A stretch of DNA of 64,000 bases from Desulfolutivibrio sulfoxidireducens (GTDB lineage: Bacteria; Desulfobacterota; Desulfovibrionia; Desulfovibrionales; Desulfovibrionaceae): assembly GCF_013376475.1 (NCBI RefSeq), contig NZ_CP045508.1, positions 1,733,501 through 1,797,500 on the forward strand, given 5' to 3'. Below the pieces are notes generated by a model that was given only the letters and a program-made list of their open reading frames with translations, was not told the DNA's origin and did no database searches. A program made the position numbers and the translations under genes. The number at the start of each line of letters is the position of its first letter. The stretch's first letter is position 1. Below are positions 1 to 64,000 of this stretch, in pieces.

Positions 1-1
1 G

Positions 2-334
2 GTGTCCACCCTGGCCGGATGGCGGCACGAGAATCCCCGGGACATCGGCCGCTACGCGGCCCTGGCCAGGACCGGGGCCTTCGGGGCGGACGCCGTGGAA
101 CTGACGCCGGCCGAGTCCCTTCGGGAAATGGTCATGCTTGCGTTACGCACCACCAAGGGACTTGATCTCGCCGCCTACCGCGCCCGTTCGGGCCGGGATT
201 TCCTGAAAGACAACGCCGAACTCGTCCGGGCCTTGCGGCAAAACGGGCTTGTGCGCATAAGCGCCGGGCATCTGCGGCTGACCAAAAACGGCCTGCTGGT
301 GAGTAACGTGATCCTGGCCAGACTCGCGTATTGA
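2..334 (+). CDS. HemW-like radical SAM protein, C-terminal fragment cut by window edge
   Basis: Only the last ~110 residues are in the window; the reading frame is open to the left edge, so the true start is upstream. The visible part looks like the C-terminal HemN/HemW domain: a segment LREMVMLALRTTKGLDLAAY, a short linker, then a winged-helix-like end with LVRISAGHLRLTKNGLLVSN, which is the usual closing motif of the oxygen-independent coproporphyrinogen oxidase-like family (HemW, a heme chaperone). The radical SAM core and its CxxxCxxC motif would be outside the window. It ends 165 bases before pgm. HemN itself is an alternative, but the short C-terminal domain fits HemW better. Confidence 0.7.
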   Translation: MSTLAGWRHENPRDIGRYAALARTGAFGADAVELTPAESLREMVMLALRTTKGLDLAAYRARSGRDFLKDNAELVRALRQNGLVRISAGHLRLTKNGLLVSNVILARLAY

Positions 335-499
335 CCTGGCCCGGAAAGGGTCGGCGCCGGACGGCCGGGGCGGCGCGGCGGGAAGCGGTTCCACGGCGCG
401 TCGAAAAAATCGGTCGGGTCGGACGTTGGCCGGGCTTTCTGGACACTTTTCCGGGAATCGGCAATGATCCCTTGTTTCCCACCCCCAAAGGAGGCGTCC

Positions 500-2155
500 A
501 TGCCCGTCCATCCCCTGGCCGGCAAACCGGCCCCGCGATCCCTGCTGGTCAATGTCCCCAGGCTCGTGGCCGCGTATTACGCCGAGCGGCCCGATCCGGA
601 CGATCCGGCCCAGAAGGTGGCCTTCGGCACCTCCGGACACCGGGGTTCGTCGTTTGCCCGGTCCTTCACCGAAACCCACATCCTGGCCATCACCCAGGCC
701 ATCTGCGATTACCGGGCCGGGCACGGCGTCAGGGGGCCGCTTTTTTTGGGCATGGACACCCACGCCCTGTCCGAGGCCGCCCTTATCACCGCCCTGGAGG
801 TCCTGGCCGCCAACGCCGTGACGGTCATGATCCAGGCCGGGCGCGGCTATACCCCCACCCCGGTCATCTCCCACGCCATCCTGGGCCACAATCGCGCCGG
901 CCGGAGAGGGCAGGCCGACGGCATCGTCATCACCCCCTCCCACAATCCTCCGGGGGACGGCGGCTTCAAATACAACCCGCCATCTGGAGGTCCGGCGGAC
1001 ACCGATGTCACCAAGGTCATTCAGGAACTGGCGAACGCCCATATCAAGGCCGGGCTTTCGGGCGTGCGCCGGACGTCTTTTGAAAAGGCCCTGGCCGCCG
1101 ACACCACCATCGAGCATGATTTCGTCCGGCCCTACGTGGACGACCTGGAAAACATCGTGGACATGCGGGCCATCGCCCAGGCCAAGGTGTCTTTGGGCGT
1201 CGATCCCATGGGCGGATCGGGCATCGCCTTCTGGGAGCCCATGGCCGAGCGCTACAAGCTGAACCTGACTGTGGTCAATCCCGTGGTGGACCCGACTTTT
1301 TCGTTCATGACCGTGGACTGGGACGGCAAGATCCGCATGGACTGCTCCTCGCCCCACGCCATGCGCCGGCTGATCGATCTGCGGGACCGCTTCGACGTGG
1401 CCTTCGGCAACGATCCCGACTACGATCGCCATGGCATCGTCACCCCGCATGGGGGGCTCATGAACCCCAACCACTACCTGGCCGTGGCTGTGGACTATCT
1501 GTTTACGACCCGCACCGGCTGGCGGGGGGATGCCGCTGTGGGCAAGACCCTGGTCTCCAGCGCCATGATCGACCGGGTGGCGGCCTCCCTGAACCGCCGA
1601 CTGTGCGAGGTCCCGGTGGGATTCAAATGGTTCGTGGACGGCCTTTTGGACGGCTCCTTCGGCTTCGGGGGCGAGGAATCGGCCGGGGCGTCTTTCCTGC
1701 GTTTCGACGGCACGGCCTGGACCACGGACAAGGACGGCATCATCCTCGACCTCCTGGCCGCCGAGATCACGGCCAAAACCGGCCAGGACCCGGCCAAACA
1801 TTATCAGGAACTGACCGCCCGCTTCGGCGCGCCCCTGTACGAACGTCTGGACGCCCCGGCCAATGCGGCCCAAAAGGCGGCCTTGTCCAGGCTCTCGCCG
1901 GAGATGGTCACCGTCGACAGCCTGGCCGGGGAGCGGATCACGGCCAGGCTGACCGCCGCGCCGGGCAACGGCGCCCCCATCGGCGGCCTCAAGGTGACCA
2001 CGGAGAACGGCTGGTTCGCGGCTAGGCCATCCGGCACCGAGGACGTCTATAAAATCTATGCCGAGAGTTTCCTTGGGCCGGATCACCTGGCGCGCCTCCA
2101 GGCCGAGGCCAGGGACATGGTGGATGCCGCCTTTGCGGCCGCCGGTGTCGGGTGA
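500..2155 (+). CDS. pgm: Phosphoglucomutase (alpha-D-glucose phosphate-specific)
   Basis: Cytoplasmic enzyme that interconverts glucose 1-phosphate and glucose 6-phosphate, feeding glycogen and nucleotide-sugar synthesis. The 551-residue product has the length of the E. coli Pgm family. Visible motifs in order are FGTSGHRG near residue 36, the phosphoserine loop [11 protein letters not shown], the metal-binding loop DPDYDRHG, the sugar-binding loop GGEESAG and the C-terminal phosphate-binding [12 protein letters not shown]. The ATG at 500 is chosen because AAAGGAGG at 487-494 lies at ideal spacing; an in-frame ATG at 464 has no such site. It stands alone on its strand between the HemW end and a transposase-like gene. 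Confidence 0.95.
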
Positions 2156-2199
2156 TCCTCGTTCGGGAGGGGGCGGACCGGTGAATCCGGAGGGCGGCC

Positions 2200-3060
2200 G
2201 TGCACCCGCGTGAATACGAACGGCACGTGCGCTGCGAGGCCTCGGCCCGCCGGCTGTTGCTGTCTTACGTCTGGAAGGGGGGAAAGCGGTTTTGCCCCCG
2301 CTGCCGGGGCGGCAAGGTCTATGAACTCTCGGACGACAGGCTTCGGTGCGCGGCCTGCCGCTATACCTTCCACGACTTCTCCGGCCGGTTCCTCAACGTG
2401 GGGGGCCTGAGCCCCCGGGACTGGCTACGCCTTGTGCGGCTCTTCGAACTGGAGCTGACCGTCAGCCGCATGGCCGACCAGTTGGGTCTGGCCTACAACA
2501 CCGTCTACCGGGCGGTGACCGTGATCCGTTTCTCCATCCTGGCCAACGCCCTGGACGCGTCCCAGCTCCTTTTCGGCGAGGTGGGCCGGGAGCTTGGCTA
2601 CGACAACGGCCGCATGGTCATGTCCCGGTCCGGGGAGCCGGGCGGACATGTCCCGGTCTTCGGCATCATCGAAAAGCCGGGTTGGACCTTTCTCGACCTG
2701 GTGCCGGACATGCGCGTGGAACACGTGGTGCATTTCAACATGAATTTTTCCCTCAAGGTCACCCGCCTGGGCAAGATCGTCTACACCGACCGTTTCCAGC
2801 ATTACGACGCGCTTATGTTCTGCGGCGGCGACGACGCCTGGCGCTACGCCGATATCCTGGACCGCACGCCCTATCTGGACACCCTGCCGGACGGCTTCTG
2901 GAATTTCGCCCGGACCCGGCTTCGCCGCTTCAGCGGGGTCAGCGCCCGCCGCTTTCCGCTCTATCTCAAGGAGCTGGAATTTCGCTACAACCACAGAAAT
3001 GAGTCTATCCTGCCGATTCTTCTTACCTTCCTCTGCTCTCTTGTGCCAAAATACGAGTAA
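2200..3060 (+). CDS. IS1595-like (ISXO2 domain) transposase, probably domesticated or inactive
   Basis: 286-residue protein. An N-terminal zinc ribbon (CPRC at residues 31-34 and CAAC at 51-54) is followed by a helix-turn-helix-like stretch and a region resembling the ISXO2/IS1595 DDE domain: VFGIIEKPG, KIVYTDRFQHYD with the second acidic residue, then GFWNFARTRLRRFSGVSARRF and the closing LKELEFRYNHR typical of the family. The first catalytic Asp, normally in a DES-like motif before the GKR stretch, is not evident; the equivalent segment reads FGEVGRELGYDN. I see no terminal inverted repeats around the gene, so it is probably an immobile relic or a domesticated DNA-binding protein. Start is GTG at 2200 with CCGGAGGG upstream. 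Confidence 0.7.
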   Translation: MHPREYERHVRCEASARRLLLSYVWKGGKRFCPRCRGGKVYELSDDRLRCAACRYTFHDFSGRFLNVGGLSPRDWLRLVRLFELELTVSRMADQLGLAYNTVYRAVTVIRFSILANALDASQLLFGEVGRELGYDNGRMVMSRSGEPGGHVPVFGIIEKPGWTFLDLVPDMRVEHVVHFNMNFSLKVTRLGKIVYTDRFQHYDALMFCGGDDAWRYADILDRTPYLDTLPDGFWNFARTRLRRFSGVSARRFPLYLKELEFRYNHRNESILPILLTFLCSLVPKYE

Positions 3061-3124
3061 AGAGATTTTTTTTGACCCGCCCCAGGTTCTGGCCCTAAAA
3101 CAAACATCATCTGTAATATTAGGT

Positions 3125-3148
3125 ACTTATGTCATTTTTGACATAAGT
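3125..3148. promoter_or_regulatory. Perfect 10-bp inverted repeat, candidate operator upstream of fdhAB
   Basis: Arms ACTTATGTCA (3125-3134) and TGACATAAGT (3139-3148) are exact reverse complements separated by TTTT. The right arm contains a consensus-like -35 box TTGACA (3138-3143), but no convincing -10 follows at normal spacing. The site lies 277 bases before the fdhA start in an AT-rich stretch, so a dimeric regulator site for the formate dehydrogenase genes is the simplest reading. The regulator cannot be named from sequence alone. Confidence 0.5.
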
Positions 3149-3178
3149 CGATCCAGGTGGGCGGTACGGGGGAGGTCG

Positions 3179-3400
3179 ATGAAAACACAGCGATGTATCG
3201 CGGCGGACGCGCAGGGAGCCCTGCCGTTTTTCGGCCTTGGATTCGATCTGGATGCGGTTCGGCTGCGGGCCGAATCCATATCCTGGTCCGGATGCGAGAG
3301 GGCCAAGGCGGACGTTCCCCTGGCGAAGATTCCTGTGACGTGGCTTGCGGCGGGCTATGCCTTGCAGCTTCGTCTGGGTCGGGAAATTCGCGGGTGCTAA
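3179..3400 (+). CDS. Small hypothetical protein upstream of fdhA, with an echo of the FdhA N-terminus
   Basis: 73-residue reading frame with a good ribosome-binding site (GGGGGAGG at 3168-3174, ATG at 3179), ending 24 bases before fdhA. Residues ~17-31 (FFGLGFDLDAVRLRA) resemble the end of the FdhA signal peptide (FGGLGFDLTPVHAKA), and the DNA matches at 16 of 17 bases over GGCCTTGGATTCGATCT. The twin-arginine part is missing and the rest shows no known domain. It may be a translated leader, or noise in a decayed duplication of the fdhA 5' end. The gene call is weak. Confidence 0.3.
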   Translation: MKTQRCIAADAQGALPFFGLGFDLDAVRLRAESISWSGCERAKADVPLAKIPVTWLAAGYALQLRLGREIRGC

Positions 3401-3424
3401 CCACGTAACCGGTTGGAGGAATGC

Positions 3425-6400
3425 ATGAAGCTCAAACGCAGGGATTTTCTCAAGCTGACCGGCGGGGCCATGGCCGTCACCGCGTTCGGCGGCCTGGGAT
3501 TCGATCTCACCCCGGTCCATGCCAAGGCCGCGGCGGCCAAGCTGGCCGGAACGGCGCAGACCACCTCGGTGTGCTGCTACTGTTCCGTTGGATGCGGGCT
3601 CATCGTGAGCACGGCCGACAGCGGCAAGGGCCGCGCGGTCAATGTCGAGGGCGACCCCGACCATCCCATCAGCGAAGGCGCCCTGTGTCCCAAGGGCGCG
3701 GCCATCTCCCAACTCGGGGAAAACGACCGGCGCATCCAGAAGGTGCTCTACCGGGCTCCGTATTCCGACAAGTGGGAGGAGAAAAGCTGGGACTTCGCCC
3801 TGGAGCGCATCGCCAAGCTGACCAAGGAGACCCGCGACGCCTCGTTTGAGGCGAAAGACGCCAAAGGGCAGGTGGTCAACCGGGTGAACGGCATTGCCTC
3901 GGTGGGTTCGGCGGCCATGGACAACGAGGAGTGCTGGGTCTATCAGGCCATGCTCCGGGCCATGGGACTTACCTACATCGAGCATCAGGCCCGTATCTGA
4001 CACAGCGCCACTGTGGCGGCTCTGGCAGAGTCGTTCGGACGCGGCGCGATGACCAATCACTGGATCGACATCGTCAACAGTGATTGCATTTTCATAATCG
4101 GCAGCAATCCCGCCGAAAACCATCCCGTATCGTTCAAGTGGGTCATGCGGGCCAAGGACAGAGGCGCCAAGGTCATTCACGTTGACCCGCGCTTCACCCG
4201 CACCTCCCAGCACGCGGACATCTTCGCCCGCCTGCGCTCGGGCTCGGACATCGCGTTTTTTGGTGGCCTGATCAATTACATCTTGAAGAACAATCTCATC
4301 TTCAAGGACTATGTCGTCAACTACACCAACGCGGCCTTCATCCTTGGGGACAAATTCGAGTTCAAGGATGGACTTTTCTCGGGATTCAACGAGGAAAAGC
4401 GGTCCTACGACAAGTCCTCGTGGTCCTTTGTGAAGGACGACAAGGGCGTTCCCAAGAAGGATCCGACCCTGGCCAATCCCCGGTGCGTCTATCAGCTCAT
4501 GAAAAAGCACTATGAGCGCTATGACCTGAAAACCGTGTCCAAGATCAGCGGCACCCCGGAAAAGGATCTGGTCGAGGTCTACCAGGCCTACGCGGCCACG
4601 GGCAAACCCGAAAAGTCCGGCACCATGCTCTACGCCATGGGCCAGACCCAGCACACCGTGGGCGTGCAGAACATCCGGGCCATGACCCTCATCCAACTGC
4701 TTCTGGGCAACATCGGCGTGGCCGGCGGCGGCATCAACGCCCTGCGTGGCGAGGCCAACGTCCAGGGGTCCACGGACCAGGGGCTTTTGTACCATATCCT
4801 GCCCGGCTACCTGCCCACGCCTTCCGCGGCCATGCCCACGCTTGCGGACTATAACGCCAAGAACACGCCCAAATCCGCCGATCCGCGAAGCGCCAACTGG
4901 TGGGGCAACCGGCCCAAGTACGTGGCCAGCTTCCTCAAGTCCATGTACCCCGCCCAGGAGTTGGAGACGGCCTATTCCTGGCTGCCCAAGCTCGAGCCCG
5001 GCAAGGACTATTCCTGGCTGTCGCTTTTCGACGCCATGCTGGGCGGGGCCTTCAAGGGCTTTTTCGCCTGGGGCCAGAACCCGGCGGCCAGCACGGCCAA
5101 CTCCAACAAGACCCGCGAGGCCATGAGCAAGCTGGACTGGATGGTCACGGTGAACATCTTCGACACCGAGACCGGATCGTTCTGGCGCGGCCCGGGCATG
5201 GACCCGAAAAAGATCAAGACCGAGGTGTTCTTTCTGCCCTGCTGCGTGTCCATCGAGAAGGAAGGCTCCATCTCCAACTCCGGACGCTGGATGCAGTGGC
5301 GCTACGCCGGACCCAAGCCCATGGGCGAGTCCAAGCCCGACGGGGACATCATCTACGAGCTCTTCGAGAAGATCCGTGAGCTCTATAAAAAAGAGGGCGG
5401 GGCCTTCCCCGACCCCATCCTGAACCTCAACTGGGACATCGCCACCAACCACGTCTATGATCCGCACAAGGTGGCCAAGCGCATCAACGGGTATTTTATC
5501 AAGGAAAAGACCATAAAGATCGGCGACGCGGACAAGACCTTCAAGCCCGGCGACCAGGTGCCGGCCTTCGCCATGCTTCAGGACGACGGCTCCACCTGCT
5601 CGGGCTGCTGGATCTACTGCGCCTCCTACACCGACAAGAACATGTCCGCCCGCCGCGACAAGACCCAGACCGAGATGCAGGCCAAGATCGGCCTGTTCCC
5701 GGCCTGGTCCTGGGCCTGGCCGGTCAACCGGCGGATCATCTACAACCGGGCCTCCGTGGACCTAAACGGCAAGCCGTATCAGCCCAACAAGGCGGTCATC
5801 GCCTGGGTCGACGGCAAGTGGGTGGGCGATGTGCCCGACGGTCCCTGGCCGCCCATGGCCGACGTGGAAAAGGGCCGTTATCCCTTCATCATGACCACCG
5901 AGGGCTTTGGCCAGCTTTTCGGCCCGGGCCGCAACGACGGTCCGTTCCCGGAATACTACGAGCCCCTGGAATGCCCGGTCAGCGCCCATCCCTTCTCCAA
6001 ACGGCTGCACAACCCGACCGCCCTGATATTCAAGGGCGAGGCGGAAAAACGGGCCGTGTGCGATCCGCGTTATCCGTTCATCTGCTCCACCTACCGGGTC
6101 ACGGAGCACTGGCAGACCGGGATTATGACCCGCTGGGTGCCCTGGCTGCTTGAGGCCGAGCCCCAGATGTTCGTGGAGATGAGTCCTGAACTGGCCACCA
6201 TGCGCGGCATCAAAAACGGCGAGAAGGTCATTGTCGAGAACATGCGCGGACAGCTTTGGGCCAAGGCCATCATCACCGAGCGCATCAAGCCCTTTACGGT
6301 CATGGGCGAGACCGTCCATCAGGTGGGCATTCCCTGGCACTTCGGTTGGGTCTTCCCCAAGGACGGCGGTGATTCGGCCAACCTGCTCACCCCCTCCGTG

Positions 6401-6463
6401 GGCGATCCCAATACGGGCATCCCGGAAACCAAGGCCTTCATGGTCAACGTGCGGAAAGCCTAA
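3425..6463 (+). CDS. fdhA: Periplasmic formate dehydrogenase, catalytic alpha subunit (selenoprotein)
   Basis: Oxidises formate to CO2 (or the reverse) at a tungsten or molybdenum bis-MGD site and passes electrons through FdhB to periplasmic cytochromes. 1012 residues including selenocysteine encoded by the in-frame TGA at 3998-4000 (residue 192), in the diagnostic context EHQARI-Sec-HSATV. A twin-arginine signal (RRDFLK) opens the protein. The N-terminal [4Fe-4S] ligands are C50, C53, C57 and C88. Strong similarity to Desulfovibrio FdhA continues to the C-terminal molybdopterin-binding domain (LLTPSVGDPNTGIPETKAF). Start ATG 3425 follows GGAGGA; an out-of-frame ATG lies at 3421. It is followed after 14 bases by fdhB. 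Many annotation programs would split this gene at the TGA. Confidence 0.97.
3998..4040 (+). promoter_or_regulatory. UGA selenocysteine codon and probable bacterial SECIS region
   Basis: The TGA at 3998-4000 is followed in frame by codons conserved in selenocysteine formate dehydrogenases. Bacterial SECIS hairpins lie directly after the UGA inside the coding sequence. A candidate stem here is GGCTCT with AGAGTC around a GGC loop (about 4018-4032), and other pairings are possible. The exact fold is not resolved by eye; the function follows from the protein context. Confidence 0.7.
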
Positions 6464-6477
6464 GGAGGCCATCACCC

Positions 6478-7203
6478 ATGAATGGAAAAAGCTTCTTTGT
6501 CGACCTGTCCAAGTGCACGGCCTGCCGGGGCTGTCAGGTGGCCTGCAAGCAATGGAAAAACAAACCCGCCGAAAAGACGGAAAACACCGGCTCGCACCAG
6601 AATCCGCCGGATCTGTCCTGGATGACGCTGAAACTGGTGCGGTTCACGGAAAAAACCATTGACGGCAAGTTCAACTGGCTGTTTTTCCCGGACCAGTGCC
6701 GTCACTGTGTGGACGCCCCATGCAAGATGGTGGCCGATTCCGAGGTGGAGGGGGCCATCATCCAGGATGAGGCCACGGGAGCGGTGATTTTCACCGAGAA
6801 GACCAAGGACATCAGCATCGACAACGTGCGCCCGGCCTGTCCCTACGACATCCCCCGGGTCAATCCCGAGACCAAGGTCATGTACAAGTGCGACATGTGC
6901 ATCGACCGGGTCCAGGCGGGCTTGCTTCCGGCCTGCGTGCAGACCTGTCCCACGGGCACCATGAACTTCGGTGACCGCGCGGAGATGCTGGAAATGGCGA
7001 AAAAGCGGCTGGAGGAAGTCAAAAAGAGGTATCCCCAGGCCGTTTTGGTTGACCCCGATGACGTGCGGGTGATTTTCCTGTGCCTGTTCCCCGGGGACAA
7101 CTACTACAAACACGTCACGGCCGAGGCGGGTGAGCCCCGGACCATGACCCGCAAGGCGCTCCTGGCCGGCATAGCCAGGCCCTTTGCCCGCATCCTGTCG
7201 TAA
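6478..7203 (+). CDS. fdhB: Formate dehydrogenase iron-sulfur beta subunit
   Basis: 241-residue ferredoxin-like subunit that takes electrons from FdhA and hands them to soluble periplasmic cytochrome c3. Four cysteine clusters for [4Fe-4S] centres are visible: CTACRGCQVAC near the N-terminus, CRHCVDAPC, CPYD with its partners, and CDMCIDRVQAGLLPACVQTCP. It has no signal peptide and no membrane anchor, so it should travel to the periplasm with Tat-targeted FdhA, as known for the Desulfovibrio FdhAB dimers. AAGGAGG at 6462-6468 overlaps the fdhA stop. No cytochrome subunit follows; the operon ends at a strong terminator. Confidence 0.96.
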   Translation: MNGKSFFVDLSKCTACRGCQVACKQWKNKPAEKTENTGSHQNPPDLSWMTLKLVRFTEKTIDGKFNWLFFPDQCRHCVDAPCKMVADSEVEGAIIQDEATGAVIFTEKTKDISIDNVRPACPYDIPRVNPETKVMYKCDMCIDRVQAGLLPACVQTCPTGTMNFGDRAEMLEMAKKRLEEVKKRYPQAVLVDPDDVRVIFLCLFPGDNYYKHVTAEAGEPRTMTRKALLAGIARPFARILS

Positions 7204-7234
7204 TCCGGCTCGCCACCCTCGGGCCTGATTCAAA

Positions 7235-7269
7235 CGGCCGCCGGAAGCATCTTCCGGCGGCCGATTTTT
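7235..7269 (+). terminator. Rho-independent terminator of fdhAB
   Basis: Perfect 12-bp stem CGGCCGCCGGAA (7235-7246) with TTCCGGCGGCCG (7252-7263), five-base loop, followed by A and a run of five T. It begins 31 bases after the fdhB stop. Confidence 0.9.
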
Positions 7270-7342
7270 GTGCACAGCGGCGGCGTTGTGCCGGAAAATC
7301 CAAATGCGCCCGGTCCTTGTCAGACAGATGAAATGTGAGGTA

Positions 7343-7370
7343 TTGTATTCGTTAAATGAGAATGTGTTAT
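7343..7370 (+). promoter_or_regulatory. Candidate sigma70-type promoter for the DUF1992 gene
   Basis: TTGTAT (7343-7348) and TGTTAT (7365-7370) with a 16-base spacer in a locally AT-rich stretch, 47 bases before the downstream ATG. It lies directly after the fdhAB terminator, so the next gene needs its own promoter. Confidence 0.4.
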
Positions 7371-7417
7371 TCTTGCGGATCGGCTGGTCCGGGTCGCACC
7401 CCGGACAGGGGGGATGT

Positions 7418-7873
7418 ATGCCGGATGATGATGATCTCAAAGCCGCCGACGGTGCCGCCTTCCGGAAAGAATGGCAAAAGGATGCGACCCGGGCCGAATA
7501 TAAAGAGTATCTGGGTATGCGGGATCGCGGCATGCCGGAAGGCTCCGGGGTGGATATTGTGGAGGCGAAGATACGGCGGGCCATGGCCGAGGGGCAGTTC
7601 GACAATCTGGAGGGACAGGGGAAAAAGCTTGATTTGAAGGGGTATTTCGATGCGCCGGAACATCTGCGCGTGGGGTATCATTTTTTGAGGAATGCCGGTT
7701 TCGTGCCCGAGGAAGTGCGCCTGAGCAAGGAGATAGAGGTGCTCAAGGAACGTCTCGCGTCGGCGAAGACCGAGCAAGACAAGCGCGAGATCAGGCAAAA
7801 GATCGCCAAGGCTTCTATGGATTACGGGTTTTACATGGATTACAACCGGAAATTCGCCAAAAAGTTGTTCTGA
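7418..7873 (+). CDS. DUF1992 (DnaJ-homologue subfamily C 28-like) domain protein
   Basis: 151-residue soluble protein matching the conserved DUF1992 family. The core runs from about residue 45 with VEAKIRRAMAEGQFDNLEGQGK, then LDLKGYFDAPEHLRVGYHFLRNAGF and a coiled-coil-like helical end. The family is named after a eukaryotic J-protein relative but carries no J domain here, and its function is unknown. ATG 7418 is chosen because the family match starts soon after it and a G-rich Shine-Dalgarno-like run (7408-7413) precedes it. The gene is bracketed by the real fdhB 3' end and a decayed copy of it, which suggests rearrangement at this locus. Confidence 0.8.
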   Translation: MPDDDDLKAADGAAFRKEWQKDATRAEYKEYLGMRDRGMPEGSGVDIVEAKIRRAMAEGQFDNLEGQGKKLDLKGYFDAPEHLRVGYHFLRNAGFVPEEVRLSKEIEVLKERLASAKTEQDKREIRQKIAKASMDYGFYMDYNRKFAKKLF

Positions 7874-7886
7874 CCGCTGGCCGGCC

Positions 7887-8018
7887 ACCCGCACATGCCC
7901 CGCAAGGCGGTCCTGGCCGTGCCGACCGGACCCCTTGCCCGCTCCCAGTCGCAATCCGGCTTTCCAGGCCTCGGGCCTGTGCAAACGGCCTCAGGGGCAA
8001 GACCACCGGCAGCCGTTT
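7887..8018 (+). pseudogene. Degenerate duplicate of the fdhB 3' end and its downstream flank
   Basis: The 74 bases from 7887 align without gaps to 7137-7210, the last codons of fdhB plus the first bases after its stop, with 56 identities by hand count. The similarity continues through CTCGGGCCTG and CAAACGGCC into the terminator. The equivalent of the fdhB TAA stop reads CAA and no frame is maintained, so this is not coding. It shows that part of the fdh locus was once duplicated around the DUF1992 gene. Confidence 0.75.
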
Positions 8019-8022
8019 TTTT
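7983..8022 (+). terminator. Probable terminator after the DUF1992 gene, remodelled from the duplicated fdh terminator
   Basis: AAACGGC (7983-7989) pairs with GCCGTTT (8012-8018), followed by T to 8022. The 22-base loop is long, consistent with decay of the original fdh-type stem, but a short stem plus a T run remains. Confidence 0.5.
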
Positions 8023-8086
8023 CTCGAATTCTTTTCTGGAAAAACACCGAAGGATATGCACATGAGGGCATAACGACCGGTAATTC

Positions 8087-8114
8087 TTGACGCCCCGCCC
8101 CCGTATGTTACCTT
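8087..8114 (+). promoter_or_regulatory. Candidate promoter of the seven-gene sensory/redox operon
   Basis: TTGACG (8087-8092) and TACCTT (8109-8114) with a 16-base spacer, about 60 bases before the first gene. The -10 box is poor, so the call is tentative. Confidence 0.35.
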
Positions 8115-8173
8115 TGTGAAAAAATCCGCGACCCGACCCCGCCTGGTCACGAACCGCCTGCAAGGAGCGCGAG

Positions 8174-9481
8174 GTGAGCCCCAGTTTCCGCCGTTCGGCA
8201 ATTGCGCTTGTCGTCGTCCTGGCCTTGACCCTCGTCTCCTGTGAGCAGGACGCCGCGCGAAACGCCGCCGACGCCGTCACGCCCGGAGTCACCGACACGA
8301 CCATCCTGGTGGGATCCTCCCTGCCGCTCTCCGGCCACGCCAGCTACCTGGGCCGCCAGACCCTCTACGGGGCCATGAGCTACATCAACCACGTCAACGC
8401 CCACGGCGGGGTGCATGGCCGTACCATCGAGGTCAAGGCCCTGGACGACCAGTACGACCCGGCCAAGTGCGTGACCAACACCCAAAAACTCATCATCGAG
8501 GACAACGTCTTCGCCCTGTTCTGCTACGTGGGCACCCCGACCACGCTCAAAATCGTCCCCCTGGTCGACGAGGCCAATGTCCCCCTGGTCGGCATTTTCA
8601 CCGGGGCCAACGCCCTGCGCGAGCCCTTCAACAGGTACATCATCAACGTGCGCGCCTCCTACTACCAGGAAACCCAGGCCGCCGTGCGCCATCTCGTGGA
8701 AGACCTGGGCATCAAACGCATCGCCATTTTTTACCAGTACGACACCTACGGATTCGACGGCCTCAAGGGCACCGAACTGGCGCTGAAGGATTACGGTCTG
8801 GCCCCCGTGGCCCGGGGCACCTACGCCCGGGGCACCATGGAGGTGGAGGAGGGCCTCAGCCGCATCCTGGAGGCCAATCCCGAGGCCGTGGTCATGATCG
8901 GGACCTACGGTCCCTGCGCCCGGTTCATCCAACTGGCTGAAAAGCAGGGGGCCAAGCCGGTGTTCTACGCCGTCTCCTTCGTGGGGGCCGACGAGATCGC
9001 CCGCATCCTGGGGCCGCGGACCACAAGCGAGGTGATCATGTCCCAGGTGGTGCCGCCACCGGATCTGCCGGAAACCCGGACCCTTTTGTGGGGCGTGGTG
9101 GAATACTCCGACATGCTCAAGCGCTATTATCCCGAGGAACTGCCCAACACCGTGGGCCTTGAGGCCTACATCAACGCCAAGGTCCTGGTGGAGGGCCTGC
9201 GTCGGGCCGGCAGGAATCTGACCAGGGATCGGTTCATCGACGCCATTGAATCCATAAGCGACTATTCCGTGGGCATCGCCAACACCATCTCGTTCGGTCC
9301 GGACAGGCATCAAGGGCTCGAACGCGTGTATTTCAACAAACTGGAGAGGGGGAAATTCGCCCTGATCACCGACTGGAAAAACATCCGCATACACAGCCGC
9401 GAGAAGAAAGCGCCGGAGTCCGACGCCGCTTCGGAGAAACCCGGTGGTGAAAATGAAGCCGTTTCGACGCCTAAGCCTTAA
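8174..9481 (+). CDS. Branched-chain amino-acid-type (LivJ/Leu-binding) periplasmic binding lipoprotein
   Basis: 435 residues with a lipoprotein signal (hydrophobic stretch then LVSC, Cys at about 23) and a type I periplasmic-binding fold: ILVGSSLPLSGHASYLG, then GGVHGRTIEVKALDDQYDP and IKRIAIFYQYDTYGFDG, all typical of Leu/Ile/Val-type binding proteins. No permease or ATPase genes accompany it. Instead its 3' end overlaps a sensor kinase by 38 bases, so it more likely presents a small ligand to that kinase than serves transport. The C-terminal tail is charged and low in complexity. Start is GTG 8174 after AAGGAGCGCGAG. The ligand is unknown. Confidence 0.85.
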   Translation: MSPSFRRSAIALVVVLALTLVSCEQDAARNAADAVTPGVTDTTILVGSSLPLSGHASYLGRQTLYGAMSYINHVNAHGGVHGRTIEVKALDDQYDPAKCVTNTQKLIIEDNVFALFCYVGTPTTLKIVPLVDEANVPLVGIFTGANALREPFNRYIINVRASYYQETQAAVRHLVEDLGIKRIAIFYQYDTYGFDGLKGTELALKDYGLAPVARGTYARGTMEVEEGLSRILEANPEAVVMIGTYGPCARFIQLAEKQGAKPVFYAVSFVGADEIARILGPRTTSEVIMSQVVPPPDLPETRTLLWGVVEYSDMLKRYYPEELPNTVGLEAYINAKVLVEGLRRAGRNLTRDRFIDAIESISDYSVGIANTISFGPDRHQGLERVYFNKLERGKFALITDWKNIRIHSREKKAPESDAASEKPGGENEAVSTPKP

Positions 9482-11456
9482 AATCAAGATCTTTCTGAGC
9501 ACGCTGGGGGTGGTCCTTTTAATCAGCGCGACCATCGCCATGCTGGCCAGATGGATTCTGGTCTCCAGCCTCACCCGCGAGCTGGAACTGCGTGGCGTGG
9601 CCATCGCCCAGTCCATCGCCGAGGGCGGCAGCGGCTACGTCCTGGACCAGGATACCCCCAACCTGGTCAGCCTTGTCTTTGACGCGGCCCAACTTGGGGA
9701 ACGCAAGATTCTCATTTCCTATATCTACATCGTCGAGCTGGACGGCAACGTCCTGGCCCATACGTTCATCAAGCCCTTCCCCCGGGATCTGCTGTTCCTC
9801 AATGTCCTGCCTCCGGACAAGGACCAGTCCGTGACGCTTATCCAGGTGGACGGGGAACAGGCCTACGACATCGCCGTGCCCATCAAGGAGGGCATCTACA
9901 CCCTGGGCTCCGTGCATGTGGGCTTGAACAAGAACCACATCGACAATCTCGTGGGCAAGCTGCGGTTCACCTTCCTGGGGTTCATCTCGGCCATTGTGGT
10001 CATCATCTTCCTCATTGCCCTGCGGCTGTCCAATTACATCACCCAGCCCGTGACCCGGCTGACCCGCATCTCCGACGAGATAAGCCGGGGCAACCTCGAT
10101 TTTCCCATGACCCTGCTCGATGCCCAGGGCCGCGAACCCAAGGACTGTCCAGCCTACAGCAATACCGATCTGCCGTGCTGGCATTTCGACCAGAACCTCA
10201 TGGACGAGTCCGAGACCACGGCCGAAAACGTGCGCACCTGCAAGGAATGCGTTTTCTATAAAAAACGCACGGGCGACGAGGTGGACCAGCTGGCCGACTC
10301 CTTCAGCAACATGATCTGGTCCATCAAGCTCTACCGGCGACGGCTTCGGGAATCCGAGGAAAAATACCGGTCGCTTTTCGACAGCAACCCCGATCCGGTC
10401 TTCGTGGTGGACCTGGACAGAAAACATATCCTGGACGCCAATCCCAGGGCCGAGGAGGTCTACGGCTTTGCCAAACCGGACCTCATCGGCCGGCCCATCT
10501 CCGACCTGGAGCCCTCGGACGCCATGACCGGCGTCTCCAGGTTCCTGTCCACCCCCCAGGCCGGAGAATGCATCCTTTTCACCAAGGTGCGGCACATCAA
10601 AAAGGCCGGAACCCCTTTTTTCGTGAACGTGCACGCCTGCCGCACCCACTACCGGGGCAAGGAGGCGGTCATCTTTTCCACCACCGACATCACCGAGATG
10701 GTGGAAAAAGACGCCCAACTCATCCAGGCCAGCAAGATGAAGACTCTGGGCGAGATGTCCGCGGGCATCGCCCATGAGCTGAACCAGCCCTTAAACGCCA
10801 TCAAGATGGGCAGCGATTTTTTAAGCCTCATGGTCGGGCAGAACCGGGATATCCCCAAAGAGCATTTAAGCCGCGTGGTGGGGGAGATCAGCGCCCAGGT
10901 GGACCGGGCCGCGACCATCATCAGCCACTTGCGCGAATTCGGCCGCAAGTCCGACCTCAAAAAGGAGAAGGTGGACATAAATGTCCCCATCCGGGGCGTG
11001 TTCACCATCATCGGCCAGCAGTTGGCCCTGCAAAACATCGACGTGACCCTGGATCTGTGCGACAATCCGCCCCAGGTCCATGCCCATTCCAACCGGCTCG
11101 AACAGGTGTTCTTCAATCTGGTGACCAACGCCCGCGATGCCATCAACATGCGCTTTGACGGCCATCGCGATGAGGGGCTCAAGGATCATGGACCACGGGA
11201 GATTTCCATCCGGTCCTGGCTCGAAAATGGGCGGGTGGCGGTGACCGTCTCGGACACCGGCTGCGGCATCTCCCCGAAAAATCTGCAAAAGATTTTTGAA
11301 CCGTTTTTCACCACCAAGACGACGGGGCACGGCATGGGCCTGGGGCTGTCCATCTCCTACGGCATCGTCAAGGATTATGGCGGCGATATCGAGGTCGGCA
11401 GCGAACCAGGGGAAGGCACCACGTTCAAATTGTCGTTCCCCGTTTTGGCCAACTGA
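9444..11456 (+). CDS. Membrane sensor histidine kinase (sensor domain, HAMP, Cys-rich insert, PAS, HisKA, HATPase)
   Basis: 670 residues. TM helix ~12-33, a ~150-residue periplasmic sensor region (Cache-like), TM ~175-197, HAMP, then an unusual four-cysteine insert (CPAY...CW...CKEC, residues ~232-272) that recalls the cysteine-rich two-CW-type segments of other deltaproteobacterial sensors. A PAS domain ([16 protein letters not shown]) follows, then the phosphoacceptor [10 protein letters not shown]-box [10 protein letters not shown] and G-boxes DTGCGIS and GHGMGLGLS. The start is uncertain among GTG 9444, GTG 9447 and ATG 9453; GGAG at 9432 favours the first two. Overlap with the binding-protein gene implies coupled expression. 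Confidence 0.92.
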
Positions 11457-11472
11457 AAGAGAGGACACCAGG

Positions 11473-12231
11473 ATGCGACGGATTTTGGTCATCGACGACG
11501 AGAAACCGACCCTGTCCATGTTTTCACTGTACCTCGAGGCCTACGGATACCAGCCGCTTACCGCCGACACCGGCGAACGGGGCCTGGAGATATTCCGGGA
11601 GCACCGGCCCTCCATCGTGCTGACGGACATCAAGATGCCGGGCATGGATGGACTGACGGTCCTTAAGGAGATCAAGGAGGAAAGTCCGGACACCGAGGTC
11701 ATCGTCATCACCGGCCACGGCGATATCGATCTGGCGCTCAAGGCCCTCAATCTTAACGCCACGGACTTCATCGACAAGCCCATCCGCCAGGAGGCCCTGG
11801 AGTCGGCCCTGCGACGGGCCGAGGAGCGTCTTTTGGCCCTGCGCAACAAGGAAGAGGAGATATCCGTGCGCTGCCTGGACAATGTGGCGGCCATCGATAT
11901 CCGGGGCAACGTCACCTCCCGTTCGGAACCCTATCTGATCAAGGCCTACAAGGAGGCCTCGGGACCAGGGGAGACACGTCCGGTGGTCCTGCATTTCGAG
12001 CAAAGCGCGTCGATAAACGGCGCGGGCATCGCGGTTTTGACCCAGCTTCTCCTTGAAAGCGACAAACGCGGCCAGCCCGTGGCCATCTCCGGGCCATCGG
12101 AAAATTTCACCAAGGTCTTTGAGATTGTGGGCATCACCAAATTCGTGGACATCTTCGCGACCGAGGCCGAGGCCGTGGCCAGTCTGCGGGGGCGGGCCGC
12201 CGTGGCGGCGCGAAAGGAGGTCTCCTCATGA
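11473..12231 (+). CDS. Response regulator with receiver and STAS output domains
   Basis: 252 residues. The receiver domain (1-~120) keeps the acidic pair in VIDDE, the phosphoacceptor Asp in LTDIKMPGMDG, Thr in VITGHG and Lys in IDKPI. The C-terminal part (~140-240) matches a STAS anti-sigma-antagonist fold (VVLHFEQSASINGAGIAVLTQLL). At the position of the serine phosphorylated in SpoIIAA-type proteins there is Gly (motif NGAG), so control is probably by receiver phosphorylation and not by a serine kinase. There is no DNA-binding domain; output should be protein-protein interaction. ATG 11473 follows AGGACACCAGG. It is presumably the partner of the upstream kinase. Confidence 0.9.
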   Translation: MRRILVIDDEKPTLSMFSLYLEAYGYQPLTADTGERGLEIFREHRPSIVLTDIKMPGMDGLTVLKEIKEESPDTEVIVITGHGDIDLALKALNLNATDFIDKPIRQEALESALRRAEERLLALRNKEEEISVRCLDNVAAIDIRGNVTSRSEPYLIKAYKEASGPGETRPVVLHFEQSASINGAGIAVLTQLLLESDKRGQPVAISGPSENFTKVFEIVGITKFVDIFATEAEAVASLRGRAAVAARKEVSS

Positions 12232-12791
12232 TCCAGGCCCTGTTGCGAGGGACGCTCGTGGCGGTCTGCCTGTTCATGGCCGAGGGGGGGGCGTCCTCTT
12301 CCCCGGCCGGCGAACCGCCCCGGGAAGGGGACGTTTTGCCGGACTTCACCCTGGTTTCCCCGGAGTCGCCCGAAGACCGCACCGCCCTGGGCCTGTCCGA
12401 TGCCGCGACGTTCAAGCTCGGCGACGTGGACGCGTCGTGTCTTCTCTTCGAGGTGATCGGGGTGTACTGCCCCGAGTGTCACAAGCAGGCCCCGCTTTTC
12501 GGGAAACTGCACGCCCGGTTGGCCAAGGACCAAAATCTCTCCGGCCGGGTGAAAATGCTGGCCATGGCCGCCGGGGCGACCACCAAGGAACTGGAATATC
12601 TCCTGAAACGGGGCGAGTATCCTTTTTGTGTGGTCAACGATCCGGAATATGTCGCGCATAAGGCCCTGGGTGAACCAAAAACACCGTTCACCATGATCGT
12701 GGATCGCCAAGGGCGGGTCCTTTTTGTCCATCTGGGCGTGATCACGGACATGGGGGGCTTTTTCCGCACAATAGAGAACCTGTGCCGATGA
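12228..12791 (+). CDS. Secreted thioredoxin-fold (redoxin/TlpA-like) protein with CPEC motif
   Basis: 187 residues with an N-terminal signal-like hydrophobic segment, then REGDVLPDFTLVSP typical of redoxin/AhpC-TSA proteins and an active-site-like VYCPECHKQAP. CPEC replaces the common CxPC, which should alter the redox potential. PFTMIVDRQGRVLFVHLG supplies the cis-Pro region. It overlaps the regulator gene by ATGA (12228-12231) and the next gene by the same device, so all three are translationally coupled. A periplasmic thiol-disulfide or peroxide-sensing function is inferred; the substrate is unknown. Confidence 0.82.
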   Translation: MIQALLRGTLVAVCLFMAEGGASSSPAGEPPREGDVLPDFTLVSPESPEDRTALGLSDAATFKLGDVDASCLLFEVIGVYCPECHKQAPLFGKLHARLAKDQNLSGRVKMLAMAAGATTKELEYLLKRGEYPFCVVNDPEYVAHKALGEPKTPFTMIVDRQGRVLFVHLGVITDMGGFFRTIENLCR

Positions 12792-14551
12792 ACGACGCCG
12801 CAGCCGCTTCAGGCGGGCATCTGTTTTCCCTGGCCTCGGGTGAGGACGACCCGGGCAGACTCGCCCGCCGCCTTTTTCAGTTGCAGACCCTCTATGACGC
12901 CTCTTTTGAATTAAGCCGCCTGGTCACCTCACAGGCCATCGCGGATTCGTTTCTCCTGACGGCCATGGGGGCCATGGGAGCCACACAAGGCTTTGTCCTG
13001 ATTCTGGGGCCGGGCAGCGATTCGCGCATCCTGCCCTTCAGGGGGTTTTCCGACTCCGACATGGCCGCGCTGCATGACGATCCGCAGCGGATTCGCCAGG
13101 CCTACTTTTCCTCGGTGGTCGTCGATCATCGTGTTCCCCTGTCCCGTCCGCATATCCTCGTCGTGGGCAAGGGCCTTGGACCATCGCCTTTTCCCGCCGG
13201 CACCGAGATCCTGGTCAAATGGGTCATGGATGAGACATGCGGCTTCGTGGGCCTGGGCAACAGGCTTACGGGCGCGTATTCCGAGGATGATCGGACGTTT
13301 CTGGTGTCACTGACGGCAATGTTTTTGCAGTTTTTGGGGCGGACGTTTTTCATCGAGGAGATTCGCCGCCTCAATGACGAACTCAGTGCCGGGAACGCCG
13401 GGCTGCAGGCTTCCCTGGCCGAATCCAGGCGTCTTGGGGCCGATCTCGATCGCCAAGTCTTTCATCTTAAGTCCGTCAACGACACGGTCAACGAGTTAAG
13501 CGGCATGCTGCATTCGCGGGAACTGATGCAGCGGTTCCTGCTTCTGTCCATGGGGGCGGTGAGCGCCGCCAGGGGCTATCTGGTCCTTTTTTCGCAGACT
13601 GACGGCCAGCGCCGCATCGTGGCCTGCCGCGGGATGGAGGAAGACGACCTGGGGGCCGCGGACAGCCCCCAGGTCGGTCGCCTGCTGACCAGGCTGCTTT
13701 TTTCCCCCAGCCAGGGCGCGAGCGACGGTCTTCGCCGGGGCATGGCCGAGGATCCGGCCGTGTTGTCCGAGGCGGGACTTCCCCCGGACATGCCCGGGGT
13801 CTGGTTTGTCATCGATGACCTCAGCTTCGGATTCATGGGGCTTGGCGAGCGGATTGCCTCCGCCGCCTTCGATTCCCGGGAACGCGAGTATCTTTTGGCC
13901 GCGACCGGGGCCTTTACGGTCTTTTTGCGAAACGCCGGGCTTTATGAGGAAAAAAACCGCCTGATCGAGAATCTGGCCGCGCAGAACCTCACATTGCAAG
14001 AGACCCTGGACAGCCTGACCAGGTCCCGGCGGGAGATCGTCGGGCTCAACGCAGCCAAGCAACGCATCAAGGACATTGTCCTTCGGGAGATGGACCGGGT
14101 GGGGCGGGTCTCGGTCATGGACTTTGTGCTCATCCTGTGCGTGTCCCTGGTCATCGGCGTTCTGTTCAACTCCGCCAACCCGTCCGGGGTGTCCTTGATT
14201 CCGGCAAGCTGGAGCCGTCCGGCCATCGGGGCTGTGGATCCGGCCCTGGCCCGGTCCCGTGTGGATCAGGGGGCGGCTGTTCTCGTGGACGCCAGGCCCA
14301 GGGAACTGTATGAACAAAAGCATGTCCCCGGAGCCGTCAACCTGCCTCTGGCCCTTTTTGATTTCGTGTACGGCATGGAGATGGCGGACATCGATCCGGC
14401 AAAGGAGATCGTGGTCTACGGCGGCAACGTCAGCCGCCGCTATGATGACGATGTGGCCGCGCTTCTGATCGAACGGGGGCACAAAAATGTGAAGCTTTTG
14501 TCCGGCGGGCTCGACGCCTGGGAAAAACGCGGATTTTCGGTAACGCCATGA
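12788..14551 (+). CDS. GAF-like x2, transmembrane and C-terminal rhodanese domain protein (no catalytic Cys)
   Basis: 587 residues. Two ~170-residue repeats (each with an AMGA or SMGA...G-Y/F-VL segment and an FGFMGLGERI or CGFVGLGNRL-like segment) look like GAF-type sensor domains joined by coiled coils. One TM helix (VMDFVLILCVSLVIGVLF, ~440-457) then leads to a rhodanese domain (VLVDARPRELYEQKHVPGAVNLPL; LLSGGLDAWEKRGF). The active-site loop reads VVYGGNVSRRYDDD, with Gly where catalytic rhodaneses have Cys, so sulfur transfer by the usual route is unlikely. Predicted topology puts the GAF part inside and the rhodanese domain in the periplasm. Start ATG 12788 overlaps the previous stop (ATGA); GTG 12782 is an alternative. 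Confidence 0.82.
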   Translation: MNDAAAASGGHLFSLASGEDDPGRLARRLFQLQTLYDASFELSRLVTSQAIADSFLLTAMGAMGATQGFVLILGPGSDSRILPFRGFSDSDMAALHDDPQRIRQAYFSSVVVDHRVPLSRPHILVVGKGLGPSPFPAGTEILVKWVMDETCGFVGLGNRLTGAYSEDDRTFLVSLTAMFLQFLGRTFFIEEIRRLNDELSAGNAGLQASLAESRRLGADLDRQVFHLKSVNDTVNELSGMLHSRELMQRFLLLSMGAVSAARGYLVLFSQTDGQRRIVACRGMEEDDLGAADSPQVGRLLTRLLFSPSQGASDGLRRGMAEDPAVLSEAGLPPDMPGVWFVIDDLSFGFMGLGERIASAAFDSREREYLLAATGAFTVFLRNAGLYEEKNRLIENLAAQNLTLQETLDSLTRSRREIVGLNAAKQRIKDIVLREMDRVGRVSVMDFVLILCVSLVIGVLFNSANPSGVSLIPASWSRPAIGAVDPALARSRVDQGAAVLVDARPRELYEQKHVPGAVNLPLALFDFVYGMEMADIDPAKEIVVYGGNVSRRYDDDVAALLIERGHKNVKLLSGGLDAWEKRGFSVTP

Positions 14552-15042
14552 GCATCTGTTCCCCTGCGACGAGAACGCGGTGCAACGTCTGGCTGGCCCT
14601 GGGGTTTCGGCTCTACCTCGGCGGGCTGTTCATCTATGCCAGCATCTACAAGATCAATTATCCGGCGGAATTCGCTGAAACCATCGCCTCGTACCAGCTC
14701 GTGCCGTATTATCTGGTCAATGCCATGGCCGTGGTCCTGCCGTGGATGGAGCTGATCTGCGGCACCCTGCTTGTGGCGGGAATCCGCCCCCGGGCCGCAA
14801 CGGCCGTGCTGGGGGGCCTGCTGGTCCTGTTCACCCTGGCCATCGTCTGGGTGCTCATCCATGGCGTGCCCATCGGGTGCGGCTGTTTTCATACCATCGA
14901 AGACCCCATTTCCTGGAGAACCCTGGCCAGGGATCTGATCTGGCTGGGCATGGCCGGGCACGTGTTCGCGTATGACCGGTATTTCCATCTCGATGAGCGG
15001 TTCATGATGAAACTTTCGGAGGCCACATGCGATCCGTCCTGA
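14548..15042 (+). CDS. MauE/DoxX-like integral membrane protein
   Basis: 164 residues with four predicted membrane helices and the MauE/DoxX pattern: GGLFIYASIYKINYPAEFAE, VVLPWMELICGTLLVAGI, and GCGCFHTIED before the last helix. Family members supply reducing equivalents or support disulfide chemistry for periplasmic partners (MauE in methylamine dehydrogenase maturation). Overlap by ATGA with the rhodanese gene and co-operonic location with a thioredoxin-fold protein support a thiol-redox function in the envelope. Confidence 0.8.
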   Translation: MSICSPATRTRCNVWLALGFRLYLGGLFIYASIYKINYPAEFAETIASYQLVPYYLVNAMAVVLPWMELICGTLLVAGIRPRAATAVLGGLLVLFTLAIVWVLIHGVPIGCGCFHTIEDPISWRTLARDLIWLGMAGHVFAYDRYFHLDERFMMKLSEATCDPS

Positions 15043-15353
15043 TGCTGCTGGTCCTTTTGGCGGCCGTCGCGGCGGGATCGTGCGATCGTTCCTCGCCATT
15101 GGCCGGAAAATACGAGGCCATCCACGGCGAGGGGGCACAGGCCAGGACCATTGTCCTGGAGTTGGGTGAGGCGGGGCAGGGGGCCTGGAACGCTGATTTT
15201 GAATCCATTTCCTTCAAATGGGACGCCAGGGGCACGCGGGTGCTGCTCCATACCCGGGCCGGCGGCGTGATCCAGGCCGAGGTCCGGGGTGAGGAACTGG
15301 TGGTGGATCTGCCCGGGGTAGGGGAGGTGCTCTTTCGACGGACCGTCCGATGA
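15027..15353 (+). CDS. Small lipoprotein, last gene of the sensory/redox operon
   Basis: 108 residues with a lipoprotein-like signal ending AAGSC (Cys 19) and a compact beta-rich remainder (SPLAGKYEAIHGEGAQARTI, then LVVDLPGVGEVLFRRTVR). No family is recognised. It overlaps the MauE-like gene by 16 bases, with GGAGG-like bases inside that gene serving as ribosome-binding site. No terminator was found directly after it. Confidence 0.65.
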   Translation: MRSVLMLLVLLAAVAAGSCDRSSPLAGKYEAIHGEGAQARTIVLELGEAGQGAWNADFESISFKWDARGTRVLLHTRAGGVIQAEVRGEELVVDLPGVGEVLFRRTVR

Positions 15354-15621
15354 GGTTTTACCCGACCGGATCGCGGACTGGCGCGGCGATGGAGTCCGGT
15401 CCGACCGGGATTGCGGATGACAGGGAACGGATATTCGGATAGCTTTTCCGTTATGCGGGGGGCGGATAACATCCGGCCGCCCGCAGCGTCTGGCAGGGGC
15501 CCGCCGCCTCCGGACCGGGCTGGTCGCCCGGGAGTCGCCGATTATGGAGTCAAGATGCCCGGAGGAGGGGAAACGCACGTTCCCGTTGCCCTGTGGGCGG
15601 CGACCATGAGGAAGCGCGACG

Positions 15622-16559
15622 ATGGACAAGAGAACCATGGTCCCTGGCGAGTGCGCCGGAACGTATGACGCGGATTGGCGTAAAACCTTCGATATGGTTT
15701 TCCTGGTTGGATGGGTTTTCGGCATCGTGGCCCTGACCCTGGTCACGAGTCGTCTCCAGCCCGACTTCTATACGGATTACCGGTTCATGGCCTTCGCCGC
15801 GCTCAAGTTCGCGTCATGGTCCTGATGTCCATCGCCGGAGGTCTGGTCTGCCGCCGCTACTGCCAGGTGGACGAAAAGGGATATATCGTCACCAGCAAGG
15901 ATTCGTGGTTCAAGGTCAATTACACCCGAAAGCTGCAGCACTTCGCCGCCTATCTCGTGCCGCTTCTGAATATCAGCGAACCGGGAGAACATCCGCATGG
16001 CGTGTTGCCGCACGTCTGGGAGGCCATGCTCGTGCTGCTCGCCTTTCTTTTGATGATAAAGCCGATACGGGAGCGAAGCGGGCTGTTCATGCTACAGTTC
16101 AATTCCCTGGACCGGCCGGAAGACAGGCCGTACACCTTGAAATGGATCGTGCTGGGCAACATCCTGCCAGGCCTCGCGCTCAGCCTCTTCTTCAGGGAAC
16201 TCTTCGAGACGCACGGGTTCGCGGACTTGGCCCTGATCATCATCTTCATCATCGGGATCGGGGACGGACTGGCCGAGCCCGTCGGAATCTATTGGGGAAG
16301 GCATAAGTACCATGTCCCGTCATGGTTTTCCTCCAGAATCTACGTGCGCTCCGTGGAGGGCAGCCTGTGCGTTCTGCTGACGAGTGTCCTGTTTGTCGGC
16401 ATTTTTTATGCGGATTTTCATACCTTGAGGCAATTCTGGACGGCTGTGGCGGTCGTGCCCCTGCTTATGACCGTGGTGGAGGCCACCGCACCCCATTCCA
16501 TGGATACGCCGTCCATGATGATCATCGGGTTCTCGGCCTTGTATGCGATCATCTTGTAG
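15622..16559 (+). pseudogene. Dolichol/phytol kinase-like (CTP-dependent lipid kinase family) membrane protein, frameshifted
   Basis: Two overlapping frames together encode one ~310-residue protein. Frame one runs from ATG 15622 (after GAGGAAG) to about 15813, reading ...RFMAFAALKFA. The rest continues in another frame from about 15814 as VMVLMSIAGGLV to the stop at 16559. Restoring one base near 15812-15816 joins them. The C-terminal half has the family hallmark GIGDGLAEPVGIYWGRHKY, VRSVEGSLCVLL and VVEATAPHSMDTPSMMIIG, as in dolichol kinase/phytol kinase/CDP-archaeol-type enzymes, plus several TM helices. Either a real inactivating deletion or a sequencing error is possible; the downstream frame shows no further decay. 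Confidence 0.7.
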
Positions 16560-16824
16560 CGTCGTATCCTCGGGATGCAACCTCCTGAATTATCAGAATG
16601 AGATTTGGAATACCGGCATGTGTGTCGTAGTTCGGGGACGCGGCGGGAGATGCGCCGGGCCTGCCGCCGGTGTGGCGGCATTGGCCGGGTGAGCCATGGG
16701 CCGGGTCTTGGCCGGGTGGAGCAATCCCGCCGGACAAGGACGTGTCACGTCCGGGAATGGCGCGAACCCCGCCCTGGCGCCGGGCCGGGGACCGTCGCAT
16801 GGCGGGGCGTGCGGCCAGGAGGGC

Positions 16825-17373
16825 TTAGGGGGCCCCGTTCTCCAGGAACCGTTCGAGGATCGTCCGCAATTCCGCCTCGTCGTGGGCGCCCAGGATACGA
16901 TCGACGATGCGCCCCGCCTTGAGAAAAACAAGCATGGGGATGGGGTTGAGCCCGTAGTGGGCCACGGCGGCCTCGCCGGCCCAGTAGACCGGAAACTCCA
17001 CCCCGAGTTTGTTCACCAGCGGTTGCATGGCCTGGACCCCGCCGTAATCCACGCTCAGCCCGTACAGCACCAGGCCTTTTTCCCGAAGTTCCCGGTCAAG
17101 CTTGGCCAAATGGGGCAATTCGGTCTTGCATGGCCCGCACCAGGAGGCCATGGCCACCACCACGCAGTGGTCGGTCCGGGCCAGCAGGGCGTCGAAATCC
17201 GCAAGCGAGACCGGGGCCACCGTGACCGGCGCGGCCAATGCCGCCGTCGCGGCCAGGCGATACAGGAATACGGCCAGGACGGCCCCGAGCCACGCCCCGC
17301 GACATCCGTGGCGGATGCCGCGCCAGGGCGGTCTTTGGGGAGGGATGAATGCGGGATGGGGCCTGCCGGACAT
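16825..17373 (-). CDS. TlpA/ResA-type membrane-anchored or secreted thioredoxin
   Basis: 182 residues with an N-terminal hydrophobic segment (GAWLGAVLAVFLYRLAATAALA) that can be a signal peptide or anchor, then a thioredoxin fold with the classical active site MASWCGPCKTELPHL and a cis-Pro at NPIPMLVFL. Such proteins keep periplasmic thiols reduced, for example in cytochrome c maturation. The first in-frame ATG at 17373 has no clear ribosome-binding site, so an internal start is possible. It is convergent with the frameshifted kinase gene. Confidence 0.85.
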   Translation of the reverse strand: MSGRPHPAFIPPQRPPWRGIRHGCRGAWLGAVLAVFLYRLAATAALAAPVTVAPVSLADFDALLARTDHCVVVAMASWCGPCKTELPHLAKLDRELREKGLVLYGLSVDYGGVQAMQPLVNKLGVEFPVYWAGEAAVAHYGLNPIPMLVFLKAGRIVDRILGAHDEAELRTILERFLENGAP

Positions 17374-17738
17374 GGTGCGGTCGGGTGTTTTCGGCGGGGT
17401 TGCGGTTTCAGGGAAAACGCCGGTTTTTCCATGAAAAGGGGCGGGCCGGGAAACGGATCCACCCGCGGCGCGTCCGAGTTCACTCGCCGGGCCGATCCAT
17501 GGCCGGTGTTCGTCCCTGGTAATGGCAGCGGATCCTGCTTTTCAAAAAAAAATATACCACGCTTTGCGCCGGGATCACAATGGGAGAAAGGCGAAAAGCC
17601 CGGCCCACCTCTCGGAGAACGAGCGGCATCGGTCGGATCATGTGCTCCCTCATTCGGTCATATCGCGTGCTCGCGACAGGGACTTACGGGGGCGGTTGAG
17701 AAGTTGCCCGACCTCGGGTAGGATCACGTCCGGTTGCT
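17374..17738. other. Intergenic region between divergent thioredoxin and small membrane-protein genes
   Basis: 365 bases without a supported gene. The central part holds an AT-rich run with a minus-strand candidate promoter listed separately. The rest is GC-rich and open in several frames only because stops are rare; no RNA gene or hairpin with a T run was seen. Confidence 0.5.
17551..17580 (-). promoter_or_regulatory. Candidate promoter for the TlpA-type thioredoxin gene
   Basis: Read on the minus strand, TTGTGA (17580-17575) and TATATT (17556-17551) are separated by 18 bases, in the only AT-rich stretch between the divergent genes. Confidence 0.4.
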
Positions 17739-18107
17739 ATGATATTCCAGACCCGGGCCGTGTCTGTCCCCGGGAACGGGGAAAGCGGCCCAGCGGCCGA
17801 CAAGGAAATGAAAACATCGCGCGGCATGTTCGGCATCATCTGCCTTGTGATATCCATTGTGGTCATCTACGGTCTTTTTGGCTACAAGGCCTATGTGTTT
17901 TTTTCCGAGGGAATCTGGCTTGATTGGAGCGCGGGAAACTATTTGCCCGATCCCATGATCCTGGCCGTAATCAGAATGCGCCCGTCCCCGCTCAAGACGA
18001 TGGTGATCTGGCTTTTGTCCCAGGATGTTTTGGTATTGCTCTTGCCTTTCCCCCTCATCGTGGCCTGGATCGACGGGAAACTCGGCCGGGATCGTCAGGA
18101 CGCGTGA
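17739..18107 (+). CDS. Small hypothetical membrane protein with two transmembrane helices
   Basis: 122 residues from ATG 17739, or 99 from an internal ATG at 17808. Two hydrophobic helices are clear: GIICLVISIVVIYGLFGYKA and VIWLLSQDVLVLLLPFPLIV, with a short conserved-looking loop between (WLDWSAGNYLPDP). No known family is recognised. It leads a run of four short plus-strand genes that ends at an acyltransferase. Confidence 0.5.
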   Translation: MIFQTRAVSVPGNGESGPAADKEMKTSRGMFGIICLVISIVVIYGLFGYKAYVFFSEGIWLDWSAGNYLPDPMILAVIRMRPSPLKTMVIWLLSQDVLVLLLPFPLIVAWIDGKLGRDRQDA

Positions 18108-18202
18108 GGTGATGCAAGCGCGGTGGCCTTGGCGTGCGCGTCGTGCCCCTCCCGGACCTGGGCCTGGCGTGGAGAGCATGGTCTTCTCGAGAGAGGTCTT
18201 CG

Positions 18203-18538
18203 GTGAAAAGGATTTTCTCGTCAGCGGTGATGGCGGTGGTGATGGGATGTGCCGTTTCCGGGATGGCCGGTGAAAAGATCGAGGCCACGGCAAGCCCGGT
18301 GAGCCTTTTTTGGGATCAGGACCACCAGGCGTTTTGCTGTGAGTTGCGGTCGGTTCCCGAGGGCCGGGGGTTTTTGGTCTGTGACGACGCCACGAGCAAG
18401 GCGGTCATGGAGGAACTGTTCCTCCTGGGGAAAAAAGGCGCGGACTGTACCGTGACCGGCGAGGTGGTGGGCCGGTCGGGCGAGTTCGAACGCCTGGTCG
18501 TCAGTCGGGTGCTTGCGCTGCAAAAGATGCCCAACTAA
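18203..18538 (+). CDS. Small secreted hypothetical protein
   Basis: 111 residues with a signal peptide (KRIFSSAVMAVVMGCAVSGMAG) and a short globular domain with two cysteine sites (FCCEL and FLVCDD) plus ADCTVTGEVVGRSG. GTG 18203 is preferred because GAGAGAGG at 18189-18196 sits correctly before it and the signal peptide begins there. A periplasmic location is likely; no family is recognised. Confidence 0.55.
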   Translation: MKRIFSSAVMAVVMGCAVSGMAGEKIEATASPVSLFWDQDHQAFCCELRSVPEGRGFLVCDDATSKAVMEELFLLGKKGADCTVTGEVVGRSGEFERLVVSRVLALQKMPN

Positions 18539-18736
18539 GGACGACCCCGGGATTTTCGACTGCTGCGAAAGGGCGGATGCCGGTTTCAAAGGGGTTTGTC
18601 CGTTGGAGGCCCGGAGGCGTTTCGCGCTGGTGACGAGACGATATTTCCGGTACGCGGCGATTTTGCCGTTGTGCGAAAGGCCCGGCCCCAACCCTTTTCC
18701 GCTTCCGGAACCCGCGAACTGTCGAGGGAGGTGCGT

Positions 18737-19015
18737 ATGGATTCCATCAAAGCCACCTTGCCGGATATGGTCAAGGCCCGGGTGGAAGATCTTTACAACG
18801 CCCAGCTTTCCGACGAGGAAGTTCTTGCCCACATGGTCGACATGAAGGCCAAGGCCGCGCGATTGCTGGAACTGGCCGTCGACGAGCATCGGGACGAGGC
18901 GGCCGACGTGTTGCGGGAACTTTTGGAACTGGCGCAACGCGTGCGGCGCAGCTATGTGGACATGGCGTATCGTCAGGGCCTGCGCGACGGCCATGATCTG
19001 AAATCCTTGTTGTAA
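18737..19015 (+). CDS. Small helical hypothetical protein
   Basis: 92 residues, almost wholly helical and charged (DMKAKAARLLELAVDEHRDE, VLRELLELAQRVRRSY), without signal or membrane segments. GAGGGAGG lies at good spacing before ATG 18737, which makes the start credible although the frame is open further upstream. No family is recognised. Confidence 0.55.
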   Translation: MDSIKATLPDMVKARVEDLYNAQLSDEEVLAHMVDMKAKAARLLELAVDEHRDEAADVLRELLELAQRVRRSYVDMAYRQGLRDGHDLKSLL

Positions 19016-19110
19016 ACAATGGGCCGGACCTCGGCACCAGCAGGCGCGTCATGGGCCCGGGCGCGCCTGTGGACAGGCCGGTCCGATCATGCCCGACTGC
19101 CGGGAGGGAT

Positions 19111-19314
19111 ATGGCTGCCAAGGATCTGAGGGAAGTCGAGCATTGCGTGTACATGATCGACCTGATCATCAGGGAGATAGTGAATTCCTCCAAGATCGGG
19201 GACAAGCGGTACGCCGTGGACAAAATTGTCGACTGCTTCCGGGATATTCTGAGGCACGAGGGCTATGCCGTAACCTCGCCGGCCCTCAAACAAAAACTCG
19301 TCTATCATGACTGA
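19111..19314 (+). CDS. Small hypothetical protein
   Basis: 67 residues: KDLREVEHCVYMIDLIIREI, then IVDCFRDILRHEGYAVTSPA. It looks like a compact helical domain. GGGAGGG precedes ATG 19111. Like the gene before it, it is short, soluble and of unknown function; the two may be co-transcribed. Confidence 0.5.
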   Translation: MAAKDLREVEHCVYMIDLIIREIVNSSKIGDKRYAVDKIVDCFRDILRHEGYAVTSPALKQKLVYHD

Positions 19315-19404
19315 CCACGCGCATTGCCGCGTCCCGTCGCGGGGTCTGTTCCCTTCGAATTCACTCCCCATTTTCTCGCGGGTTTTGCCATAAGGAGATA
19401 CTGT

Positions 19405-20499
19405 TTGAACACGGCCGTGAAAACCGGCTGGCTTCTCGGGCCGGCCATGGGTCCTATTGACCAGGATGTCTCACGACGCATCGACGTGTTGCGTCTGCTC
19501 CTCATCTTTCTCATCGTCCTGTCCCACGGGGCCAGGCTGCTCACCGGTCTGGTTCCCGACCTCGAGCCGGGAACGCGCCTGGTCATCAGTCTGTTCAACG
19601 ACAACGTCACGCATGCCGCGATTCCCCTGTTTTTCATCATATCCGGCTACCTGTTCCTGCGGAAATTCGATCTGTCCACCGGGGCGTACCTGACGATGTG
19701 CCGCAAGAAGCTCGTTTCCATTCTTGTCCCGTACATCTTTTTCAATCTGATTTGGATTCTTTGGTTTTTTTTCGTGGGCAGCATTGAGATGTTCGGCAGC
19801 AGAAGCTTTCTCCTTCAGGAGGGGGTCGTGACCAAGCTTTTCGGCCTGGGGACGGTCCCGGTCAACTATCCGTTGTGGTTTCTGCGTGACCTGCTCATTG
19901 TGTTTATCATCAGTCCGGTTTTTCTTGTTTTTTACAAAGAGGCCCCTCTGGTGGGGGCGGTTGTCTTTTTTTCCCTGTGGACAGTCTGGGGCGGACCGGG
20001 ATCCTTTTCCTTTTACGGTAACGCGTTCGCATTCTATCTTGGGGGGCTTCTTTCCAGATATGATGTCAACCTGCGGGACACAGCATTCCTTGATAAATTC
20101 GTCTTTCCCGGATTCATCGCATGCACGGCGATCATGATGCTTCATGAGAGACTGGGGATCGGGCCGGAAAGCTATCACTTTCTTTTTAAATGCAACATGC
20201 TTCTCGGAGTGGTATTTTTTTGGTGCCTGTCGCGATATTCCGTCCTCAAGGACAGCCGTCTCCTTCATGTCGGGGCGACATACAGCTTTTTCATCTATCT
20301 GACGCACGAGCCAACCTTGTCCATTGTGCAGAGCAGTATCCTGCCCAGATTCCAACCCGCCGGGGTCCTGTCGCAGGTGGTCTATTTTTTTGCGTCCGCC
20401 GTCCTGACCATGATTTTTCTCGGGTGCGTCGGTGCGGTCCTGTCCCGAATCGTGCCGGGCCCCTATGCCGTGGTCACGGGATCTCGGAAACGGCGCTGA
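19405..20499 (+). CDS. Acyltransferase 3 family membrane protein
   Basis: 364 residues with about ten membrane helices. The N-terminal RRIDVLRLLLIFLIVLSHGA carries the conserved His of acyltransferase-3 (OafA/NodX/WecH-like) proteins, followed by AAIPLFFIISGYLFLRKF and the later YSFFIYLTHEPTL. These enzymes O-acetylate or succinylate surface glycans. The TTG at 19405 is preferred because AAGGAG at 19392-19397 is seven bases before it; the first internal ATG is at 19447. Base composition is somewhat lower in GC than neighbours, consistent with surface-polysaccharide genes. Confidence 0.8.
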   Translation: MNTAVKTGWLLGPAMGPIDQDVSRRIDVLRLLLIFLIVLSHGARLLTGLVPDLEPGTRLVISLFNDNVTHAAIPLFFIISGYLFLRKFDLSTGAYLTMCRKKLVSILVPYIFFNLIWILWFFFVGSIEMFGSRSFLLQEGVVTKLFGLGTVPVNYPLWFLRDLLIVFIISPVFLVFYKEAPLVGAVVFFSLWTVWGGPGSFSFYGNAFAFYLGGLLSRYDVNLRDTAFLDKFVFPGFIACTAIMMLHERLGIGPESYHFLFKCNMLLGVVFFWCLSRYSVLKDSRLLHVGATYSFFIYLTHEPTLSIVQSSILPRFQPAGVLSQVVYFFASAVLTMIFLGCVGAVLSRIVPGPYAVVTGSRKRR

Positions 20500-20818
20500 G
20501 TGTTTCCCATTGCGTTTTTTTTCAGAATGTCTATACTTCATGGTTCACCGTACGTTAAAAAAATAATTTTTTCCTGGTTTCCACTTTTTCCGTTGAATCG
20601 GATGAAAGGGATATCCAGCGACGCGCGACTTCCGTTCAGAAATATGCGGGCGACCCTCGGCGTCTGTTCTCGTGGCCCCGCTTTTGGGCCACAGCCGGGC
20701 GGATCGGCCGAGGACTGACGAAAAATGGAATTTGCTCGTTTCTTGCATATTCCCCTGTGCCGTATCGGTGGTCGGGCCACGTCCGGCCCGGGCGGCAACC
20801 TTCTGCAAGGATGAGAAC
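20500..20818. other. Intergenic region upstream of a single-domain response regulator
   Basis: 319 bases without a convincing gene; the short open frames lack ribosome-binding sites and family features. The 5' part is AT-rich and holds a candidate promoter listed separately. Confidence 0.5.
20510..20537 (+). promoter_or_regulatory. Candidate promoter upstream of the response regulator gene
   Basis: TTGCGT (20510-20515) and TATACT (20532-20537) with a 16-base spacer, in an AT-rich stretch just after the acyltransferase stop. The transcript leader would be about 275 bases. Confidence 0.4.
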
Positions 20819-21235
20819 ATGTTGACCTGTGTGGCGTCCTTTGATCAATGCGGGGAACCGACGACGTTGCGTATCCTGGTCGTCGAGGATGACCCGAATC
20901 ACCGCAAACTGGCCCGGCAGGTCCTCGAAGACTATGGTCACGAGGTCACTGACGCCGATGACGGCGTGGAGGCCCTGGCCTTCCTGGCCAGCCGTGATTT
21001 CGACCTCGTGGTCCTGGACATGCGCCTTCCGGGCATGGACGGCCGGGAATTCATCCGGCACGTGCGGCATTCCAAAAGAGAGTATGCCGATATCCCCATC
21101 ATCGTCATGACCGGGTACGGCCTGGGCCAGCACCGGGACCTTTTCAAGCGCTACGACATCCGCGATTACCTGGACAAGCCCTACGACAGCGACCTCCTCC
21201 TGGATCGGGTACACCATTACCATTCCCGGGCCTGA
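20819..21235 (+). CDS. Single-domain (CheY-like) response regulator
   Basis: 138 residues, only a receiver domain: acidic pocket VVEDD, phosphoacceptor Asp in LVVLDMRLPGMDG, Thr in VMTGYG and Lys in LDKPYD. No output domain. AAGGATGAG precedes ATG 20819. No kinase is adjacent, so it may serve a distant kinase or a phosphorelay. Confidence 0.88.
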   Translation: MLTCVASFDQCGEPTTLRILVVEDDPNHRKLARQVLEDYGHEVTDADDGVEALAFLASRDFDLVVLDMRLPGMDGREFIRHVRHSKREYADIPIIVMTGYGLGQHRDLFKRYDIRDYLDKPYDSDLLLDRVHHYHSRA

Positions 21236-21450
21236 CCAGTCCCGACCCTCTTTTTTGCGCTCCTTCGGTCCTTGCCTCCAGGCGCGCGGGACCGGCCCGC
21301 CCATGCCGCTCCGGAAGCGTTGCTCCCGCCCGGCGCGGATGCGGTGCGGCCCGGTCGCGTCCTGTGCAATTGACAAGCCCTGGCTTCTTTTTTAAGCCCC
21401 GAAATTCTTCTTGTTCCTCATCCACCATCAACGTCCCTGGAGTCCCTCTC

Positions 21451-22602
<1,152 letters not shown>

Positions 22603-22622
22603 GAAGAGAGGAGAGGAGGAGA

Positions 22623-22709
22623 GCCTCCGGCGGCCAGGGGGGAACCTTTTTTGAAAAAAAGGTTCCCCCCCGGACCCCCCTCCAAAAAACTCTGGCGCGC
22701 TTCGCGGGG
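22623..22709. repeat. Dispersed hairpin repeat, type 1, after icd
   Basis: Begins GCCTCCGGCGGCCAGGGGGG and contains a 16-bp perfect stem (22637-22652 with 22655-22670) around a GA loop: six G, AACC and six T pair with their complement. It ends in GCGCTTCGCG. A second copy lies at 50051-50133. Its place directly after a stop codon fits transcript termination or 3'-end protection. Confidence 0.8.
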
Positions 22710-22718
22710 AGGGATGGG

Positions 22719-24722
22719 ATGCTCGTTGTCGGCGTGGATACCGGGGGCACATTTACAGATTTGATTGTCCATGCCGGGGAAGGGGAGGCGGGACGGTTCG
22801 TCGCGGTCAAGGTTCCCTCCACCCCGGACGATCCGGCCCGGGCGATCCTGGAGGGATTGGAACGCCTGAAAGACATGGGGCTGCCGGTCCCGGACCGGGT
22901 GGTACACGGCTCCACCGTGGCCACCAACGCCGTCCTGGAACGGAAAGGGGCCAAAACCGCCCTGGTGGCCACCAGGGGATTCTCCGACGTCATCGCCATC
23001 GGCCGCCAGAACCGGACCGACCTCTACGATCCCGCCTACCGGCGCGCCCCCTGCATCGTGCCGGATGCCCTGCGGTTCGAGGCGCCGGGACGGGTTTTGG
23101 CGGATAAATCGCGGCGCGAGATCCTGTCTTCGGACGCCGCCCGGACCATCGCCGCCCGGGTGGCCGCCTCCGGGGCCGAATCCGTGGCCGTGTGCCTGCT
23201 TTTTTCCTTTCTCGATCCGGCCGACGAACGGCTTCTCGGGCGCGAACTGGCCGCGCGTGGACTGGCCGTATCCCTGTCCCACGAGATCATGCGCGAATTC
23301 CGGGAGTTCGAGCGGACCTCGACCACCGCCGTCAACGCCTACGTCTCGCCGCTGATGGCCCGGTATCTCACACGCCTGCACGGCGGCCTCGGAAAAAACG
23401 CGGGGCTTTGCGTCATGCAGTCCAGCGGCGGCATCATCACCGCCTCCACGGCCATGCGCCAGTCCGTGCGCACCATCCTGTCCGGCCCGGCCGGAGGCGT
23501 CACCGCCGCCATGGCCGTGGCCCGGGAGACGGGATACGACCGGCTCATCACCTTCGATATGGGCGGCACCTCCACCGACGTGGCCCTTTTGGACAAATCC
23601 CCGGTCATGACCACCGAGACCGTGGTCTCGGGCTATCCGGTGACCATCCCCATGATCGACATCCATACCGTGGGCGCGGGAGGCGGCTCTCTGGCGGCCT
23701 TCGACGCGGCCGGGGCGTTGACCGTGGGGCCGAGAAGCGCCGGGGCCGATCCCGGGCCGGCCTGTTACGGCCGGGGAGAGGGCCTGACGGTCACCGACGC
23801 CAACCTGGTTCTGGGCCGCATCGTGCCGGAGATGTTTCTGGGCGGCGGCATGCCCCTTTTCCCTGATCGGGCCATGAAGCTCATGACCGACATGGCCGCC
23901 TTGCGGGGCATGGACGCGCTCGAACTGGCCGAAGGCATCGTGGCCGTGGCCGAGGCGGCCATGGAGCGGGCCATCCGGGTCATCTCGGTTGAGCGCGGGC
24001 ACGATCCGGCGGAGTTTGCCCTTGTGTGCTTCGGCGGGGCGGGGGGGCTGCATGCCGTGTCCCTGGCCCGGTCCCTGGGCATGCGCCGGGTGGTCGTGCC
24101 GCCGCATCCCGGGCTTTTCTCGGCCCTGGGCATGCTTTTGGCGGACATCTCCAGGGACTTTTCGGCCACGGTCATGCTGGAATGGGATCAGGCCTCTGCC
24201 GAGGTCATCGAGGCCCGTTTTTCCGCCATGGAGGAGCGCGCCGGGCGCGAGTTGGAAACCGAGGGGGCCGCCCCTGGAGACGTGGAGTTGGAACGGTCCG
24301 TGGACATGCGCTACCGGGGGCAGTCCTTCGAACTCAACGTGCCCTTTTGTCCGGACATGGTCGCGGCCTTCAACGACCTGCACGAGAAGACCTACGGCTA
24401 CAAGACCCCGGGCCGGCCCGTGCAATGCGTCACCCTGCGGGTGCGCGCCACGGCCCGTACGGACAAGCCGGGGCTGCCCCGCGACGACGCCCTGCCCGGA
24501 CAGGGGCTTTCGCCTCCCGTCGAGGGGCAACGCGCGATATTCCATCAGGGACGGCATCTGTCTTGCGCGTTGTATGCCCGAAACCGGTTTGTGCCCGGCC
24601 ATGCCTTCGCGGGCCCGGCCGTGGTGGCCGAGGATTCCGCCACCAGCTACCTGCCGCCCGGGACGTCGGCCCTGGTGGACGCCCTTGGCAATCTGGTCAT
24701 TGACACGGGGGAACGGCCATGA
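22719..24722 (+). CDS. hyuA: Hydantoinase/oxoprolinase family protein, subunit A
   Basis: 667-residue ATP-dependent amidohydrolase subunit of the N-methylhydantoinase / 5-oxoprolinase / acetone-carboxylase-like superfamily. N-terminal VGVDTGGTFTD and VHGSTVATNAVLERKG, then TTAVNAYVSPLM, MQSSGGIITA and the actin-like ATP-binding FDMGGTSTDVAL. It works with the B subunit encoded next, whose start overlaps its stop (ATGA). The true substrate is not shown by the sequence: hydantoins, oxoproline or another cyclic amide. Start ATG 22719 follows GGGGAGGG supplied by the end of the repeat. Confidence 0.88.
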   Translation: MLVVGVDTGGTFTDLIVHAGEGEAGRFVAVKVPSTPDDPARAILEGLERLKDMGLPVPDRVVHGSTVATNAVLERKGAKTALVATRGFSDVIAIGRQNRTDLYDPAYRRAPCIVPDALRFEAPGRVLADKSRREILSSDAARTIAARVAASGAESVAVCLLFSFLDPADERLLGRELAARGLAVSLSHEIMREFREFERTSTTAVNAYVSPLMARYLTRLHGGLGKNAGLCVMQSSGGIITASTAMRQSVRTILSGPAGGVTAAMAVARETGYDRLITFDMGGTSTDVALLDKSPVMTTETVVSGYPVTIPMIDIHTVGAGGGSLAAFDAAGALTVGPRSAGADPGPACYGRGEGLTVTDANLVLGRIVPEMFLGGGMPLFPDRAMKLMTDMAALRGMDALELAEGIVAVAEAAMERAIRVISVERGHDPAEFALVCFGGAGGLHAVSLARSLGMRRVVVPPHPGLFSALGMLLADISRDFSATVMLEWDQASAEVIEARFSAMEERAGRELETEGAAPGDVELERSVDMRYRGQSFELNVPFCPDMVAAFNDLHEKTYGYKTPGRPVQCVTLRVRATARTDKPGLPRDDALPGQGLSPPVEGQRAIFHQGRHLSCALYARNRFVPGHAFAGPAVVAEDSATSYLPPGTSALVDALGNLVIDTGERP

Positions 24723-26329
24723 CCGATCCGCGCGATCCGCTTGTCCTCGACGTCTTTCGCAACCGCTTTGCCGCCGTGGCCGAGGAGATGGGCGTGACGC
24801 TCATGCGCACGGCCTATTCGCCCAACATCAAGGAGCGCCGCGACTATTCCTGCGCCGTGTTCGACGCCGCCGGGGACATGGTGGCCCAGGCCGCGCACAT
24901 CCCTGTGCATCTGGGGGCCATGCCCCTGTCGGTCAAGGCCGTCCTGGCCGAAAAGACCTTCGCCCCCGGCGACATGGTCATGGTCAACGACCCCTTCCGG
25001 GGCGGCACGCATCTGCCGGACATCACGCTGGTGGCCCCGGTCTTCGCGGACGGAGACCGGCCGGTCTTTTACGTGGCCAACCGGGCGCATCACAGCGATG
25101 TGGGCGGCATGGCCGCCGGGTCCATGCCGCTTTCGACCTCGCTTTTCCAGGAAGGGATCGTCATCCCGCCTGTGACCGTGGTCCGGGGCGGGGTCATGGA
25201 CCGGGAACTCATGGACTTTTTTCTGGCCAACGTGCGCACCCCCGTGGAGCGCGAGGGCGATTTCGCGGCCCAGATCATGGCCAACCTGACCGGCGCGAAA
25301 CGGCTTTCGGAGATGATCGAAAGGTTCGGCCGCGAGAGGACGGCGCATCAGGCGGCGCGGCTTCTGGACCATGCCGAGGCGCTCGCCCGGGCGGCCATCC
25401 GCGAGGTGCCGGACGGCGTCCACGAGGCCTGTGACCTGCTCGACGACGACGGCGCGGGAGGCGCGGACATCGCGGTGCGCCTGCGCCTGACCATCCGGGG
25501 TGACGGGATGGAGTTCGATTTCACCGGGTCGGACCCCCAGGCCGCCGGGTGCGTCAACGCCACCCGGGCCATCGCCGTGTCGTGCGTGCTCTACGCCGTG
25601 CGCTGTCTGGTGGCCAAGGACGTGCCGGTCAACGCGGGGCTTACCCGGCCCATCCATATCGTCACCCGGCCGGGAAGCATCGTCGATGCGGCATTTCCGG
25701 CGGCCGTGGCCGGGGGCAACGTGGAGACCTCGCAACGGTTGGTGGACGTGATTTTTTTGGCCATGAGTCAGGCCTTGCCGGGCAAGGTTCCGGCGGCGTC
25801 GCAGGGCACCATGAATAACGTGGCCGTGGGGGGCGTCGATGCGCGCACCGGCGCGCCGTTCGCCTACTACGAGACCCTGGCCGGGGGCATGGGTGCGGGC
25901 GCGGCCGGGCCTGGGGAAAGCGCCGTGCACAGCCACATGACCAATACGCTCAATACGCCTGTGGAGGCCCTGGAATACGCCTATCCGCTGGTGGTCCGGG
26001 AATATGGGCTTCGCCGGGGCTCGGGCGGGGAAGGGCGGCACCCTGGCGGCGACGGGCTGTGCCGGGAACTGGAATTTCTGTCTCCGGCCGAGGTCACGGT
26101 GTTGTCCGAACGTCGGCGGCATCCGCCGTATGGCTTATCCGGCGGCGCGCCCGGGGCCACGGGGCGAAATGTGCTGATCCATGACGGCGAGGCCCGGGAA
26201 CTGCCCGGCAAGTGCCATTTCACGGCCGTGAAGGGCGATAGGCTGCGGGTGGAGACGCCGGGCGGGGGAGGGTATGGGGAAAAACACTACTTGGTATATT
26301 CTGAGAATAAACTGTCACGCTGTGATTAG
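24719..26329 (+). CDS. hyuB: Hydantoinase/oxoprolinase family protein, subunit B, with foreign C-terminal tail
   Basis: 536 residues. Family motifs include [21 protein letters not shown] at the start, then [36 protein letters not shown] and the metal-binding-like [10 protein letters not shown]. The family normally stops soon after a Gly-rich end (ETPGGGGYG). Here ~14 further residues ending in NKLSRCD are read from an AT-rich island, so the native stop has been lost and replaced. The island gene on the other strand starts its stop codon at the very next base. Activity is probably kept because the added tail is short. Confidence 0.88.
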
Positions 26330-27220
26330 TTAAGGGATATCTTTGCTCGGAGGAAATTTGTTGAAATAAAATTGTTGGAATTTTTCAAATTCAGAGAGAG
26401 CTTCCGGAAGACTTGGGAACAATCTGGAATCAAAGTACAAATTCAAAATTATCGCATCACTTGTCATAATTTTCAAGGCGGTAAAAATATACGACATCAT
26501 TTCGTCAATATGCAATGATTTAAAAGGAACAATAACGCTCGAGTTGTCTTTTGTAACTAAATGTAGGCTTTCAAGGGCTCGAAGGTTGTTGTGAACATGT
26601 AGTGATAAAGGCCTGTACAACGCACTGTATAAGGGGGTTAGTCCGATAGTGTCGAATTTTTTTTCAATATTTGATTTATATTTTTTAAGATCCTCGAGAA
26701 GTTTTTTTAATTCAGATTTTTTTGCATTATGCTTGTCTTGGTCGATATACTCTGCATATTCATCGATTTCTTCCAAAGATATTAAGAGTTGTAATGTTCT
26801 ATTGCATGCCTCGTAGTCAATTTGTTTTGTTTTGTTGATGTCTTTTGTCAAATTTATGAATTGAATATGAGCCTCAATAAGAATTCTAAGCAAAGGTTGA
26901 ATTGCACAATATATTGAATTTGAAATATTGTTTAAAATTGCGTCCGATAATGTGATGATCCTTGTGAATAATATTAATAAATATTTGTCAATTTTTATAT
27001 GTTCTGATGTAATATCGAATGTGCAATCTTTTAATATGTAGCCAATTGCAGTCTTATATGACTGTATAGCTGAGTTTATCGTGAGATTATTTTTATCTGG
27101 CATGGTTGTGTTTTGTTATTGATGATGATTTTTGTTTAAATTGCATGAGTATGAATTGGTTATTAATAAGATATTTGTCTTCCAAAGAGTTTAGTACTAA
27201 CATAAATTATAATTTAAAAA
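26283..27220. mobile_element. AT-rich genomic island carrying one gene
   Basis: Base composition drops abruptly from roughly two-thirds GC to about one-third GC near 26283 and returns at about 27220, just inside the 3' end of a TauE-like gene. The only gene is a DUF5677-like protein. TGTGATTA near the left edge and AATCACA near the right edge form a short inverted match, too weak to be called ends. No integrase or transposase is present. Confidence 0.7.
26330..27103 (-). CDS. DUF5677-like protein of foreign origin
   Basis: 257 residues, rich in Lys, Ile, Asn and AT-ending codons unlike any neighbour. Largely helical; the C-terminal half has LSLHVHNNLRALESLHLV, which resembles the conserved His-containing core of DUF5677-type proteins, often annotated in abortive or accessory islands. 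Function is unknown. The stop lies immediately next to the hyuB stop in a convergent arrangement. The promoter probably lies in the AT-rich 110 bases upstream (27104-27213). Family assignment is tentative; foreign origin is well supported. Confidence 0.6.
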   Translation of the reverse strand: MPDKNNLTINSAIQSYKTAIGYILKDCTFDITSEHIKIDKYLLILFTRIITLSDAILNNISNSIYCAIQPLLRILIEAHIQFINLTKDINKTKQIDYEACNRTLQLLISLEEIDEYAEYIDQDKHNAKKSELKKLLEDLKKYKSNIEKKFDTIGLTPLYSALYRPLSLHVHNNLRALESLHLVTKDNSSVIVPFKSLHIDEMMSYIFTALKIMTSDAIILNLYFDSRLFPSLPEALSEFEKFQQFYFNKFPPSKDIP

Positions 27221-28011
27221 ATCACACCCCACATCATCTTCGTCGCCGTGGCGATGAGAAACACGGCAAATATTTTCTTGAGCACCGGCACGGGCAGCTT
27301 ATGCGCCAGCCTGGCCCCGAACGGCGCGGTCAGCATGCTGAACACCGCGATCCCGATGAGCGCCGGGATGGAGACGAAGCCCAGGCTCGGGGCGGGCAGC
27401 CCCGCCACGCTCCACCCGTTGACGATGTACCCCACGGTCCCGGCCACGGCGATGGGAAACCCGATGGCCGCCGAGGTCCCGATGGCGTGATGCATGGGCA
27501 GGTTGCACCAGGTCATAAACGGCACCGACAGCGTACCGCCGCCGATCCCCACCAGACTCGAGATCACGCCGATGAACCCGCCCATGCCGAGCATGCCCGC
27601 CGTGCCGGGCAGGGTCCGCGACGGCTTGGGCTTTAAGTTTAAAAGCATCTGGATGGCGACGTAATACAGGAAGCAGGCGAAAAAGGCCGTCAGGAACGTG
27701 CCCGACAGGGCGGCCGCCAGATACGTGCCGCCGAAGGTGCCGATCAGGATTCCCGGGGTGATGGCCTTGACGATGTCCCAGTGCACCGCGCCCCGGCGAT
27801 GATGCGCCCGGAAGCTGGAGATGGAGGTGAACATGATGCTGGCCAACGAGGTGCCCAGCGCCATCTTCATGACAAATTCCGGGGGGAATCCCTGGGTGGT
27901 GAACAGGAAAACAAGGACCGGGACCACCACGATGCCGCCGCCCACGCCCAGAAGGCCGGCGATGATGCCGGCGACCGCGCCGAAAAGGGGATAGAGAAGA
28001 TACGAGAACAT
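27214..28011 (-). CDS. TauE/SafE family permease (sulfite/sulfoacetate-type exporter)
   Basis: 265 residues with eight or so membrane helices and two TauE/SafE repeats, each with the glycine signature: GIIAGLLGVGGGIVVVPVLVF and GVISSLVGIGGGTLSVPFM. Family members export sulfite, sulfonates or related anions. ATG 28011 follows AAAGGA on the minus strand; the reading frame is open much further upstream but without family similarity. The last codons lie at the boundary with the AT-rich island, and the C-terminus (TKMMWGVIF) looks normal. Confidence 0.85.
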   Translation of the reverse strand: MFSYLLYPLFGAVAGIIAGLLGVGGGIVVVPVLVFLFTTQGFPPEFVMKMALGTSLASIMFTSISSFRAHHRRGAVHWDIVKAITPGILIGTFGGTYLAAALSGTFLTAFFACFLYYVAIQMLLNLKPKPSRTLPGTAGMLGMGGFIGVISSLVGIGGGTLSVPFMTWCNLPMHHAIGTSAAIGFPIAVAGTVGYIVNGWSVAGLPAPSLGFVSIPALIGIAVFSMLTAPFGARLAHKLPVPVLKKIFAVFLIATATKMMWGVIF

Positions 28012-28387
28012 GAGACGTCCTTTATGGTGCGTGGCGCCGCCGGTGCATCCGGCAAGCGGCCCCACGTCTGTGAAAGCTGGAAGAGTGGGGTAAAATGTTT
28101 CGAGGGGGGCGTCAACGTGACGATTCCGTCGGGTCCTTTGGCCGTATCGGGGGAACGCCAGGGCGGGGTGGGTGTGAAAGGAAAGTTTTTTTCTTAAGTA
28201 TTTCAGGATGATTTTTGTAAATTTTGGTCCCAGGTCTTCCCTTTTCAGGTTTTGTCTTATATTATCCTTCATTTTCCTCAGCCGGAAATCGCGGTGTTCT
28301 GGTCGGACGCCGCTTCTCTTCTAACGCACGCAAACCGTCGGACGGGAAAACCACCTCGTCCCGGACGGAAACCCCAGGAGGATCGCC
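28012..28387. other. Divergent intergenic region between the TauE-like gene and tig
   Basis: 376 bases. The part next to tig is AT-rich (TTTTGT runs and TTATATTAT at 28257-28265) and should hold the tig promoter, but I cannot fix a -35 box. The part next to the permease is GC-rich and shows nothing definite. Confidence 0.45.
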
Positions 28388-29719
28388 TTGGAATATAACG
28401 TCATCGCCGTGTCTCCCGTAAAAACCAAAGTCGAGGTCAAGGTCCCGGCCGAGGAGGCCAACGCCGCCCTGAGCGCCACTGTGGCCATCTATCGCCAGAA
28501 GGCGGATTTCAAGGGATTCCGCAAGGGCAAGGTCCCCTCCAGCGTGGTGGAATCGCGCTTTCGCAAGGAGATCGTGGGCGAGGCCACCAATGATCTGATG
28601 AACGTGCATATCAACGAGATCATGGCCGAACTCAAAAAATCCCCGTTCTCGCGCATCGACGTGGATGCCGGCGAACTGGCCAAGGGCGAGGCCTTTGCCT
28701 ACACCTTCGAGTTCGAGCATGCCGCGGCGTTTGATCTGCCGCCGTATATAGGCCTTGAGGTGGAGGAGGAAGAGGTCGAGGTGTCCGAATCGGACATCGA
28801 GGCCGTGATCCAGCGCATTCGGGGGAACCTGGCCGATCTGACGCCGCTTGCCGACAACCGGCCGGCCAAGGACGGCGAGGTGGTCTCGGTCAGCTTCGAG
28901 GCCTTTGAGAACGATGCGCCCGTTCCCGGGGTGCGCGCCGAGAATTTCCAGCTCACCCTTGGCGAGAACCAGGCCCTGCCCGAGTTCGAGGCCCTGGTGA
29001 AGACCATTCCGGCCGGCGGCGAGGGCCAGGGCGAAATGACCTTCCCGGTGGACTTCATCAACTCCGGTCTGGCCGGCAAGACCGTGCTCATGAAGATCGC
29101 CGTGCACGTCATCAAGGAAAAGAAGCTGCCGCCCTTGGACGACGTCATGGCCCAGAAGGCGGGGAATTTCGAGAGCCTGGACAAGATGCGCGAGGCCATC
29201 GTCCATTCCTACAAGAAGTCCCGCCAGGACCTGCACAAGGCCGATGCCCAGAAAAAGCTTCTGGACGGCATTCTGGCCAAACTCGACTTCCCCCTGCCGC
29301 CGAGCCTGGTGGAAACCAATCTGGGCCAGCTCGTCGAGGATTTCGTGGAGCGCCTGGAGCGGCGCGGCAAGAGCCTGGAATCCACAGGCAAGACCCTGCA
29401 GGGGCTGCGCGAGGAACTCGCGCCGCAGGCCGAAAGCATCGCGCGCACCCAGATTTTTCTTATGTCCGTGGCCGGGGCCGAGGGGCTGGAGGTCGAGCCC
29501 CGGGAGATGGACGCCTATTTCAACCAGCTCTCCCAGAAGACCGGCCAGGACGTCTTGTCCCTCAAGCAGTATTATGAGCAGCAGAATCTGGTGATTCCCG
29601 TGCGGGACAAACTTTTGGCGGACAAGGCCGTGGAGTTGATCTATTCCAAGGCCAACGTCAAAAAGACGCCCCCGGCCGGGGCGGCGCCGGTCCAGGAATC
29701 CGAGGCGGATACGCAATAG
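28388..29719 (+). CDS. tig: Trigger factor (ribosome-associated chaperone)
   Basis: 443 residues. The ribosome-binding domain carries the signature FKGFRKGKVPSSVV near residue 38; the PPIase-like domain lies around 160-240 (KDGEVVSVSFEAFEN, then FPVDFINSGLAGKTV); the C-terminal chaperone arms follow. The start is TTG 28388: AGGAGGATC ends three bases upstream and family homology begins at once (EYNVIAVSPVKTKVEV). First gene of the conserved tig-clpP-clpX-lon order, which couples nascent-chain folding to ATP-dependent proteolysis. Confidence 0.95.
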   Translation: MEYNVIAVSPVKTKVEVKVPAEEANAALSATVAIYRQKADFKGFRKGKVPSSVVESRFRKEIVGEATNDLMNVHINEIMAELKKSPFSRIDVDAGELAKGEAFAYTFEFEHAAAFDLPPYIGLEVEEEEVEVSESDIEAVIQRIRGNLADLTPLADNRPAKDGEVVSVSFEAFENDAPVPGVRAENFQLTLGENQALPEFEALVKTIPAGGEGQGEMTFPVDFINSGLAGKTVLMKIAVHVIKEKKLPPLDDVMAQKAGNFESLDKMREAIVHSYKKSRQDLHKADAQKKLLDGILAKLDFPLPPSLVETNLGQLVEDFVERLERRGKSLESTGKTLQGLREELAPQAESIARTQIFLMSVAGAEGLEVEPREMDAYFNQLSQKTGQDVLSLKQYYEQQNLVIPVRDKLLADKAVELIYSKANVKKTPPAGAAPVQESEADTQ

Positions 29720-29817
29720 GGCAAAACGCCAGGGTGATTAGGTCCGTTTTTTGCTAGGTTGCCATCAGGCGGCCGGCACTGACCAGCGGCTTGTTTTTCA
29801 CGAGCACGAAGGATAGC

Positions 29818-30435
29818 ATGACCACAATGTCCACCATACCCATCGTCATAGAAACCACGGGACGCACCGAGCGGGCCTACGACATCTATTCGAGGCTGCT
29901 CAAGGACCGGATCATTCTCCTTGGCAGCGCCATCGACGATCACGTGGCCAACCTTATCTGCGCCCAGCTTCTTTTCCTCGAATCCGAGGATCCGGAGAAG
30001 CCCATCAACCTCTACATCAATTCCCCCGGCGGTTCCGTGACCTCGGGGCTGGCCATCTACGACACCATGCAGTATGTCCTGCCGCCCGTGTCCACCCTGT
30101 GCCTGGGCCAGGCCGCCAGCATGGGGGCCTTTCTGCTGTGCGCCGGGGCCCCGGGCATGCGCTACGCCCTGCCCAACAGCCGCATCCTCATCCACCAGCC
30201 CATGGGCGGCTTCCAGGGCCAGGCCACGGACATCGACATCCACGCCCGCGAGATCATCCGCATGCGTGAGAACTTAAACACCATCATGTCCCGGCACACC
30301 GGGATGAACATCGAGAAGGTCCAGGCCGATACCGAGCGCGACTATTTCATGAGCGCCGAGGAGGCCCGGGTATACGGCATCATCGACAAGGTGCTGACCT
30401 CCCGCGAGCCCCTGCCGGAAAAGACAGGGGACTGA
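29818..30435 (+). CDS. clpP: ATP-dependent Clp protease proteolytic subunit
   Basis: 205 residues, the standard ClpP length. Serine nucleophile in [10 protein letters not shown], histidine in [12 protein letters not shown] and the aspartate region [12 protein letters not shown] are all in place. ClpP forms the tetradecameric chamber loaded by ClpX, encoded next. AAGGA at 29809-29813 favours ATG 29818; ATG 29827 is an alternative, and the usual propeptide cleavage would remove either. Confidence 0.95.
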
Positions 30436-30530
30436 TCCCCGCCCGGCGGCCGCATGGGCCGTCCGGACCGGAAACGTCGACGCCCGGGAGCGGGACCACC
30501 CGCCCCGGGAAGCGAAACGGGTAACCGACC

Positions 30531-31781
30531 ATGACCAAGAAAAAAAATCCGTTGACCAACGAATTGTGCTGCTCCTTTTGCGGCAAGAGCCAGGACGAGG
30601 TGCAGCGGCTCATCGCCGGTCCCGACGTCTACATCTGCGACGAGTGCGTGTCGCTTTGCAACGAGATCATCGCCCAGGAGTCGCTCACCGAGGAGACCAA
30701 GGACGGCAAGTTGTTGCCGCCGGCCGAGATCAAGCGACTGCTGGACGAATACGTCATCGGCCAGGAACAGGCCAAAAAGATCCTGGCCGTGGCCGTGCAC
30801 AACCACTACAAGCGGGTTTTCTACGCCCAGAAGAATCCCGACGATGTGGAGATCGACAAAAGCAACATCCTGCTCATCGGTCCCACAGGTTCCGGGAAAA
30901 CCCTTTTGGCCCAGACCCTGGCCCGCATCCTGAACGTCCCCTTCGCCATCGCCGACGCCACCACCCTGACCGAGGCCGGGTACGTGGGCGAGGACGTGGA
31001 GAACATTCTGGTCCAGCTTCTGCAAAACGCCGACTACGACATCGAGGCCGCCTCCAAGGGCATCATCTACATCGACGAGATCGACAAGATCGCCCGCAAG
31101 GGGGACAGCCCGTCCATCACCCGGGACGTGTCCGGCGAGGGCGTACAGCAGGCGCTTCTCAAGATCATCGAGGGCACCGAGGCCAATATTCCTCCCAAGG
31201 GCGGACGCAAGCACCCGCAGCAGGAATTCATCCGCCTAAACACCTCGAATATCCTGTTCGTGGTCGGTGGGGCCTTTATCGGCCTGGAAAAGATCGTGGC
31301 CCAACGTCTGCGGGGAACCAGCATCGGGTTCGGGGCCAAGGTGGAGTCCAAGCGCGAGGACGAACTGTCCGTGGTCCTCTCCCAGACCCATCCGGCCGAC
31401 CTCGTCAAGTTCGGGCTGATCCCCGAGTTCGTGGGCCGCATACCCATCATCACCAGCCTGACGGAGCTGACCCGTGAGGATCTGGTGCGCATCCTCACCG
31501 AGCCCAAAAACGCCCTGATGCGCCAGTATCAGAAGCTTTTCGAGATGGACAAGGTGCGCCTGCGCTTCACGAAAAACGCCCTGGACGCCATCGCCGTGCG
31601 GGCCATCGAACGCAAGACCGGCGCCCGGGGCCTGCGCAACGTCATGGAAAACATCATGCTGGACATCATGTACAAACTGCCCTCGCTGACCGGGGTCAAG
31701 GAGTGCGTGGTGAACAAGGCCGTGCTGGAAAAGGGCCTCGAACCGCTGCTTTTTTACCACCAGGAAGTGAAAAGCGCCTGA
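30531..31781 (+). CDS. clpX: ATP-dependent Clp protease ATP-binding subunit ClpX
   Basis: 416 residues. An N-terminal zinc-binding domain (CSFCGK...CDECVSLC) for substrate and adaptor recruitment is followed by the AAA+ module with Walker [11 protein letters not shown], Walker [11 protein letters not shown], the pore GYVG motif and the ClpP-docking LGF-equivalent IGF at TSIGFGAK. It unfolds tagged proteins into ClpP. ATG 30531 lies 95 bases after clpP; co-transcription is likely. Confidence 0.96.
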
Positions 31782-31945
31782 TCCGTCGCGTTTCAGACGG
31801 CCATGGGCGGGGGCTTCTCCAGTGACGTCGCGGTCGTTTGACAACGGTTTTTTTGTCCTTACCTTTGAGCATCCGCGTCCGGAGCAGGGCGTGTCCGGAC
31901 TCGCGGTGAACGACGACCATGACATCGAGTGCTTACGGAGGTGGT

Positions 31946-34405
31946 ATGTCCACATTTTTGTTCGATAATCCAAAGAATGGCTTTGAAGACGCGCTGTTGC
32001 CCATGATGAGCCTGCGGGAAGTGGTCATGTTCCCCCGCTCCATCGTGCCCCTGTTCGTGGGCCGCGAGGCCTCCATCAAGGCCATCGAGAACGCCGTGGC
32101 CGCCCATGACAAGAAGATCTTCCTGGTGGCCCAGCGCGCCCCGGAGACCGAGCGGCCCATGCCCGACGACCTGTTCGGCATCGGCACGGTGAGCAAGATC
32201 CTGCAGATGCTCAGGCTTCCCGACGGCACCATCAAGGTGCTTTTCGAGGGGCTTTACCGGGCCAGATGGGAACCCCAGGAGGACGGCGGCGAGTTCAACG
32301 CCGACAACGTCCTGGTGCGGGTGGCCCGTCTGCCCGATGAGGACATGGCCGGGGCCGAGGCCGATGCCCTTATCCGGGCCACCCAGGAGGCCCTGGAGCA
32401 GTATGGGCGCATCAACAAGAAACTCGCCCCCGAAACCATTTTAGCCATCAATTCCATTGCCTTGCCAGGCAAGCTGGCCGACGCCGTGATGCCCCACCTC
32501 AAGGTGGATTACATCAAAAAGCAGGGCGTGCTCGAGGAAACCTCGGCCGTCAAGCGACTGGAGGAGGCCTACGGCTTCCTGCAGGGCGAAATCGAGATCT
32601 CGTCGCTTGAAAAGCGCATCAAAAGCCGCGTCAAGCAGCAGATGGAGAAGAATCAGAAGGAATACTATTTAAACGAGCAGCTCAAGGCCATCAACAAGGA
32701 GATGGGCCGCGAGGATGACCCGGCCGCCGAGGCCGCCGAATTCGAGGAACGCCTGCGGGCCAAGAACATGCCCGACGAGGCCCTGGAAAAGGTCACCCGC
32801 GAGATCAAAAAGCTCAAGCAGATACCGCCGTCCTCGGCGGAATACACGGTGGTGCGCAACTACGTGGAGTGGATCCTGGATCTGCCCTGGAACGTCCTGC
32901 AGCCCACGGGGTTGGACCTGATCCAGGCCGAGGTCATCCTCAACGAGGATCATTACGGTCTGGACAAGCCCAAACAGCGCATCCTGGAATATCTGGCCGT
33001 GCAGTCCCTGGTGAAAGTCCTCAAGGGACCCATCCTGTGTCTGGTCGGGCCGCCGGGGGTGGGCAAGACCTCTCTGGCCAAGTCCATCGCCCGGGCCATG
33101 GGCCGGGAATTCGTGCGCCTGTCTTTGGGCGGCGTGCGCGACGAGGCCGAGATTCGCGGCCATCGCCGGACCTACGTGGGGGCGCTCCCGGGCAAGATCA
33201 TCCAGTCCTTAAAGCGCGTCAAATACAACAATCCCGTGTTCTGTCTGGACGAAGTGGACAAGATGAGCACGGATTTTCGGGGCGATCCGTCCTCGGCCCT
33301 GCTCGAGGTTCTCGATCCCGAACAGAACCTGGCCTTCAACGACCACTACCTGGACCTGGACTACGATCTCTCCAAGGTCTTTTTCATCACCACGGCCAAT
33401 GCCCTGCACACCATCCCGTTGCCGCTGCAGGATCGCATGGAGATCATCCGCATCCCCGGCTACCTGGAAAACGAGAAGATGCAGATCGGCCGCCGCTTCC
33501 TTTTGCCCAAAAACCTCACGCAGCATGGCCTCAAGGAAGACAACCTGTCGATCTCCGACAACGCCCTGCTCGAGATCGTGCGCCGCTATACCCGCGAGGC
33601 GGGCGTGCGCAATCTGGAGCGCGAACTGGCCTCCATCTGTCGCAAGGTGGCCCGCAAGCTTGTCGAGAAAAAGGAGCTCGCCAGGGGCTTTTCGGTGACC
33701 AAGCAAAACCTTCACTCCTATCTCGGGGTGACGAAGTTCCGTCACGGCGAGAAGGAGGACAAGGCCCAGGTGGGGCTGTGCAACGGCATGGCCTATACCG
33801 AACTTGGCGGCGAGATGCTTATGGTCGAGGCGGTCATCATGCCCGGTTCGGGCAAGGTGGAGATCACCGGCAAGCTCGGGGAGGTGATGCAGGAGTCGGC
33901 CAAGGCGGCCGTGAGCTACCTGCGCTCACGCTCGGCCCTGTTCGGACTCAAGCCCGATTTCCACAAGGAGATCGACATCCACATCCACGTGCCCGAGGGG
34001 GCCATCCCCAAGGACGGCCCGTCCGCCGGCATCACCCTGGCCACCACCCTGGTTTCGGCCCTGCTCAACATGCCAGTGCGCAACGACCTGGCCATGACCG
34101 GCGAGATCACCCTGCGCGGCCGGGTCCTGCCCATCGGCGGACTTCGCGAGAAGCTTCTGGCCGCCCACCGGGGCCGCATCCGCACGGTGATCATCCCCGA
34201 GGAGAACGAAAAGGACTTGAAGGAAGTGCCCGAGGCCATCCTCAAGGACCTGGAGATCATTCGCGTCGAGCACATGGACCAGGTTCTGGAGAACGCCTTG
34301 GTATGCGCCGATCCGGAAAAGCTCTTTTGCGGGAGGGCGGAGAACGCTCCCCATCTGTCCTCGACGCTCATGAAGGAGGCCTATCAGCCTCAGACCCGGC
34401 ACTAA
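31946..34405 (+). CDS. lon: ATP-dependent Lon protease
   Basis: 819 residues. N-terminal substrate-recognition domain ([20 protein letters not shown]), coiled coil, AAA+ module with Walker [14 protein letters not shown] and Walker [11 protein letters not shown], and the protease domain with the Ser in [12 protein letters not shown] and the Lys of the dyad in [23 protein letters not shown] just before ATG 31946 decides the start over an in-frame ATG at 31919. Last gene of the proteolysis cluster; a strong terminator follows. Confidence 0.96.
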
Positions 34406-34430
34406 TCCCGGGGTTCCACCGCAACATGCG

Positions 34431-34470
34431 AACGGCCGCCCGTGTTCGGCAGGGGCGGCCGTTTGTTTTT
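34431..34470 (+). terminator. Rho-independent terminator after lon
   Basis: Perfect 11-bp stem AACGGCCGCCC (34431-34441) with GGGCGGCCGTT (34453-34463), 11-base loop, followed by TGTTTTT. It also faces the convergent tRNA methyltransferase gene and could serve both. Confidence 0.85.
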
Positions 34471-34514
34471 GTGCGCCCGGCAGAGTCGGTCCGGCGTGAT
34501 CGGCCCATGAGGGC

Positions 34515-35435
34515 CTATGCCGGGACCGTCTGGTCGGTGTCCGGCTGGTGCGGCCCGTCTTTTGGGGGGACCGTCGGGTCGGCGGACGTTTCCCCGGGCC
34601 GCGCCGTATCGGGCGCGCCCTCGGCGTGGGGAAGCGGCGTCCCGGCATGGCGGGCGAAGACCAGAAAGCCCGTGTGGGCCACCATGCGATCCTCGGGACG
34701 AAGCCGGTCGGCCACGGGCTTGTAGCGCCGCACCAGGATCTCCAGGACCTCCACATCCGCAAAGGGGGCGTTTTCCAAGCCGCGAAGCAGGTCGGATATC
34801 TGATTGGTGGTCGGCAGCAAAAAACCCACGGGCGCGCCGGGGCAGATGACGGCCGCGGCCTGTTCCAGATGCTCCCACGGGGTGCGCACGTCCAGAAAGA
34901 GCGCGTCGGCCCGGGAGGGATCGGTGGCCGGATCGCCCGGGATCATGCCGTCCGGGAAAAAGCCCTCGGAGATGTCGTGATGGAAGCGGGTGACCCGGTG
35001 GCCGAGCCCGGCCGCGGCCAGGTTTTTGCCCGCGAGATCGAAAAATTCCGCCCGGCGCTCGAAGGTGTAGACCCGGCCCGTATCCCCCACATGATAGGCC
35101 ATGGCCAGGGTCAGCCCGCCCGAGCCGCTCCCGGCCTCGACCACCCGCGCCCCGGGACCGATGCCCAGTTTTAAGAGCACGTAGCCGATTTCCTTGGGGT
35201 ACATGATCTGGGTGGAGCGTTTGACCCCCTTGATGAGCTCGTAGGTCGAGGGCCGCAGGATGCGGAAGGGATGCCCCAGGTGCGTGGCGATCACCCCGCC
35301 GTATCCGGCATTTTGGACCTCGGCCATGTCCAGCACCCCCTCCTGGGTGTGCAGTTTGGTTTTCGGATCGTATTGTCGCAGATATCGTTTGCCCTTGGGG
35401 CTGACCAACAGGACCAGATCGCCCGATTCAAGCAT
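34515..35435 (-). CDS. trmI: tRNA (adenine-58-N1)-methyltransferase, TrmI-like
   Basis: 306 residues. An N-terminal beta domain (GDLVLLVSPKGKRYLRQYDP) and TQIMYPKEIGYVLLKLGI lead into the SAM-binding Rossmann fold (VVEAGSGSGGLTLAMAY) and DALFLDVRTPWEHLE, the pattern of TrmI/Gcd14 enzymes that methylate A58 in the T-loop of tRNA. The last ~40 residues form a Pro-rich tail. ATG 35435 is preceded by GGGAGG on the minus strand. Divergent from the radical SAM gene. Confidence 0.9.
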   Translation of the reverse strand: MLESGDLVLLVSPKGKRYLRQYDPKTKLHTQEGVLDMAEVQNAGYGGVIATHLGHPFRILRPSTYELIKGVKRSTQIMYPKEIGYVLLKLGIGPGARVVEAGSGSGGLTLAMAYHVGDTGRVYTFERRAEFFDLAGKNLAAAGLGHRVTRFHHDISEGFFPDGMIPGDPATDPSRADALFLDVRTPWEHLEQAAAVICPGAPVGFLLPTTNQISDLLRGLENAPFADVEVLEILVRRYKPVADRLRPEDRMVAHTGFLVFARHAGTPLPHAEGAPDTARPGETSADPTVPPKDGPHQPDTDQTVPA

Positions 35436-35454
35436 CGGTTCCTCCCTGAAATTC

Positions 35455-36522
35455 GTGAAAAGAAATAGTTGTCCTGAAGCGCCCCGCCGTGTCAAGATAC
35501 ATCGACGCGGACAACGATCAAGCCGGAGAGCGAAAGACATTTCCACCTACGTTTTCGGTCCGGTGCGATCCGGACGCCTCGGCCTGTCCTTGGGGCTCGA
35601 CCTTTTGGGCGCGAGGATATGTTCCTTCGACTGCCTCTACTGCGAGGTGGGGCCGACAGACGCCTTGACTCTGGCCCAAAAGCCCTATGTTTCGGCCGGA
35701 CGTCTGCTCGGGGAGCTTTCCGCTTTCGCCGCCTCCGAACCGCCGCCGCTGGACGTGGTCACCCTGGGGGGACTCGGGGAACCGTGTCTCAATACGGAGA
35801 TGGACCGGATCATCGAGGGCTGCAAGACGATTTTTCCCGGCGTGCCCGTGGCCGTTTTGACCAATTCGAGCCTTTTGTCCGATCCGGCTGTCCGGAAACG
35901 CCTGGCCCGGGCCGATGTGGTCCTGCCGTCCATGGACACCCTGGTCCCCGGGGAGTTCGCCGCGCTCAACCGGCCGCATCCGGAACTGTCCCTGGCGGAT
36001 ATCCGGCTGGGGCTTTTGGATTTTCGGTCCGGTTTTTCCGGTCGCGTGTACCTGGAGACCCTGGTGCTCGACGGGATCAACGATTCCGGGGAAAATCTCG
36101 CCCTGCTTGGGGATTTTTGTCGGGAACTGCGTCCGGAGCGCGTGGACGTGGTGACCATGACCCGGCCCGGGGCCTGGCCCCAGGCCCGTCCCGCCTCGCC
36201 CGCGACCCTGGCCCGTTTCCGGGAGGCCCTGGGCGCGGCCCTGGTCGAATCGGCCAACGGCCACGGCCCGGCGGCACTGCGCGGCCGCGCGGTCGGGTGT
36301 TCCGGGCGCGGACCGGGACAGGCGGCCGGACGCGTCGTGGATTCGGGAGAGGTCCTCTCCCTGGTGGCCGCGTCCCTCGGGCACAGGCCCCAGACCGTGG
36401 CACAGCTTTCCGTCGCCCTCGGCGTGCCCGAGGACGACATCCGGCGGGCCGTCGAGACGTTGGTCCGCGGGAAGAAAATTCAGGCCAAGGCGGCGCTTGA
36501 CGATGTGTTTTATCTCGGCTGA
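35455..36522 (+). CDS. Radical SAM protein (wyosine/MoaA-like fold) with unusual start
   Basis: Radical SAM enzyme with the CSFDCLYC (CxxxCxxC) cluster loop, a family-typical opening YVFGPVRSGRLGLSLGLDLL, TLGGLGEPCLN as SAM-binding Gly motif and a C-terminal winged-helix-like region (QTVAQLSVALGVPEDDIRRA). The family usually begins a few residues before YVFGP, but no ATG, GTG or TTG lies there. The first canonical codon upstream is GTG 35455 without a ribosome-binding site; ATT at 35539, preceded by GGAGAG, is a possible rare start. It may be a tRNA or metabolite modifying enzyme; substrate unknown. The coordinates give the GTG version. Confidence 0.75.
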   Translation: MKRNSCPEAPRRVKIHRRGQRSSRRAKDISTYVFGPVRSGRLGLSLGLDLLGARICSFDCLYCEVGPTDALTLAQKPYVSAGRLLGELSAFAASEPPPLDVVTLGGLGEPCLNTEMDRIIEGCKTIFPGVPVAVLTNSSLLSDPAVRKRLARADVVLPSMDTLVPGEFAALNRPHPELSLADIRLGLLDFRSGFSGRVYLETLVLDGINDSGENLALLGDFCRELRPERVDVVTMTRPGAWPQARPASPATLARFREALGAALVESANGHGPAALRGRAVGCSGRGPGQAAGRVVDSGEVLSLVAASLGHRPQTVAQLSVALGVPEDDIRRAVETLVRGKKIQAKAALDDVFYLG

Positions 36523-36722
36523 CGCCGCCTTCATCACCAGACTTTTTTGGCCGCATGCCGCGCCGTTTCGGGATATTTCCGTCACTGGCGACGGTCGGCC
36601 GGGCTTTCGGCGTGCCCGTTTTCTTTTCCCTGGCGGACCATTCGCATCCGCTACGGCGCGCCGGGCCGGCCATGGTCCCGGGTTGTACCCGAAACCGCAC
36701 GGCGGCGGCCGGGAGAAATTTC

Positions 36723-38183
36723 ATGTCCAAGAGTGTCAAACGAAAAAAAAAGATGTTCATCAGCGTGCTGCCCGGCGAACAGGTCGAGGTGGCCGTGTCC
36801 GAGGACGGGGTTCTGACCGAGTACTACGTGGAGATGGTCCATCAGGTCAAAACCCGGGGCAACATCTATAAGGGCAAGATCCACAACATCGATCCCGCCC
36901 TCCAGGCCGCCTTCATGAATTACGGGGCCGAACGCAACGGGTTCTTGCAGATCGACGAGGTCCATCCCGAATACTACCTCCTCGTCCAGGGACCCGAGCG
37001 CAAGGCCAAATATCCGCCCATCCAGAAGGCCCTGAAAAAGAACCAGGAGGTCCTGGTCCAGGTGGTCAAGGAGCCCACGGGCTCCAAGGGCGCGTTTATG
37101 ACCACCTATCTGTCCCTGCCCGGACGTTTCTTCGTGCTCACCCCGGGCCGGGAACAGCGCGGCGTCTCCCGGAAAATCGAGGACGAGGAGGAACGAAAGC
37201 GCCTCAAGGAGGCCATCGCCGGCCTGAAGCTCGAGGAGGGCCTGGGCATCATCGTGCGTACCGCCGCCCTGGGCCAGTCCAAAAGCTCCCTGGAACGCGA
37301 TCTGTCCTTCCTGAAACGGCTGTGGAAGGAGGTGCGCCAAAAGGGCACCCAGGCCCCCACCCCGAGCCTCGTCTACCAGGAACTCGACCTCTCCGCCCGG
37401 GCCGTGCGCGATTACCTCACCGACGACGTGGCCGAGGTCTGGGTGGACGAACCCGAGACCGCCAAAAAGGTGGCCGAGATGGCCGCCCTGGTCTTTCCCC
37501 GCCGCCCGGGCATCGTCAAACAGCACACGGACATGGACCTGGCCCTGTGGGACCGCTTCAACCTGCGCCGCTACATCGAACAACTCTATTCCCGCGAGGT
37601 CACCCTGCCAAGCGGCGGCCGCCTGGTCTTTGACCAGGGCGAGGCGCTTACGGCCGTGGACATCAACTCCGGAAAAATCGGCGGCGAGAGCAATTTTCGG
37701 GAGATGGCCCTGAAAACCAACGTCGAGGCCGCCGAGGAGATCGCCAGACAACTGCGCCTGCGCGACATCGGCGGGCAGATCGTCATCGACTTCATCGAGA
37801 TGAAGGACCGCAAACACGTGGCCGAGGTCGAAAAGGCCCTGCGCGGCATCCTCAAATCCGACCGGGCGCGCACCGACGTGGGCAAGATGTCCCGTTTCGG
37901 CCTGCTGGAAATGGTCCGCCAACGTATCGGGTCCTCGGCCGTGTCCATCACCACCGAACCCTGTCCCTGCTGCAAGGGGGCCGGGACACGGCGCAACCTC
38001 GAATGGCAGGCCATGGCCGCCCTCAAGGAACTGTACCGGGTTTTGCGCAAAAACAACTCCCCGGACATCGTGCCCTGCAAGGTCACCACCGAACTGGCCG
38101 TCTACCTGCTCAACCAGAAGCGGGCCAGACTCTCCGGCTTTGAAAGCGAGTTCAACAAGAAAATAGCCATCATCACCGAATAA
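36723..38183 (+). CDS. rng: Ribonuclease E/G family endoribonuclease
   Basis: 486 residues, RNase G size without the long RNase E scaffold domain. S1 RNA-binding domain at the N-terminus (YKGKIHNIDPALQAAFMNYG), catalytic DNase I-like domain with the metal-binding aspartates in TAVDINSGKI and VIDFIEMKD, then the zinc-link CPCC. It acts in mRNA turnover and rRNA 5'-end maturation. ATG 36723 follows GGGAGA and gives the expected N-terminus with a basic KRKKK stretch. queH follows after four bases. Confidence 0.92.
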   Translation: MSKSVKRKKKMFISVLPGEQVEVAVSEDGVLTEYYVEMVHQVKTRGNIYKGKIHNIDPALQAAFMNYGAERNGFLQIDEVHPEYYLLVQGPERKAKYPPIQKALKKNQEVLVQVVKEPTGSKGAFMTTYLSLPGRFFVLTPGREQRGVSRKIEDEEERKRLKEAIAGLKLEEGLGIIVRTAALGQSKSSLERDLSFLKRLWKEVRQKGTQAPTPSLVYQELDLSARAVRDYLTDDVAEVWVDEPETAKKVAEMAALVFPRRPGIVKQHTDMDLALWDRFNLRRYIEQLYSREVTLPSGGRLVFDQGEALTAVDINSGKIGGESNFREMALKTNVEAAEEIARQLRLRDIGGQIVIDFIEMKDRKHVAEVEKALRGILKSDRARTDVGKMSRFGLLEMVRQRIGSSAVSITTEPCPCCKGAGTRRNLEWQAMAALKELYRVLRKNNSPDIVPCKVTTELAVYLLNQKRARLSGFESEFNKKIAIITE

Positions 38184-38187
38184 GCCC

Positions 38188-38757
38188 ATGGCCCGCCAAT
38201 TCCCAGGCAACCGCGTCCTCGTCCACATCTGCTGCGGCCCCTGTTCCATCACCGTGGTCCAGGGGCTTCGGGCCGAGGGATTCGAGGTCACCGGACTCTT
38301 CTACAACCCCAATATCCATCCCGCCTCCGAATACCTGCGCCGCCGCGAGGCCCTCGTCGAGGTTGCCGCGCGCCTGGAATTCCCGGTCATCTTTCTGGAC
38401 CGCGAATACGATCCGGCCCTGTACCTGCGCGAAATCGCCTTCCGCGAACAAAACCGCTGTTTCCACTGCTACCGCCTGCGTCTGGAACGAACCCTCAAGG
38501 TGGCCCGGCGCGGCGGTTTCGCCCGCTTCACCTCGACCCTGCTCTACAGCAAACAACAGAAGCACGACCTCATCCGCGATCTCGGCCGCGATCTGGCCGG
38601 GGCATCCAAAACCGCCTTCCTGTACCGCGATTTCCGGCCCACCTGGAAAAAAGGCATCGAACTCTCCAAATCCTTCGGCATCTATCGCCAGGACTACTGC
38701 GGCTGCATCTTAAGCGAGTTCGAACGCCGTCGCCGTGAATTGAAGGCCCTGGGATAG
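38188..38757 (+). CDS. queH: Epoxyqueuosine reductase QueH
   Basis: 189 residues. Converts epoxyqueuosine to queuosine in tRNA and is the non-homologous alternative to cobalamin-dependent QueG. Characteristic cysteine pattern: VHICCGPCS at the N-terminus, CFHCYRLRL in the middle and DYCGCILSE at the end, ligands for an Fe-S cluster and a second metal. Immediately follows rng (four-base gap), so translational coupling is likely. A hairpin repeat follows the stop. Confidence 0.92.
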   Translation: MARQFPGNRVLVHICCGPCSITVVQGLRAEGFEVTGLFYNPNIHPASEYLRRREALVEVAARLEFPVIFLDREYDPALYLREIAFREQNRCFHCYRLRLERTLKVARRGGFARFTSTLLYSKQQKHDLIRDLGRDLAGASKTAFLYRDFRPTWKKGIELSKSFGIYRQDYCGCILSEFERRRRELKALG

Positions 38758-38766
38758 GACGGACGA

Positions 38767-38880
38767 CGGGGAGGAGGCTCCGCCTCCTCCCCGCACCCCT
38801 CCACCGCCCGGGGGGAATCATTCCCCCCGGGTCCCCCCCGGTCCCGGCCGCATGGCGCTTCGCGCCATCCGGCCGGAATC
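38767..38880. repeat. Dispersed hairpin repeat, type 2, after queH
   Basis: Three consecutive hairpins: an 11-bp stem at 38768-38778/38782-38792 (loop TCC), an 11-bp stem at 38807-38817/38821-38831 (CCCGGGGGGAA, loop TCA) and an ATGGCGC-TTC-GCGCCAT stem inside flanking CCGGCC arms (about 38845-38875). The first 70 bases closely match the reverse complement of 50231-50300. It probably serves as terminator or 3'-stabilising element for the rng-queH transcript. Confidence 0.8.
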
Positions 38881-38993
38881 GGGAGGGCCAGGGAAATGAT
38901 TTTCCCCGGAGGGGAAGGGAGGATAAAATAACCTGAAGTCGGAATTGAAGACAGGGGATGGTCAGAGAGAGGGAACGGACAAAGGGGAAGGGT

Positions 38994-39175
38994 GGGCAGG
39001 GGGAAGGATGGACAGAGGGAAGGGTGGGCAGGGGGAAGGATGGACAGAGGGAAGGGTGGGCAGGGGGAAGGATGGGCAGGGGGAAGGATGGACAGGGGGA
39101 AGGATGGACAGAGGGAAGGGTGGGCAGGGGGAAGGATGGGCAGGGGGAAGGATGGGCAGGGGGAAGGATGGACAG
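38994..39175. repeat. 16-bp tandem repeat array (about 11 copies)
   Basis: Eleven complete 16-bp units and a partial one. Two main variants alternate: A (GGGCAGGGGGAAGGAT) and B (GGACAGAGGGAAGGGT), in the order A B A B A A B' B A A A. The plus strand is almost all purine. Because 16 is not a multiple of three, all frames stay open through the array, which creates long false reading frames. A minisatellite with likely copy-number variation. Confidence 0.9.
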
Positions 39176-39436
39176 GCCGGGCGAGAGTTTTCGCTGGCGG
39201 CCTTGAGCCCGGCAACCAACGGCCTTCGCCTTTTCCCTGCGATCTCGAGCCCGGCAGCCAAAATTTTCCCAAAATGTCACCTTGCCCGCAAACCTACCGC
39301 CCGTGAAGATCCCTTCAATCGGTTTGACTTCCTGAAACCTCCGGCCTAGATACTATCCGCCTGGGAGAAGCCATTTCATTTCGTCGTCAACGGGCCATCC
39401 CTTGTCGTCTCATTGTTTAGCATCCGGAAGGTTTTC

Positions 39437-41752
39437 ATGGGCTTGCGAAGGGCGACCATCCTGCTTATCGGCCTCACCCTGGCCGTCCTGCTCGTGGGCC
39501 TGTACGCCGCCTCGCGCTGCATCATCCTCGGCCGCTTCGTCACCCTCGAAGAGGACATCGCCCGCCAGAACGTGGAACGGGGCGTCAATGCCCTGCATTC
39601 CCGCCTTTCCCAACTGACGCTCATGGCCATCGACTGGGCCAATTGGGACGATGCCTACGCGTTCATGAACGAGCCCGACAAGGCCTTCATCGCCTCCAAT
39701 CTGCCTCCGGAAACCTTTCGCAATCAAGGCCTCAACGTGATCGCGTTCTTCGACCCGGATGGACTGCTGGTCTGGGGACGGTTCCTTGAACCGGGAAACG
39801 ATGCGCCCGCCGAGATCCCGGAACCGCTTCTGGAGACCTTTCGTTCCGGGGTGGCACGCCTTTTCAAAGCCACGGATCGGACACCCCGGCAAGGGGTGAT
39901 GATGTTGCCCCAGGGCCCGCTTCTGGCGGCCATGCATCCGGTCGTCAAAAGCGATGGCTCGGGGACGCCGCGCGGCGTCCTGCTCATGGGCGCGCTTTTG
40001 GGTGAGGCGGAGACGGCCAGACTTGCGGACATCACCCGGCTCGATCTTTCCATCCAGGCGCTTCAGGCCCCTGTCCCCCCCGGCGTGGCGGCCGCCGATT
40101 TCGAGGGGAAACCGTCCGGGGAGCCGGTGGTCCTGCAAACGGCCGGGGAGTCGTCGCTGACCGGCCACGCCCTTGTCCGCGACGTCTTTGGCGAGCCGGC
40201 CCTGGTCGTATCCGTGACCATGCCCCGCGACATTTATCGCCGGGGCGTGGATATGATGCAGTACAATCTGGTCACGATCTTTCTGGCGGGGTTTGGGTTC
40301 TCCGTGGTGGTGATCCTTTTTCTGGAACGCCGGGTGATCTCCCGGGTGGGCCTCATCGAGCGCCAATCCGGAACCATCGGCACCCGCCGCGAGGCGGGCA
40401 AGCGGGTGGCCCTGTCCGGGAGCGACGAACTGGCCAGACTCTCCGACAGCATAAACGACATGCTCGATCGCCTGGAGAAGACCCAGGAGGCCCTGGAAAT
40501 ATCCGAGGGGAAATATCGATCCCTTTTTTTGAATACGGCCACGGCCATGCTTCTGGTCAATACCGAGACCTCGCTCATCGAACTGGTCAACGCCGAGTTC
40601 GAGCGTCTTTCGGGATACGGGCGGCGCAACGTGGAACATCGCAAGAGCTGGAAGGATTTCACCCTGGAGGAGGACGCCAAGACCATTGAAAACTTTTTCC
40701 GCAACCGGGCCGCCTCGGACGGACAGATCCCGGGGACCATCGACTGCCGGTTCATCGGGCGCGGCGGGGATATCCGTTTCGTCTCCCTGACCGTAGCCAT
40801 GATCAAGGGCACGGATTCATGCATCGTGTCCATGATCGATCTGACCGACCGCAAGCGGGCCGAGGAGGCCCTGGCCGAGTTCAACCGCACCCTCGAACTG
40901 CTGGTGGCCGAACGCACCGGGGCCCTGGCCGAAAAGGCCCATGAACTGGAGGAGGCCAACCAGCGGCTTCAGGAACTTGACCGGCTCAAGTCCGCCTTTT
41001 TGTCCTCGGTGTCCCACGAATTGCGCACCCCCCTGACCTCCATCCGGGGGTTCGCCAAGCTCATCCTCAAGGACCTGTCGCGGATGACCGGGATGGGCCA
41101 GGGGCTTAAGGGCAAATACGCGCGCATCGACGACAACTTGCAGATCATCATCAAGGAAAGCGACCGGTTGACCATGCTGCTCAACGACTTTCTGGACCTG
41201 TCCAAGATCGAGTCCGGAAAGATGGAATGGCGCGATGCGCGGTTGCCCGTGTCCGATCTGATCGTGCGCGGGGTGGGGGCGGTGCGTTCCCTGTTCGACG
41301 AAAAACCCGGGATATGCCTGGCCCTGGATGTGCCGGACGGGCTTCCCGATCTTTTCGTGGACCCGGACCGGATGCTCCAGGTGTTGATCAACCTGCTTTC
41401 CAACGCGGCCAAATTCACGGACAAGGGGCTGGTCCGGGTTTCGGCGGCCCTGGAGGCCGACGGCCTGCGCTTGACCGTCAGCGACGAGGGCGTTGGCGTG
41501 CCCAAGGCGGATCTGGTGACGATCTTCGGGAAATTCCGCCAGTCCACCCAGGGAGACATCCTGGAGAACAAGCCCAAGGGCACCGGGCTTGGCCTGGCGA
41601 TTTGCCGCAACATCATCCAGCACTACGGCGGCCGGATATGGGCCGAGTCGGAAGTGGGCCGGGGCAGTTCCTTTCATGTCCGCCTGCCCCGGGAGGCCCT
41701 GGCCCCGAAAGGCGAAAAAAAGGCCGCCCGGTCCGAGGACGGGACGGCCTGA
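39437..41752 (+). CDS. Membrane sensor histidine kinase with CHASE4, HAMP, PAS, HisKA and HATPase domains
   Basis: 771 residues. TM ~7-29, a periplasmic CHASE4-like domain (LMAIDWANWDDAYAFM, then IVAFFDPDG-like GLNVIAFFDPDGLLVWG), TM ~280-300, HAMP, PAS (YRSLFLNTATAMLLVNTETS), coiled coil, phosphoacceptor SSVSHELRTPLTS, N-box NLLSNAAKFTD and GTGLGLAI. A hybrid receiver is absent and no regulator is adjacent, so it is an orphan kinase. GGAAGG at 39426-39431 favours ATG 39437. The 16-bp array lies 260 bases upstream of it. Confidence 0.92.
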   Translation: MGLRRATILLIGLTLAVLLVGLYAASRCIILGRFVTLEEDIARQNVERGVNALHSRLSQLTLMAIDWANWDDAYAFMNEPDKAFIASNLPPETFRNQGLNVIAFFDPDGLLVWGRFLEPGNDAPAEIPEPLLETFRSGVARLFKATDRTPRQGVMMLPQGPLLAAMHPVVKSDGSGTPRGVLLMGALLGEAETARLADITRLDLSIQALQAPVPPGVAAADFEGKPSGEPVVLQTAGESSLTGHALVRDVFGEPALVVSVTMPRDIYRRGVDMMQYNLVTIFLAGFGFSVVVILFLERRVISRVGLIERQSGTIGTRREAGKRVALSGSDELARLSDSINDMLDRLEKTQEALEISEGKYRSLFLNTATAMLLVNTETSLIELVNAEFERLSGYGRRNVEHRKSWKDFTLEEDAKTIENFFRNRAASDGQIPGTIDCRFIGRGGDIRFVSLTVAMIKGTDSCIVSMIDLTDRKRAEEALAEFNRTLELLVAERTGALAEKAHELEEANQRLQELDRLKSAFLSSVSHELRTPLTSIRGFAKLILKDLSRMTGMGQGLKGKYARIDDNLQIIIKESDRLTMLLNDFLDLSKIESGKMEWRDARLPVSDLIVRGVGAVRSLFDEKPGICLALDVPDGLPDLFVDPDRMLQVLINLLSNAAKFTDKGLVRVSAALEADGLRLTVSDEGVGVPKADLVTIFGKFRQSTQGDILENKPKGTGLGLAICRNIIQHYGGRIWAESEVGRGSSFHVRLPREALAPKGEKKAARSEDGTA

Positions 41753-41767
41753 TGCGATGCCTCGAGG

Positions 41768-42022
41768 CTATTGCGGATTGACCACGAGCCACTTCATCTC
41801 GATTTCCATGACCCGCTTGGACCCGCTGTCCTTGACCTTGTCCTTGATCTTGATTTCCATGGCCACATCGTTGGCCAAGGGGATGCTTACGGTTCCCGAC
41901 TCCCCGCCGGCGAGTTCGATTTTTCCCTGGCACAGACCGTCCGCGATGCGCCGCAAGAGCACCCCGGCGTCGTAGGTCAGGACATTGCCTTCGGATTCGT
42001 ACAACACGCTTTTTCCGCTCAT
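41768..42022 (-). CDS. Amphi-Trp domain protein
   Basis: 84 residues. Matches the small amphi-Trp domain family: a regulatory-like start KSVLYESEG, then LLRRIADGLCQGKIEL and a beta hairpin with an amphipathic end containing the conserved Trp (VMEIEMKWLV). The function of the family is unknown. The start at 42022 is decided by CAGGAGGTGA at good spacing on the minus strand; the frame is open a little further upstream. It is convergent with the sensor kinase (15-base gap). Confidence 0.8.
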   Translation of the reverse strand: MSGKSVLYESEGNVLTYDAGVLLRRIADGLCQGKIELAGGESGTVSIPLANDVAMEIKIKDKVKDSGSKRVMEIEMKWLVVNPQ

Positions 42023-42273
42023 GTCTTGTTCACCTCCTGGCTGCATGGGTTGCCGACTCATGGCACCCTATCCGAATCGACGCCTCCTGTCATGGCGATC
42101 CGGTGACCGCACGCCGTCGAGCCTGCGGAGCGCGTCTGGCGGGAAAGGGGGGGGACGCGCCGAACAACCCCGCCGACCATCGACCGGGGCACGCCGCCAG
42201 GGCCGTACGCGCGGCCGGATGCAATCCCGCCGCCGGCCTGAGAAACATGCGCCGGGCGTCGTCCCGGGCCGGC

Positions 42274-42930
42274 TTATCCCTTCTTGGCCGCCCGGGCGGC
42301 GCGCAGCCAGTCGTACCAGGCCGCAAGGCCCTCGCCGGTGCGGCAGGAGACGGGAAAGACCTGGATTTTCGCGTTGAGTTTCCGGGCGAAGGTCCCGGCC
42401 CGTTCCAGGCTGAAGTCCACATAGGGCAGAAGATCGATTTTATTGAGCAGAAGCGCCGAGGAGATATTGAACATGAGCGGATATTTTTCCGGCTTGTCGT
42501 CCCCCTCGGTGACCGAGAGCAGGGTGATCTTGTGGTCCTCGCCCACGTCGAATTCCGCCGGGCACACCAGGTTGCCCACATTTTCAATAAAAAGGATGTC
42601 CACGCCGTCGAGGGTAAGCTCCTTTGTGGCCGCCAGCACCTGGGCGCTGGTCAGGTGGCAGCCGCCCTCGGTGTTGATCTGCACGGCCTGGGCCCCTGTT
42701 GCGGCCACGCGCTGGGCGTCGTTGTCGGTCTGCAGGTCGCCTTCGATGACAGCCATGGAGAACTCGGATTTGAGGTCGGTCAGGGTATGTTCCAAAAGGG
42801 TGGTCTTGCCGGCCCCGGGGGAACTCATGAGGTTGAGCGCCAGGATGCCCCTCTCCGCGAAGAGCGTTTTGAGGACATCGGAGACGCGGGCGTTGGCCTC
42901 GAGGATGTTGCGGACGACGGGGATTTGCAT
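42274..42930 (-). CDS. hypB: Hydrogenase nickel incorporation GTPase HypB
   Basis: 218 residues. GTPase that loads nickel into [NiFe] hydrogenase precursors with HypA. Walker A MSSPGAGKTTLLE, the NVGNLVCPAEFDVGE metal-binding/switch region and the G4-like NKIDLLPYVD are clear. The N-terminus lacks both the CxxCGC high-affinity nickel motif and a His-rich stretch found in some homologues, so nickel storage is not expected. AAAGGAACG precedes ATG 42930. hypA lies directly upstream, four bases away. Confidence 0.95.
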   Translation of the reverse strand: MQIPVVRNILEANARVSDVLKTLFAERGILALNLMSSPGAGKTTLLEHTLTDLKSEFSMAVIEGDLQTDNDAQRVAATGAQAVQINTEGGCHLTSAQVLAATKELTLDGVDILFIENVGNLVCPAEFDVGEDHKITLLSVTEGDDKPEKYPLMFNISSALLLNKIDLLPYVDFSLERAGTFARKLNAKIQVFPVSCRTGEGLAAWYDWLRAARAAKKG

Positions 42931-42934
42931 GATT

Positions 42935-43303
42935 TTACGTTCCTTTGGCTTCGTCGAGTTCAAGATATTCGATGTAGAGTTCCTTGCCGGACACCACGGT
43001 GTGGCCGATCTCCTCGCCGCAGGCCGGACAGGGGGCGAACACGTAGTCCGTCGACTCGGGGGAGAAGTGTTTGCCGCAGGCCCGGCAGGCCAGGACCAGG
43101 GGGATTTCCTCGGTTTCGAGCCTGGCCCCGGCCAGGGAGGTCTCCATGGTCAGGGCCTCGAAGGCCATTTCCAGGGCCTCGGGCACCACGGCGGACAGGC
43201 GGCCGTGTTTGACCTTGACCGAGATGAGGCGGGGGGAGCCGTGTTTTTGCATTTCCTCCTGGATGATGGCCAGGAGGTTTTGCGCAAGGGAAAGTTCATG
43301 CAT
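42935..43303 (-). CDS. hypA: Hydrogenase nickel incorporation protein HypA
   Basis: 122 residues. Nickel chaperone that starts with the nickel-binding MHELSLAQN and has a zinc finger CRACGKHF...CPACGEE. It delivers Ni with HypB to [NiFe] hydrogenases. The start at 43303 is fixed by the obligatory MHE terminus. No hydrogenase structural gene is in the window. Confidence 0.95.
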   Translation of the reverse strand: MHELSLAQNLLAIIQEEMQKHGSPRLISVKVKHGRLSAVVPEALEMAFEALTMETSLAGARLETEEIPLVLACRACGKHFSPESTDYVFAPCPACGEEIGHTVVSGKELYIEYLELDEAKGT

Positions 43304-43366
43304 GGGCGGGGGATATACCGGAATCAGACGGCGGCGTAAAGAAAACCAGCCCATTTGGGAGGGGAA

Positions 43367-44050
43367 TCACAGGAAGACGAGGCTTAAGACCACCGCGGCC
43401 ACCAGGGAAGGCAGCAGATTCGAAATCTTGATCTTGACCACGCCAAAAAGGTTGATGCCGATGCCGAGGATCAAAAGCCCGCCCACGGCCGTGATCTGGG
43501 CCATGAGCGCCTCGGTGAAAAAGCCCTGGAAGGCCCCGGCCACGAGGGTCAGCCCGTACTGGTAGCAAAATACCGGAACGCAGGAGAAAAGAACCCCCGC
43601 GCCGTATGTGGAGGCCAGGGCCACGGAGGCGAAGCCGTCGAGCATGGCCTTGGTCAGGAGGATGGTCGGGTCGCCGCGCAGGCCCTCGTCGAAGGAGCCG
43701 AGAATGGCCATGGACCCCACGCAGTAGATGAGGGAGGCGGTGACGAAGCCGTCGGTGAAGAGGGTATTTTTGGAGCGGGCCAGGGCCTTGACCCGGTCCC
43801 CCAGGTGTTCCAGGCGGGTTTCGATGTCCACGAGCTCTCCGGCCACAGCGCCTAGGATGAGGCTGAAGATGACCACAAGGGGCTCGGACATCTTGAGGGC
43901 CATCTGCAGGCCGATGACGGCCACGCACAGCCCCAGGGCCTGGAAGACGATGGTCCTGACGCGTTCGGGGAATTTGCCGTGAAGCAGAAGTCCCACCACG
44001 CCGCCGGCGAGGATGGCCGCGGCGTTGGTCAGGGAACCGACGGGGATCAT
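43367..44050 (-). CDS. DUF554 family membrane protein
   Basis: 227 residues with six to seven TM helices. Family signature: an N-terminal GSLTNAAAILAGGVVGLLL, then TDGFVTASLIYCVGSMAILGS and AMLDGFASVALASTYGAGV. The function of DUF554 proteins is not established; a transporter of small solutes is often proposed. AAAGGAGCG precedes ATG 44050 on the minus strand. It is likely the first gene of a unit with hypA-hypB (63-base gap). Confidence 0.85.
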   Translation of the reverse strand: MIPVGSLTNAAAILAGGVVGLLLHGKFPERVRTIVFQALGLCVAVIGLQMALKMSEPLVVIFSLILGAVAGELVDIETRLEHLGDRVKALARSKNTLFTDGFVTASLIYCVGSMAILGSFDEGLRGDPTILLTKAMLDGFASVALASTYGAGVLFSCVPVFCYQYGLTLVAGAFQGFFTEALMAQITAVGGLLILGIGINLFGVVKIKISNLLPSLVAAVVLSLVFL

Positions 44051-44398
44051 GGGCGCTCCTTTTTCCGCCTGCCGGCGGCGAGACGAGGGGAGTAGCAGTT
44101 CACCCGTGGGAGGGCAAGCGTCCCTGGCCGGGGCCGGCGTGCCCCATGTCCCCGGGCATCGCAGCCTCGGGCCTGGTATGCTCGAAAAAAATCCTACAAA
44201 ATAACTATGAATTGTCCGGCCACCCCTGGCCTCTCCCGATAATCCGGCCAGGGAAGCGGCTTTTTCACCCGTCACGCGCCGGCTTGCGCCCATGGCGGAC
44301 GTATGGACTTTATTCGTGAAGTTGCCTAAAAATGAGCATTTGCGCGCCGGACACGCTGTTTCATCCCGGCGGGACACGCCTTGTCAGCGAGGACGCAC
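44051..44398. other. Divergent intergenic region between the DUF554 gene and the SufC-like gene
   Basis: 348 bases with no gene. The stretch around 44181-44215 is AT-rich and should hold a promoter, but I could not fix boxes. No IscR-type regulator gene accompanies the Fe-S genes. Confidence 0.45.
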
Positions 44399-45166
44399 AT
44401 GCTCATCATAGAAGACCTGCACGTGACCATCGGCGAACGCGAGGTGCTCAAGGGCATCAATCTGGAGATCGCCGACAACGAGACCTTTGTTCTTTTCGGA
44501 CCCAACGGCTCCGGAAAGACCACCCTGCTCATGACGCTCATGGGCTTCGGCAATTACGAGATCACCGGAGGCCGCATCCTGTTTCGGGGCCAGGACATCA
44601 CCCACGCCCCCATCCACGAGCGGGCGAAGCTCGGCATGGGCATGTCCTTCCAGCGCCCGCCGACCATCCACGGCCTGAAGACCCGCCATCTGGTGGCCAT
44701 GTGCGGCCAGGGTCGCGAGGTGCCCGTGGAGGAACTGGCCCGCCGGGTGAACATGGAGGACTTTCTTGACCGGGACATCAACTCCGGATTCTCCGGCGGC
44801 GAGATCAAGCGCTCGGAGTTGCTGCAGCTTATGGCCCAGGAGCCCCATCTGCTGCTTTTCGACGAGCCGGAATCGGGCGTTGACCTGGAGAACATGAAGC
44901 TTATCGGCACGACCGTGCGCGAACTGCTCATCGGTGTGGCCGCGCCCCGTCCGGACAAGAGCATGAAGGAGCTCAAGGAGATCAAGGCCAGACGCCGTAC
45001 CTCCGGGCTCATCATCACCCACACCGGCTACATTCTGGAATATATCAACGCCGATCGGGGCCAGGTGCTTTATGACGGGCATCTGTGCTGCGAGGCCAAT
45101 CCCCGGGACATTCTGGACCACATCAGCAAGTACGGATACCAGGAATGCGTCCGTTGCCTGCGATAA
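44399..45166 (+). CDS. sufC: SufC-like ABC ATPase of a two-gene Fe-S assembly system
   Basis: 255 residues. Soluble ABC ATPase that drives Fe-S assembly with the SufB partner. Walker A GPNGSGKTTLL, signature FSGGEIKRSELLQL (SGGE), Walker B LLLFDEPESGVDL and the H-loop TH in LIITHTGYIL. GAGGA precedes ATG 44399. The pair has no SufD, SufS, SufE or SufU, matching the ancestral SUF-like minimal system (SMS, SmsCB) known from archaea and anaerobes. The C-terminal half carries a ~35-residue insert (PDKSMKELKEIKARRRTS) relative to E. coli SufC. Confidence 0.92.
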   Translation: MLIIEDLHVTIGEREVLKGINLEIADNETFVLFGPNGSGKTTLLMTLMGFGNYEITGGRILFRGQDITHAPIHERAKLGMGMSFQRPPTIHGLKTRHLVAMCGQGREVPVEELARRVNMEDFLDRDINSGFSGGEIKRSELLQLMAQEPHLLLFDEPESGVDLENMKLIGTTVRELLIGVAAPRPDKSMKELKEIKARRRTSGLIITHTGYILEYINADRGQVLYDGHLCCEANPRDILDHISKYGYQECVRCLR

Positions 45167-45179
45167 ACGGAGTCCGACC

Positions 45180-46337
45180 ATGAAAGACATAGACCTTGGC
45201 GCCTTTACCTTCAGCGGCAAGATAACCGGGGAAATCCCCGACCTGCGATCCCTCGACGCCGCCGACAAGACCGAGATGCTCATGTCCGGCGTGGACGTCA
45301 GCGGCAAGGGTCGAAGCGGCACCTATCTGCAGATCGACCACGGCAAGGTGCACTGCCGGGCCTCCCAGCCCGGGGTCGAGATCCTGGACATCAAGGAGGC
45401 CCTGGCCAAGTACGACGGCCTGCCGGGCTATTTCTGGACCCAGGTGGACCCGGACAAGGACGAGTACACCCGCGCGGCCGCCGACAACCTGCACGGCGGC
45501 TATTTCATCCGCACGGAAAAAGGGGCCAGGATCGCCGATCCGGTCCAGTCCTGTCTGTTTCTCAAAAGCGACATGGTCGGCCAGAACGTGCACAACGTGG
45601 TCATTGTGGAGGAGGACTCGGAACTGCACATCATCACCGGCTGTTCCGTGGCCCACGGCTCCAAGGGCGCGGCGCACCTGGGCATCTCCGAATTTTTCGT
45701 CAAAAAAAACGCCAAGCTGACCTTCACCATGATCCACAACTGGGCCGAGACCACGGTGGTCAGGCCGCGCACCGGGGGCATTGTGGAGGAGGGCGGCGTC
45801 TTCCTCAACAACTACGTTCTCTTGAAACCCGTCCACGACCTGCAAAGCTACCCCACCATCACCCTCAACGGTCGCGGCGCGGTGGCCCGTTTCAACTCGG
45901 TCATTGTGGCTCCCAAGGGCTCGCTGGTGGATTCCGGCAGCAAGATTCTGCTCAACGCCCCCGACACCCGGGGCGAGATCATCTCCCGGACCATCGCCTC
46001 CGGCGGGACCATCATCGCCCGGGGCTACATCGGCGGGCACAGCGTCCCGGCCCGGGGACACCTGGAGTGCAAGGGCCTTATTCTTGGCGGCGGGATCATC
46101 CACGCCATTCCCGAGCTTTTGGGGTCGCGCGACGGGGTGGAGCTGTCCCACGAGGCCGCCGTGGGCAAGATCGCCCAGGAAGAGATCGAATACCTCATGG
46201 CCCGGGGCATGGATGAGGAGGAGGCCACCTCCACCATCGTGCGCGGTTTTCTCAATGTGGACATCATGGGCCTGCCAGACGAGCTCAAGGAGGTCATCGA
46301 CCGGACCATCCAGGAGACGGAAAAGGATATGTTCTAG
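45180..46337 (+). CDS. sufB: SufB-like scaffold protein of a two-gene Fe-S assembly system
   Basis: 385 residues, shorter than classical SufB (~480-495). The right-handed beta-helix core shows HIITGCSVAHGSKGAAHLGI, KLTFTMIHNW and TIIARGYIGGHSVPARGHLECKGLIL, the last containing the His/Cys-type region used for cluster assembly. The C-terminal helices (EAAVGKIAQEEIEYLMARGM) contact SufC. A thirteen-base gap follows sufC. The last 20 bases of the gene resemble the end of each unit of the tandem repeat directly after it. Confidence 0.92.
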   Translation: MKDIDLGAFTFSGKITGEIPDLRSLDAADKTEMLMSGVDVSGKGRSGTYLQIDHGKVHCRASQPGVEILDIKEALAKYDGLPGYFWTQVDPDKDEYTRAAADNLHGGYFIRTEKGARIADPVQSCLFLKSDMVGQNVHNVVIVEEDSELHIITGCSVAHGSKGAAHLGISEFFVKKNAKLTFTMIHNWAETTVVRPRTGGIVEEGGVFLNNYVLLKPVHDLQSYPTITLNGRGAVARFNSVIVAPKGSLVDSGSKILLNAPDTRGEIISRTIASGGTIIARGYIGGHSVPARGHLECKGLILGGGIIHAIPELLGSRDGVELSHEAAVGKIAQEEIEYLMARGMDEEEATSTIVRGFLNVDIMGLPDELKEVIDRTIQETEKDMF

Positions 46338-46497
46338 CCGGGCGAGCGGCCTTCACGAGTCCGCTCAAACAGTGCAAGCGCCCCCACTGGCGGAAAAGGG
46401 CATGGTCCAGCCGGGCAAGCGGCCTTCACGAGTCCGTTCAAACAGTGCAAGCGCCCCCACTGGCGGAAAAGGACATGGTCCAGCCGGGCAAGCGGCG
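46337..46497. repeat. 73-bp tandem repeat directly after sufB
   Basis: Unit 1 46337-46409 and unit 2 46410-46482 differ at three positions; a third partial unit begins at 46483. Each unit contains CAGTG and CACTG arms around a ten-base loop. Each unit ends in CGGAAAAGGACATGGTCCA or a near copy, matching 16 of the last 20 bases of sufB, so the array seems to have grown from the sufB 3' end. Confidence 0.85.
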
Positions 46498-46523
46498 GGT
46501 CCGAGAAAATGACGACCTTTGCG

Positions 46524-46563
46524 GGGCGTTCGGGGAGGACTTCCCGGACGCCCGTTGTTTTTT
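46524..46563. terminator. Rho-independent terminator between sufB and the convergent secreted-protein gene
   Basis: GGGCGTTCGGG (46524-46534) pairs with CCCGGACGCCC (46543-46553) except for one G-T wobble, followed by GTTGTTTTTT. It terminates the sufCB transcript. Confidence 0.85.
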
Positions 46564-46587
46564 AGCGTCCGGCGTGGGAACGAGGCG

Positions 46588-47091
46588 CTATTTCCCGGCC
46601 TCGAAGTAGTCCGAACGGTCGATCCCGGGGAATTCGAGGATCAGGGGGGTGCACGTCCCGGACTGGATGATCCGCAGCACGCAGGGAATCCGACGTCCGG
46701 GGCGGATGTCGTATTTTTCCAGGAAGCGGCGGCCCGGATCCCAGCCGTTGGTCAGGGTCAGCCGCTGGGTCCGGCCTTCCTCGGGCGCGCCCAGGGCGGG
46801 AAGCGGCTGGTCGGCCGTAAAAACGTAGGTCACCTGAAACGCCTGATAGGGCGGGGCGGAGGCGGAATCGTCCTGTGGGGCCGGCGTGACCGCAAGGATG
46901 GTGGCCGTACCCGGATGGTCGGCGTAGGAGCAGGGGCCGCCGACCACAAGGCCGCGTCCCTTGAGGGATACGGGGGCGGGATCGGCGCCGGTGGACGCCG
47001 GGGAGGCTGCCGCCAGGGCAGGCGGGGTGGCGGGCATGGCGGAGACGAACATGGCGGCCAGGGCCAAAACGGCGACGAGGAGGTGTTTCAT
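46588..47091 (-). CDS. Secreted hypothetical protein
   Basis: 167 residues with a clear signal peptide (KHLLVAVLALAAMFVSAMPA followed by an Ala/Pro-rich linker). The mature part has paired cysteines (GGPCSYAD, RIPCVLRI, SGTCTP), suggesting one or more disulfides. No family is recognised. ATG 47091 is chosen because the signal peptide begins there. It is the last gene of a minus-strand run. Confidence 0.6.
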   Translation of the reverse strand: MKHLLVAVLALAAMFVSAMPATPPALAAASPASTGADPAPVSLKGRGLVVGGPCSYADHPGTATILAVTPAPQDDSASAPPYQAFQVTYVFTADQPLPALGAPEEGRTQRLTLTNGWDPGRRFLEKYDIRPGRRIPCVLRIIQSGTCTPLILEFPGIDRSDYFEAGK

Positions 47092-47173
47092 GGCTGGGTG
47101 CGGGGCGTATGCCGCGTGTTGAGGTCCAGATGGATACAATGATCGATGCCGCGCATTCTCCCCCCCGCGCCGG

Positions 47174-47956
47174 TTACGTCGCGGCCAGCCGCAGGTACAA
47201 ATCTCCCCGCCACGGGCCGAAACGCCGACCCATGCCCCGAAGCCGCACCGGTCTCCCCGGGGCGTAGTCGCCGGGCAGGGTCACCTCAATGGTGACGGGC
47301 GTGGGGTTGAAAATGCCGTGGCGGATGCCCACCCGGATGCGCGTGCCGGGCATCAGGCTGGTGACCGGGACGTGGACGGTCTGCTCGTCGTCGAGCTGGC
47401 GCAACAGCCAGGATTTGATGTTGCCCCAAAGCCCCTTGGTGAGATCCAGGGATATGCGGCTTTCCCCCCAGTGAAAGGCGAGTTCCCGCTTCCCGGCCTG
47501 GGGAGCGCCACGGCCGGCGCTTCGGACCTGGCGATAGATGTCCTGGAAGACCTGGCGGGCGAAGGGATCCTTGAGCAGGTCCTGCAGGACCTCCTCGCGC
47601 CGGAAATAAAAACCCGCCTGGGGACCGGCGGTCTTGGCCGCCTTGCGATAGGCCTCCCGGCCTCGCTGCTGGCCGTACCCCGGGGGGGCGGCGCCTGGAC
47701 CGGGCCCTGGGTCGAAGCGCTGCCCCTGGCTGGCCGCGCCCGGCGGCCCCGGCGGCGCTTCTTCCTTTTCCTGGCGGGCATGCTTGACCAGGAGATAGGC
47801 CTCGTTGAGCTTTTGGAATCTGCGTTTCGATGCGGGATCGCCGGGATTCAGGTCGGGGTGCAGGGCGAAGGCCAGCTTGCGGTAGGCGGATTTGATCTCC
47901 TCCATCTCCGCCTGAGGGCTTAGGCCCAGGATGCGGTAGCCTTCCTCAATCCTCAT
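47174..47956 (-). CDS. J-domain co-chaperone (DnaJ/CbpA-like, short form)
   Basis: 260 residues. J domain ~1-70 with the HPD motif (AFALHPDLNPGDPASKRRF), a Gly/Pro-rich linker, then a single C-terminal beta domain of the DnaJ-C type (IRVGIRHGIFNPTPVTIEVTLPGDYAPGRPVRLRGMG). There is no zinc-finger domain. It should stimulate DnaK on a subset of clients. It overlaps the upstream YkgJ-type gene by 11 bases. Confidence 0.85.
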   Translation of the reverse strand: MRIEEGYRILGLSPQAEMEEIKSAYRKLAFALHPDLNPGDPASKRRFQKLNEAYLLVKHARQEKEEAPPGPPGAASQGQRFDPGPGPGAAPPGYGQQRGREAYRKAAKTAGPQAGFYFRREEVLQDLLKDPFARQVFQDIYRQVRSAGRGAPQAGKRELAFHWGESRISLDLTKGLWGNIKSWLLRQLDDEQTVHVPVTSLMPGTRIRVGIRHGIFNPTPVTIEVTLPGDYAPGRPVRLRGMGRRFGPWRGDLYLRLAAT

Positions 47957-48488
47957 GGCGGGAGGTTCCGTGAAGCATGGGGGTGGCGGGGGGCTCGCCG
48001 GTCCTCTCCATGACAAGGGCCTCCGGGGTGTTCGCATCGCGGACCTTGTCCTGGCCCTCCCGGCCCGGGACCAACGGCCCGGAGGTTCGGCAGATGCCGC
48101 GGGCGCGCAGGTAGTCAAGCCCCTGGCGCACGAATTCCGCGTGGGGCACGCTCCCGTTGATGCCCGGGCAGAAGTCCTGGGCCATCTCCCAGCTTATGGC
48201 GTCGATGAGATTTCCCCGGAAAAAGGGCCAGGCCCGACAGATGTCCGGCCGGGCCTCATGCACGCCGCATCCGTGTCCCGCAACGAAATAGACGCAGTAC
48301 CCGTCGGGGCGGCTCTTCAGGCGTATCTTGCCTCCGGCGGCCATGGCGGCCTCGGCCAGGAAATCTTCCCGTGAGAGGCCAAGATGCAGGCACAGCCGCT
48401 CGATGTCCTCGGGCGCAAGCATGATGCCGCCCTCGCCCTGGCAGCAGTGGCCGCAACGGCGGCAGGAAAAGGCCAAATCATCGGACAT
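47946..48488 (-). CDS. YkgJ-type cysteine cluster protein
   Basis: 180 residues. Opens with FSCRRCGHCCQG, the CxxCxxCC-like signature of the YkgJ/UPF0153 family thought to bind zinc or iron-sulfur, and continues with CVYFVAGHGCGVHEARPDICRAWPF. Enzymatic function is unknown. It follows the CoA-binding protein gene by nine bases and overlaps the J-domain gene, so the three form one operon. Confidence 0.85.
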   Translation of the reverse strand: MSDDLAFSCRRCGHCCQGEGGIMLAPEDIERLCLHLGLSREDFLAEAAMAAGGKIRLKSRPDGYCVYFVAGHGCGVHEARPDICRAWPFFRGNLIDAISWEMAQDFCPGINGSVPHAEFVRQGLDYLRARGICRTSGPLVPGREGQDKVRDANTPEALVMERTGEPPATPMLHGTSRHED

Positions 48489-48497
48489 GCGGTTGCC

Positions 48498-48911
48498 TTA
48501 CGCCAGAAGTCTTCGGTGTTCAACCATCAGACATCGATCCGAAACCACGTGAACAGGCATACCAGCAAGAATGGATGCGGCCTCGGGACTTGAAATACCG
48601 GATTGCATCCAGAATATCCGGGGCGGGGGAACAAGGGCGACGGCCTCCCGGGCATGGTCCGGACAGTGCTGTGGCGCCCGGAAGAGATCCACGATGTCGA
48701 TGGGGCCGGGCACGTCGGCCAAACTGGGGTAGGCCGTAAGGCCCCAGACGGTCTTGCGCGCCGGATGAACGGGATAGACCGTGAATCCGACATCCAGCAG
48801 ATATCGGCCCACGCCGTCCACCGGGGCTCCGGGCCGGTCTTTGGCCCCGACCACGGCCACGGTGCGGCAGGTGCGAAGAAGCTCGCGCAGGGCTCTGTCG
48901 TCGTCAAGCAT
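48498..48911 (-). CDS. CoA-binding (Rossmann) domain protein, YccU-like
   Basis: 137 residues. A single CoA-binding domain of the succinyl-CoA synthetase alpha type: TVAVVGAKDRPGAPVDGVG, YPVHPARKTVWGL and IFWMQSGISSPEA. No catalytic partner domain is attached. Divergent from mqnC (86 bases apart). Confidence 0.85.
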   Translation of the reverse strand: MLDDDRALRELLRTCRTVAVVGAKDRPGAPVDGVGRYLLDVGFTVYPVHPARKTVWGLTAYPSLADVPGPIDIVDLFRAPQHCPDHAREAVALVPPPRIFWMQSGISSPEAASILAGMPVHVVSDRCLMVEHRRLLA

Positions 48912-48997
48912 GGTGGCGCCTTGGGTTTTCGTCCATGAAAAAAAGGTGTATCGGCCACGAAACGCCGCCGCGCACGGCGCGGCAAAAGGATCGATCC

Positions 48998-50047
48998 ATG
49001 CCCCAGTCCATTCCCGAGCGCCTTTGCGAGGACGCGGCCGCGCGCCTGTGGGAGGAGGCCGACGTCTTCACCCTGGGCCGCATGGCCGATGCACTGCGCT
49101 TTCGCCTGCATCCCGTGCCTGTGGTCACCTATATCGTGGACCGCAACATCAATTATACCAATATCTGTGCCTGCGGCTGCCGGTTCTGCGCCTTTTTCCG
49201 GGCCCCGGGCCAGCCCGGGGGGTACGTGCTCACCCGGGAGGAGCTGGCGGACAAGATGCGGGAGACCGTGGAGCTTGGCGGCTACCAGATCCTCTTGCAG
49301 GGCGGCATGAATCCGGACCTGGACCTGCCCTTTTATACCGGCATGCTGGCCTTTCTCAAAGAGAACTTCCCCGGGGTGGCCATCCACGGCTTTTCCCCGC
49401 CGGAGATCGTCTTTCTGGCCAAAAAGGAAAAGAATTCCATAGCCGCTATCATTGCCGAACTCAAGGCCGCCGGCCTGGATTCCATCCCCGGCGGCGGGGC
49501 CGAGATCCTGGTGGATGCCATCCGTTGCGTGGTCTCGCCCAACAAGTGTCCGGCCGCACAGTGGCTGGAGGTCATGGAAATCGCCCATGGCATGGGGCTT
49601 CGGACCACGGCCACCATGATGTTCGGCATGGGCGAGACCATTGCCCAACGCATCGAGCACCTGGAAAAAATCCGTTCCCTCCAGGACAAGACCGGCGGGT
49701 TCACGGCCTTTATTCCCTGGACCTACCAGCCCGCCAACACCAATCTGCCGGCCCCGGAACTCTCCTCCTGGGAATATCTGCGATTTTTGGCCCTAAGCCG
49801 TCTCTACCTGGACAATGTCCCGAACATCCAGGCCTCCTGGGTCACCCAGGGACCAAAGATCGGCCAACTGGCCCTTTTTTTCGGGGCCAACGACTTCGGT
49901 TCGACCATGATCGAGGAGAACGTGGTGGCCGCGGCCGGGGTGAGCTTCCGGCTGCCCGAGAAGGAACTGCGCCGTCTGGTTCAGGGTGCGGGATTTACCC
50001 CCGTGCGGCGCAATATGGACTATAGCCCAAGGGAGATGGACGGATAG
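48998..50047 (+). CDS. mqnC: Cyclic dehypoxanthine futalosine synthase (menaquinone, futalosine route)
   Basis: 349 residues. Radical SAM enzyme that cyclises dehypoxanthine futalosine in the alternative menaquinone pathway. Cluster motif CACGCRFCAFF (CxxxCxxC), GGYQILLQGGMNPDL, and HGFSPPEI are typical. AAAGGA just before ATG 48998 decides the start. Menaquinone is consistent with anaerobic respiration of sulfate. Other mqn genes are not in the window. A type 1 hairpin repeat follows the stop. Confidence 0.92.
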   Translation: MPQSIPERLCEDAAARLWEEADVFTLGRMADALRFRLHPVPVVTYIVDRNINYTNICACGCRFCAFFRAPGQPGGYVLTREELADKMRETVELGGYQILLQGGMNPDLDLPFYTGMLAFLKENFPGVAIHGFSPPEIVFLAKKEKNSIAAIIAELKAAGLDSIPGGGAEILVDAIRCVVSPNKCPAAQWLEVMEIAHGMGLRTTATMMFGMGETIAQRIEHLEKIRSLQDKTGGFTAFIPWTYQPANTNLPAPELSSWEYLRFLALSRLYLDNVPNIQASWVTQGPKIGQLALFFGANDFGSTMIEENVVAAAGVSFRLPEKELRRLVQGAGFTPVRRNMDYSPREMDG

Positions 50048-50050
50048 GAT

Positions 50051-50133
50051 GCCTCCGGCGGCCAGGGGGGATACTTTTTGAAAAAAGTTTCCCCCCTGGA
50101 CCCCTCTTCAAATTTTCCTCGCGCTTCGCGGAT
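50051..50133. repeat. Dispersed hairpin repeat, type 1, after mqnC
   Basis: Second copy of the element found after icd: GCCTCCGGCGGCCAGGGGGG, a stem of about 14 bp with one mismatch (50065-50079 with 50082-50096) and the closing GCGCTTCGCG (50121-50130). It begins three bases after the mqnC stop. Confidence 0.8.
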
Positions 50134-50178
50134 CGCTTTTCGTCGGGCGTGATCATCCTCGCCGAACGCCGTGGTTCC

Positions 50179-50300
50179 CCGGGCGTTTTTTCCGGACGCC
50201 TCGCGTCCGGGAAAAACGCCCGGAATCAGGGGGTCCGGGGGGAATGATTCCCCCCGGGCGGGGAAGGGGTTCGGGGAGGGGGCGGAGCCCTCTCCCCGAT
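50179..50300. repeat. Dispersed hairpin repeat, type 2, overlapping the 3' end of the EamA gene
   Basis: Inverted copy of the element at 38767-38880. It contains a near-perfect 21-bp hairpin (CCGGGCGTTTTT 50179-50190 with 50212-50223, enclosing CCGGACGC/GCGTCCGG), a GGGGGGAA-TTCCCCCC hairpin (about 50237-50258) and an 11-bp hairpin with one mismatch at 50273-50297. About 24 codons at the 3' end of the EamA gene are read from it. Confidence 0.8.
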
Positions 50301-51170
50301 GGACGTGGTCAGGAAGACCCCGGCCAGCACCACGATGGCTGCGGCGTACTGGACGGGTTTGAGGTGTTCGTCCAGGACGAGCCAGGAAAAAAGCAGGGTG
50401 AACACGGGGATCAGGTTGATGAAGACCGATGCCTTGGCGGCCGGGATCTGGCTGACCCCGTAGTTGTAGAGGCCGTAGGCCACGAAGGTGACGCCCAGGC
50501 CCAGGAAGATGACGGCCAGGGAGGGGATGAGGGGAAAGTGTTCGGGCAGGGGCGAGAGAAACAGGGCTGGGAGAAAGAAGATCGCCCCGGCAAAGGACTG
50601 CATGGCCGTGAGAAAAAGCGGCTTGTGGCGCGTGGAGAGTTTTTTGAGCGTCACGATGTAGCCCACGGCGCAGCACATGGCCAGAAATTCCAGGAAATTG
50701 CCCAGGGCCGGCGAGGGAGCGGCCTCGGATTGGGAGCCTGTGGCGCTTAAGACCAGGACGCCGGCCACGGCCAGGAAGAGTCCGAAAAGGGTACGGCGGC
50801 TCAGGCGCTCCTTGAGCACGATGGCGGCCGTGGCCGCCACCAGGAGCGGCAGCAGCGAGGTGACCATCCCGGCCTGGGAGACCTGGGTGAAGCGCAGGGC
50901 GTTGGCCTCGAAGATGAAATACAGGCACGGCTCGCACAGGGCCATGAACAGGATGGGCCGGATGTCCCGGCGCAGGTCGGCCAGCCCTCCCAGGCGCGGC
51001 ATGATGGGAAGAAAGACCAGCGCGGCCAGGGCCATGCGCCCGAAGACCACCAGCAGAGGCGAAAACGCTCCCATGGCCAGTTTCATGGCGATGAACGATC
51101 CGGCCCACAGGATGGTGGCCAGGGTCAGGGCGGCCAGGGCGGGAAGTGGGGCGTTTGGGTGCTGCGGCAT
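50226..51170 (-). CDS. EamA/DMT-family exporter with repeat-derived C-terminal tail
   Basis: 314 residues with ten predicted membrane helices in two EamA repeats (ILWAGSFIAMKLAMGAFSPL; VGYIVTLKKLSTRHKPLFLT). Family members export amino acids or other metabolites. The last ~24 residues (from GERAPPPPRTPSPPGGNHSP onward) are Pro-rich and encoded by a dispersed repeat, so the native stop was probably overrun when the element landed. ATG 51170 gives the usual N-terminus; a longer TTG start at 51212 is possible and neither has a clear ribosome-binding site. Confidence 0.82.
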   Translation of the reverse strand: MPQHPNAPLPALAALTLATILWAGSFIAMKLAMGAFSPLLVVFGRMALAALVFLPIMPRLGGLADLRRDIRPILFMALCEPCLYFIFEANALRFTQVSQAGMVTSLLPLLVAATAAIVLKERLSRRTLFGLFLAVAGVLVLSATGSQSEAAPSPALGNFLEFLAMCCAVGYIVTLKKLSTRHKPLFLTAMQSFAGAIFFLPALFLSPLPEHFPLIPSLAVIFLGLGVTFVAYGLYNYGVSQIPAAKASVFINLIPVFTLLFSWLVLDEHLKPVQYAAAIVVLAGVFLTTSIGERAPPPPRTPSPPGGNHSPRTP

Positions 51171-51277
51171 GGCGTATCGAAAACGGTTGCGGCGTGTGCC
51201 CGCATTGGTCAAAATAACCGGCGGGGAAGGCCTTATAGGCCCTTTCGCAACGATTGAACAGGGAAAAGGGGTTGGCG

Positions 51278-52501
51278 ATGTTTGAGGCCTTGGAACGGAT
51301 GCCCATGGAGGAACTGGCCCGGCGGCATGCGGCCTGCCGGAGCCATCTGGCCCGGGTCGCGCCCGAGGCCGGCGGTCTGGCGGTCTTTTCGCGCCTGGCG
51401 ATCTATTATCTGACCGGGACCTGGGGCAACGGGGTCTTCTGGCTGCCCGTCGAAGGCGAGCCGGTGTATCTGTGCCGCAAGGGCATCGAGAGGGCCAGGC
51501 TTGAGTCCCCGCTTGCGGCCATGTTCCCCTTCAAGTCCTATTCGGAATTGCCCGCGCTTTTGCGGGAGGCGGGAAGTCCGCTGTCCGAAGTGGCGGCGGC
51601 CGAGATGTCCGGACTGACCTGGGCGCTTTCGGACCTGCTTCTTTCCCGGGTCACGGGCGTGCGCTTCGTGCCCGGGGATCTGGCCCTGGCCAGGACCATG
51701 GCCGTCAAATCGGACTGGGAGCTGGCCAAGATGCGCCTTTGCGGGGCGCGCCACGACAAGGGCCTGCGCGAGGTTCTGCCCGCGCTTCTGCGTCCCGGCA
51801 TGACCGAGCGCGAGACCGCCCACAAGGCCTGGGAGGTCTTTTTCTCCCTGGGGCACATGGGGCACATGCGCATGGGCGCCCACGGCGAGGAGATTTTTCT
51901 GGGGCACGTGGCCGCCGGGGACTCGGGGAACTATCCGAGCGTGTTCAACGGGCCCGTGGGGCTTCGCGGCGAACACCCGGCCATGACGCTCATGGGCAGC
52001 GCCGGCAAGGTCTGGATGCCCGGGGAACCCCTGACCATGGACATCGGCTTTGTCCTTGAGGGCTATCACACGGACAAGACCCAGGTGTATTGGGCCGGCC
52101 CGGAGTCTGGCGTCCCGGACGAGGCGCGCCGGGCCCACGACTTCTGCATCGAGGTCCAGACCCGGGTGGCCGAGGGCCTGCGGCCCGGGGCCATTCCCTC
52201 CGAACTCTACGCCATGGCCATGGACATGGCCCGGGCCTCGGGCCTGGCCGAGGGGTTCATGGGCCTTGGCGGCAACAAAGTGAACTTTCTGGGCCATGGC
52301 ATCGGTCTGGCCATCGACGGCTGGCCCGTGGTGGCCAGGGGTTTCGACGAGCCCCTTGAGGTGGGCATGACCTTGGCCCTTGAGCCCAAGCACGGCATCC
52401 CTGGGCTGGGCATGGTCGGGGTGGAGAACACCTTCGAGGTCACGGCGGCCGGGGGCGCGTGCCTGACCGGGTCGCGCTACGACATGCTCGGCGTCGAGTG
52501 A
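51278..52501 (+). CDS. M24 family metallopeptidase (Xaa-Pro aminopeptidase-like)
   Basis: 407 residues. Creatinase-like N-terminal domain and a pita-bread C-terminal domain with the dinuclear metal ligands: Asp in LTMDIGFVLEGYHTDKTQV (two Asp), His in FLGHGIGLAIDGWP, Glu in LALEPKHGIPGLG and Glu in GVENTFEV. It should cleave X-Pro dipeptides. AAAGGGG precedes ATG 51278. Confidence 0.9.
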   Translation: MFEALERMPMEELARRHAACRSHLARVAPEAGGLAVFSRLAIYYLTGTWGNGVFWLPVEGEPVYLCRKGIERARLESPLAAMFPFKSYSELPALLREAGSPLSEVAAAEMSGLTWALSDLLLSRVTGVRFVPGDLALARTMAVKSDWELAKMRLCGARHDKGLREVLPALLRPGMTERETAHKAWEVFFSLGHMGHMRMGAHGEEIFLGHVAAGDSGNYPSVFNGPVGLRGEHPAMTLMGSAGKVWMPGEPLTMDIGFVLEGYHTDKTQVYWAGPESGVPDEARRAHDFCIEVQTRVAEGLRPGAIPSELYAMAMDMARASGLAEGFMGLGGNKVNFLGHGIGLAIDGWPVVARGFDEPLEVGMTLALEPKHGIPGLGMVGVENTFEVTAAGGACLTGSRYDMLGVE

Positions 52502-52678
52502 CCCGGATCGTCGCGGATGGCTGGCCGTGGGTTCTTGCCCTTGGGGGAAGAGGCGTGTAGGTTCACTCGCCTGGAAACGGCGCGTCGTGGCGGGCAAAGG
52601 CATCTCCCCGAGCCCGTTTTCCCGTCATCGTCCGGTTGCCGCGCGCGCCGGAGAATTTTGCGGAAAAGGCCTGATATC

Positions 52679-53200
52679 GTGAACAGTGAAGTGCTCTGGG
52701 CGCCCTGGCGCATGCGGTACATCCTTGGCCCCAAGGCCGATGACTGCGTTTTTTGCATTCCCACGGACCGGGGACAGGACCGGGAACGTCTTATTCTGGC
52801 CCGGGGGTCGCACACCTTCGTGATCATGAACAAGTATCCCTACAACAGCGGCCACCTCATGGTCACGCCGTACCGCCATACCAGTTGCCTGACCGAGCTT
52901 TCCTCCGAGGAAATGGTGGAGGTGGCCGACGGCCTGGCCTTTTGCACGGCGGTCATGAAAAAGGCCTTCCGGCCCCAGGGCATAAACATCGGCCTGAACA
53001 TCGGCGAGGCCGCCGGATCGGGCATCGCGGCGCATCTGCATTTCCAGATGGTGCCGCGCTGGAACGGGGATTCCTCGTTCATGGCCGTTTTCGGGGAGAC
53101 CCGGGTGGTGCCGGAACTGCTTTTGTCCACCTATGACCGGATACTGCCCCTTTTTGCGGGCTATCCCGTCCGTGGCCAGGCAGGGTGCGACGACGCGTAA
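52679..53200 (+). CDS. HIT family hydrolase (AP4A phosphorylase-like)
   Basis: 173 residues. Opens with EVLWAPWRMRYI, then a zinc/cysteine pair (CVFC) and the histidine triad HLHFQMVPRW (HxHxQ) near residue 120. This form of HIT protein acts on dinucleotide polyphosphates or nucleoside phosphoramidates. GTG 52679 is the start; homology begins right after it and AAAGG lies upstream. Confidence 0.88.
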   Translation: MNSEVLWAPWRMRYILGPKADDCVFCIPTDRGQDRERLILARGSHTFVIMNKYPYNSGHLMVTPYRHTSCLTELSSEEMVEVADGLAFCTAVMKKAFRPQGINIGLNIGEAAGSGIAAHLHFQMVPRWNGDSSFMAVFGETRVVPELLLSTYDRILPLFAGYPVRGQAGCDDA

Positions 53201-53238
53201 TCTCTGGAAACAAATCCAGTATGGATCATCTCTCGTCG

Positions 53239-53273
53239 CACAGATGAATACTCTGAAAGTATTTTTTGAAAAA
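53239..53273 (+). terminator. Weak terminator-like hairpin after the HIT gene
   Basis: AATACT and AGTATT form a 6-bp stem with a 5-base loop, followed by a run of T and TGAAAAA. The AT-rich stem makes it weak. Position is approximate. Confidence 0.4.
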
Positions 53274-53283
53274 TGAAGTTTCT

Positions 53284-53307
53284 TGTTCTGTCGTCAGCGA
53301 CAGAACA
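53284..53307. promoter_or_regulatory. Perfect 10-bp inverted repeat upstream of the lapA-like gene
   Basis: TGTTCTGTCG (53284-53293) and CGACAGAACA (53298-53307) are exact reverse complements around TCAG, 72 bases before the next ATG. It is either an operator or an RNA hairpin in the leader. No T run follows, so it is not a terminator. Confidence 0.5.
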
Positions 53308-53378
53308 TTCTCGAATTTTCAGGACACGACACAAGTCATCCGGGACATCCGGCTGGCACAAGCAGGGAGGAGGAGATC

Positions 53379-53819
53379 ATGCGCGTTGTAAAGGTCATCG
53401 TTTTGATTGTCTTTTTCTTTTTCTGCATGATCTTTTTCGTGCAGAACACGGCCATGCTGTCCACCCCCCTGATCCTGAAAATGGACGTCTTCTCCGTTTC
53501 CTACGCCTCGCCCGAGGTGCCTTTCTACGTGGTGTTGCTTCTGGCCTTCGTGGTGGGCGGGCTTTTCAGCCTGGCCTATTTCATTCTCGAACGCATGCGC
53601 CTGGGGGCCAAGGTCAAGGAGCAGGCCGGCCGCATCGCCGCCCTGGAAAAGGAACTGGCCGCCTCCAAAAGCTATTCCGGCCTGTCCACAGGATATGCCT
53701 CGCCCTCCTTTTCGTCCCCGGTTGAGACCGCGTCCCAGGTCCCGGGGACGTATGCCGCCGCCGGGGAGGAGTCCGCCGAGACGCCGGCCGCCGAGCAGGA
53801 AAAGGCGGAGGACAAGTAG
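53379..53819 (+). CDS. LapA domain (DUF1049) membrane protein
   Basis: 146 residues. Two TM helices (VIVLIVFFFFCMIFFVQNTA; VPFYVVLLLAFVVGGLFSLAY) with the family NTAMLSTPLILKM between, then a coiled coil and an acidic Ala/Glu/Pro tail. LapA/YciS proteins act with LapB in lipopolysaccharide assembly control. GGGAGGAGGAG precedes ATG 53379. No lapB neighbour is seen. Confidence 0.85.
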   Translation: MRVVKVIVLIVFFFFCMIFFVQNTAMLSTPLILKMDVFSVSYASPEVPFYVVLLLAFVVGGLFSLAYFILERMRLGAKVKEQAGRIAALEKELAASKSYSGLSTGYASPSFSSPVETASQVPGTYAAAGEESAETPAAEQEKAEDK

Positions 53820-53939
53820 TCTCGCGGTCATGAAACACGGATGCGCCACCCGGACATGCACGGGAGATCCCGGGACCGCGTTGTCGCCGGGCCTCCCGAT
53901 TCCGTCGCGCCGGGCCGGGGCGGGGCGGGGCGGCCCGGC

Positions 53940-56600
53940 ATGACCGGCGTCAAGCTCACCCCCATGTTCGAGCAGTACCTCCGGGTGAAGTCCGAATACC
54001 CGGAGACCCTGCTTTTCTACCGCATGGGGGACTTCTACGAGCTTTTCTTCGAGGACGCGATTACCGCGGCCCGCGAACTGCAAATCACGCTCACCTCGCG
54101 AAACCCCGGGGCCGAGTCCCCGGTACCCATGGCCGGCGTGCCGCATCATGCCGCCGAGGCCTACCTGGGCCAGCTTCTGGAAAAGGGCTACCGGATCGCG
54201 GTCTGCGACCAGATCGAGGACCCCAAGCAGGCCAAGGGCCTGGTCAAACGCGCCGTGACCCGGGTCTTGACCCCGGGAACCACGGTCGAGGACGCCAGCC
54301 TCACGGCCAAGGAGCACAACTACCTGGCCGCGCTTTTCTGGGACGAGAAGGAGCGGGCCGGGGGACTGTGCTGGGCGGATTTCTCCACAGGCGAATGGTC
54401 CGGCCTTTTTTCCCGGGAAGAGGCCAGGCTGTGGCAGTGGACCCTGAAAATGTCCCCCAGGGAGCTGCTTGTGCCCGACGGCCAGGAGCCGCCCCGGGAG
54501 GTGAAGGCCGCCGGGCTCCAGATCAGCCGCTATCCGGCCCGGCCCCATTTCGATCTGGTTCCGGCCCGGGAGCGGATCAAAAAGGCCCAGGGCATCAGCG
54601 ATCTCGCGGTCCTGGACGTGGCCGACAAGCCGCCCCTGGTGCGGGCCATGGGCGCGATCCTGAGCTACCTTATCCAGACCCAGAAGCGGGAGATCACCCA
54701 TCTTTCGCCCTTTCGGCCGGTCAACCTGTCCCGGCATCTGCTTCTCGACGAGATCACCGAGCGCAATCTGGAGATTTTCCGCCGCCTGGACGGCAAAAAG
54801 GGACCCGGGACCCTGATCCACGTCCTGGATCGGACCACCACCCCCATGGGCGGCCGGCTGCTCGAATCCCTGCTGCGTCAGCCCTGGCTGGAGATGGGGC
54901 CGATTCTGGAGACCCAGGAGGCCGTGGCCTTTTTCGCGGATCACGCCGAGCCTCGGGCCGGGGTGCGCCGGGCCCTGGATGCGGTCTACGACCTGGAGCG
55001 CCTGGCCTCGCGCATCGTCTTGAACCGCTGCGCGCCCAAGGACTTCGTGGCCCTGCGCCAGAGCCTGGGCGGGCTTGCGGACCTGCGTCTGGCCCTGACC
55101 GCGGGGACTGACGCGCCGCCCCACGCCCCCCGGGCCCTGGCCGGCATCCTGGAGGCCTGGGATGATCTGGCCGACGTGCGCGACCTCTTGACCCGCGCCC
55201 TGGTGGACGCCCCGCCGCCCCTGGTCACCGAGGGAGGCCTGTTTCTTCCGGGCTACCATCCCGAACTCGACGAGCTTATGGGGCTGACCGAACACGGCGA
55301 GGCCAGGCTCACGGAGCTTCTCGACGAGGAACGCCAGGGGGCGAACCTGCCCCGCCTGAAACTCGGGTTCAACCGGGTCTTCGGGTACTATTTCGAGCTG
55401 TCCAAGTCCGGCGGCTACGTGCCCGAGCATTTCGAGCGCCGCCAGACCCTGGCCGACCGGGAACGCTACGTCACCCCGAGGCTCAAGGAACTGGAGTCGC
55501 GGCTTCTGGAGGCCGGCGAGAGGCGCAAGACCCTGGAATATACCCTTTTCAAGGAGCTTCGGGAGTCCGTGGCGGCCTGCCGGGAGCGGCTGGCGGCCAT
55601 GGCCCGGGCCGTGGCCAGGGTGGACGTCTGGCAGGGCCTGGCCGAGACGGCCGTGAAGCTGGAATGGACCAGGCCCGAGATCCATCCCGGGATCGAGATC
55701 GATATCCGGGCCGGACGCCATCCGGTGGTGGAGGCCGCGGCCGGGGGCGACTACATCCCCAATGACCTCATCCTCGACGACGACCGGCGCATGCTGCTCA
55801 TCACCGGCCCGAACATGGCCGGAAAATCCACGGTCCTGCGCCAGACCGCGATCATCGCCGTGCTGGCCCAGATCGGCTCCTTCGTGCCCGCCGCGCGGGC
55901 CAGGGTGGGCCTTACGGACCGGGTGTTCTGCCGGGTGGGGGCCTCGGACAACCTGGCCATGGGCCAGAGCACCTTCATGGTCGAGATGAGCGAGACGGCC
56001 CGCATCCTGCGCCAGGCCGGGAAACGTTCCCTGGTGGTCCTGGACGAGATCGGCCGGGGCACCAGCACCTTCGACGGCCTGGCCCTGGCCTGGGCCGTGG
56101 CCGAGGCCCTGGCCCTGCGCGAGGAGGGCGGGGTGCGGACCCTGTTCGCCACCCACTACCACGAGCTGACCAAGCTTGAAGGGATGATCCCAGGGGTGCG
56201 CAACTACAATATCGCCATCAAGGAATGGCGCGGGGACATCATCTTTTTGCGCCGCCTGGTGCCCGGACCGGCGGATCGCAGCTACGGCGTGGAGGTGGCC
56301 AGACTGGCCGGGGTGCCCAAGGCCGTGGTGCGCCGGGCCAGGGAGATCCTCGGCGACCTGGAAAAGTCCCGCGACGCGGCCGGGACGGCCGCCGGCCCGG
56401 GGACGAAAAGCGCCGGACAGCCGGCCCTGCCCGGGCTCTTCGCAAATCCGGATCAGGCCGAGGCGGGGTGCGTCCCATGCGCCGCGCATCCGCTGGCCCG
56501 GGAACTGGCGGCCCTGGACATCGACAGGCTCACGCCGCTTGAGGCCCTGCGGCTTCTTGGAGACTTCAAATCACGCTACGGCGGGGAAAACGGAGCATAA
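53940..56600 (+). CDS. mutS: DNA mismatch repair protein MutS
   Basis: 886 residues. Mismatch-recognition FYRMGDFYELFFEDA (Phe-x-Glu) near residue 30, connector, lever and clamp domains, then the ATPase with Walker A GPNMAGKSTVLRQ, Walker B VVLDEIGRGTSTFDG and the His switch ATHYHEL. It starts mismatch repair. The start ATG 53940 gives the canonical TPMFEQYLR beginning; its ribosome-binding site is weak. lysA follows after 12 bases. Confidence 0.95.
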   Translation: MTGVKLTPMFEQYLRVKSEYPETLLFYRMGDFYELFFEDAITAARELQITLTSRNPGAESPVPMAGVPHHAAEAYLGQLLEKGYRIAVCDQIEDPKQAKGLVKRAVTRVLTPGTTVEDASLTAKEHNYLAALFWDEKERAGGLCWADFSTGEWSGLFSREEARLWQWTLKMSPRELLVPDGQEPPREVKAAGLQISRYPARPHFDLVPARERIKKAQGISDLAVLDVADKPPLVRAMGAILSYLIQTQKREITHLSPFRPVNLSRHLLLDEITERNLEIFRRLDGKKGPGTLIHVLDRTTTPMGGRLLESLLRQPWLEMGPILETQEAVAFFADHAEPRAGVRRALDAVYDLERLASRIVLNRCAPKDFVALRQSLGGLADLRLALTAGTDAPPHAPRALAGILEAWDDLADVRDLLTRALVDAPPPLVTEGGLFLPGYHPELDELMGLTEHGEARLTELLDEERQGANLPRLKLGFNRVFGYYFELSKSGGYVPEHFERRQTLADRERYVTPRLKELESRLLEAGERRKTLEYTLFKELRESVAACRERLAAMARAVARVDVWQGLAETAVKLEWTRPEIHPGIEIDIRAGRHPVVEAAAGGDYIPNDLILDDDRRMLLITGPNMAGKSTVLRQTAIIAVLAQIGSFVPAARARVGLTDRVFCRVGASDNLAMGQSTFMVEMSETARILRQAGKRSLVVLDEIGRGTSTFDGLALAWAVAEALALREEGGVRTLFATHYHELTKLEGMIPGVRNYNIAIKEWRGDIIFLRRLVPGPADRSYGVEVARLAGVPKAVVRRAREILGDLEKSRDAAGTAAGPGTKSAGQPALPGLFANPDQAEAGCVPCAAHPLARELAALDIDRLTPLEALRLLGDFKSRYGGENGA

Positions 56601-56612
56601 AGGAGACGGGTC

Positions 56613-57863
56613 ATGCACCATTTCAAGTACCGCGACGGCGAGCTTTTCGCCGAGGACATCCCCGTGGCCGAACTGGCCGCGCGCTACGGCACCCCGCTGT
56701 ACGTCTACAGCGCCGCCACCCTGCGCCGTCATTTCAACGCCTTCGATTCGGCCTTTTCCGCCCTGCCGCACCTGACCTGCTATTCGGTCAAGGCCAATTC
56801 CAACCTGTGCGTGCTGGGGCTTCTGGCCGAATGCGGCGCGGGCATGGACATCGTCTCCGGCGGGGAACTGCACCGGGCCCTGGCCGCCGGGGTGGACCCG
56901 GAAAAGATCGTCTATTCCGGCGTGGGCAAGCGGCCCATGGAGATCGAACAGGCCCTCGCCGCCGGCATCCTCATGTTCAACGTGGAATCCACGGGCGAGT
57001 TGAAGCGCATAAGCGACATCGCCACCCGCATGGGCCGGACCGCCCGGGTGAGCCTGCGCATCAACCCCGATGTGGACCCCAAGACCCATCCCTACATCTC
57101 CACCGGCATGAGGAACAACAAGTTCGGCCTGGACATGGACAATTCGCTTCTGGCCTACGAACAGGCCATGCGCCTGCCCGGCATCGAGCCCGTGGGCATC
57201 GACTGCCACATCGGTTCCCAGCTCACCAGCATCGATCCCTTCCTGGAGGCCCTGGACAAGATCGTGGCCTTCGGCGAACGCCTGACCGCCCTGGGGGTGC
57301 CCCTGCGCTACCTGGATCTGGGCGGGGGGCTCGGCATCACCTACAACGAGGAGGAGCCGCCGCATCCGACCCAGTTCGGCGAGGCCCTGACCGCCGCGTT
57401 GAAAGACCATCCCATGACCCTGCTCCTTGAACCCGGCCGGGTGATCGTGGGCAACGCCGGAATCCTGGTCACCGAGGTGGTCTATACCAAGACCACCCCG
57501 AGCAAGGAGTTCGTCATCGTGGACGCGGCCATGAACGACCTGGTGCGTCCGGCCCTGTACGACGCCTTCCATGCCATCGGCGAGGTCAAAAAGCACGGCC
57601 GTCCGGACAAGAATGTGGACGTGGTGGGGCCCATCTGCGAATCCAGCGACTTTCTGGCCCGGGGCCGCGAGATGCCCGGGGTCGAGGCCGGGGAGCTGCT
57701 GGCGGTCTTTTCCGCCGGGGCCTACGGCTTTGTCATGTCCTCCAACTACAATTCCCGGCCGCGCGCGGCCGAGGTCCTGGTGGACGGGGAGGTGGCCGTC
57801 CTGGCCCGCAAGCGGGAGAGCTACGAGGATTTGATCGCGCTTGAGCGCGAGTGCGTCGAATAG
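56613..57863 (+). CDS. lysA: Diaminopimelate decarboxylase
   Basis: 416 residues. PLP enzyme for the last step of lysine synthesis. The PLP lysine lies in CYSVKANSN, the glycine loop in DLGGGLGITYN, and the dimer-interface Cys in CESSDFLARG. GGAGACGGG precedes ATG 56613. Joined to mutS in one transcription unit. Confidence 0.95.
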   Translation: MHHFKYRDGELFAEDIPVAELAARYGTPLYVYSAATLRRHFNAFDSAFSALPHLTCYSVKANSNLCVLGLLAECGAGMDIVSGGELHRALAAGVDPEKIVYSGVGKRPMEIEQALAAGILMFNVESTGELKRISDIATRMGRTARVSLRINPDVDPKTHPYISTGMRNNKFGLDMDNSLLAYEQAMRLPGIEPVGIDCHIGSQLTSIDPFLEALDKIVAFGERLTALGVPLRYLDLGGGLGITYNEEEPPHPTQFGEALTAALKDHPMTLLLEPGRVIVGNAGILVTEVVYTKTTPSKEFVIVDAAMNDLVRPALYDAFHAIGEVKKHGRPDKNVDVVGPICESSDFLARGREMPGVEAGELLAVFSAGAYGFVMSSNYNSRPRAAEVLVDGEVAVLARKRESYEDLIALERECVE

Positions 57864-58095
57864 CGGGGACGGCCCCGGAGGGATGTTTCCTGGGCCTTTG
57901 ACGCCCCTGGCCGGGGAGGAAAATAGCCGTTGACCAGTCCATGGAAGCGACCTATACTATCACTATTGGCGTTGTCGGCTCTTTCCCGACGACGTTCTCC
58001 ACGGGCCAATCCGGAGCCGGCCGTGGACTCCCGCCCGGATCCAGCGCACCCGTGAACGCCACCGAAACACGTTCCGTCCAAGGAGTTCTTCACGG

Positions 58096-58632
58096 ATGAA
58101 TCCCGTCGTCCCCCTGCTTTTGTCCCTGCAGATCGTGTTCTGCGGCGACAGCCTCACCAGGGGCTTTGAGCATTACAAGGTTTTCGACGGCCAGGAGCGG
58201 GTCTACGTCCAGGGAATCGACAGCTCCACCAGCGCGGATATCCTCAATCGCATCATACCCGTGGCCGAGCGCAAGCCCCAGAAGATGTTCCTCATGATCG
58301 GGGTCAACGAGATCGGGGCCGGGCAGCGCATCGTGGACAACTACGAAAAGATCATCCGTCGCGTCCAGGAGATTTCCCCTTACACCAAGATTTATGTGCA
58401 AAGCATTCTGCCGACCAGGGTGGCCCGCATCGACAACAGTGATATCGTGGCCGTCAACCGCAAGCTGGCTGAGATGTGTACCAAGTTCAACACGTTCGTG
58501 AAGTATCTGGATCTCTATCCAGCCTTTGTGGCCGATGACGGCATGCTCGGCCCCAACTTCACCGAGGACGGCATCCACCTCACCCGAAACGCCTATTCCC
58601 TGTGGAAAAAACTCATCGTCAACCAACTGTGA
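58096..58632 (+). CDS. SGNH/GDSL-family hydrolase
   Basis: 178 residues. Opening IVFCGDSLTRGFEH gives the GDSL serine, MIGVNEIGAG the Asn block and DGIHLTRNAY the Asp-His pair, so the catalytic set is complete. Substrate (lipid, acetyl ester or peptidoglycan/glycan acetyl group) cannot be told. AAGGAG lies 11 bases upstream, somewhat far. Its short N-terminus has no signal peptide. uvrC follows after 40 bases. Confidence 0.85.
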   Translation: MNPVVPLLLSLQIVFCGDSLTRGFEHYKVFDGQERVYVQGIDSSTSADILNRIIPVAERKPQKMFLMIGVNEIGAGQRIVDNYEKIIRRVQEISPYTKIYVQSILPTRVARIDNSDIVAVNRKLAEMCTKFNTFVKYLDLYPAFVADDGMLGPNFTEDGIHLTRNAYSLWKKLIVNQL

Positions 58633-58672
58633 CCCCGCGCCACGGACTCCGCCCTCCAGGACAACGCCCCTG

Positions 58673-60643
58673 ATGTTCCACTTCGATCCCAAGGATTTCC
58701 CATGTTCCCCGGGGGTGTACCTCATGAAGGGGACGCAGGGGAAAATCCTCTACGTGGGCAAGGCCAAGAGCCTGCGTTCCAGGCTCTCCTCCTATTTTCG
58801 CGCCGAGAACGGGCATTCCCCCAAGACCAGGGCCCTTGTCTCCCGCGTCGCCATTGTGGACGTGCTGCTCACGGCCACCGAAAAGGAGGCCCTGCTTCTG
58901 GAATCGAGCCTGATCAAGAAGCATAAGCCGCGTTACAACGTGGTCCTGAAGGACGACAAGCAGTACATTCTTTTCAAGCTCGACAAGAACGCGGCCTATC
59001 CCCGGCTGATGTTCACCCGCAAGGTGGAGCGCGACGGCGCGGCCTATTTCGGGCCCTTCACCTCGGCCGCCGCGGCCAGGCGCACCTGGAAGGAGATCGG
59101 CCGGGCCTTTCCCCTGCGCAAGTGCTCGGACACGGCCCTGGCCAACCGGGTGCGGCCCTGCCTGTTCCAGCATATCGGTCAGTGCCTGGCCCCGTGCATC
59201 AACGACGTTCCCCGGGACGAATACATGGGGCTGGTGCGCCGGGTGGAGGCCTTTTTGTCCGGCCGTTCGGCGGAGCTTTTGCGTGGTCTGGAACGCGAGA
59301 TGCTCGAGGCCTCGCAGGCCCTGGATTTCGAGCGGGCCGCGAAGCTTCGCGACCTGATCCGGGCGGTTAAAAAGACCGTGGAAGGCCAGGCCGCCGTGTT
59401 GCCGGACCCCGTGGACCTGGACGTGGTCGGCCTGTCCGCCGGGGACCCCGCGGGGGCGGCCGGTTCGGCCGGGGCCGGCGGCGAGGGGGAGGGCGGTTCA
59501 AGGGGCCTGGGGGCCAGTGTGCTCTTCGTGCGCCAGGGGCGGCTTCTGGACAAGCGGGACTTTTATTGGCCGGGCCTTGACCCTTCGGACGCGGCCGAGG
59601 CCGTGCGCGGCGTGCTGGGTCAGTTCTACCGCCCGGAAAGCTACGTGCCGCCGCGCATCCTGGTGCCCGAGGCGGTTTTTTCGACAGTCTCGGCGGGCGA
59701 CGCGGCCGGGGAGTGGGAACTGGCCGCCGAGGCCCTGTCGGACCTGCGCGGCGCTCCCGTGAAGGTGGTCGCCCCGCGCGGAAAAAACGAGCGCAAGCTC
59801 ATGGAGCTGGCCGAGGTCAACGCCGCCCGGGTCCTGTCCGAGCGGGGCCGGGAGGCGGATTTCGCGGCCATGTCCGCCCGGCTGGCCAAGGCCCTGCGCC
59901 TGGCCGAGCCGCCCCGGCGCATCGAGACCGTGGACGTCTCCCATCTGGGCGGACAGGACGTCCGGGTGGGCTGCGTGGTCTTCGAGGACGGACGTCCCAA
60001 GAAATCCGATTACCGCCTGTACGCCTTTGCCGAACTTCAGGGGACCTCGGACGATTACCTGGCCCTGGCCAGCTTTGTTCCCCGACGCCTTTCTTCCGGT
60101 CCCCCCTTCCCGGACCTGCTGCTCATCGACGGCGGCAAGGGCCAGATTCGGGCCGTGGAGCGGGCCATGGAGGTGGCCGGGCAGGGCGGCCTCTTTCCCC
60201 TGGCCTCCATCGCCAAGTCCGGCCGTAGCGCCTCGGACATGGAGGACCGGGTGTTTTTGCCGGGCCGCAAGAATCCCGTGAATCTCGCCCCGGGCAGTCC
60301 GGAACTGCTTTTCCTGCAACGCCTGCGCGACGCGGCCCACGCCTTTTGCCTGGGGGGCCAACGCCGGGCGCGAAACAAGGCGGCCCTGCAAAGCGAGGTG
60401 ACCGGCCTTCCCGGGGTCGGCCCGAAAACCGCGCGGGTGCTCTTTGAGGCCTTCGGGTCGGTGGCGGCCATGCGCGCGGCCACCCTTGAGGAGTTGGCCC
60501 GGCTGCCCGGGTTCGGGATCAGGAAGGCCGAAAAGATCAGCGCGCTCCTGGCCGGTTTGTCTTCCCGCGCCGCAGACGCCGCCGACGCGGCGGCGGCCCG
60601 TGGTCCGGATCACTCCGGGGCGGACGAAAGCCGCAGTTCGTAA
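58673..60643 (+). CDS. uvrC: Excinuclease ABC subunit C
   Basis: 656 residues. GIY-YIG nuclease domain (SPGVYLMKG; ILYVGKAKSLRSRL), UVR domain (SQALDFERAAKLRDLIRAVK), the RNase H-like 5' nuclease domain (ETVDVSHLGG; FPDLLLIDGGKGQ) and tandem helix-hairpin-helix at the end (LPGVGPKTARVLFEAFGS). Makes both incisions in nucleotide excision repair. A Gly/Ala/Glu-rich insert at ~260-285 is unusual. The 3' end overlaps the convergent GNAT gene by 34 bases. Confidence 0.95.
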   Translation: MFHFDPKDFPCSPGVYLMKGTQGKILYVGKAKSLRSRLSSYFRAENGHSPKTRALVSRVAIVDVLLTATEKEALLLESSLIKKHKPRYNVVLKDDKQYILFKLDKNAAYPRLMFTRKVERDGAAYFGPFTSAAAARRTWKEIGRAFPLRKCSDTALANRVRPCLFQHIGQCLAPCINDVPRDEYMGLVRRVEAFLSGRSAELLRGLEREMLEASQALDFERAAKLRDLIRAVKKTVEGQAAVLPDPVDLDVVGLSAGDPAGAAGSAGAGGEGEGGSRGLGASVLFVRQGRLLDKRDFYWPGLDPSDAAEAVRGVLGQFYRPESYVPPRILVPEAVFSTVSAGDAAGEWELAAEALSDLRGAPVKVVAPRGKNERKLMELAEVNAARVLSERGREADFAAMSARLAKALRLAEPPRRIETVDVSHLGGQDVRVGCVVFEDGRPKKSDYRLYAFAELQGTSDDYLALASFVPRRLSSGPPFPDLLLIDGGKGQIRAVERAMEVAGQGGLFPLASIAKSGRSASDMEDRVFLPGRKNPVNLAPGSPELLFLQRLRDAAHAFCLGGQRRARNKAALQSEVTGLPGVGPKTARVLFEAFGSVAAMRAATLEELARLPGFGIRKAEKISALLAGLSSRAADAADAAAARGPDHSGADESRSS

Positions 60644-61107
60644 AACCGGGCCCCGGGGATGGGATTTTCGCAATAGGCCGGGATGGGCGCAAAACCCAGG
60701 GCCAGATACAGGCCGTTGGCCTGGACCATGGTGGCGATGGTGTCCAGGCGCATGCGGGCGTATCCTTCCAGCCGGGCGCGGGCGATGACCGCCTCGGCCA
60801 GTCGCCGGCCAAGCCCCTGGCCCCGGAACCAGGGTCGCACGAAAAGCCGTTTCATCTCGCAGACCCCGGGTTCAAGGCCGCGAAGGGCCACGCACCCCCC
60901 GAAGCGCACGGGGCCAATCCGGGCCTCGGCCACCAGCAGACATCCCCCCGGCCGGGCATACCGTCCTGGCAGTCCGGCCAATTCCTCCTCGAAATTCTGA
61001 AATTCCAGGCCAAAATCCAAGGATGCGGCGTATTCCCGGAAAAGTTCGCGGGCGGCGCGCAGGTCCGTCTCGCCGGCGGCGTCGCGGATGCGCGGACTGC
61101 TCTCCAT
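60610..61107 (-). CDS. GNAT-family N-acetyltransferase
   Basis: 165 residues. Acetyl-CoA-binding P-loop VRPWFRGQGLGRRLAEAVI and the following MRLDTIATMVQANGLYLALGF are standard GNAT features. Substrate unknown. A start at 61131 is possible; 61107 is preferred, 10 bases after the LOG-family gene, with GAGGG upstream. Probably co-transcribed with it. Confidence 0.85.
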   Translation of the reverse strand: MESSPRIRDAAGETDLRAARELFREYAASLDFGLEFQNFEEELAGLPGRYARPGGCLLVAEARIGPVRFGGCVALRGLEPGVCEMKRLFVRPWFRGQGLGRRLAEAVIARARLEGYARMRLDTIATMVQANGLYLALGFAPIPAYCENPIPGARFYELRLSSAPE

Positions 61108-61117
61108 GGCCGGGCCC

Positions 61118-61774
61118 TCAGATGATGACATGGCGCTTGATGAAGGCCACCACATCCTCGGGGGTGTCGTAGACCCGGAAGAGATCCAGGTCGTCCTCCC
61201 CCAGGAACTTTCGGGTGATCACCTCTTTTTTCAGCCAGTCCACGAGCCCGCTCCAATAGTCCGAGCCCATGAGGATGATGGGAAAGGGCTTGATGCGGTG
61301 GGTCTGGATGAGCACCAGGGCCTCGAAAAGCTCGTCCAGGGTGCCGAACCCCCCGGGCATGGCCACGTAGGCCATGGCGTATTTGACGAACATGACCTTG
61401 CGTACGAAAAAGTAGCGGAAATCGCAGCGCAGATTCAGAAAGGAGTTGTATTTCTGCTCGAAGGGCAGGTGGATGTGCAGCCCCACCGAGGTCCCGCCGG
61501 CCTCGGCGGCCCCCTTGTTGGCCGCCTCCATAAGTCCCGGCCCGCCGCCGGTGATGACCGAATAGCCGGTCTTGGCCAGAAGTCCGGCCAGCTTCTGCGT
61601 GGTCTGGTACAGCGGTGTTTCGGGCGTCATCCGGGCCGAGCCGAAGATGGACACGGCCGGGCCGATGTCGCTTAGGGATTCGAATCCGTCCACGATCTCG
61701 GCCATGATCTTGAAAAGCCGCCAGGACTCCTTCATGGACAGGTCGTCGATGAGGTATTGGTGCGATCCGCTCAT
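61118..61774 (-). CDS. LOG family protein (TIGR00730-type Rossmann-fold nucleotide hydrolase)
   Basis: 218 residues. Signature motifs VITGGGPGLMEAANKGA and MPGGFGTLDELFEAL match the LOG family (cytokinin-activating 5'-monophosphate phosphoribohydrolases, formerly called lysine decarboxylase-like). In bacteria the natural role is often nucleotide salvage or unknown. AAAGGGGC precedes ATG 61774. Confidence 0.88.
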   Translation of the reverse strand: MSGSHQYLIDDLSMKESWRLFKIMAEIVDGFESLSDIGPAVSIFGSARMTPETPLYQTTQKLAGLLAKTGYSVITGGGPGLMEAANKGAAEAGGTSVGLHIHLPFEQKYNSFLNLRCDFRYFFVRKVMFVKYAMAYVAMPGGFGTLDELFEALVLIQTHRIKPFPIILMGSDYWSGLVDWLKKEVITRKFLGEDDLDLFRVYDTPEDVVAFIKRHVII

Positions 61775-61944
61775 GTATGCCCCTTTCCCGTTTCTTTTTC
61801 CGACGTTTTGCCGGGGTTTTCATTCTCGGCCGTCTGGGATAGAAATCCGGGGCGTGAGGTGAAAACCGTGTCCATAGTGCCTGCAACCCCGTTTCATTTC
61901 AACCCATCGCAAAGTCCGTCTTTCCGGGAAGACAAGGAGCGCGG

Positions 61945-63552
61945 ATGAAAATCAGATTTTTGGGCGCGGCCGGGACCGTCACTGGTTCCTGCCACGTCCT
62001 TGAGGCCGCCGGCCGCCGTTTCGCCATCGACTGCGGCATGCACCAGGGCAACGAGGCCATCGAGCGCAGAAACCAGGACATGACCGTCTACCGCCCGAAG
62101 GAGATGGACTTTTTTATCGTCACCCACGCCCATATCGACCATTCCGGACTCTTGCCGCGCATGATCAAGACCGGTTTCTCCGGCCCCATCTACGTCACCC
62201 CGCCTACCCGCGACCTTCTGGAGATCATGCTGGCCGACAGCGCCCATATCCAGGAGACCGAGGCCGAGTGGAGAAACCGCAGAAGCCGCCGCCGGGGAGG
62301 CAAACGAGCCGAGCCCCTGTACACCATGGCCGACGCCGAGGCGGTCATGCCGCTGTTGCGCCCGGTGGAGTACGGCCGGGATTTCTCGCCCGCCCCGGGA
62401 ATCACCGCGCGCTTCAACGATGCCGGCCATATCCTGGGGTCGGCCTTTGTGGAACTGTGGATCAAGGAGAACGGCCAGGACACCAAGCTGGTCTTTTCCG
62501 GCGACCTCGGACGACCCAACCAGCTTCTGGTCAACGATCCGAGCACCGTGGCCCACGCCGACTACCTTTTTTTGGAGGGCACCTACGGCGACCGCAACCA
62601 CAAAAACGAGACCCAGAGCCGGGCCGAACTGGCCGAGGCCATCGCTCGCAGCTACGCCTTGGGGGAGAAGGTCATCATCCCGGCCTTTGCCGTGGAGCGC
62701 ACCCAGGAAGTCCTGTTTTGTCTGAACCTGCTGCGCACGGAGGGAAAGCTTCCGACGGACATGCCTGTTTTTGTGGACAGCCCCCTGGCCATCAAGGCCA
62801 CGGAGATATTTCGCCGCCATCCCGAATACCTCGACCTCCAGACCCGGGAACTTCTGGACCGGGGGGAAGACCCCCTGGCCCTGCCCAACCTGCGCTACAC
62901 CCAGACCTCCGAGCAGTCCCGGGCCATAAACGATCTTGACGGCCCGGCCGTGGTCATCTCCGCCAGCGGCATGTGCAACGCCGGGCGCATCAAGCACCAT
63001 CTGCGCCACAACCTGTGGAGGCCCGGGGCCAGCATCGTGTTCGTGGGCTATCAGGCCATGGGCACCCCGGGCCGCCGGATCGTGGACGGCGCGTCCATGA
63101 TCCGCATCTTCGGGGAGGACGTGACCGTGTCCGCCAAGATCTACACCATCGGCGGCTTTTCCTCCCATGCCGGGCAAAGCCAGATACTTCAGTGGCTCGA
63201 CCATCTCAAGGACGGGACCATGGAGGTCTTTTTGATCCACGGCGAAGAAAAGGCCCTGGCCACCCTGGCCGGGATCATTCGGGAGAAATATCGCCTGTCC
63301 GTGCGGGTCCCGGACTATCTCGACGAGTATACCCTGCGGCCCGGGGTGGAGCCCAAGGTGGCCGCCGATCCCGAAAAGGCCTGGCCGCGCATCGATTGGC
63401 CGTTTCTTCTGGATGACACGGAAGGCAAGTTCGCCGTGTTGCGGAAACGTTTGGACGCCTTGTCCACCAAGCCCTGGACGGATCAGACCGATCTGCGGCA
63501 GCGGCTTTTGGAGGTGAACAGGCACCTGACGGAGATGCTCTCGGAGATCTGA
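61945..63552 (+). CDS. Beta-CASP metallo-beta-lactamase-fold ribonuclease-like protein
   Basis: 535 residues. Metal motif THAHIDHSG, then LVFSGDLG, a beta-CASP region (VFVDSPLAIKATEIF; VVISASGMCNAGRI; SSHAGQ) like bacterial YsiA/CPSF-type RNA-processing nucleases. A C-terminal extension of ~70 residues follows. RNase activity is inferred from the family; DNA or RNA specificity is not known. The gene is alone on its strand between LOG and infA. Confidence 0.88.
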   Translation: MKIRFLGAAGTVTGSCHVLEAAGRRFAIDCGMHQGNEAIERRNQDMTVYRPKEMDFFIVTHAHIDHSGLLPRMIKTGFSGPIYVTPPTRDLLEIMLADSAHIQETEAEWRNRRSRRRGGKRAEPLYTMADAEAVMPLLRPVEYGRDFSPAPGITARFNDAGHILGSAFVELWIKENGQDTKLVFSGDLGRPNQLLVNDPSTVAHADYLFLEGTYGDRNHKNETQSRAELAEAIARSYALGEKVIIPAFAVERTQEVLFCLNLLRTEGKLPTDMPVFVDSPLAIKATEIFRRHPEYLDLQTRELLDRGEDPLALPNLRYTQTSEQSRAINDLDGPAVVISASGMCNAGRIKHHLRHNLWRPGASIVFVGYQAMGTPGRRIVDGASMIRIFGEDVTVSAKIYTIGGFSSHAGQSQILQWLDHLKDGTMEVFLIHGEEKALATLAGIIREKYRLSVRVPDYLDEYTLRPGVEPKVAADPEKAWPRIDWPFLLDDTEGKFAVLRKRLDALSTKPWTDQTDLRQRLLEVNRHLTEMLSEI

Positions 63553-63562
63553 GGCGGGTATT

Positions 63563-63589
63563 CCGGAGTCGGGAAGCGCCCGATTCCGG
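63563..63589. terminator. Hairpin between convergent genes, possible bidirectional terminator
   Basis: CCGGAGTCGGG (63563-63573) and CCCGATTCCGG (63579-63589) form an 11-bp stem with one G-T wobble and a five-base loop. No T run follows on either side, so termination is uncertain. Confidence 0.4.
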
Positions 63590-63630
63590 CCCGGGTGTCC
63601 ATGAGGCGGCCAGGCCGCGCCGCACGACGG

Positions 63631-63849
63631 CTATTTGAGGCGGTAGGTGATCCGGCCCCGGGTGAGGTCGTAGGGGGACAGTTCGCACTTGACCCGGTCG
63701 CCGGGCAGGATGCGGATGTAGAACTTGCGCATCTTGCCGGAAATGTGGGCCAGCACCTCGTGTCCGTTCTCCAGCTTCACGCGGAACATGGCGTTGGGCA
63801 ACGCCTCCTCGACGATGCCGTCGACCTCGATCGCATCTTCCTTGGGCAT
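63631..63849 (-). CDS. infA: Translation initiation factor IF-1
   Basis: 72 residues, the universal IF-1 length. S1-like OB fold: [40 protein letters not shown] and [26 protein letters not shown] are all canonical. Start at 63849 follows GGGAGAGGAT on the minus strand. Confidence 0.97.
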
Positions 63850-63935
63850 ATCCTCTCCCTGTGGTGTGTGTCTTTCACTATCCCGGCGTGGCGTCGTGAA
63901 CCGAAAAAAGCCCACGCGACAGGCTCGAATCAGGT

Positions 63936-63963
63936 ATTATATACATTTGATGCCGGAATGCAA
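63936..63963 (-). promoter_or_regulatory. Sigma70-type promoter of infA
   Basis: On the minus strand, TTGCAT (63963-63958) and a perfect TATAAT (63941-63936) are separated by 16 bases, about 85 bases upstream of the infA start. It is the clearest promoter in the window. Confidence 0.8.
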
Positions 63964-64000
63964 GGGATGGCCGGAACGGAATACCCCGGCGGTCGCGCCG

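Follow-up and report, generated by a model that had tools for sequence, protein, structure and literature searches.

A conserved sensory and envelope-redox operon beside formate dehydrogenase in Desulfobacterota, and its possible role in controlling the FdhAB disulfide

We analysed a 64,000-nucleotide stretch of the Desulfolutivibrio sulfoxidireducens genome (the window) in which ORF calling delineates seven co-directional genes, g1 to g7, all on the + strand between positions 8174 and 15353. Successive junctions from g1 to g7 are a 38-bp overlap, a 16-bp gap, three ATGA overlaps and a final 16-bp overlap; the ORF coordinates and all six junctions are exactly those of the original prediction, which described seven overlapping or nearly touching genes and staked the reality of the unit on conservation of gene order in relatives. 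Searches for the operon and its parts, conducted across Desulfobacterota, recovered the g1-g7 order in about 30 Desulfovibrionales genomes, often at 30-60% identity, and in other Desulfobacterota (Desulfoferrobacter, Desulfarculales, Desulfamplus and Syntrophobacteraceae). Recurrence at this level of identity indicates a real conserved unit and is far beyond chance, which rules out fortuitous clustering; taken with the overlaps, it makes co-transcription of g1-g7 likely. The operon consists of two evolutionarily separable modules, A (g1-g3) and B (g4-g7). At loci devoid of g1 and g2, g3 remains with g4-g7, which ties its STAS domain to module B.

Module A has the makings of a sensor. Its first gene, g1 (8174-9481), encodes a LivJ-type lipoprotein (lipobox Cys23, with C99 and C248 invariant) that matches Peripla_BP_6 (PF13458, 1.7e-58); its nearest solved structure, 4kv7 (9.6e-75), is annotated only as a probable LIV-binding protein. 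No cognate ABC/LIV transporter genes are found among the recurrent neighbours of the operon at ~48 loci. The product of g2 (9444-11456) is a membrane histidine kinase with Pfam matches to sCache_3_2, HAMP (below cut-off), PAS, HisKA and HATPase_c in that order, and with a conserved cluster of four cysteines (C235/C245/C266/C269) between HAMP and PAS; the kinase histidine, H444, is present in 43/43 orthologues. The g3 gene (11473-12231) encodes a receiver whose aspartate, D52, is kept in 48/48 orthologues, followed by a STAS domain. Together g2 and g3 thus carry every element by which a two-component system is recognised (HisKA His, HATPase, receiver Asp). Response_reg and STAS are the sole domains returned for g3 by domain search, with no HTH or other DNA-binding output domain. 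In the STAS domain the SpoIIAA-type phosphorylatable serine (DSSG motif) is replaced; the motif here is SINGAG, and the S-x-N-G-A-G pattern, with Ile/Val and Asn at that site as placed by motif rather than by structure, holds in nearly all of the 48. Absence of the phospho-serine weakens the case for canonical anti-anti-sigma action by g3. The receiver-controlled anti-sigma system encountered in the literature searched, RsfSR, employs a receiver-PP2C phosphatase, not a receiver-STAS protein.

Module B makes up the envelope-redox part of the operon. The periplasmic redoxin g4 (12228-12791; GVYCPEC, cis-Pro153) matches Pfam Redoxin and resembles ResA/TlpA, with ResA scoring best among solved structures in profile comparison (4e-12). 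Both its CxxC (40/40) and its cis-Pro (40/40) are conserved among orthologues, as expected of a thioredoxin-fold disulfide reductase. The membrane protein g6 (14548-15042) matches MauE over nearly the whole profile (PF07291, 6e-27, 94.9 bits against a cut-off of 27, positions 3-123 of 128) as well as DoxX, and has an invariant CGC (C111, C113; 40/40 orthologues); no methylamine dehydrogenase gene is among the operon's recurrent neighbours. The last gene, g7 (15027-15353), encodes a small lipoprotein with a predicted 8-stranded lipocalin-like barrel.

In g5 (12788-14551), two probably cytosolic GAF domains are followed by a coiled coil, a transmembrane (TM) helix and a periplasmic rhodanese fold (PF00581, 9e-16). 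The catalytic cysteine that opens the active loop of an active rhodanese is glycine here (Gly545) and in 43/43 orthologues, which led us to reject a sulfurtransferase function; a paralogue pair in the host genome, unlike g5, keeps this sulfur-carrying cysteine. Pfam models return no GAF match in g5. An AF2 model (mean pLDDT 83) gives Foldseek matches to tandem-GAF and phytochrome GAF-PHY structures (E 1e-10 to 1e-7) and residues 251-387 match the DevS GAF by profile (E 6e-4), so the GAF-GAF assignment is supported at the level of predicted fold. No conserved NKFDE-like cNMP-binding motif was seen in the GAF consensus. With the GAFs supported in this way, all the architectures named in the original prediction stand: a LivJ-type lipoprotein without a transporter, a sensor kinase, a receiver-STAS protein lacking a DNA-binding domain, a CPEC thioredoxin-fold protein, a GAF-GAF-TM-rhodanese without its catalytic cysteine, a MauE/DoxX-like membrane protein and a small lipoprotein.

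Across Desulfobacterota, TM-pseudorhodanese, MauE and lipoprotein recur as a separate cassette, often together with the redoxin, and in other genomes module B occurs alone with a cyclic-nucleotide domain in place of the GAFs. Pseudorhodanese and MauE are fused into a single chain in ~10 genomes, which argues for direct contact between the two. In two further loci (L198, L210) a STAS domain adjoins a close relative of the g5 GAF with neither receiver nor rhodanese. The exchange of the g5 cytosolic domain, GAF-GAF or cNMP-binding, fits control of module B from the inside outward at least as well as signalling from periplasm to cytoplasm.

The strongest contextual clue, which the original prediction did not connect with the operon, is the formate dehydrogenase encoded directly upstream of g1. 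There fdhA (3425-6463, + strand; in-frame TGA at 3998-4000, residue 192) encodes the selenocysteine-containing alpha subunit and fdhB (6478-7203, + strand) the iron-sulfur subunit; both are linked neighbours outside the seven genes. Of 36 operon-bearing relatives, 24 have a close FdhA relative ≤5 kb from the operon, against an expectation of ~1% per genome by random placement; these cases show four arrangements and come from separate clades. In seven operon genomes FdhA is absent near the operon. Most operon loci outside Desulfovibrionales have no nearby formate dehydrogenase, and neither do the cNMP-type cassettes. The linkage is present again in Desulfamplus (L038), and in two genomes of another family or genus (L205, L206) a minimal TM-pseudorhodanese-MauE-redoxin cassette follows fdhA-fdhB-fdhE on the same strand, ~500 bp after fdhE. 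The neighbourhood may reflect shared regulation or history alone.

FdhAB carries an allosteric redox switch. Reduction of the C845-C872 pair has been shown experimentally to activate the D. vulgaris enzyme, and no physiological reductant of the switch is named in the literature searched (PMC11134731, PMC11323313, PMC13397495). Alignment to 6sdr places the corresponding cysteine codons of the window's fdhA at 5972 and 6059. Both switch cysteines are present in a linked FdhA of all 24 linked genomes and of L038, L205 and L206, and the pair is missing from 25 of 40 further FdhA copies sampled from operon genomes. Among operon-free genomes, 20 of 23 sampled also have a switch-type FdhA; the operon is therefore not needed for FdhAB in general. 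We accordingly downgraded the cysteines as independent support, since they mark a class of FdhA and occur without the operon too.

From the gene content, conservation, modular structure, conserved and lost cysteines and linkage to FdhAB, we infer a signal direction, every protein contact, an electron source and a substrate. Our leading reading, possible though short of probable, is that the seven genes specify an envelope thiol-disulfide relay, under sensor control, which serves mainly the adjacent periplasmic FdhAB and may set its disulfide switch in the cell. The g1 lipoprotein would bind a small ligand and engage the Cache domain of g2, which, besides having a conserved cytosolic four-Cys cluster, would phosphorylate D52 of g3. 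The STAS domain would then act protein-to-protein, most likely on the cytosolic GAFs of g5, and g5 would relay the signal through the membrane to its inactive rhodanese, a putative docking or regulatory domain on MauE. MauE could exchange electrons across the membrane with the CxxC redoxin g4, and g4 would reduce (or, in air, oxidise) the FdhAB surface disulfide, turning the enzyme on or off; g7 may be an accessory to the MauE unit. The bolder proposal is one that we hold as rather doubtful: that a receiver-STAS protein, by way of a TM pseudorhodanese and a MauE relay, switches a periplasmic CO2 reductase/formate dehydrogenase post-translationally, without transcription, and that Desulfobacterota contain a wider family of pseudorhodanese-MauE redox modules gated from the cytosol by GAF or cyclic-nucleotide domains.

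TorT-TorS-TorCAD is a precedent for a binding protein-kinase pair beside a periplasmic MGD enzyme, and module A alone lies close to FdhAB in one genome (L043). Both suggest an alternative in which g1 and the kinase sense formate or another C1 or small-acid substrate of the formate dehydrogenase region, the receiver-STAS protein sets expression by partner switching with an anti-sigma kinase elsewhere, and module B, regulated along with them, provides thiol chemistry for making envelope proteins (assembly of cytochrome c or formate dehydrogenase) instead of acting as a switch reductase. The host genome does have several RsbW-like HATPase genes adjoining STAS genes (1894122, 2691710, 4027196), and the closeness of g4 to ResA is in keeping with such a role. 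However, no anti-sigma kinase or sigma factor is a recurrent neighbour of the operon, the phosphorylatable STAS serine is replaced, and g3 stays with module B when g1 and g2 are missing; we regard this alternative as unlikely. Many Desulfobacterota have module B without any formate dehydrogenase, in several cases adjoined by NfeD/stomatin genes, as would suit general disulfide housekeeping of the envelope (a DsbD/CcdA-like reductant or DsbB-like oxidant) equipped with a sensor, for which formate dehydrogenase is one client of many or a mere neighbour; that the linkage is repeated and rearranged, and that even the minimal cassette is linked to fdhABE, makes this distinctly unlikely. The original suggestion that rhodanese, redoxin and MauE sense periplasmic sulfur species or redox state and signal inward through g5 and STAS draws on the periplasmic rhodanese fold, the sulfate-reducing hosts, the MauE/DoxX kinship and a permissive g5 topology, but is improbable, and as sulfur transfer weakened, given the loss, in 43/43 orthologues, of a cysteine that the host's paralogue pair keeps, the invariant thiol pairs of g4 and g6, and linkage to formate dehydrogenase instead of sulfur genes.

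The relay reading matters because the FdhAB enzymes of sulfate reducers rank with the most active CO2 reducers known, and their activity and oxygen tolerance hang on one surface disulfide for whose control in the cell the operon is a concrete, genetically testable candidate. The recurring membrane module, in which a cytosolic sensor domain, one TM helix and a dead rhodanese are paired or fused with MauE, points to a way in which cells might control the passage of electrons to thiols of the periplasm. Were a STAS-output response regulator to act on such a protein, the signal would reach enzyme activity by an unusual path.

Nothing relevant came from literature searches that combined MauE with rhodanese or with Desulfovibrio, and in agreement with the original prediction we found no counterpart of this composition; a conserved sensory and envelope-redox operon without a described counterpart in the literature searched is thus supported. 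Partial likenesses exist. As in D. vulgaris, the linked FdhA has Sec192 and both cysteines of the allosteric switch; here the operon would supply the missing reductant or oxidant, a role undescribed in the literature searched. As in TorT-TorS and LuxP-LuxQ, a binding-protein gene adjoins that of a membrane-bound kinase having a periplasmic domain, and there is no transporter, but the lipoprotein is of LivJ/HAAT type, there is a single kinase, with a Cache domain, and the output is receiver-STAS instead of DNA binding. Like the partner-switching proteins SpoIIAA, RsbV and RsfB, g3 combines a STAS domain with response-regulator input, although its STAS is fused to the receiver and lacks the canonical phospho-serine, and the cluster has no anti-sigma kinase. 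Redoxin g4 shares CxxC and cis-Pro with the ResA/TlpA/CcmG reductases that work with CcdA/DsbD; it has GVYCPxC where they have WCxxC, and its cluster has MauE, not CcdA/DsbD. In MauD/MauE of methylamine utilisation a MauE-family membrane protein is likewise encoded with a thioredoxin-like periplasmic protein, whereas the operon described here dispenses with methylamine dehydrogenase, adds a TM-pseudorhodanese, a lipoprotein and a two-component system, and is linked to formate dehydrogenase.

The seven plus-strand genes of the operon (g1–g7) and their overlaps lie exactly where the original prediction had placed them. Pfam and NCBIfam identify a Peripla_BP_6 lipoprotein (g1, 8174–9481), an sCache_3_2/HAMP/PAS/HisKA/HATPase kinase (g2, 9444–11456), a Response_reg plus STAS protein (g3, 11473–12231), a Redoxin with CPEC (g4, 12228–12791), a protein with a C-terminal Rhodanese domain (g5, 12788–14551) and a MauE/DoxX protein (g6, 14548–15042). 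The last gene, g7 (15027–15353), matched no family in either database; it is modelled as a barrel of eight strands (pLDDT 90) that bears a weak resemblance (best E 4e-3) to lipocalin-like lipoproteins and to the N-domain of NlpE. The expected conservation of the operon was borne out: a g5 search of 99 relatives returned full-length homologues in about 36 genomes, and at most loci fetched around these, from which gene order was read, g1-g2-g3-g4-g5-g6-g7 occur in order. This order extends to Desulfoferrobacter, Desulfamplus and further Desulfobacterota, to a Desulfarculales bacterium, but with g4 and g7 not found, and to Syntrophobacteraceae, where the contig stops within g5; the tight spacing is also repeated, with many 4-bp overlaps. 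Because g1–g3 occur without g4–g7 (L031, L040, L042, L043, L046) and g3–g7 without g1–g2 (L127, L128, L132, L133, L145), some of these contigs being short, the conserved seven-gene unit divides into two modules, A (g1–g3) and B (g4–g7), hinged at g3. The next gene downstream (15711–16559) has no match in Pfam or NCBIfam and is not conserved beside the operon; a second thioredoxin-like gene (WCGPC; 16825–17373, minus strand) follows 1.5 kb downstream of the operon, with relatives near it in L111, L112, L126, L132 and L133.

Among orthologues, the kinase His (43/43), the receiver D52 (48/48), the redoxin CxxC and cis-Pro (both 40/40) and the CGC of MauE (40/40) are all kept. The rhodanese of g5 is dead, as anticipated, its catalytic Cys being replaced by Gly in 43/43 orthologues within a loop of consensus G-[RG]-x-x-S-R-x-Y-D, while the thiol pairs are conserved. 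The tandem GAF domains proposed for g5 find no support in Pfam but are supported by a DevS GAF profile match and by an AlphaFold2 model built from 39 orthologues (mean pLDDT 83), for which Foldseek ranks phytochrome GAF-PHY and PDE GAF tandems highest. Positive charges preceding the TM helix suggest that the GAFs are inside and the rhodanese outside. Four g2 cysteines between HAMP and PAS (C235, C245, C266 and C269; C-x9-C-x20-C-x2-C), present in 39/43 orthologues, may form a redox site with iron-sulfur or zinc. C99 and C248 of g1, invariant in 41/41, may form a redox-sensitive pair or mark a redoxin client; the nearest solved relative (4kv7) lacks C99. The STAS motif of g3, S-[IV]-N-G-A-G, has no serine at what we take to be the position phosphorylated in SpoIIAA.

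Directly upstream of the operon lie fdhA (3425–6463; residue 192 is encoded by an in-frame TGA at 3998) and fdhB (6478–7203), and the encoded FdhA aligns end to end with the D. gigas and D. vulgaris FDH structures. Of the 36 relatives that carry the operon, 24 have an FdhA of that class no more than 5 kb away from it, against an expectation of about 1% per genome if placement were random, although the binomial value computed from this leaves kinship out of account and is not to be read at face value; in at least 5 of the other 12 the locus stops at a contig edge. It is upstream on the same strand in 3, upstream divergent in 8, downstream convergent in 12 and downstream on the same strand in 1, and these arrangements fall in separate clades of a g3–g6 tree, indicating that the linkage outlasted several rearrangements. 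Unbiased clustering of flanking genes recovered as recurrent neighbours FdhAB, an IS1595-like gene beside it, and the FDH cofactor genes MoeA, FdhE and MobA. The IS1595-like protein (2200–3060, upstream of fdhA) combines a zinc ribbon with a DDE domain and has relatives in 14 other operon/FDH loci; it resembles a transposase that has been domesticated and stays associated with the region. FdhAB is just upstream of g1 in Desulfamplus (L038) and near the module A that lacks module B in L043. In another family (L205:3291-11182, L206:5876-13871), fdhA-fdhB-fdhE, a TM-pseudorhodanese-MauE-redoxin cassette preceded by a gap of about 500 bp, and a Tat-signal beta-carbonic anhydrase follow one another in this order on a single strand.

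The operon is repeatedly linked to FdhAB of the switch type, carrying the cysteines C845 and C872 (D. vulgaris numbering). Both are present in the FdhA of the window, in linked FdhA of 24/24 linked genomes (in G045 two copies are linked, and one of them lacks the pair), as well as in L038, L205 and L206; among 40 other FdhA copies sampled from genomes with the operon, 25 lack the pair. Switch-type FdhA is also found in 20/23 sampled genomes that lack the operon, which makes the operon an addition rather than a requirement.

A profile search across the 395 genomes of the phylum-wide set turned up C-terminal relatives in about 30 further genomes, at loci that combine a TM-pseudorhodanese with MauE, a g7-like lipoprotein and often a g4-like redoxin; in several, a cyclic-nucleotide-binding domain replaces GAF-GAF. 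Rhodanese and MauE are physically fused in about ten cases, in one protein of 480–500 residues; at L193–L204 single proteins of about this length read cNMP-binding domain-TM-pseudorhodanese-MauE, followed by a g7-like lipoprotein. The loci L181 and L200 adjoin NfeD genes and a 400-aa protein with no family match, L181 also SPFH/band 7. At L198 and L210, stand-alone STAS genes adjoin a GAF-cyclase with a GAF that the g5 profile matches; the cluster at L198:7248-10079 reads STAS-HATPase-STAS-GAF-adenylate/guanylate cyclase, its GAF and STAS matching those of g5 and g3. The window's own genome has a second TM-rhodanese and MauE pair (about 964600–965600 of contig C1), in which the rhodanese (964606–965550) retains its catalytic Cys.

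Together, these associations could be accommodated by a chain in which the sensor kinase would control g5 by way of STAS, g5 would control MauE, MauE would pass electrons to g4 and g4 would act on the FdhA switch. We hold the entire chain only tentatively, judging it somewhat short of an even chance; its better-supported half is that module B is dedicated to FdhAB in Desulfovibrionales. Electron flow might serve either to activate the enzyme after anoxia or to protect it in air. In D. vulgaris, FdhAB carrying the C845-C872 disulfide is stable to O2 but inactive, and reduction of the disulfide makes it active (PMC11134731, PMC11323313, PMC13397495).
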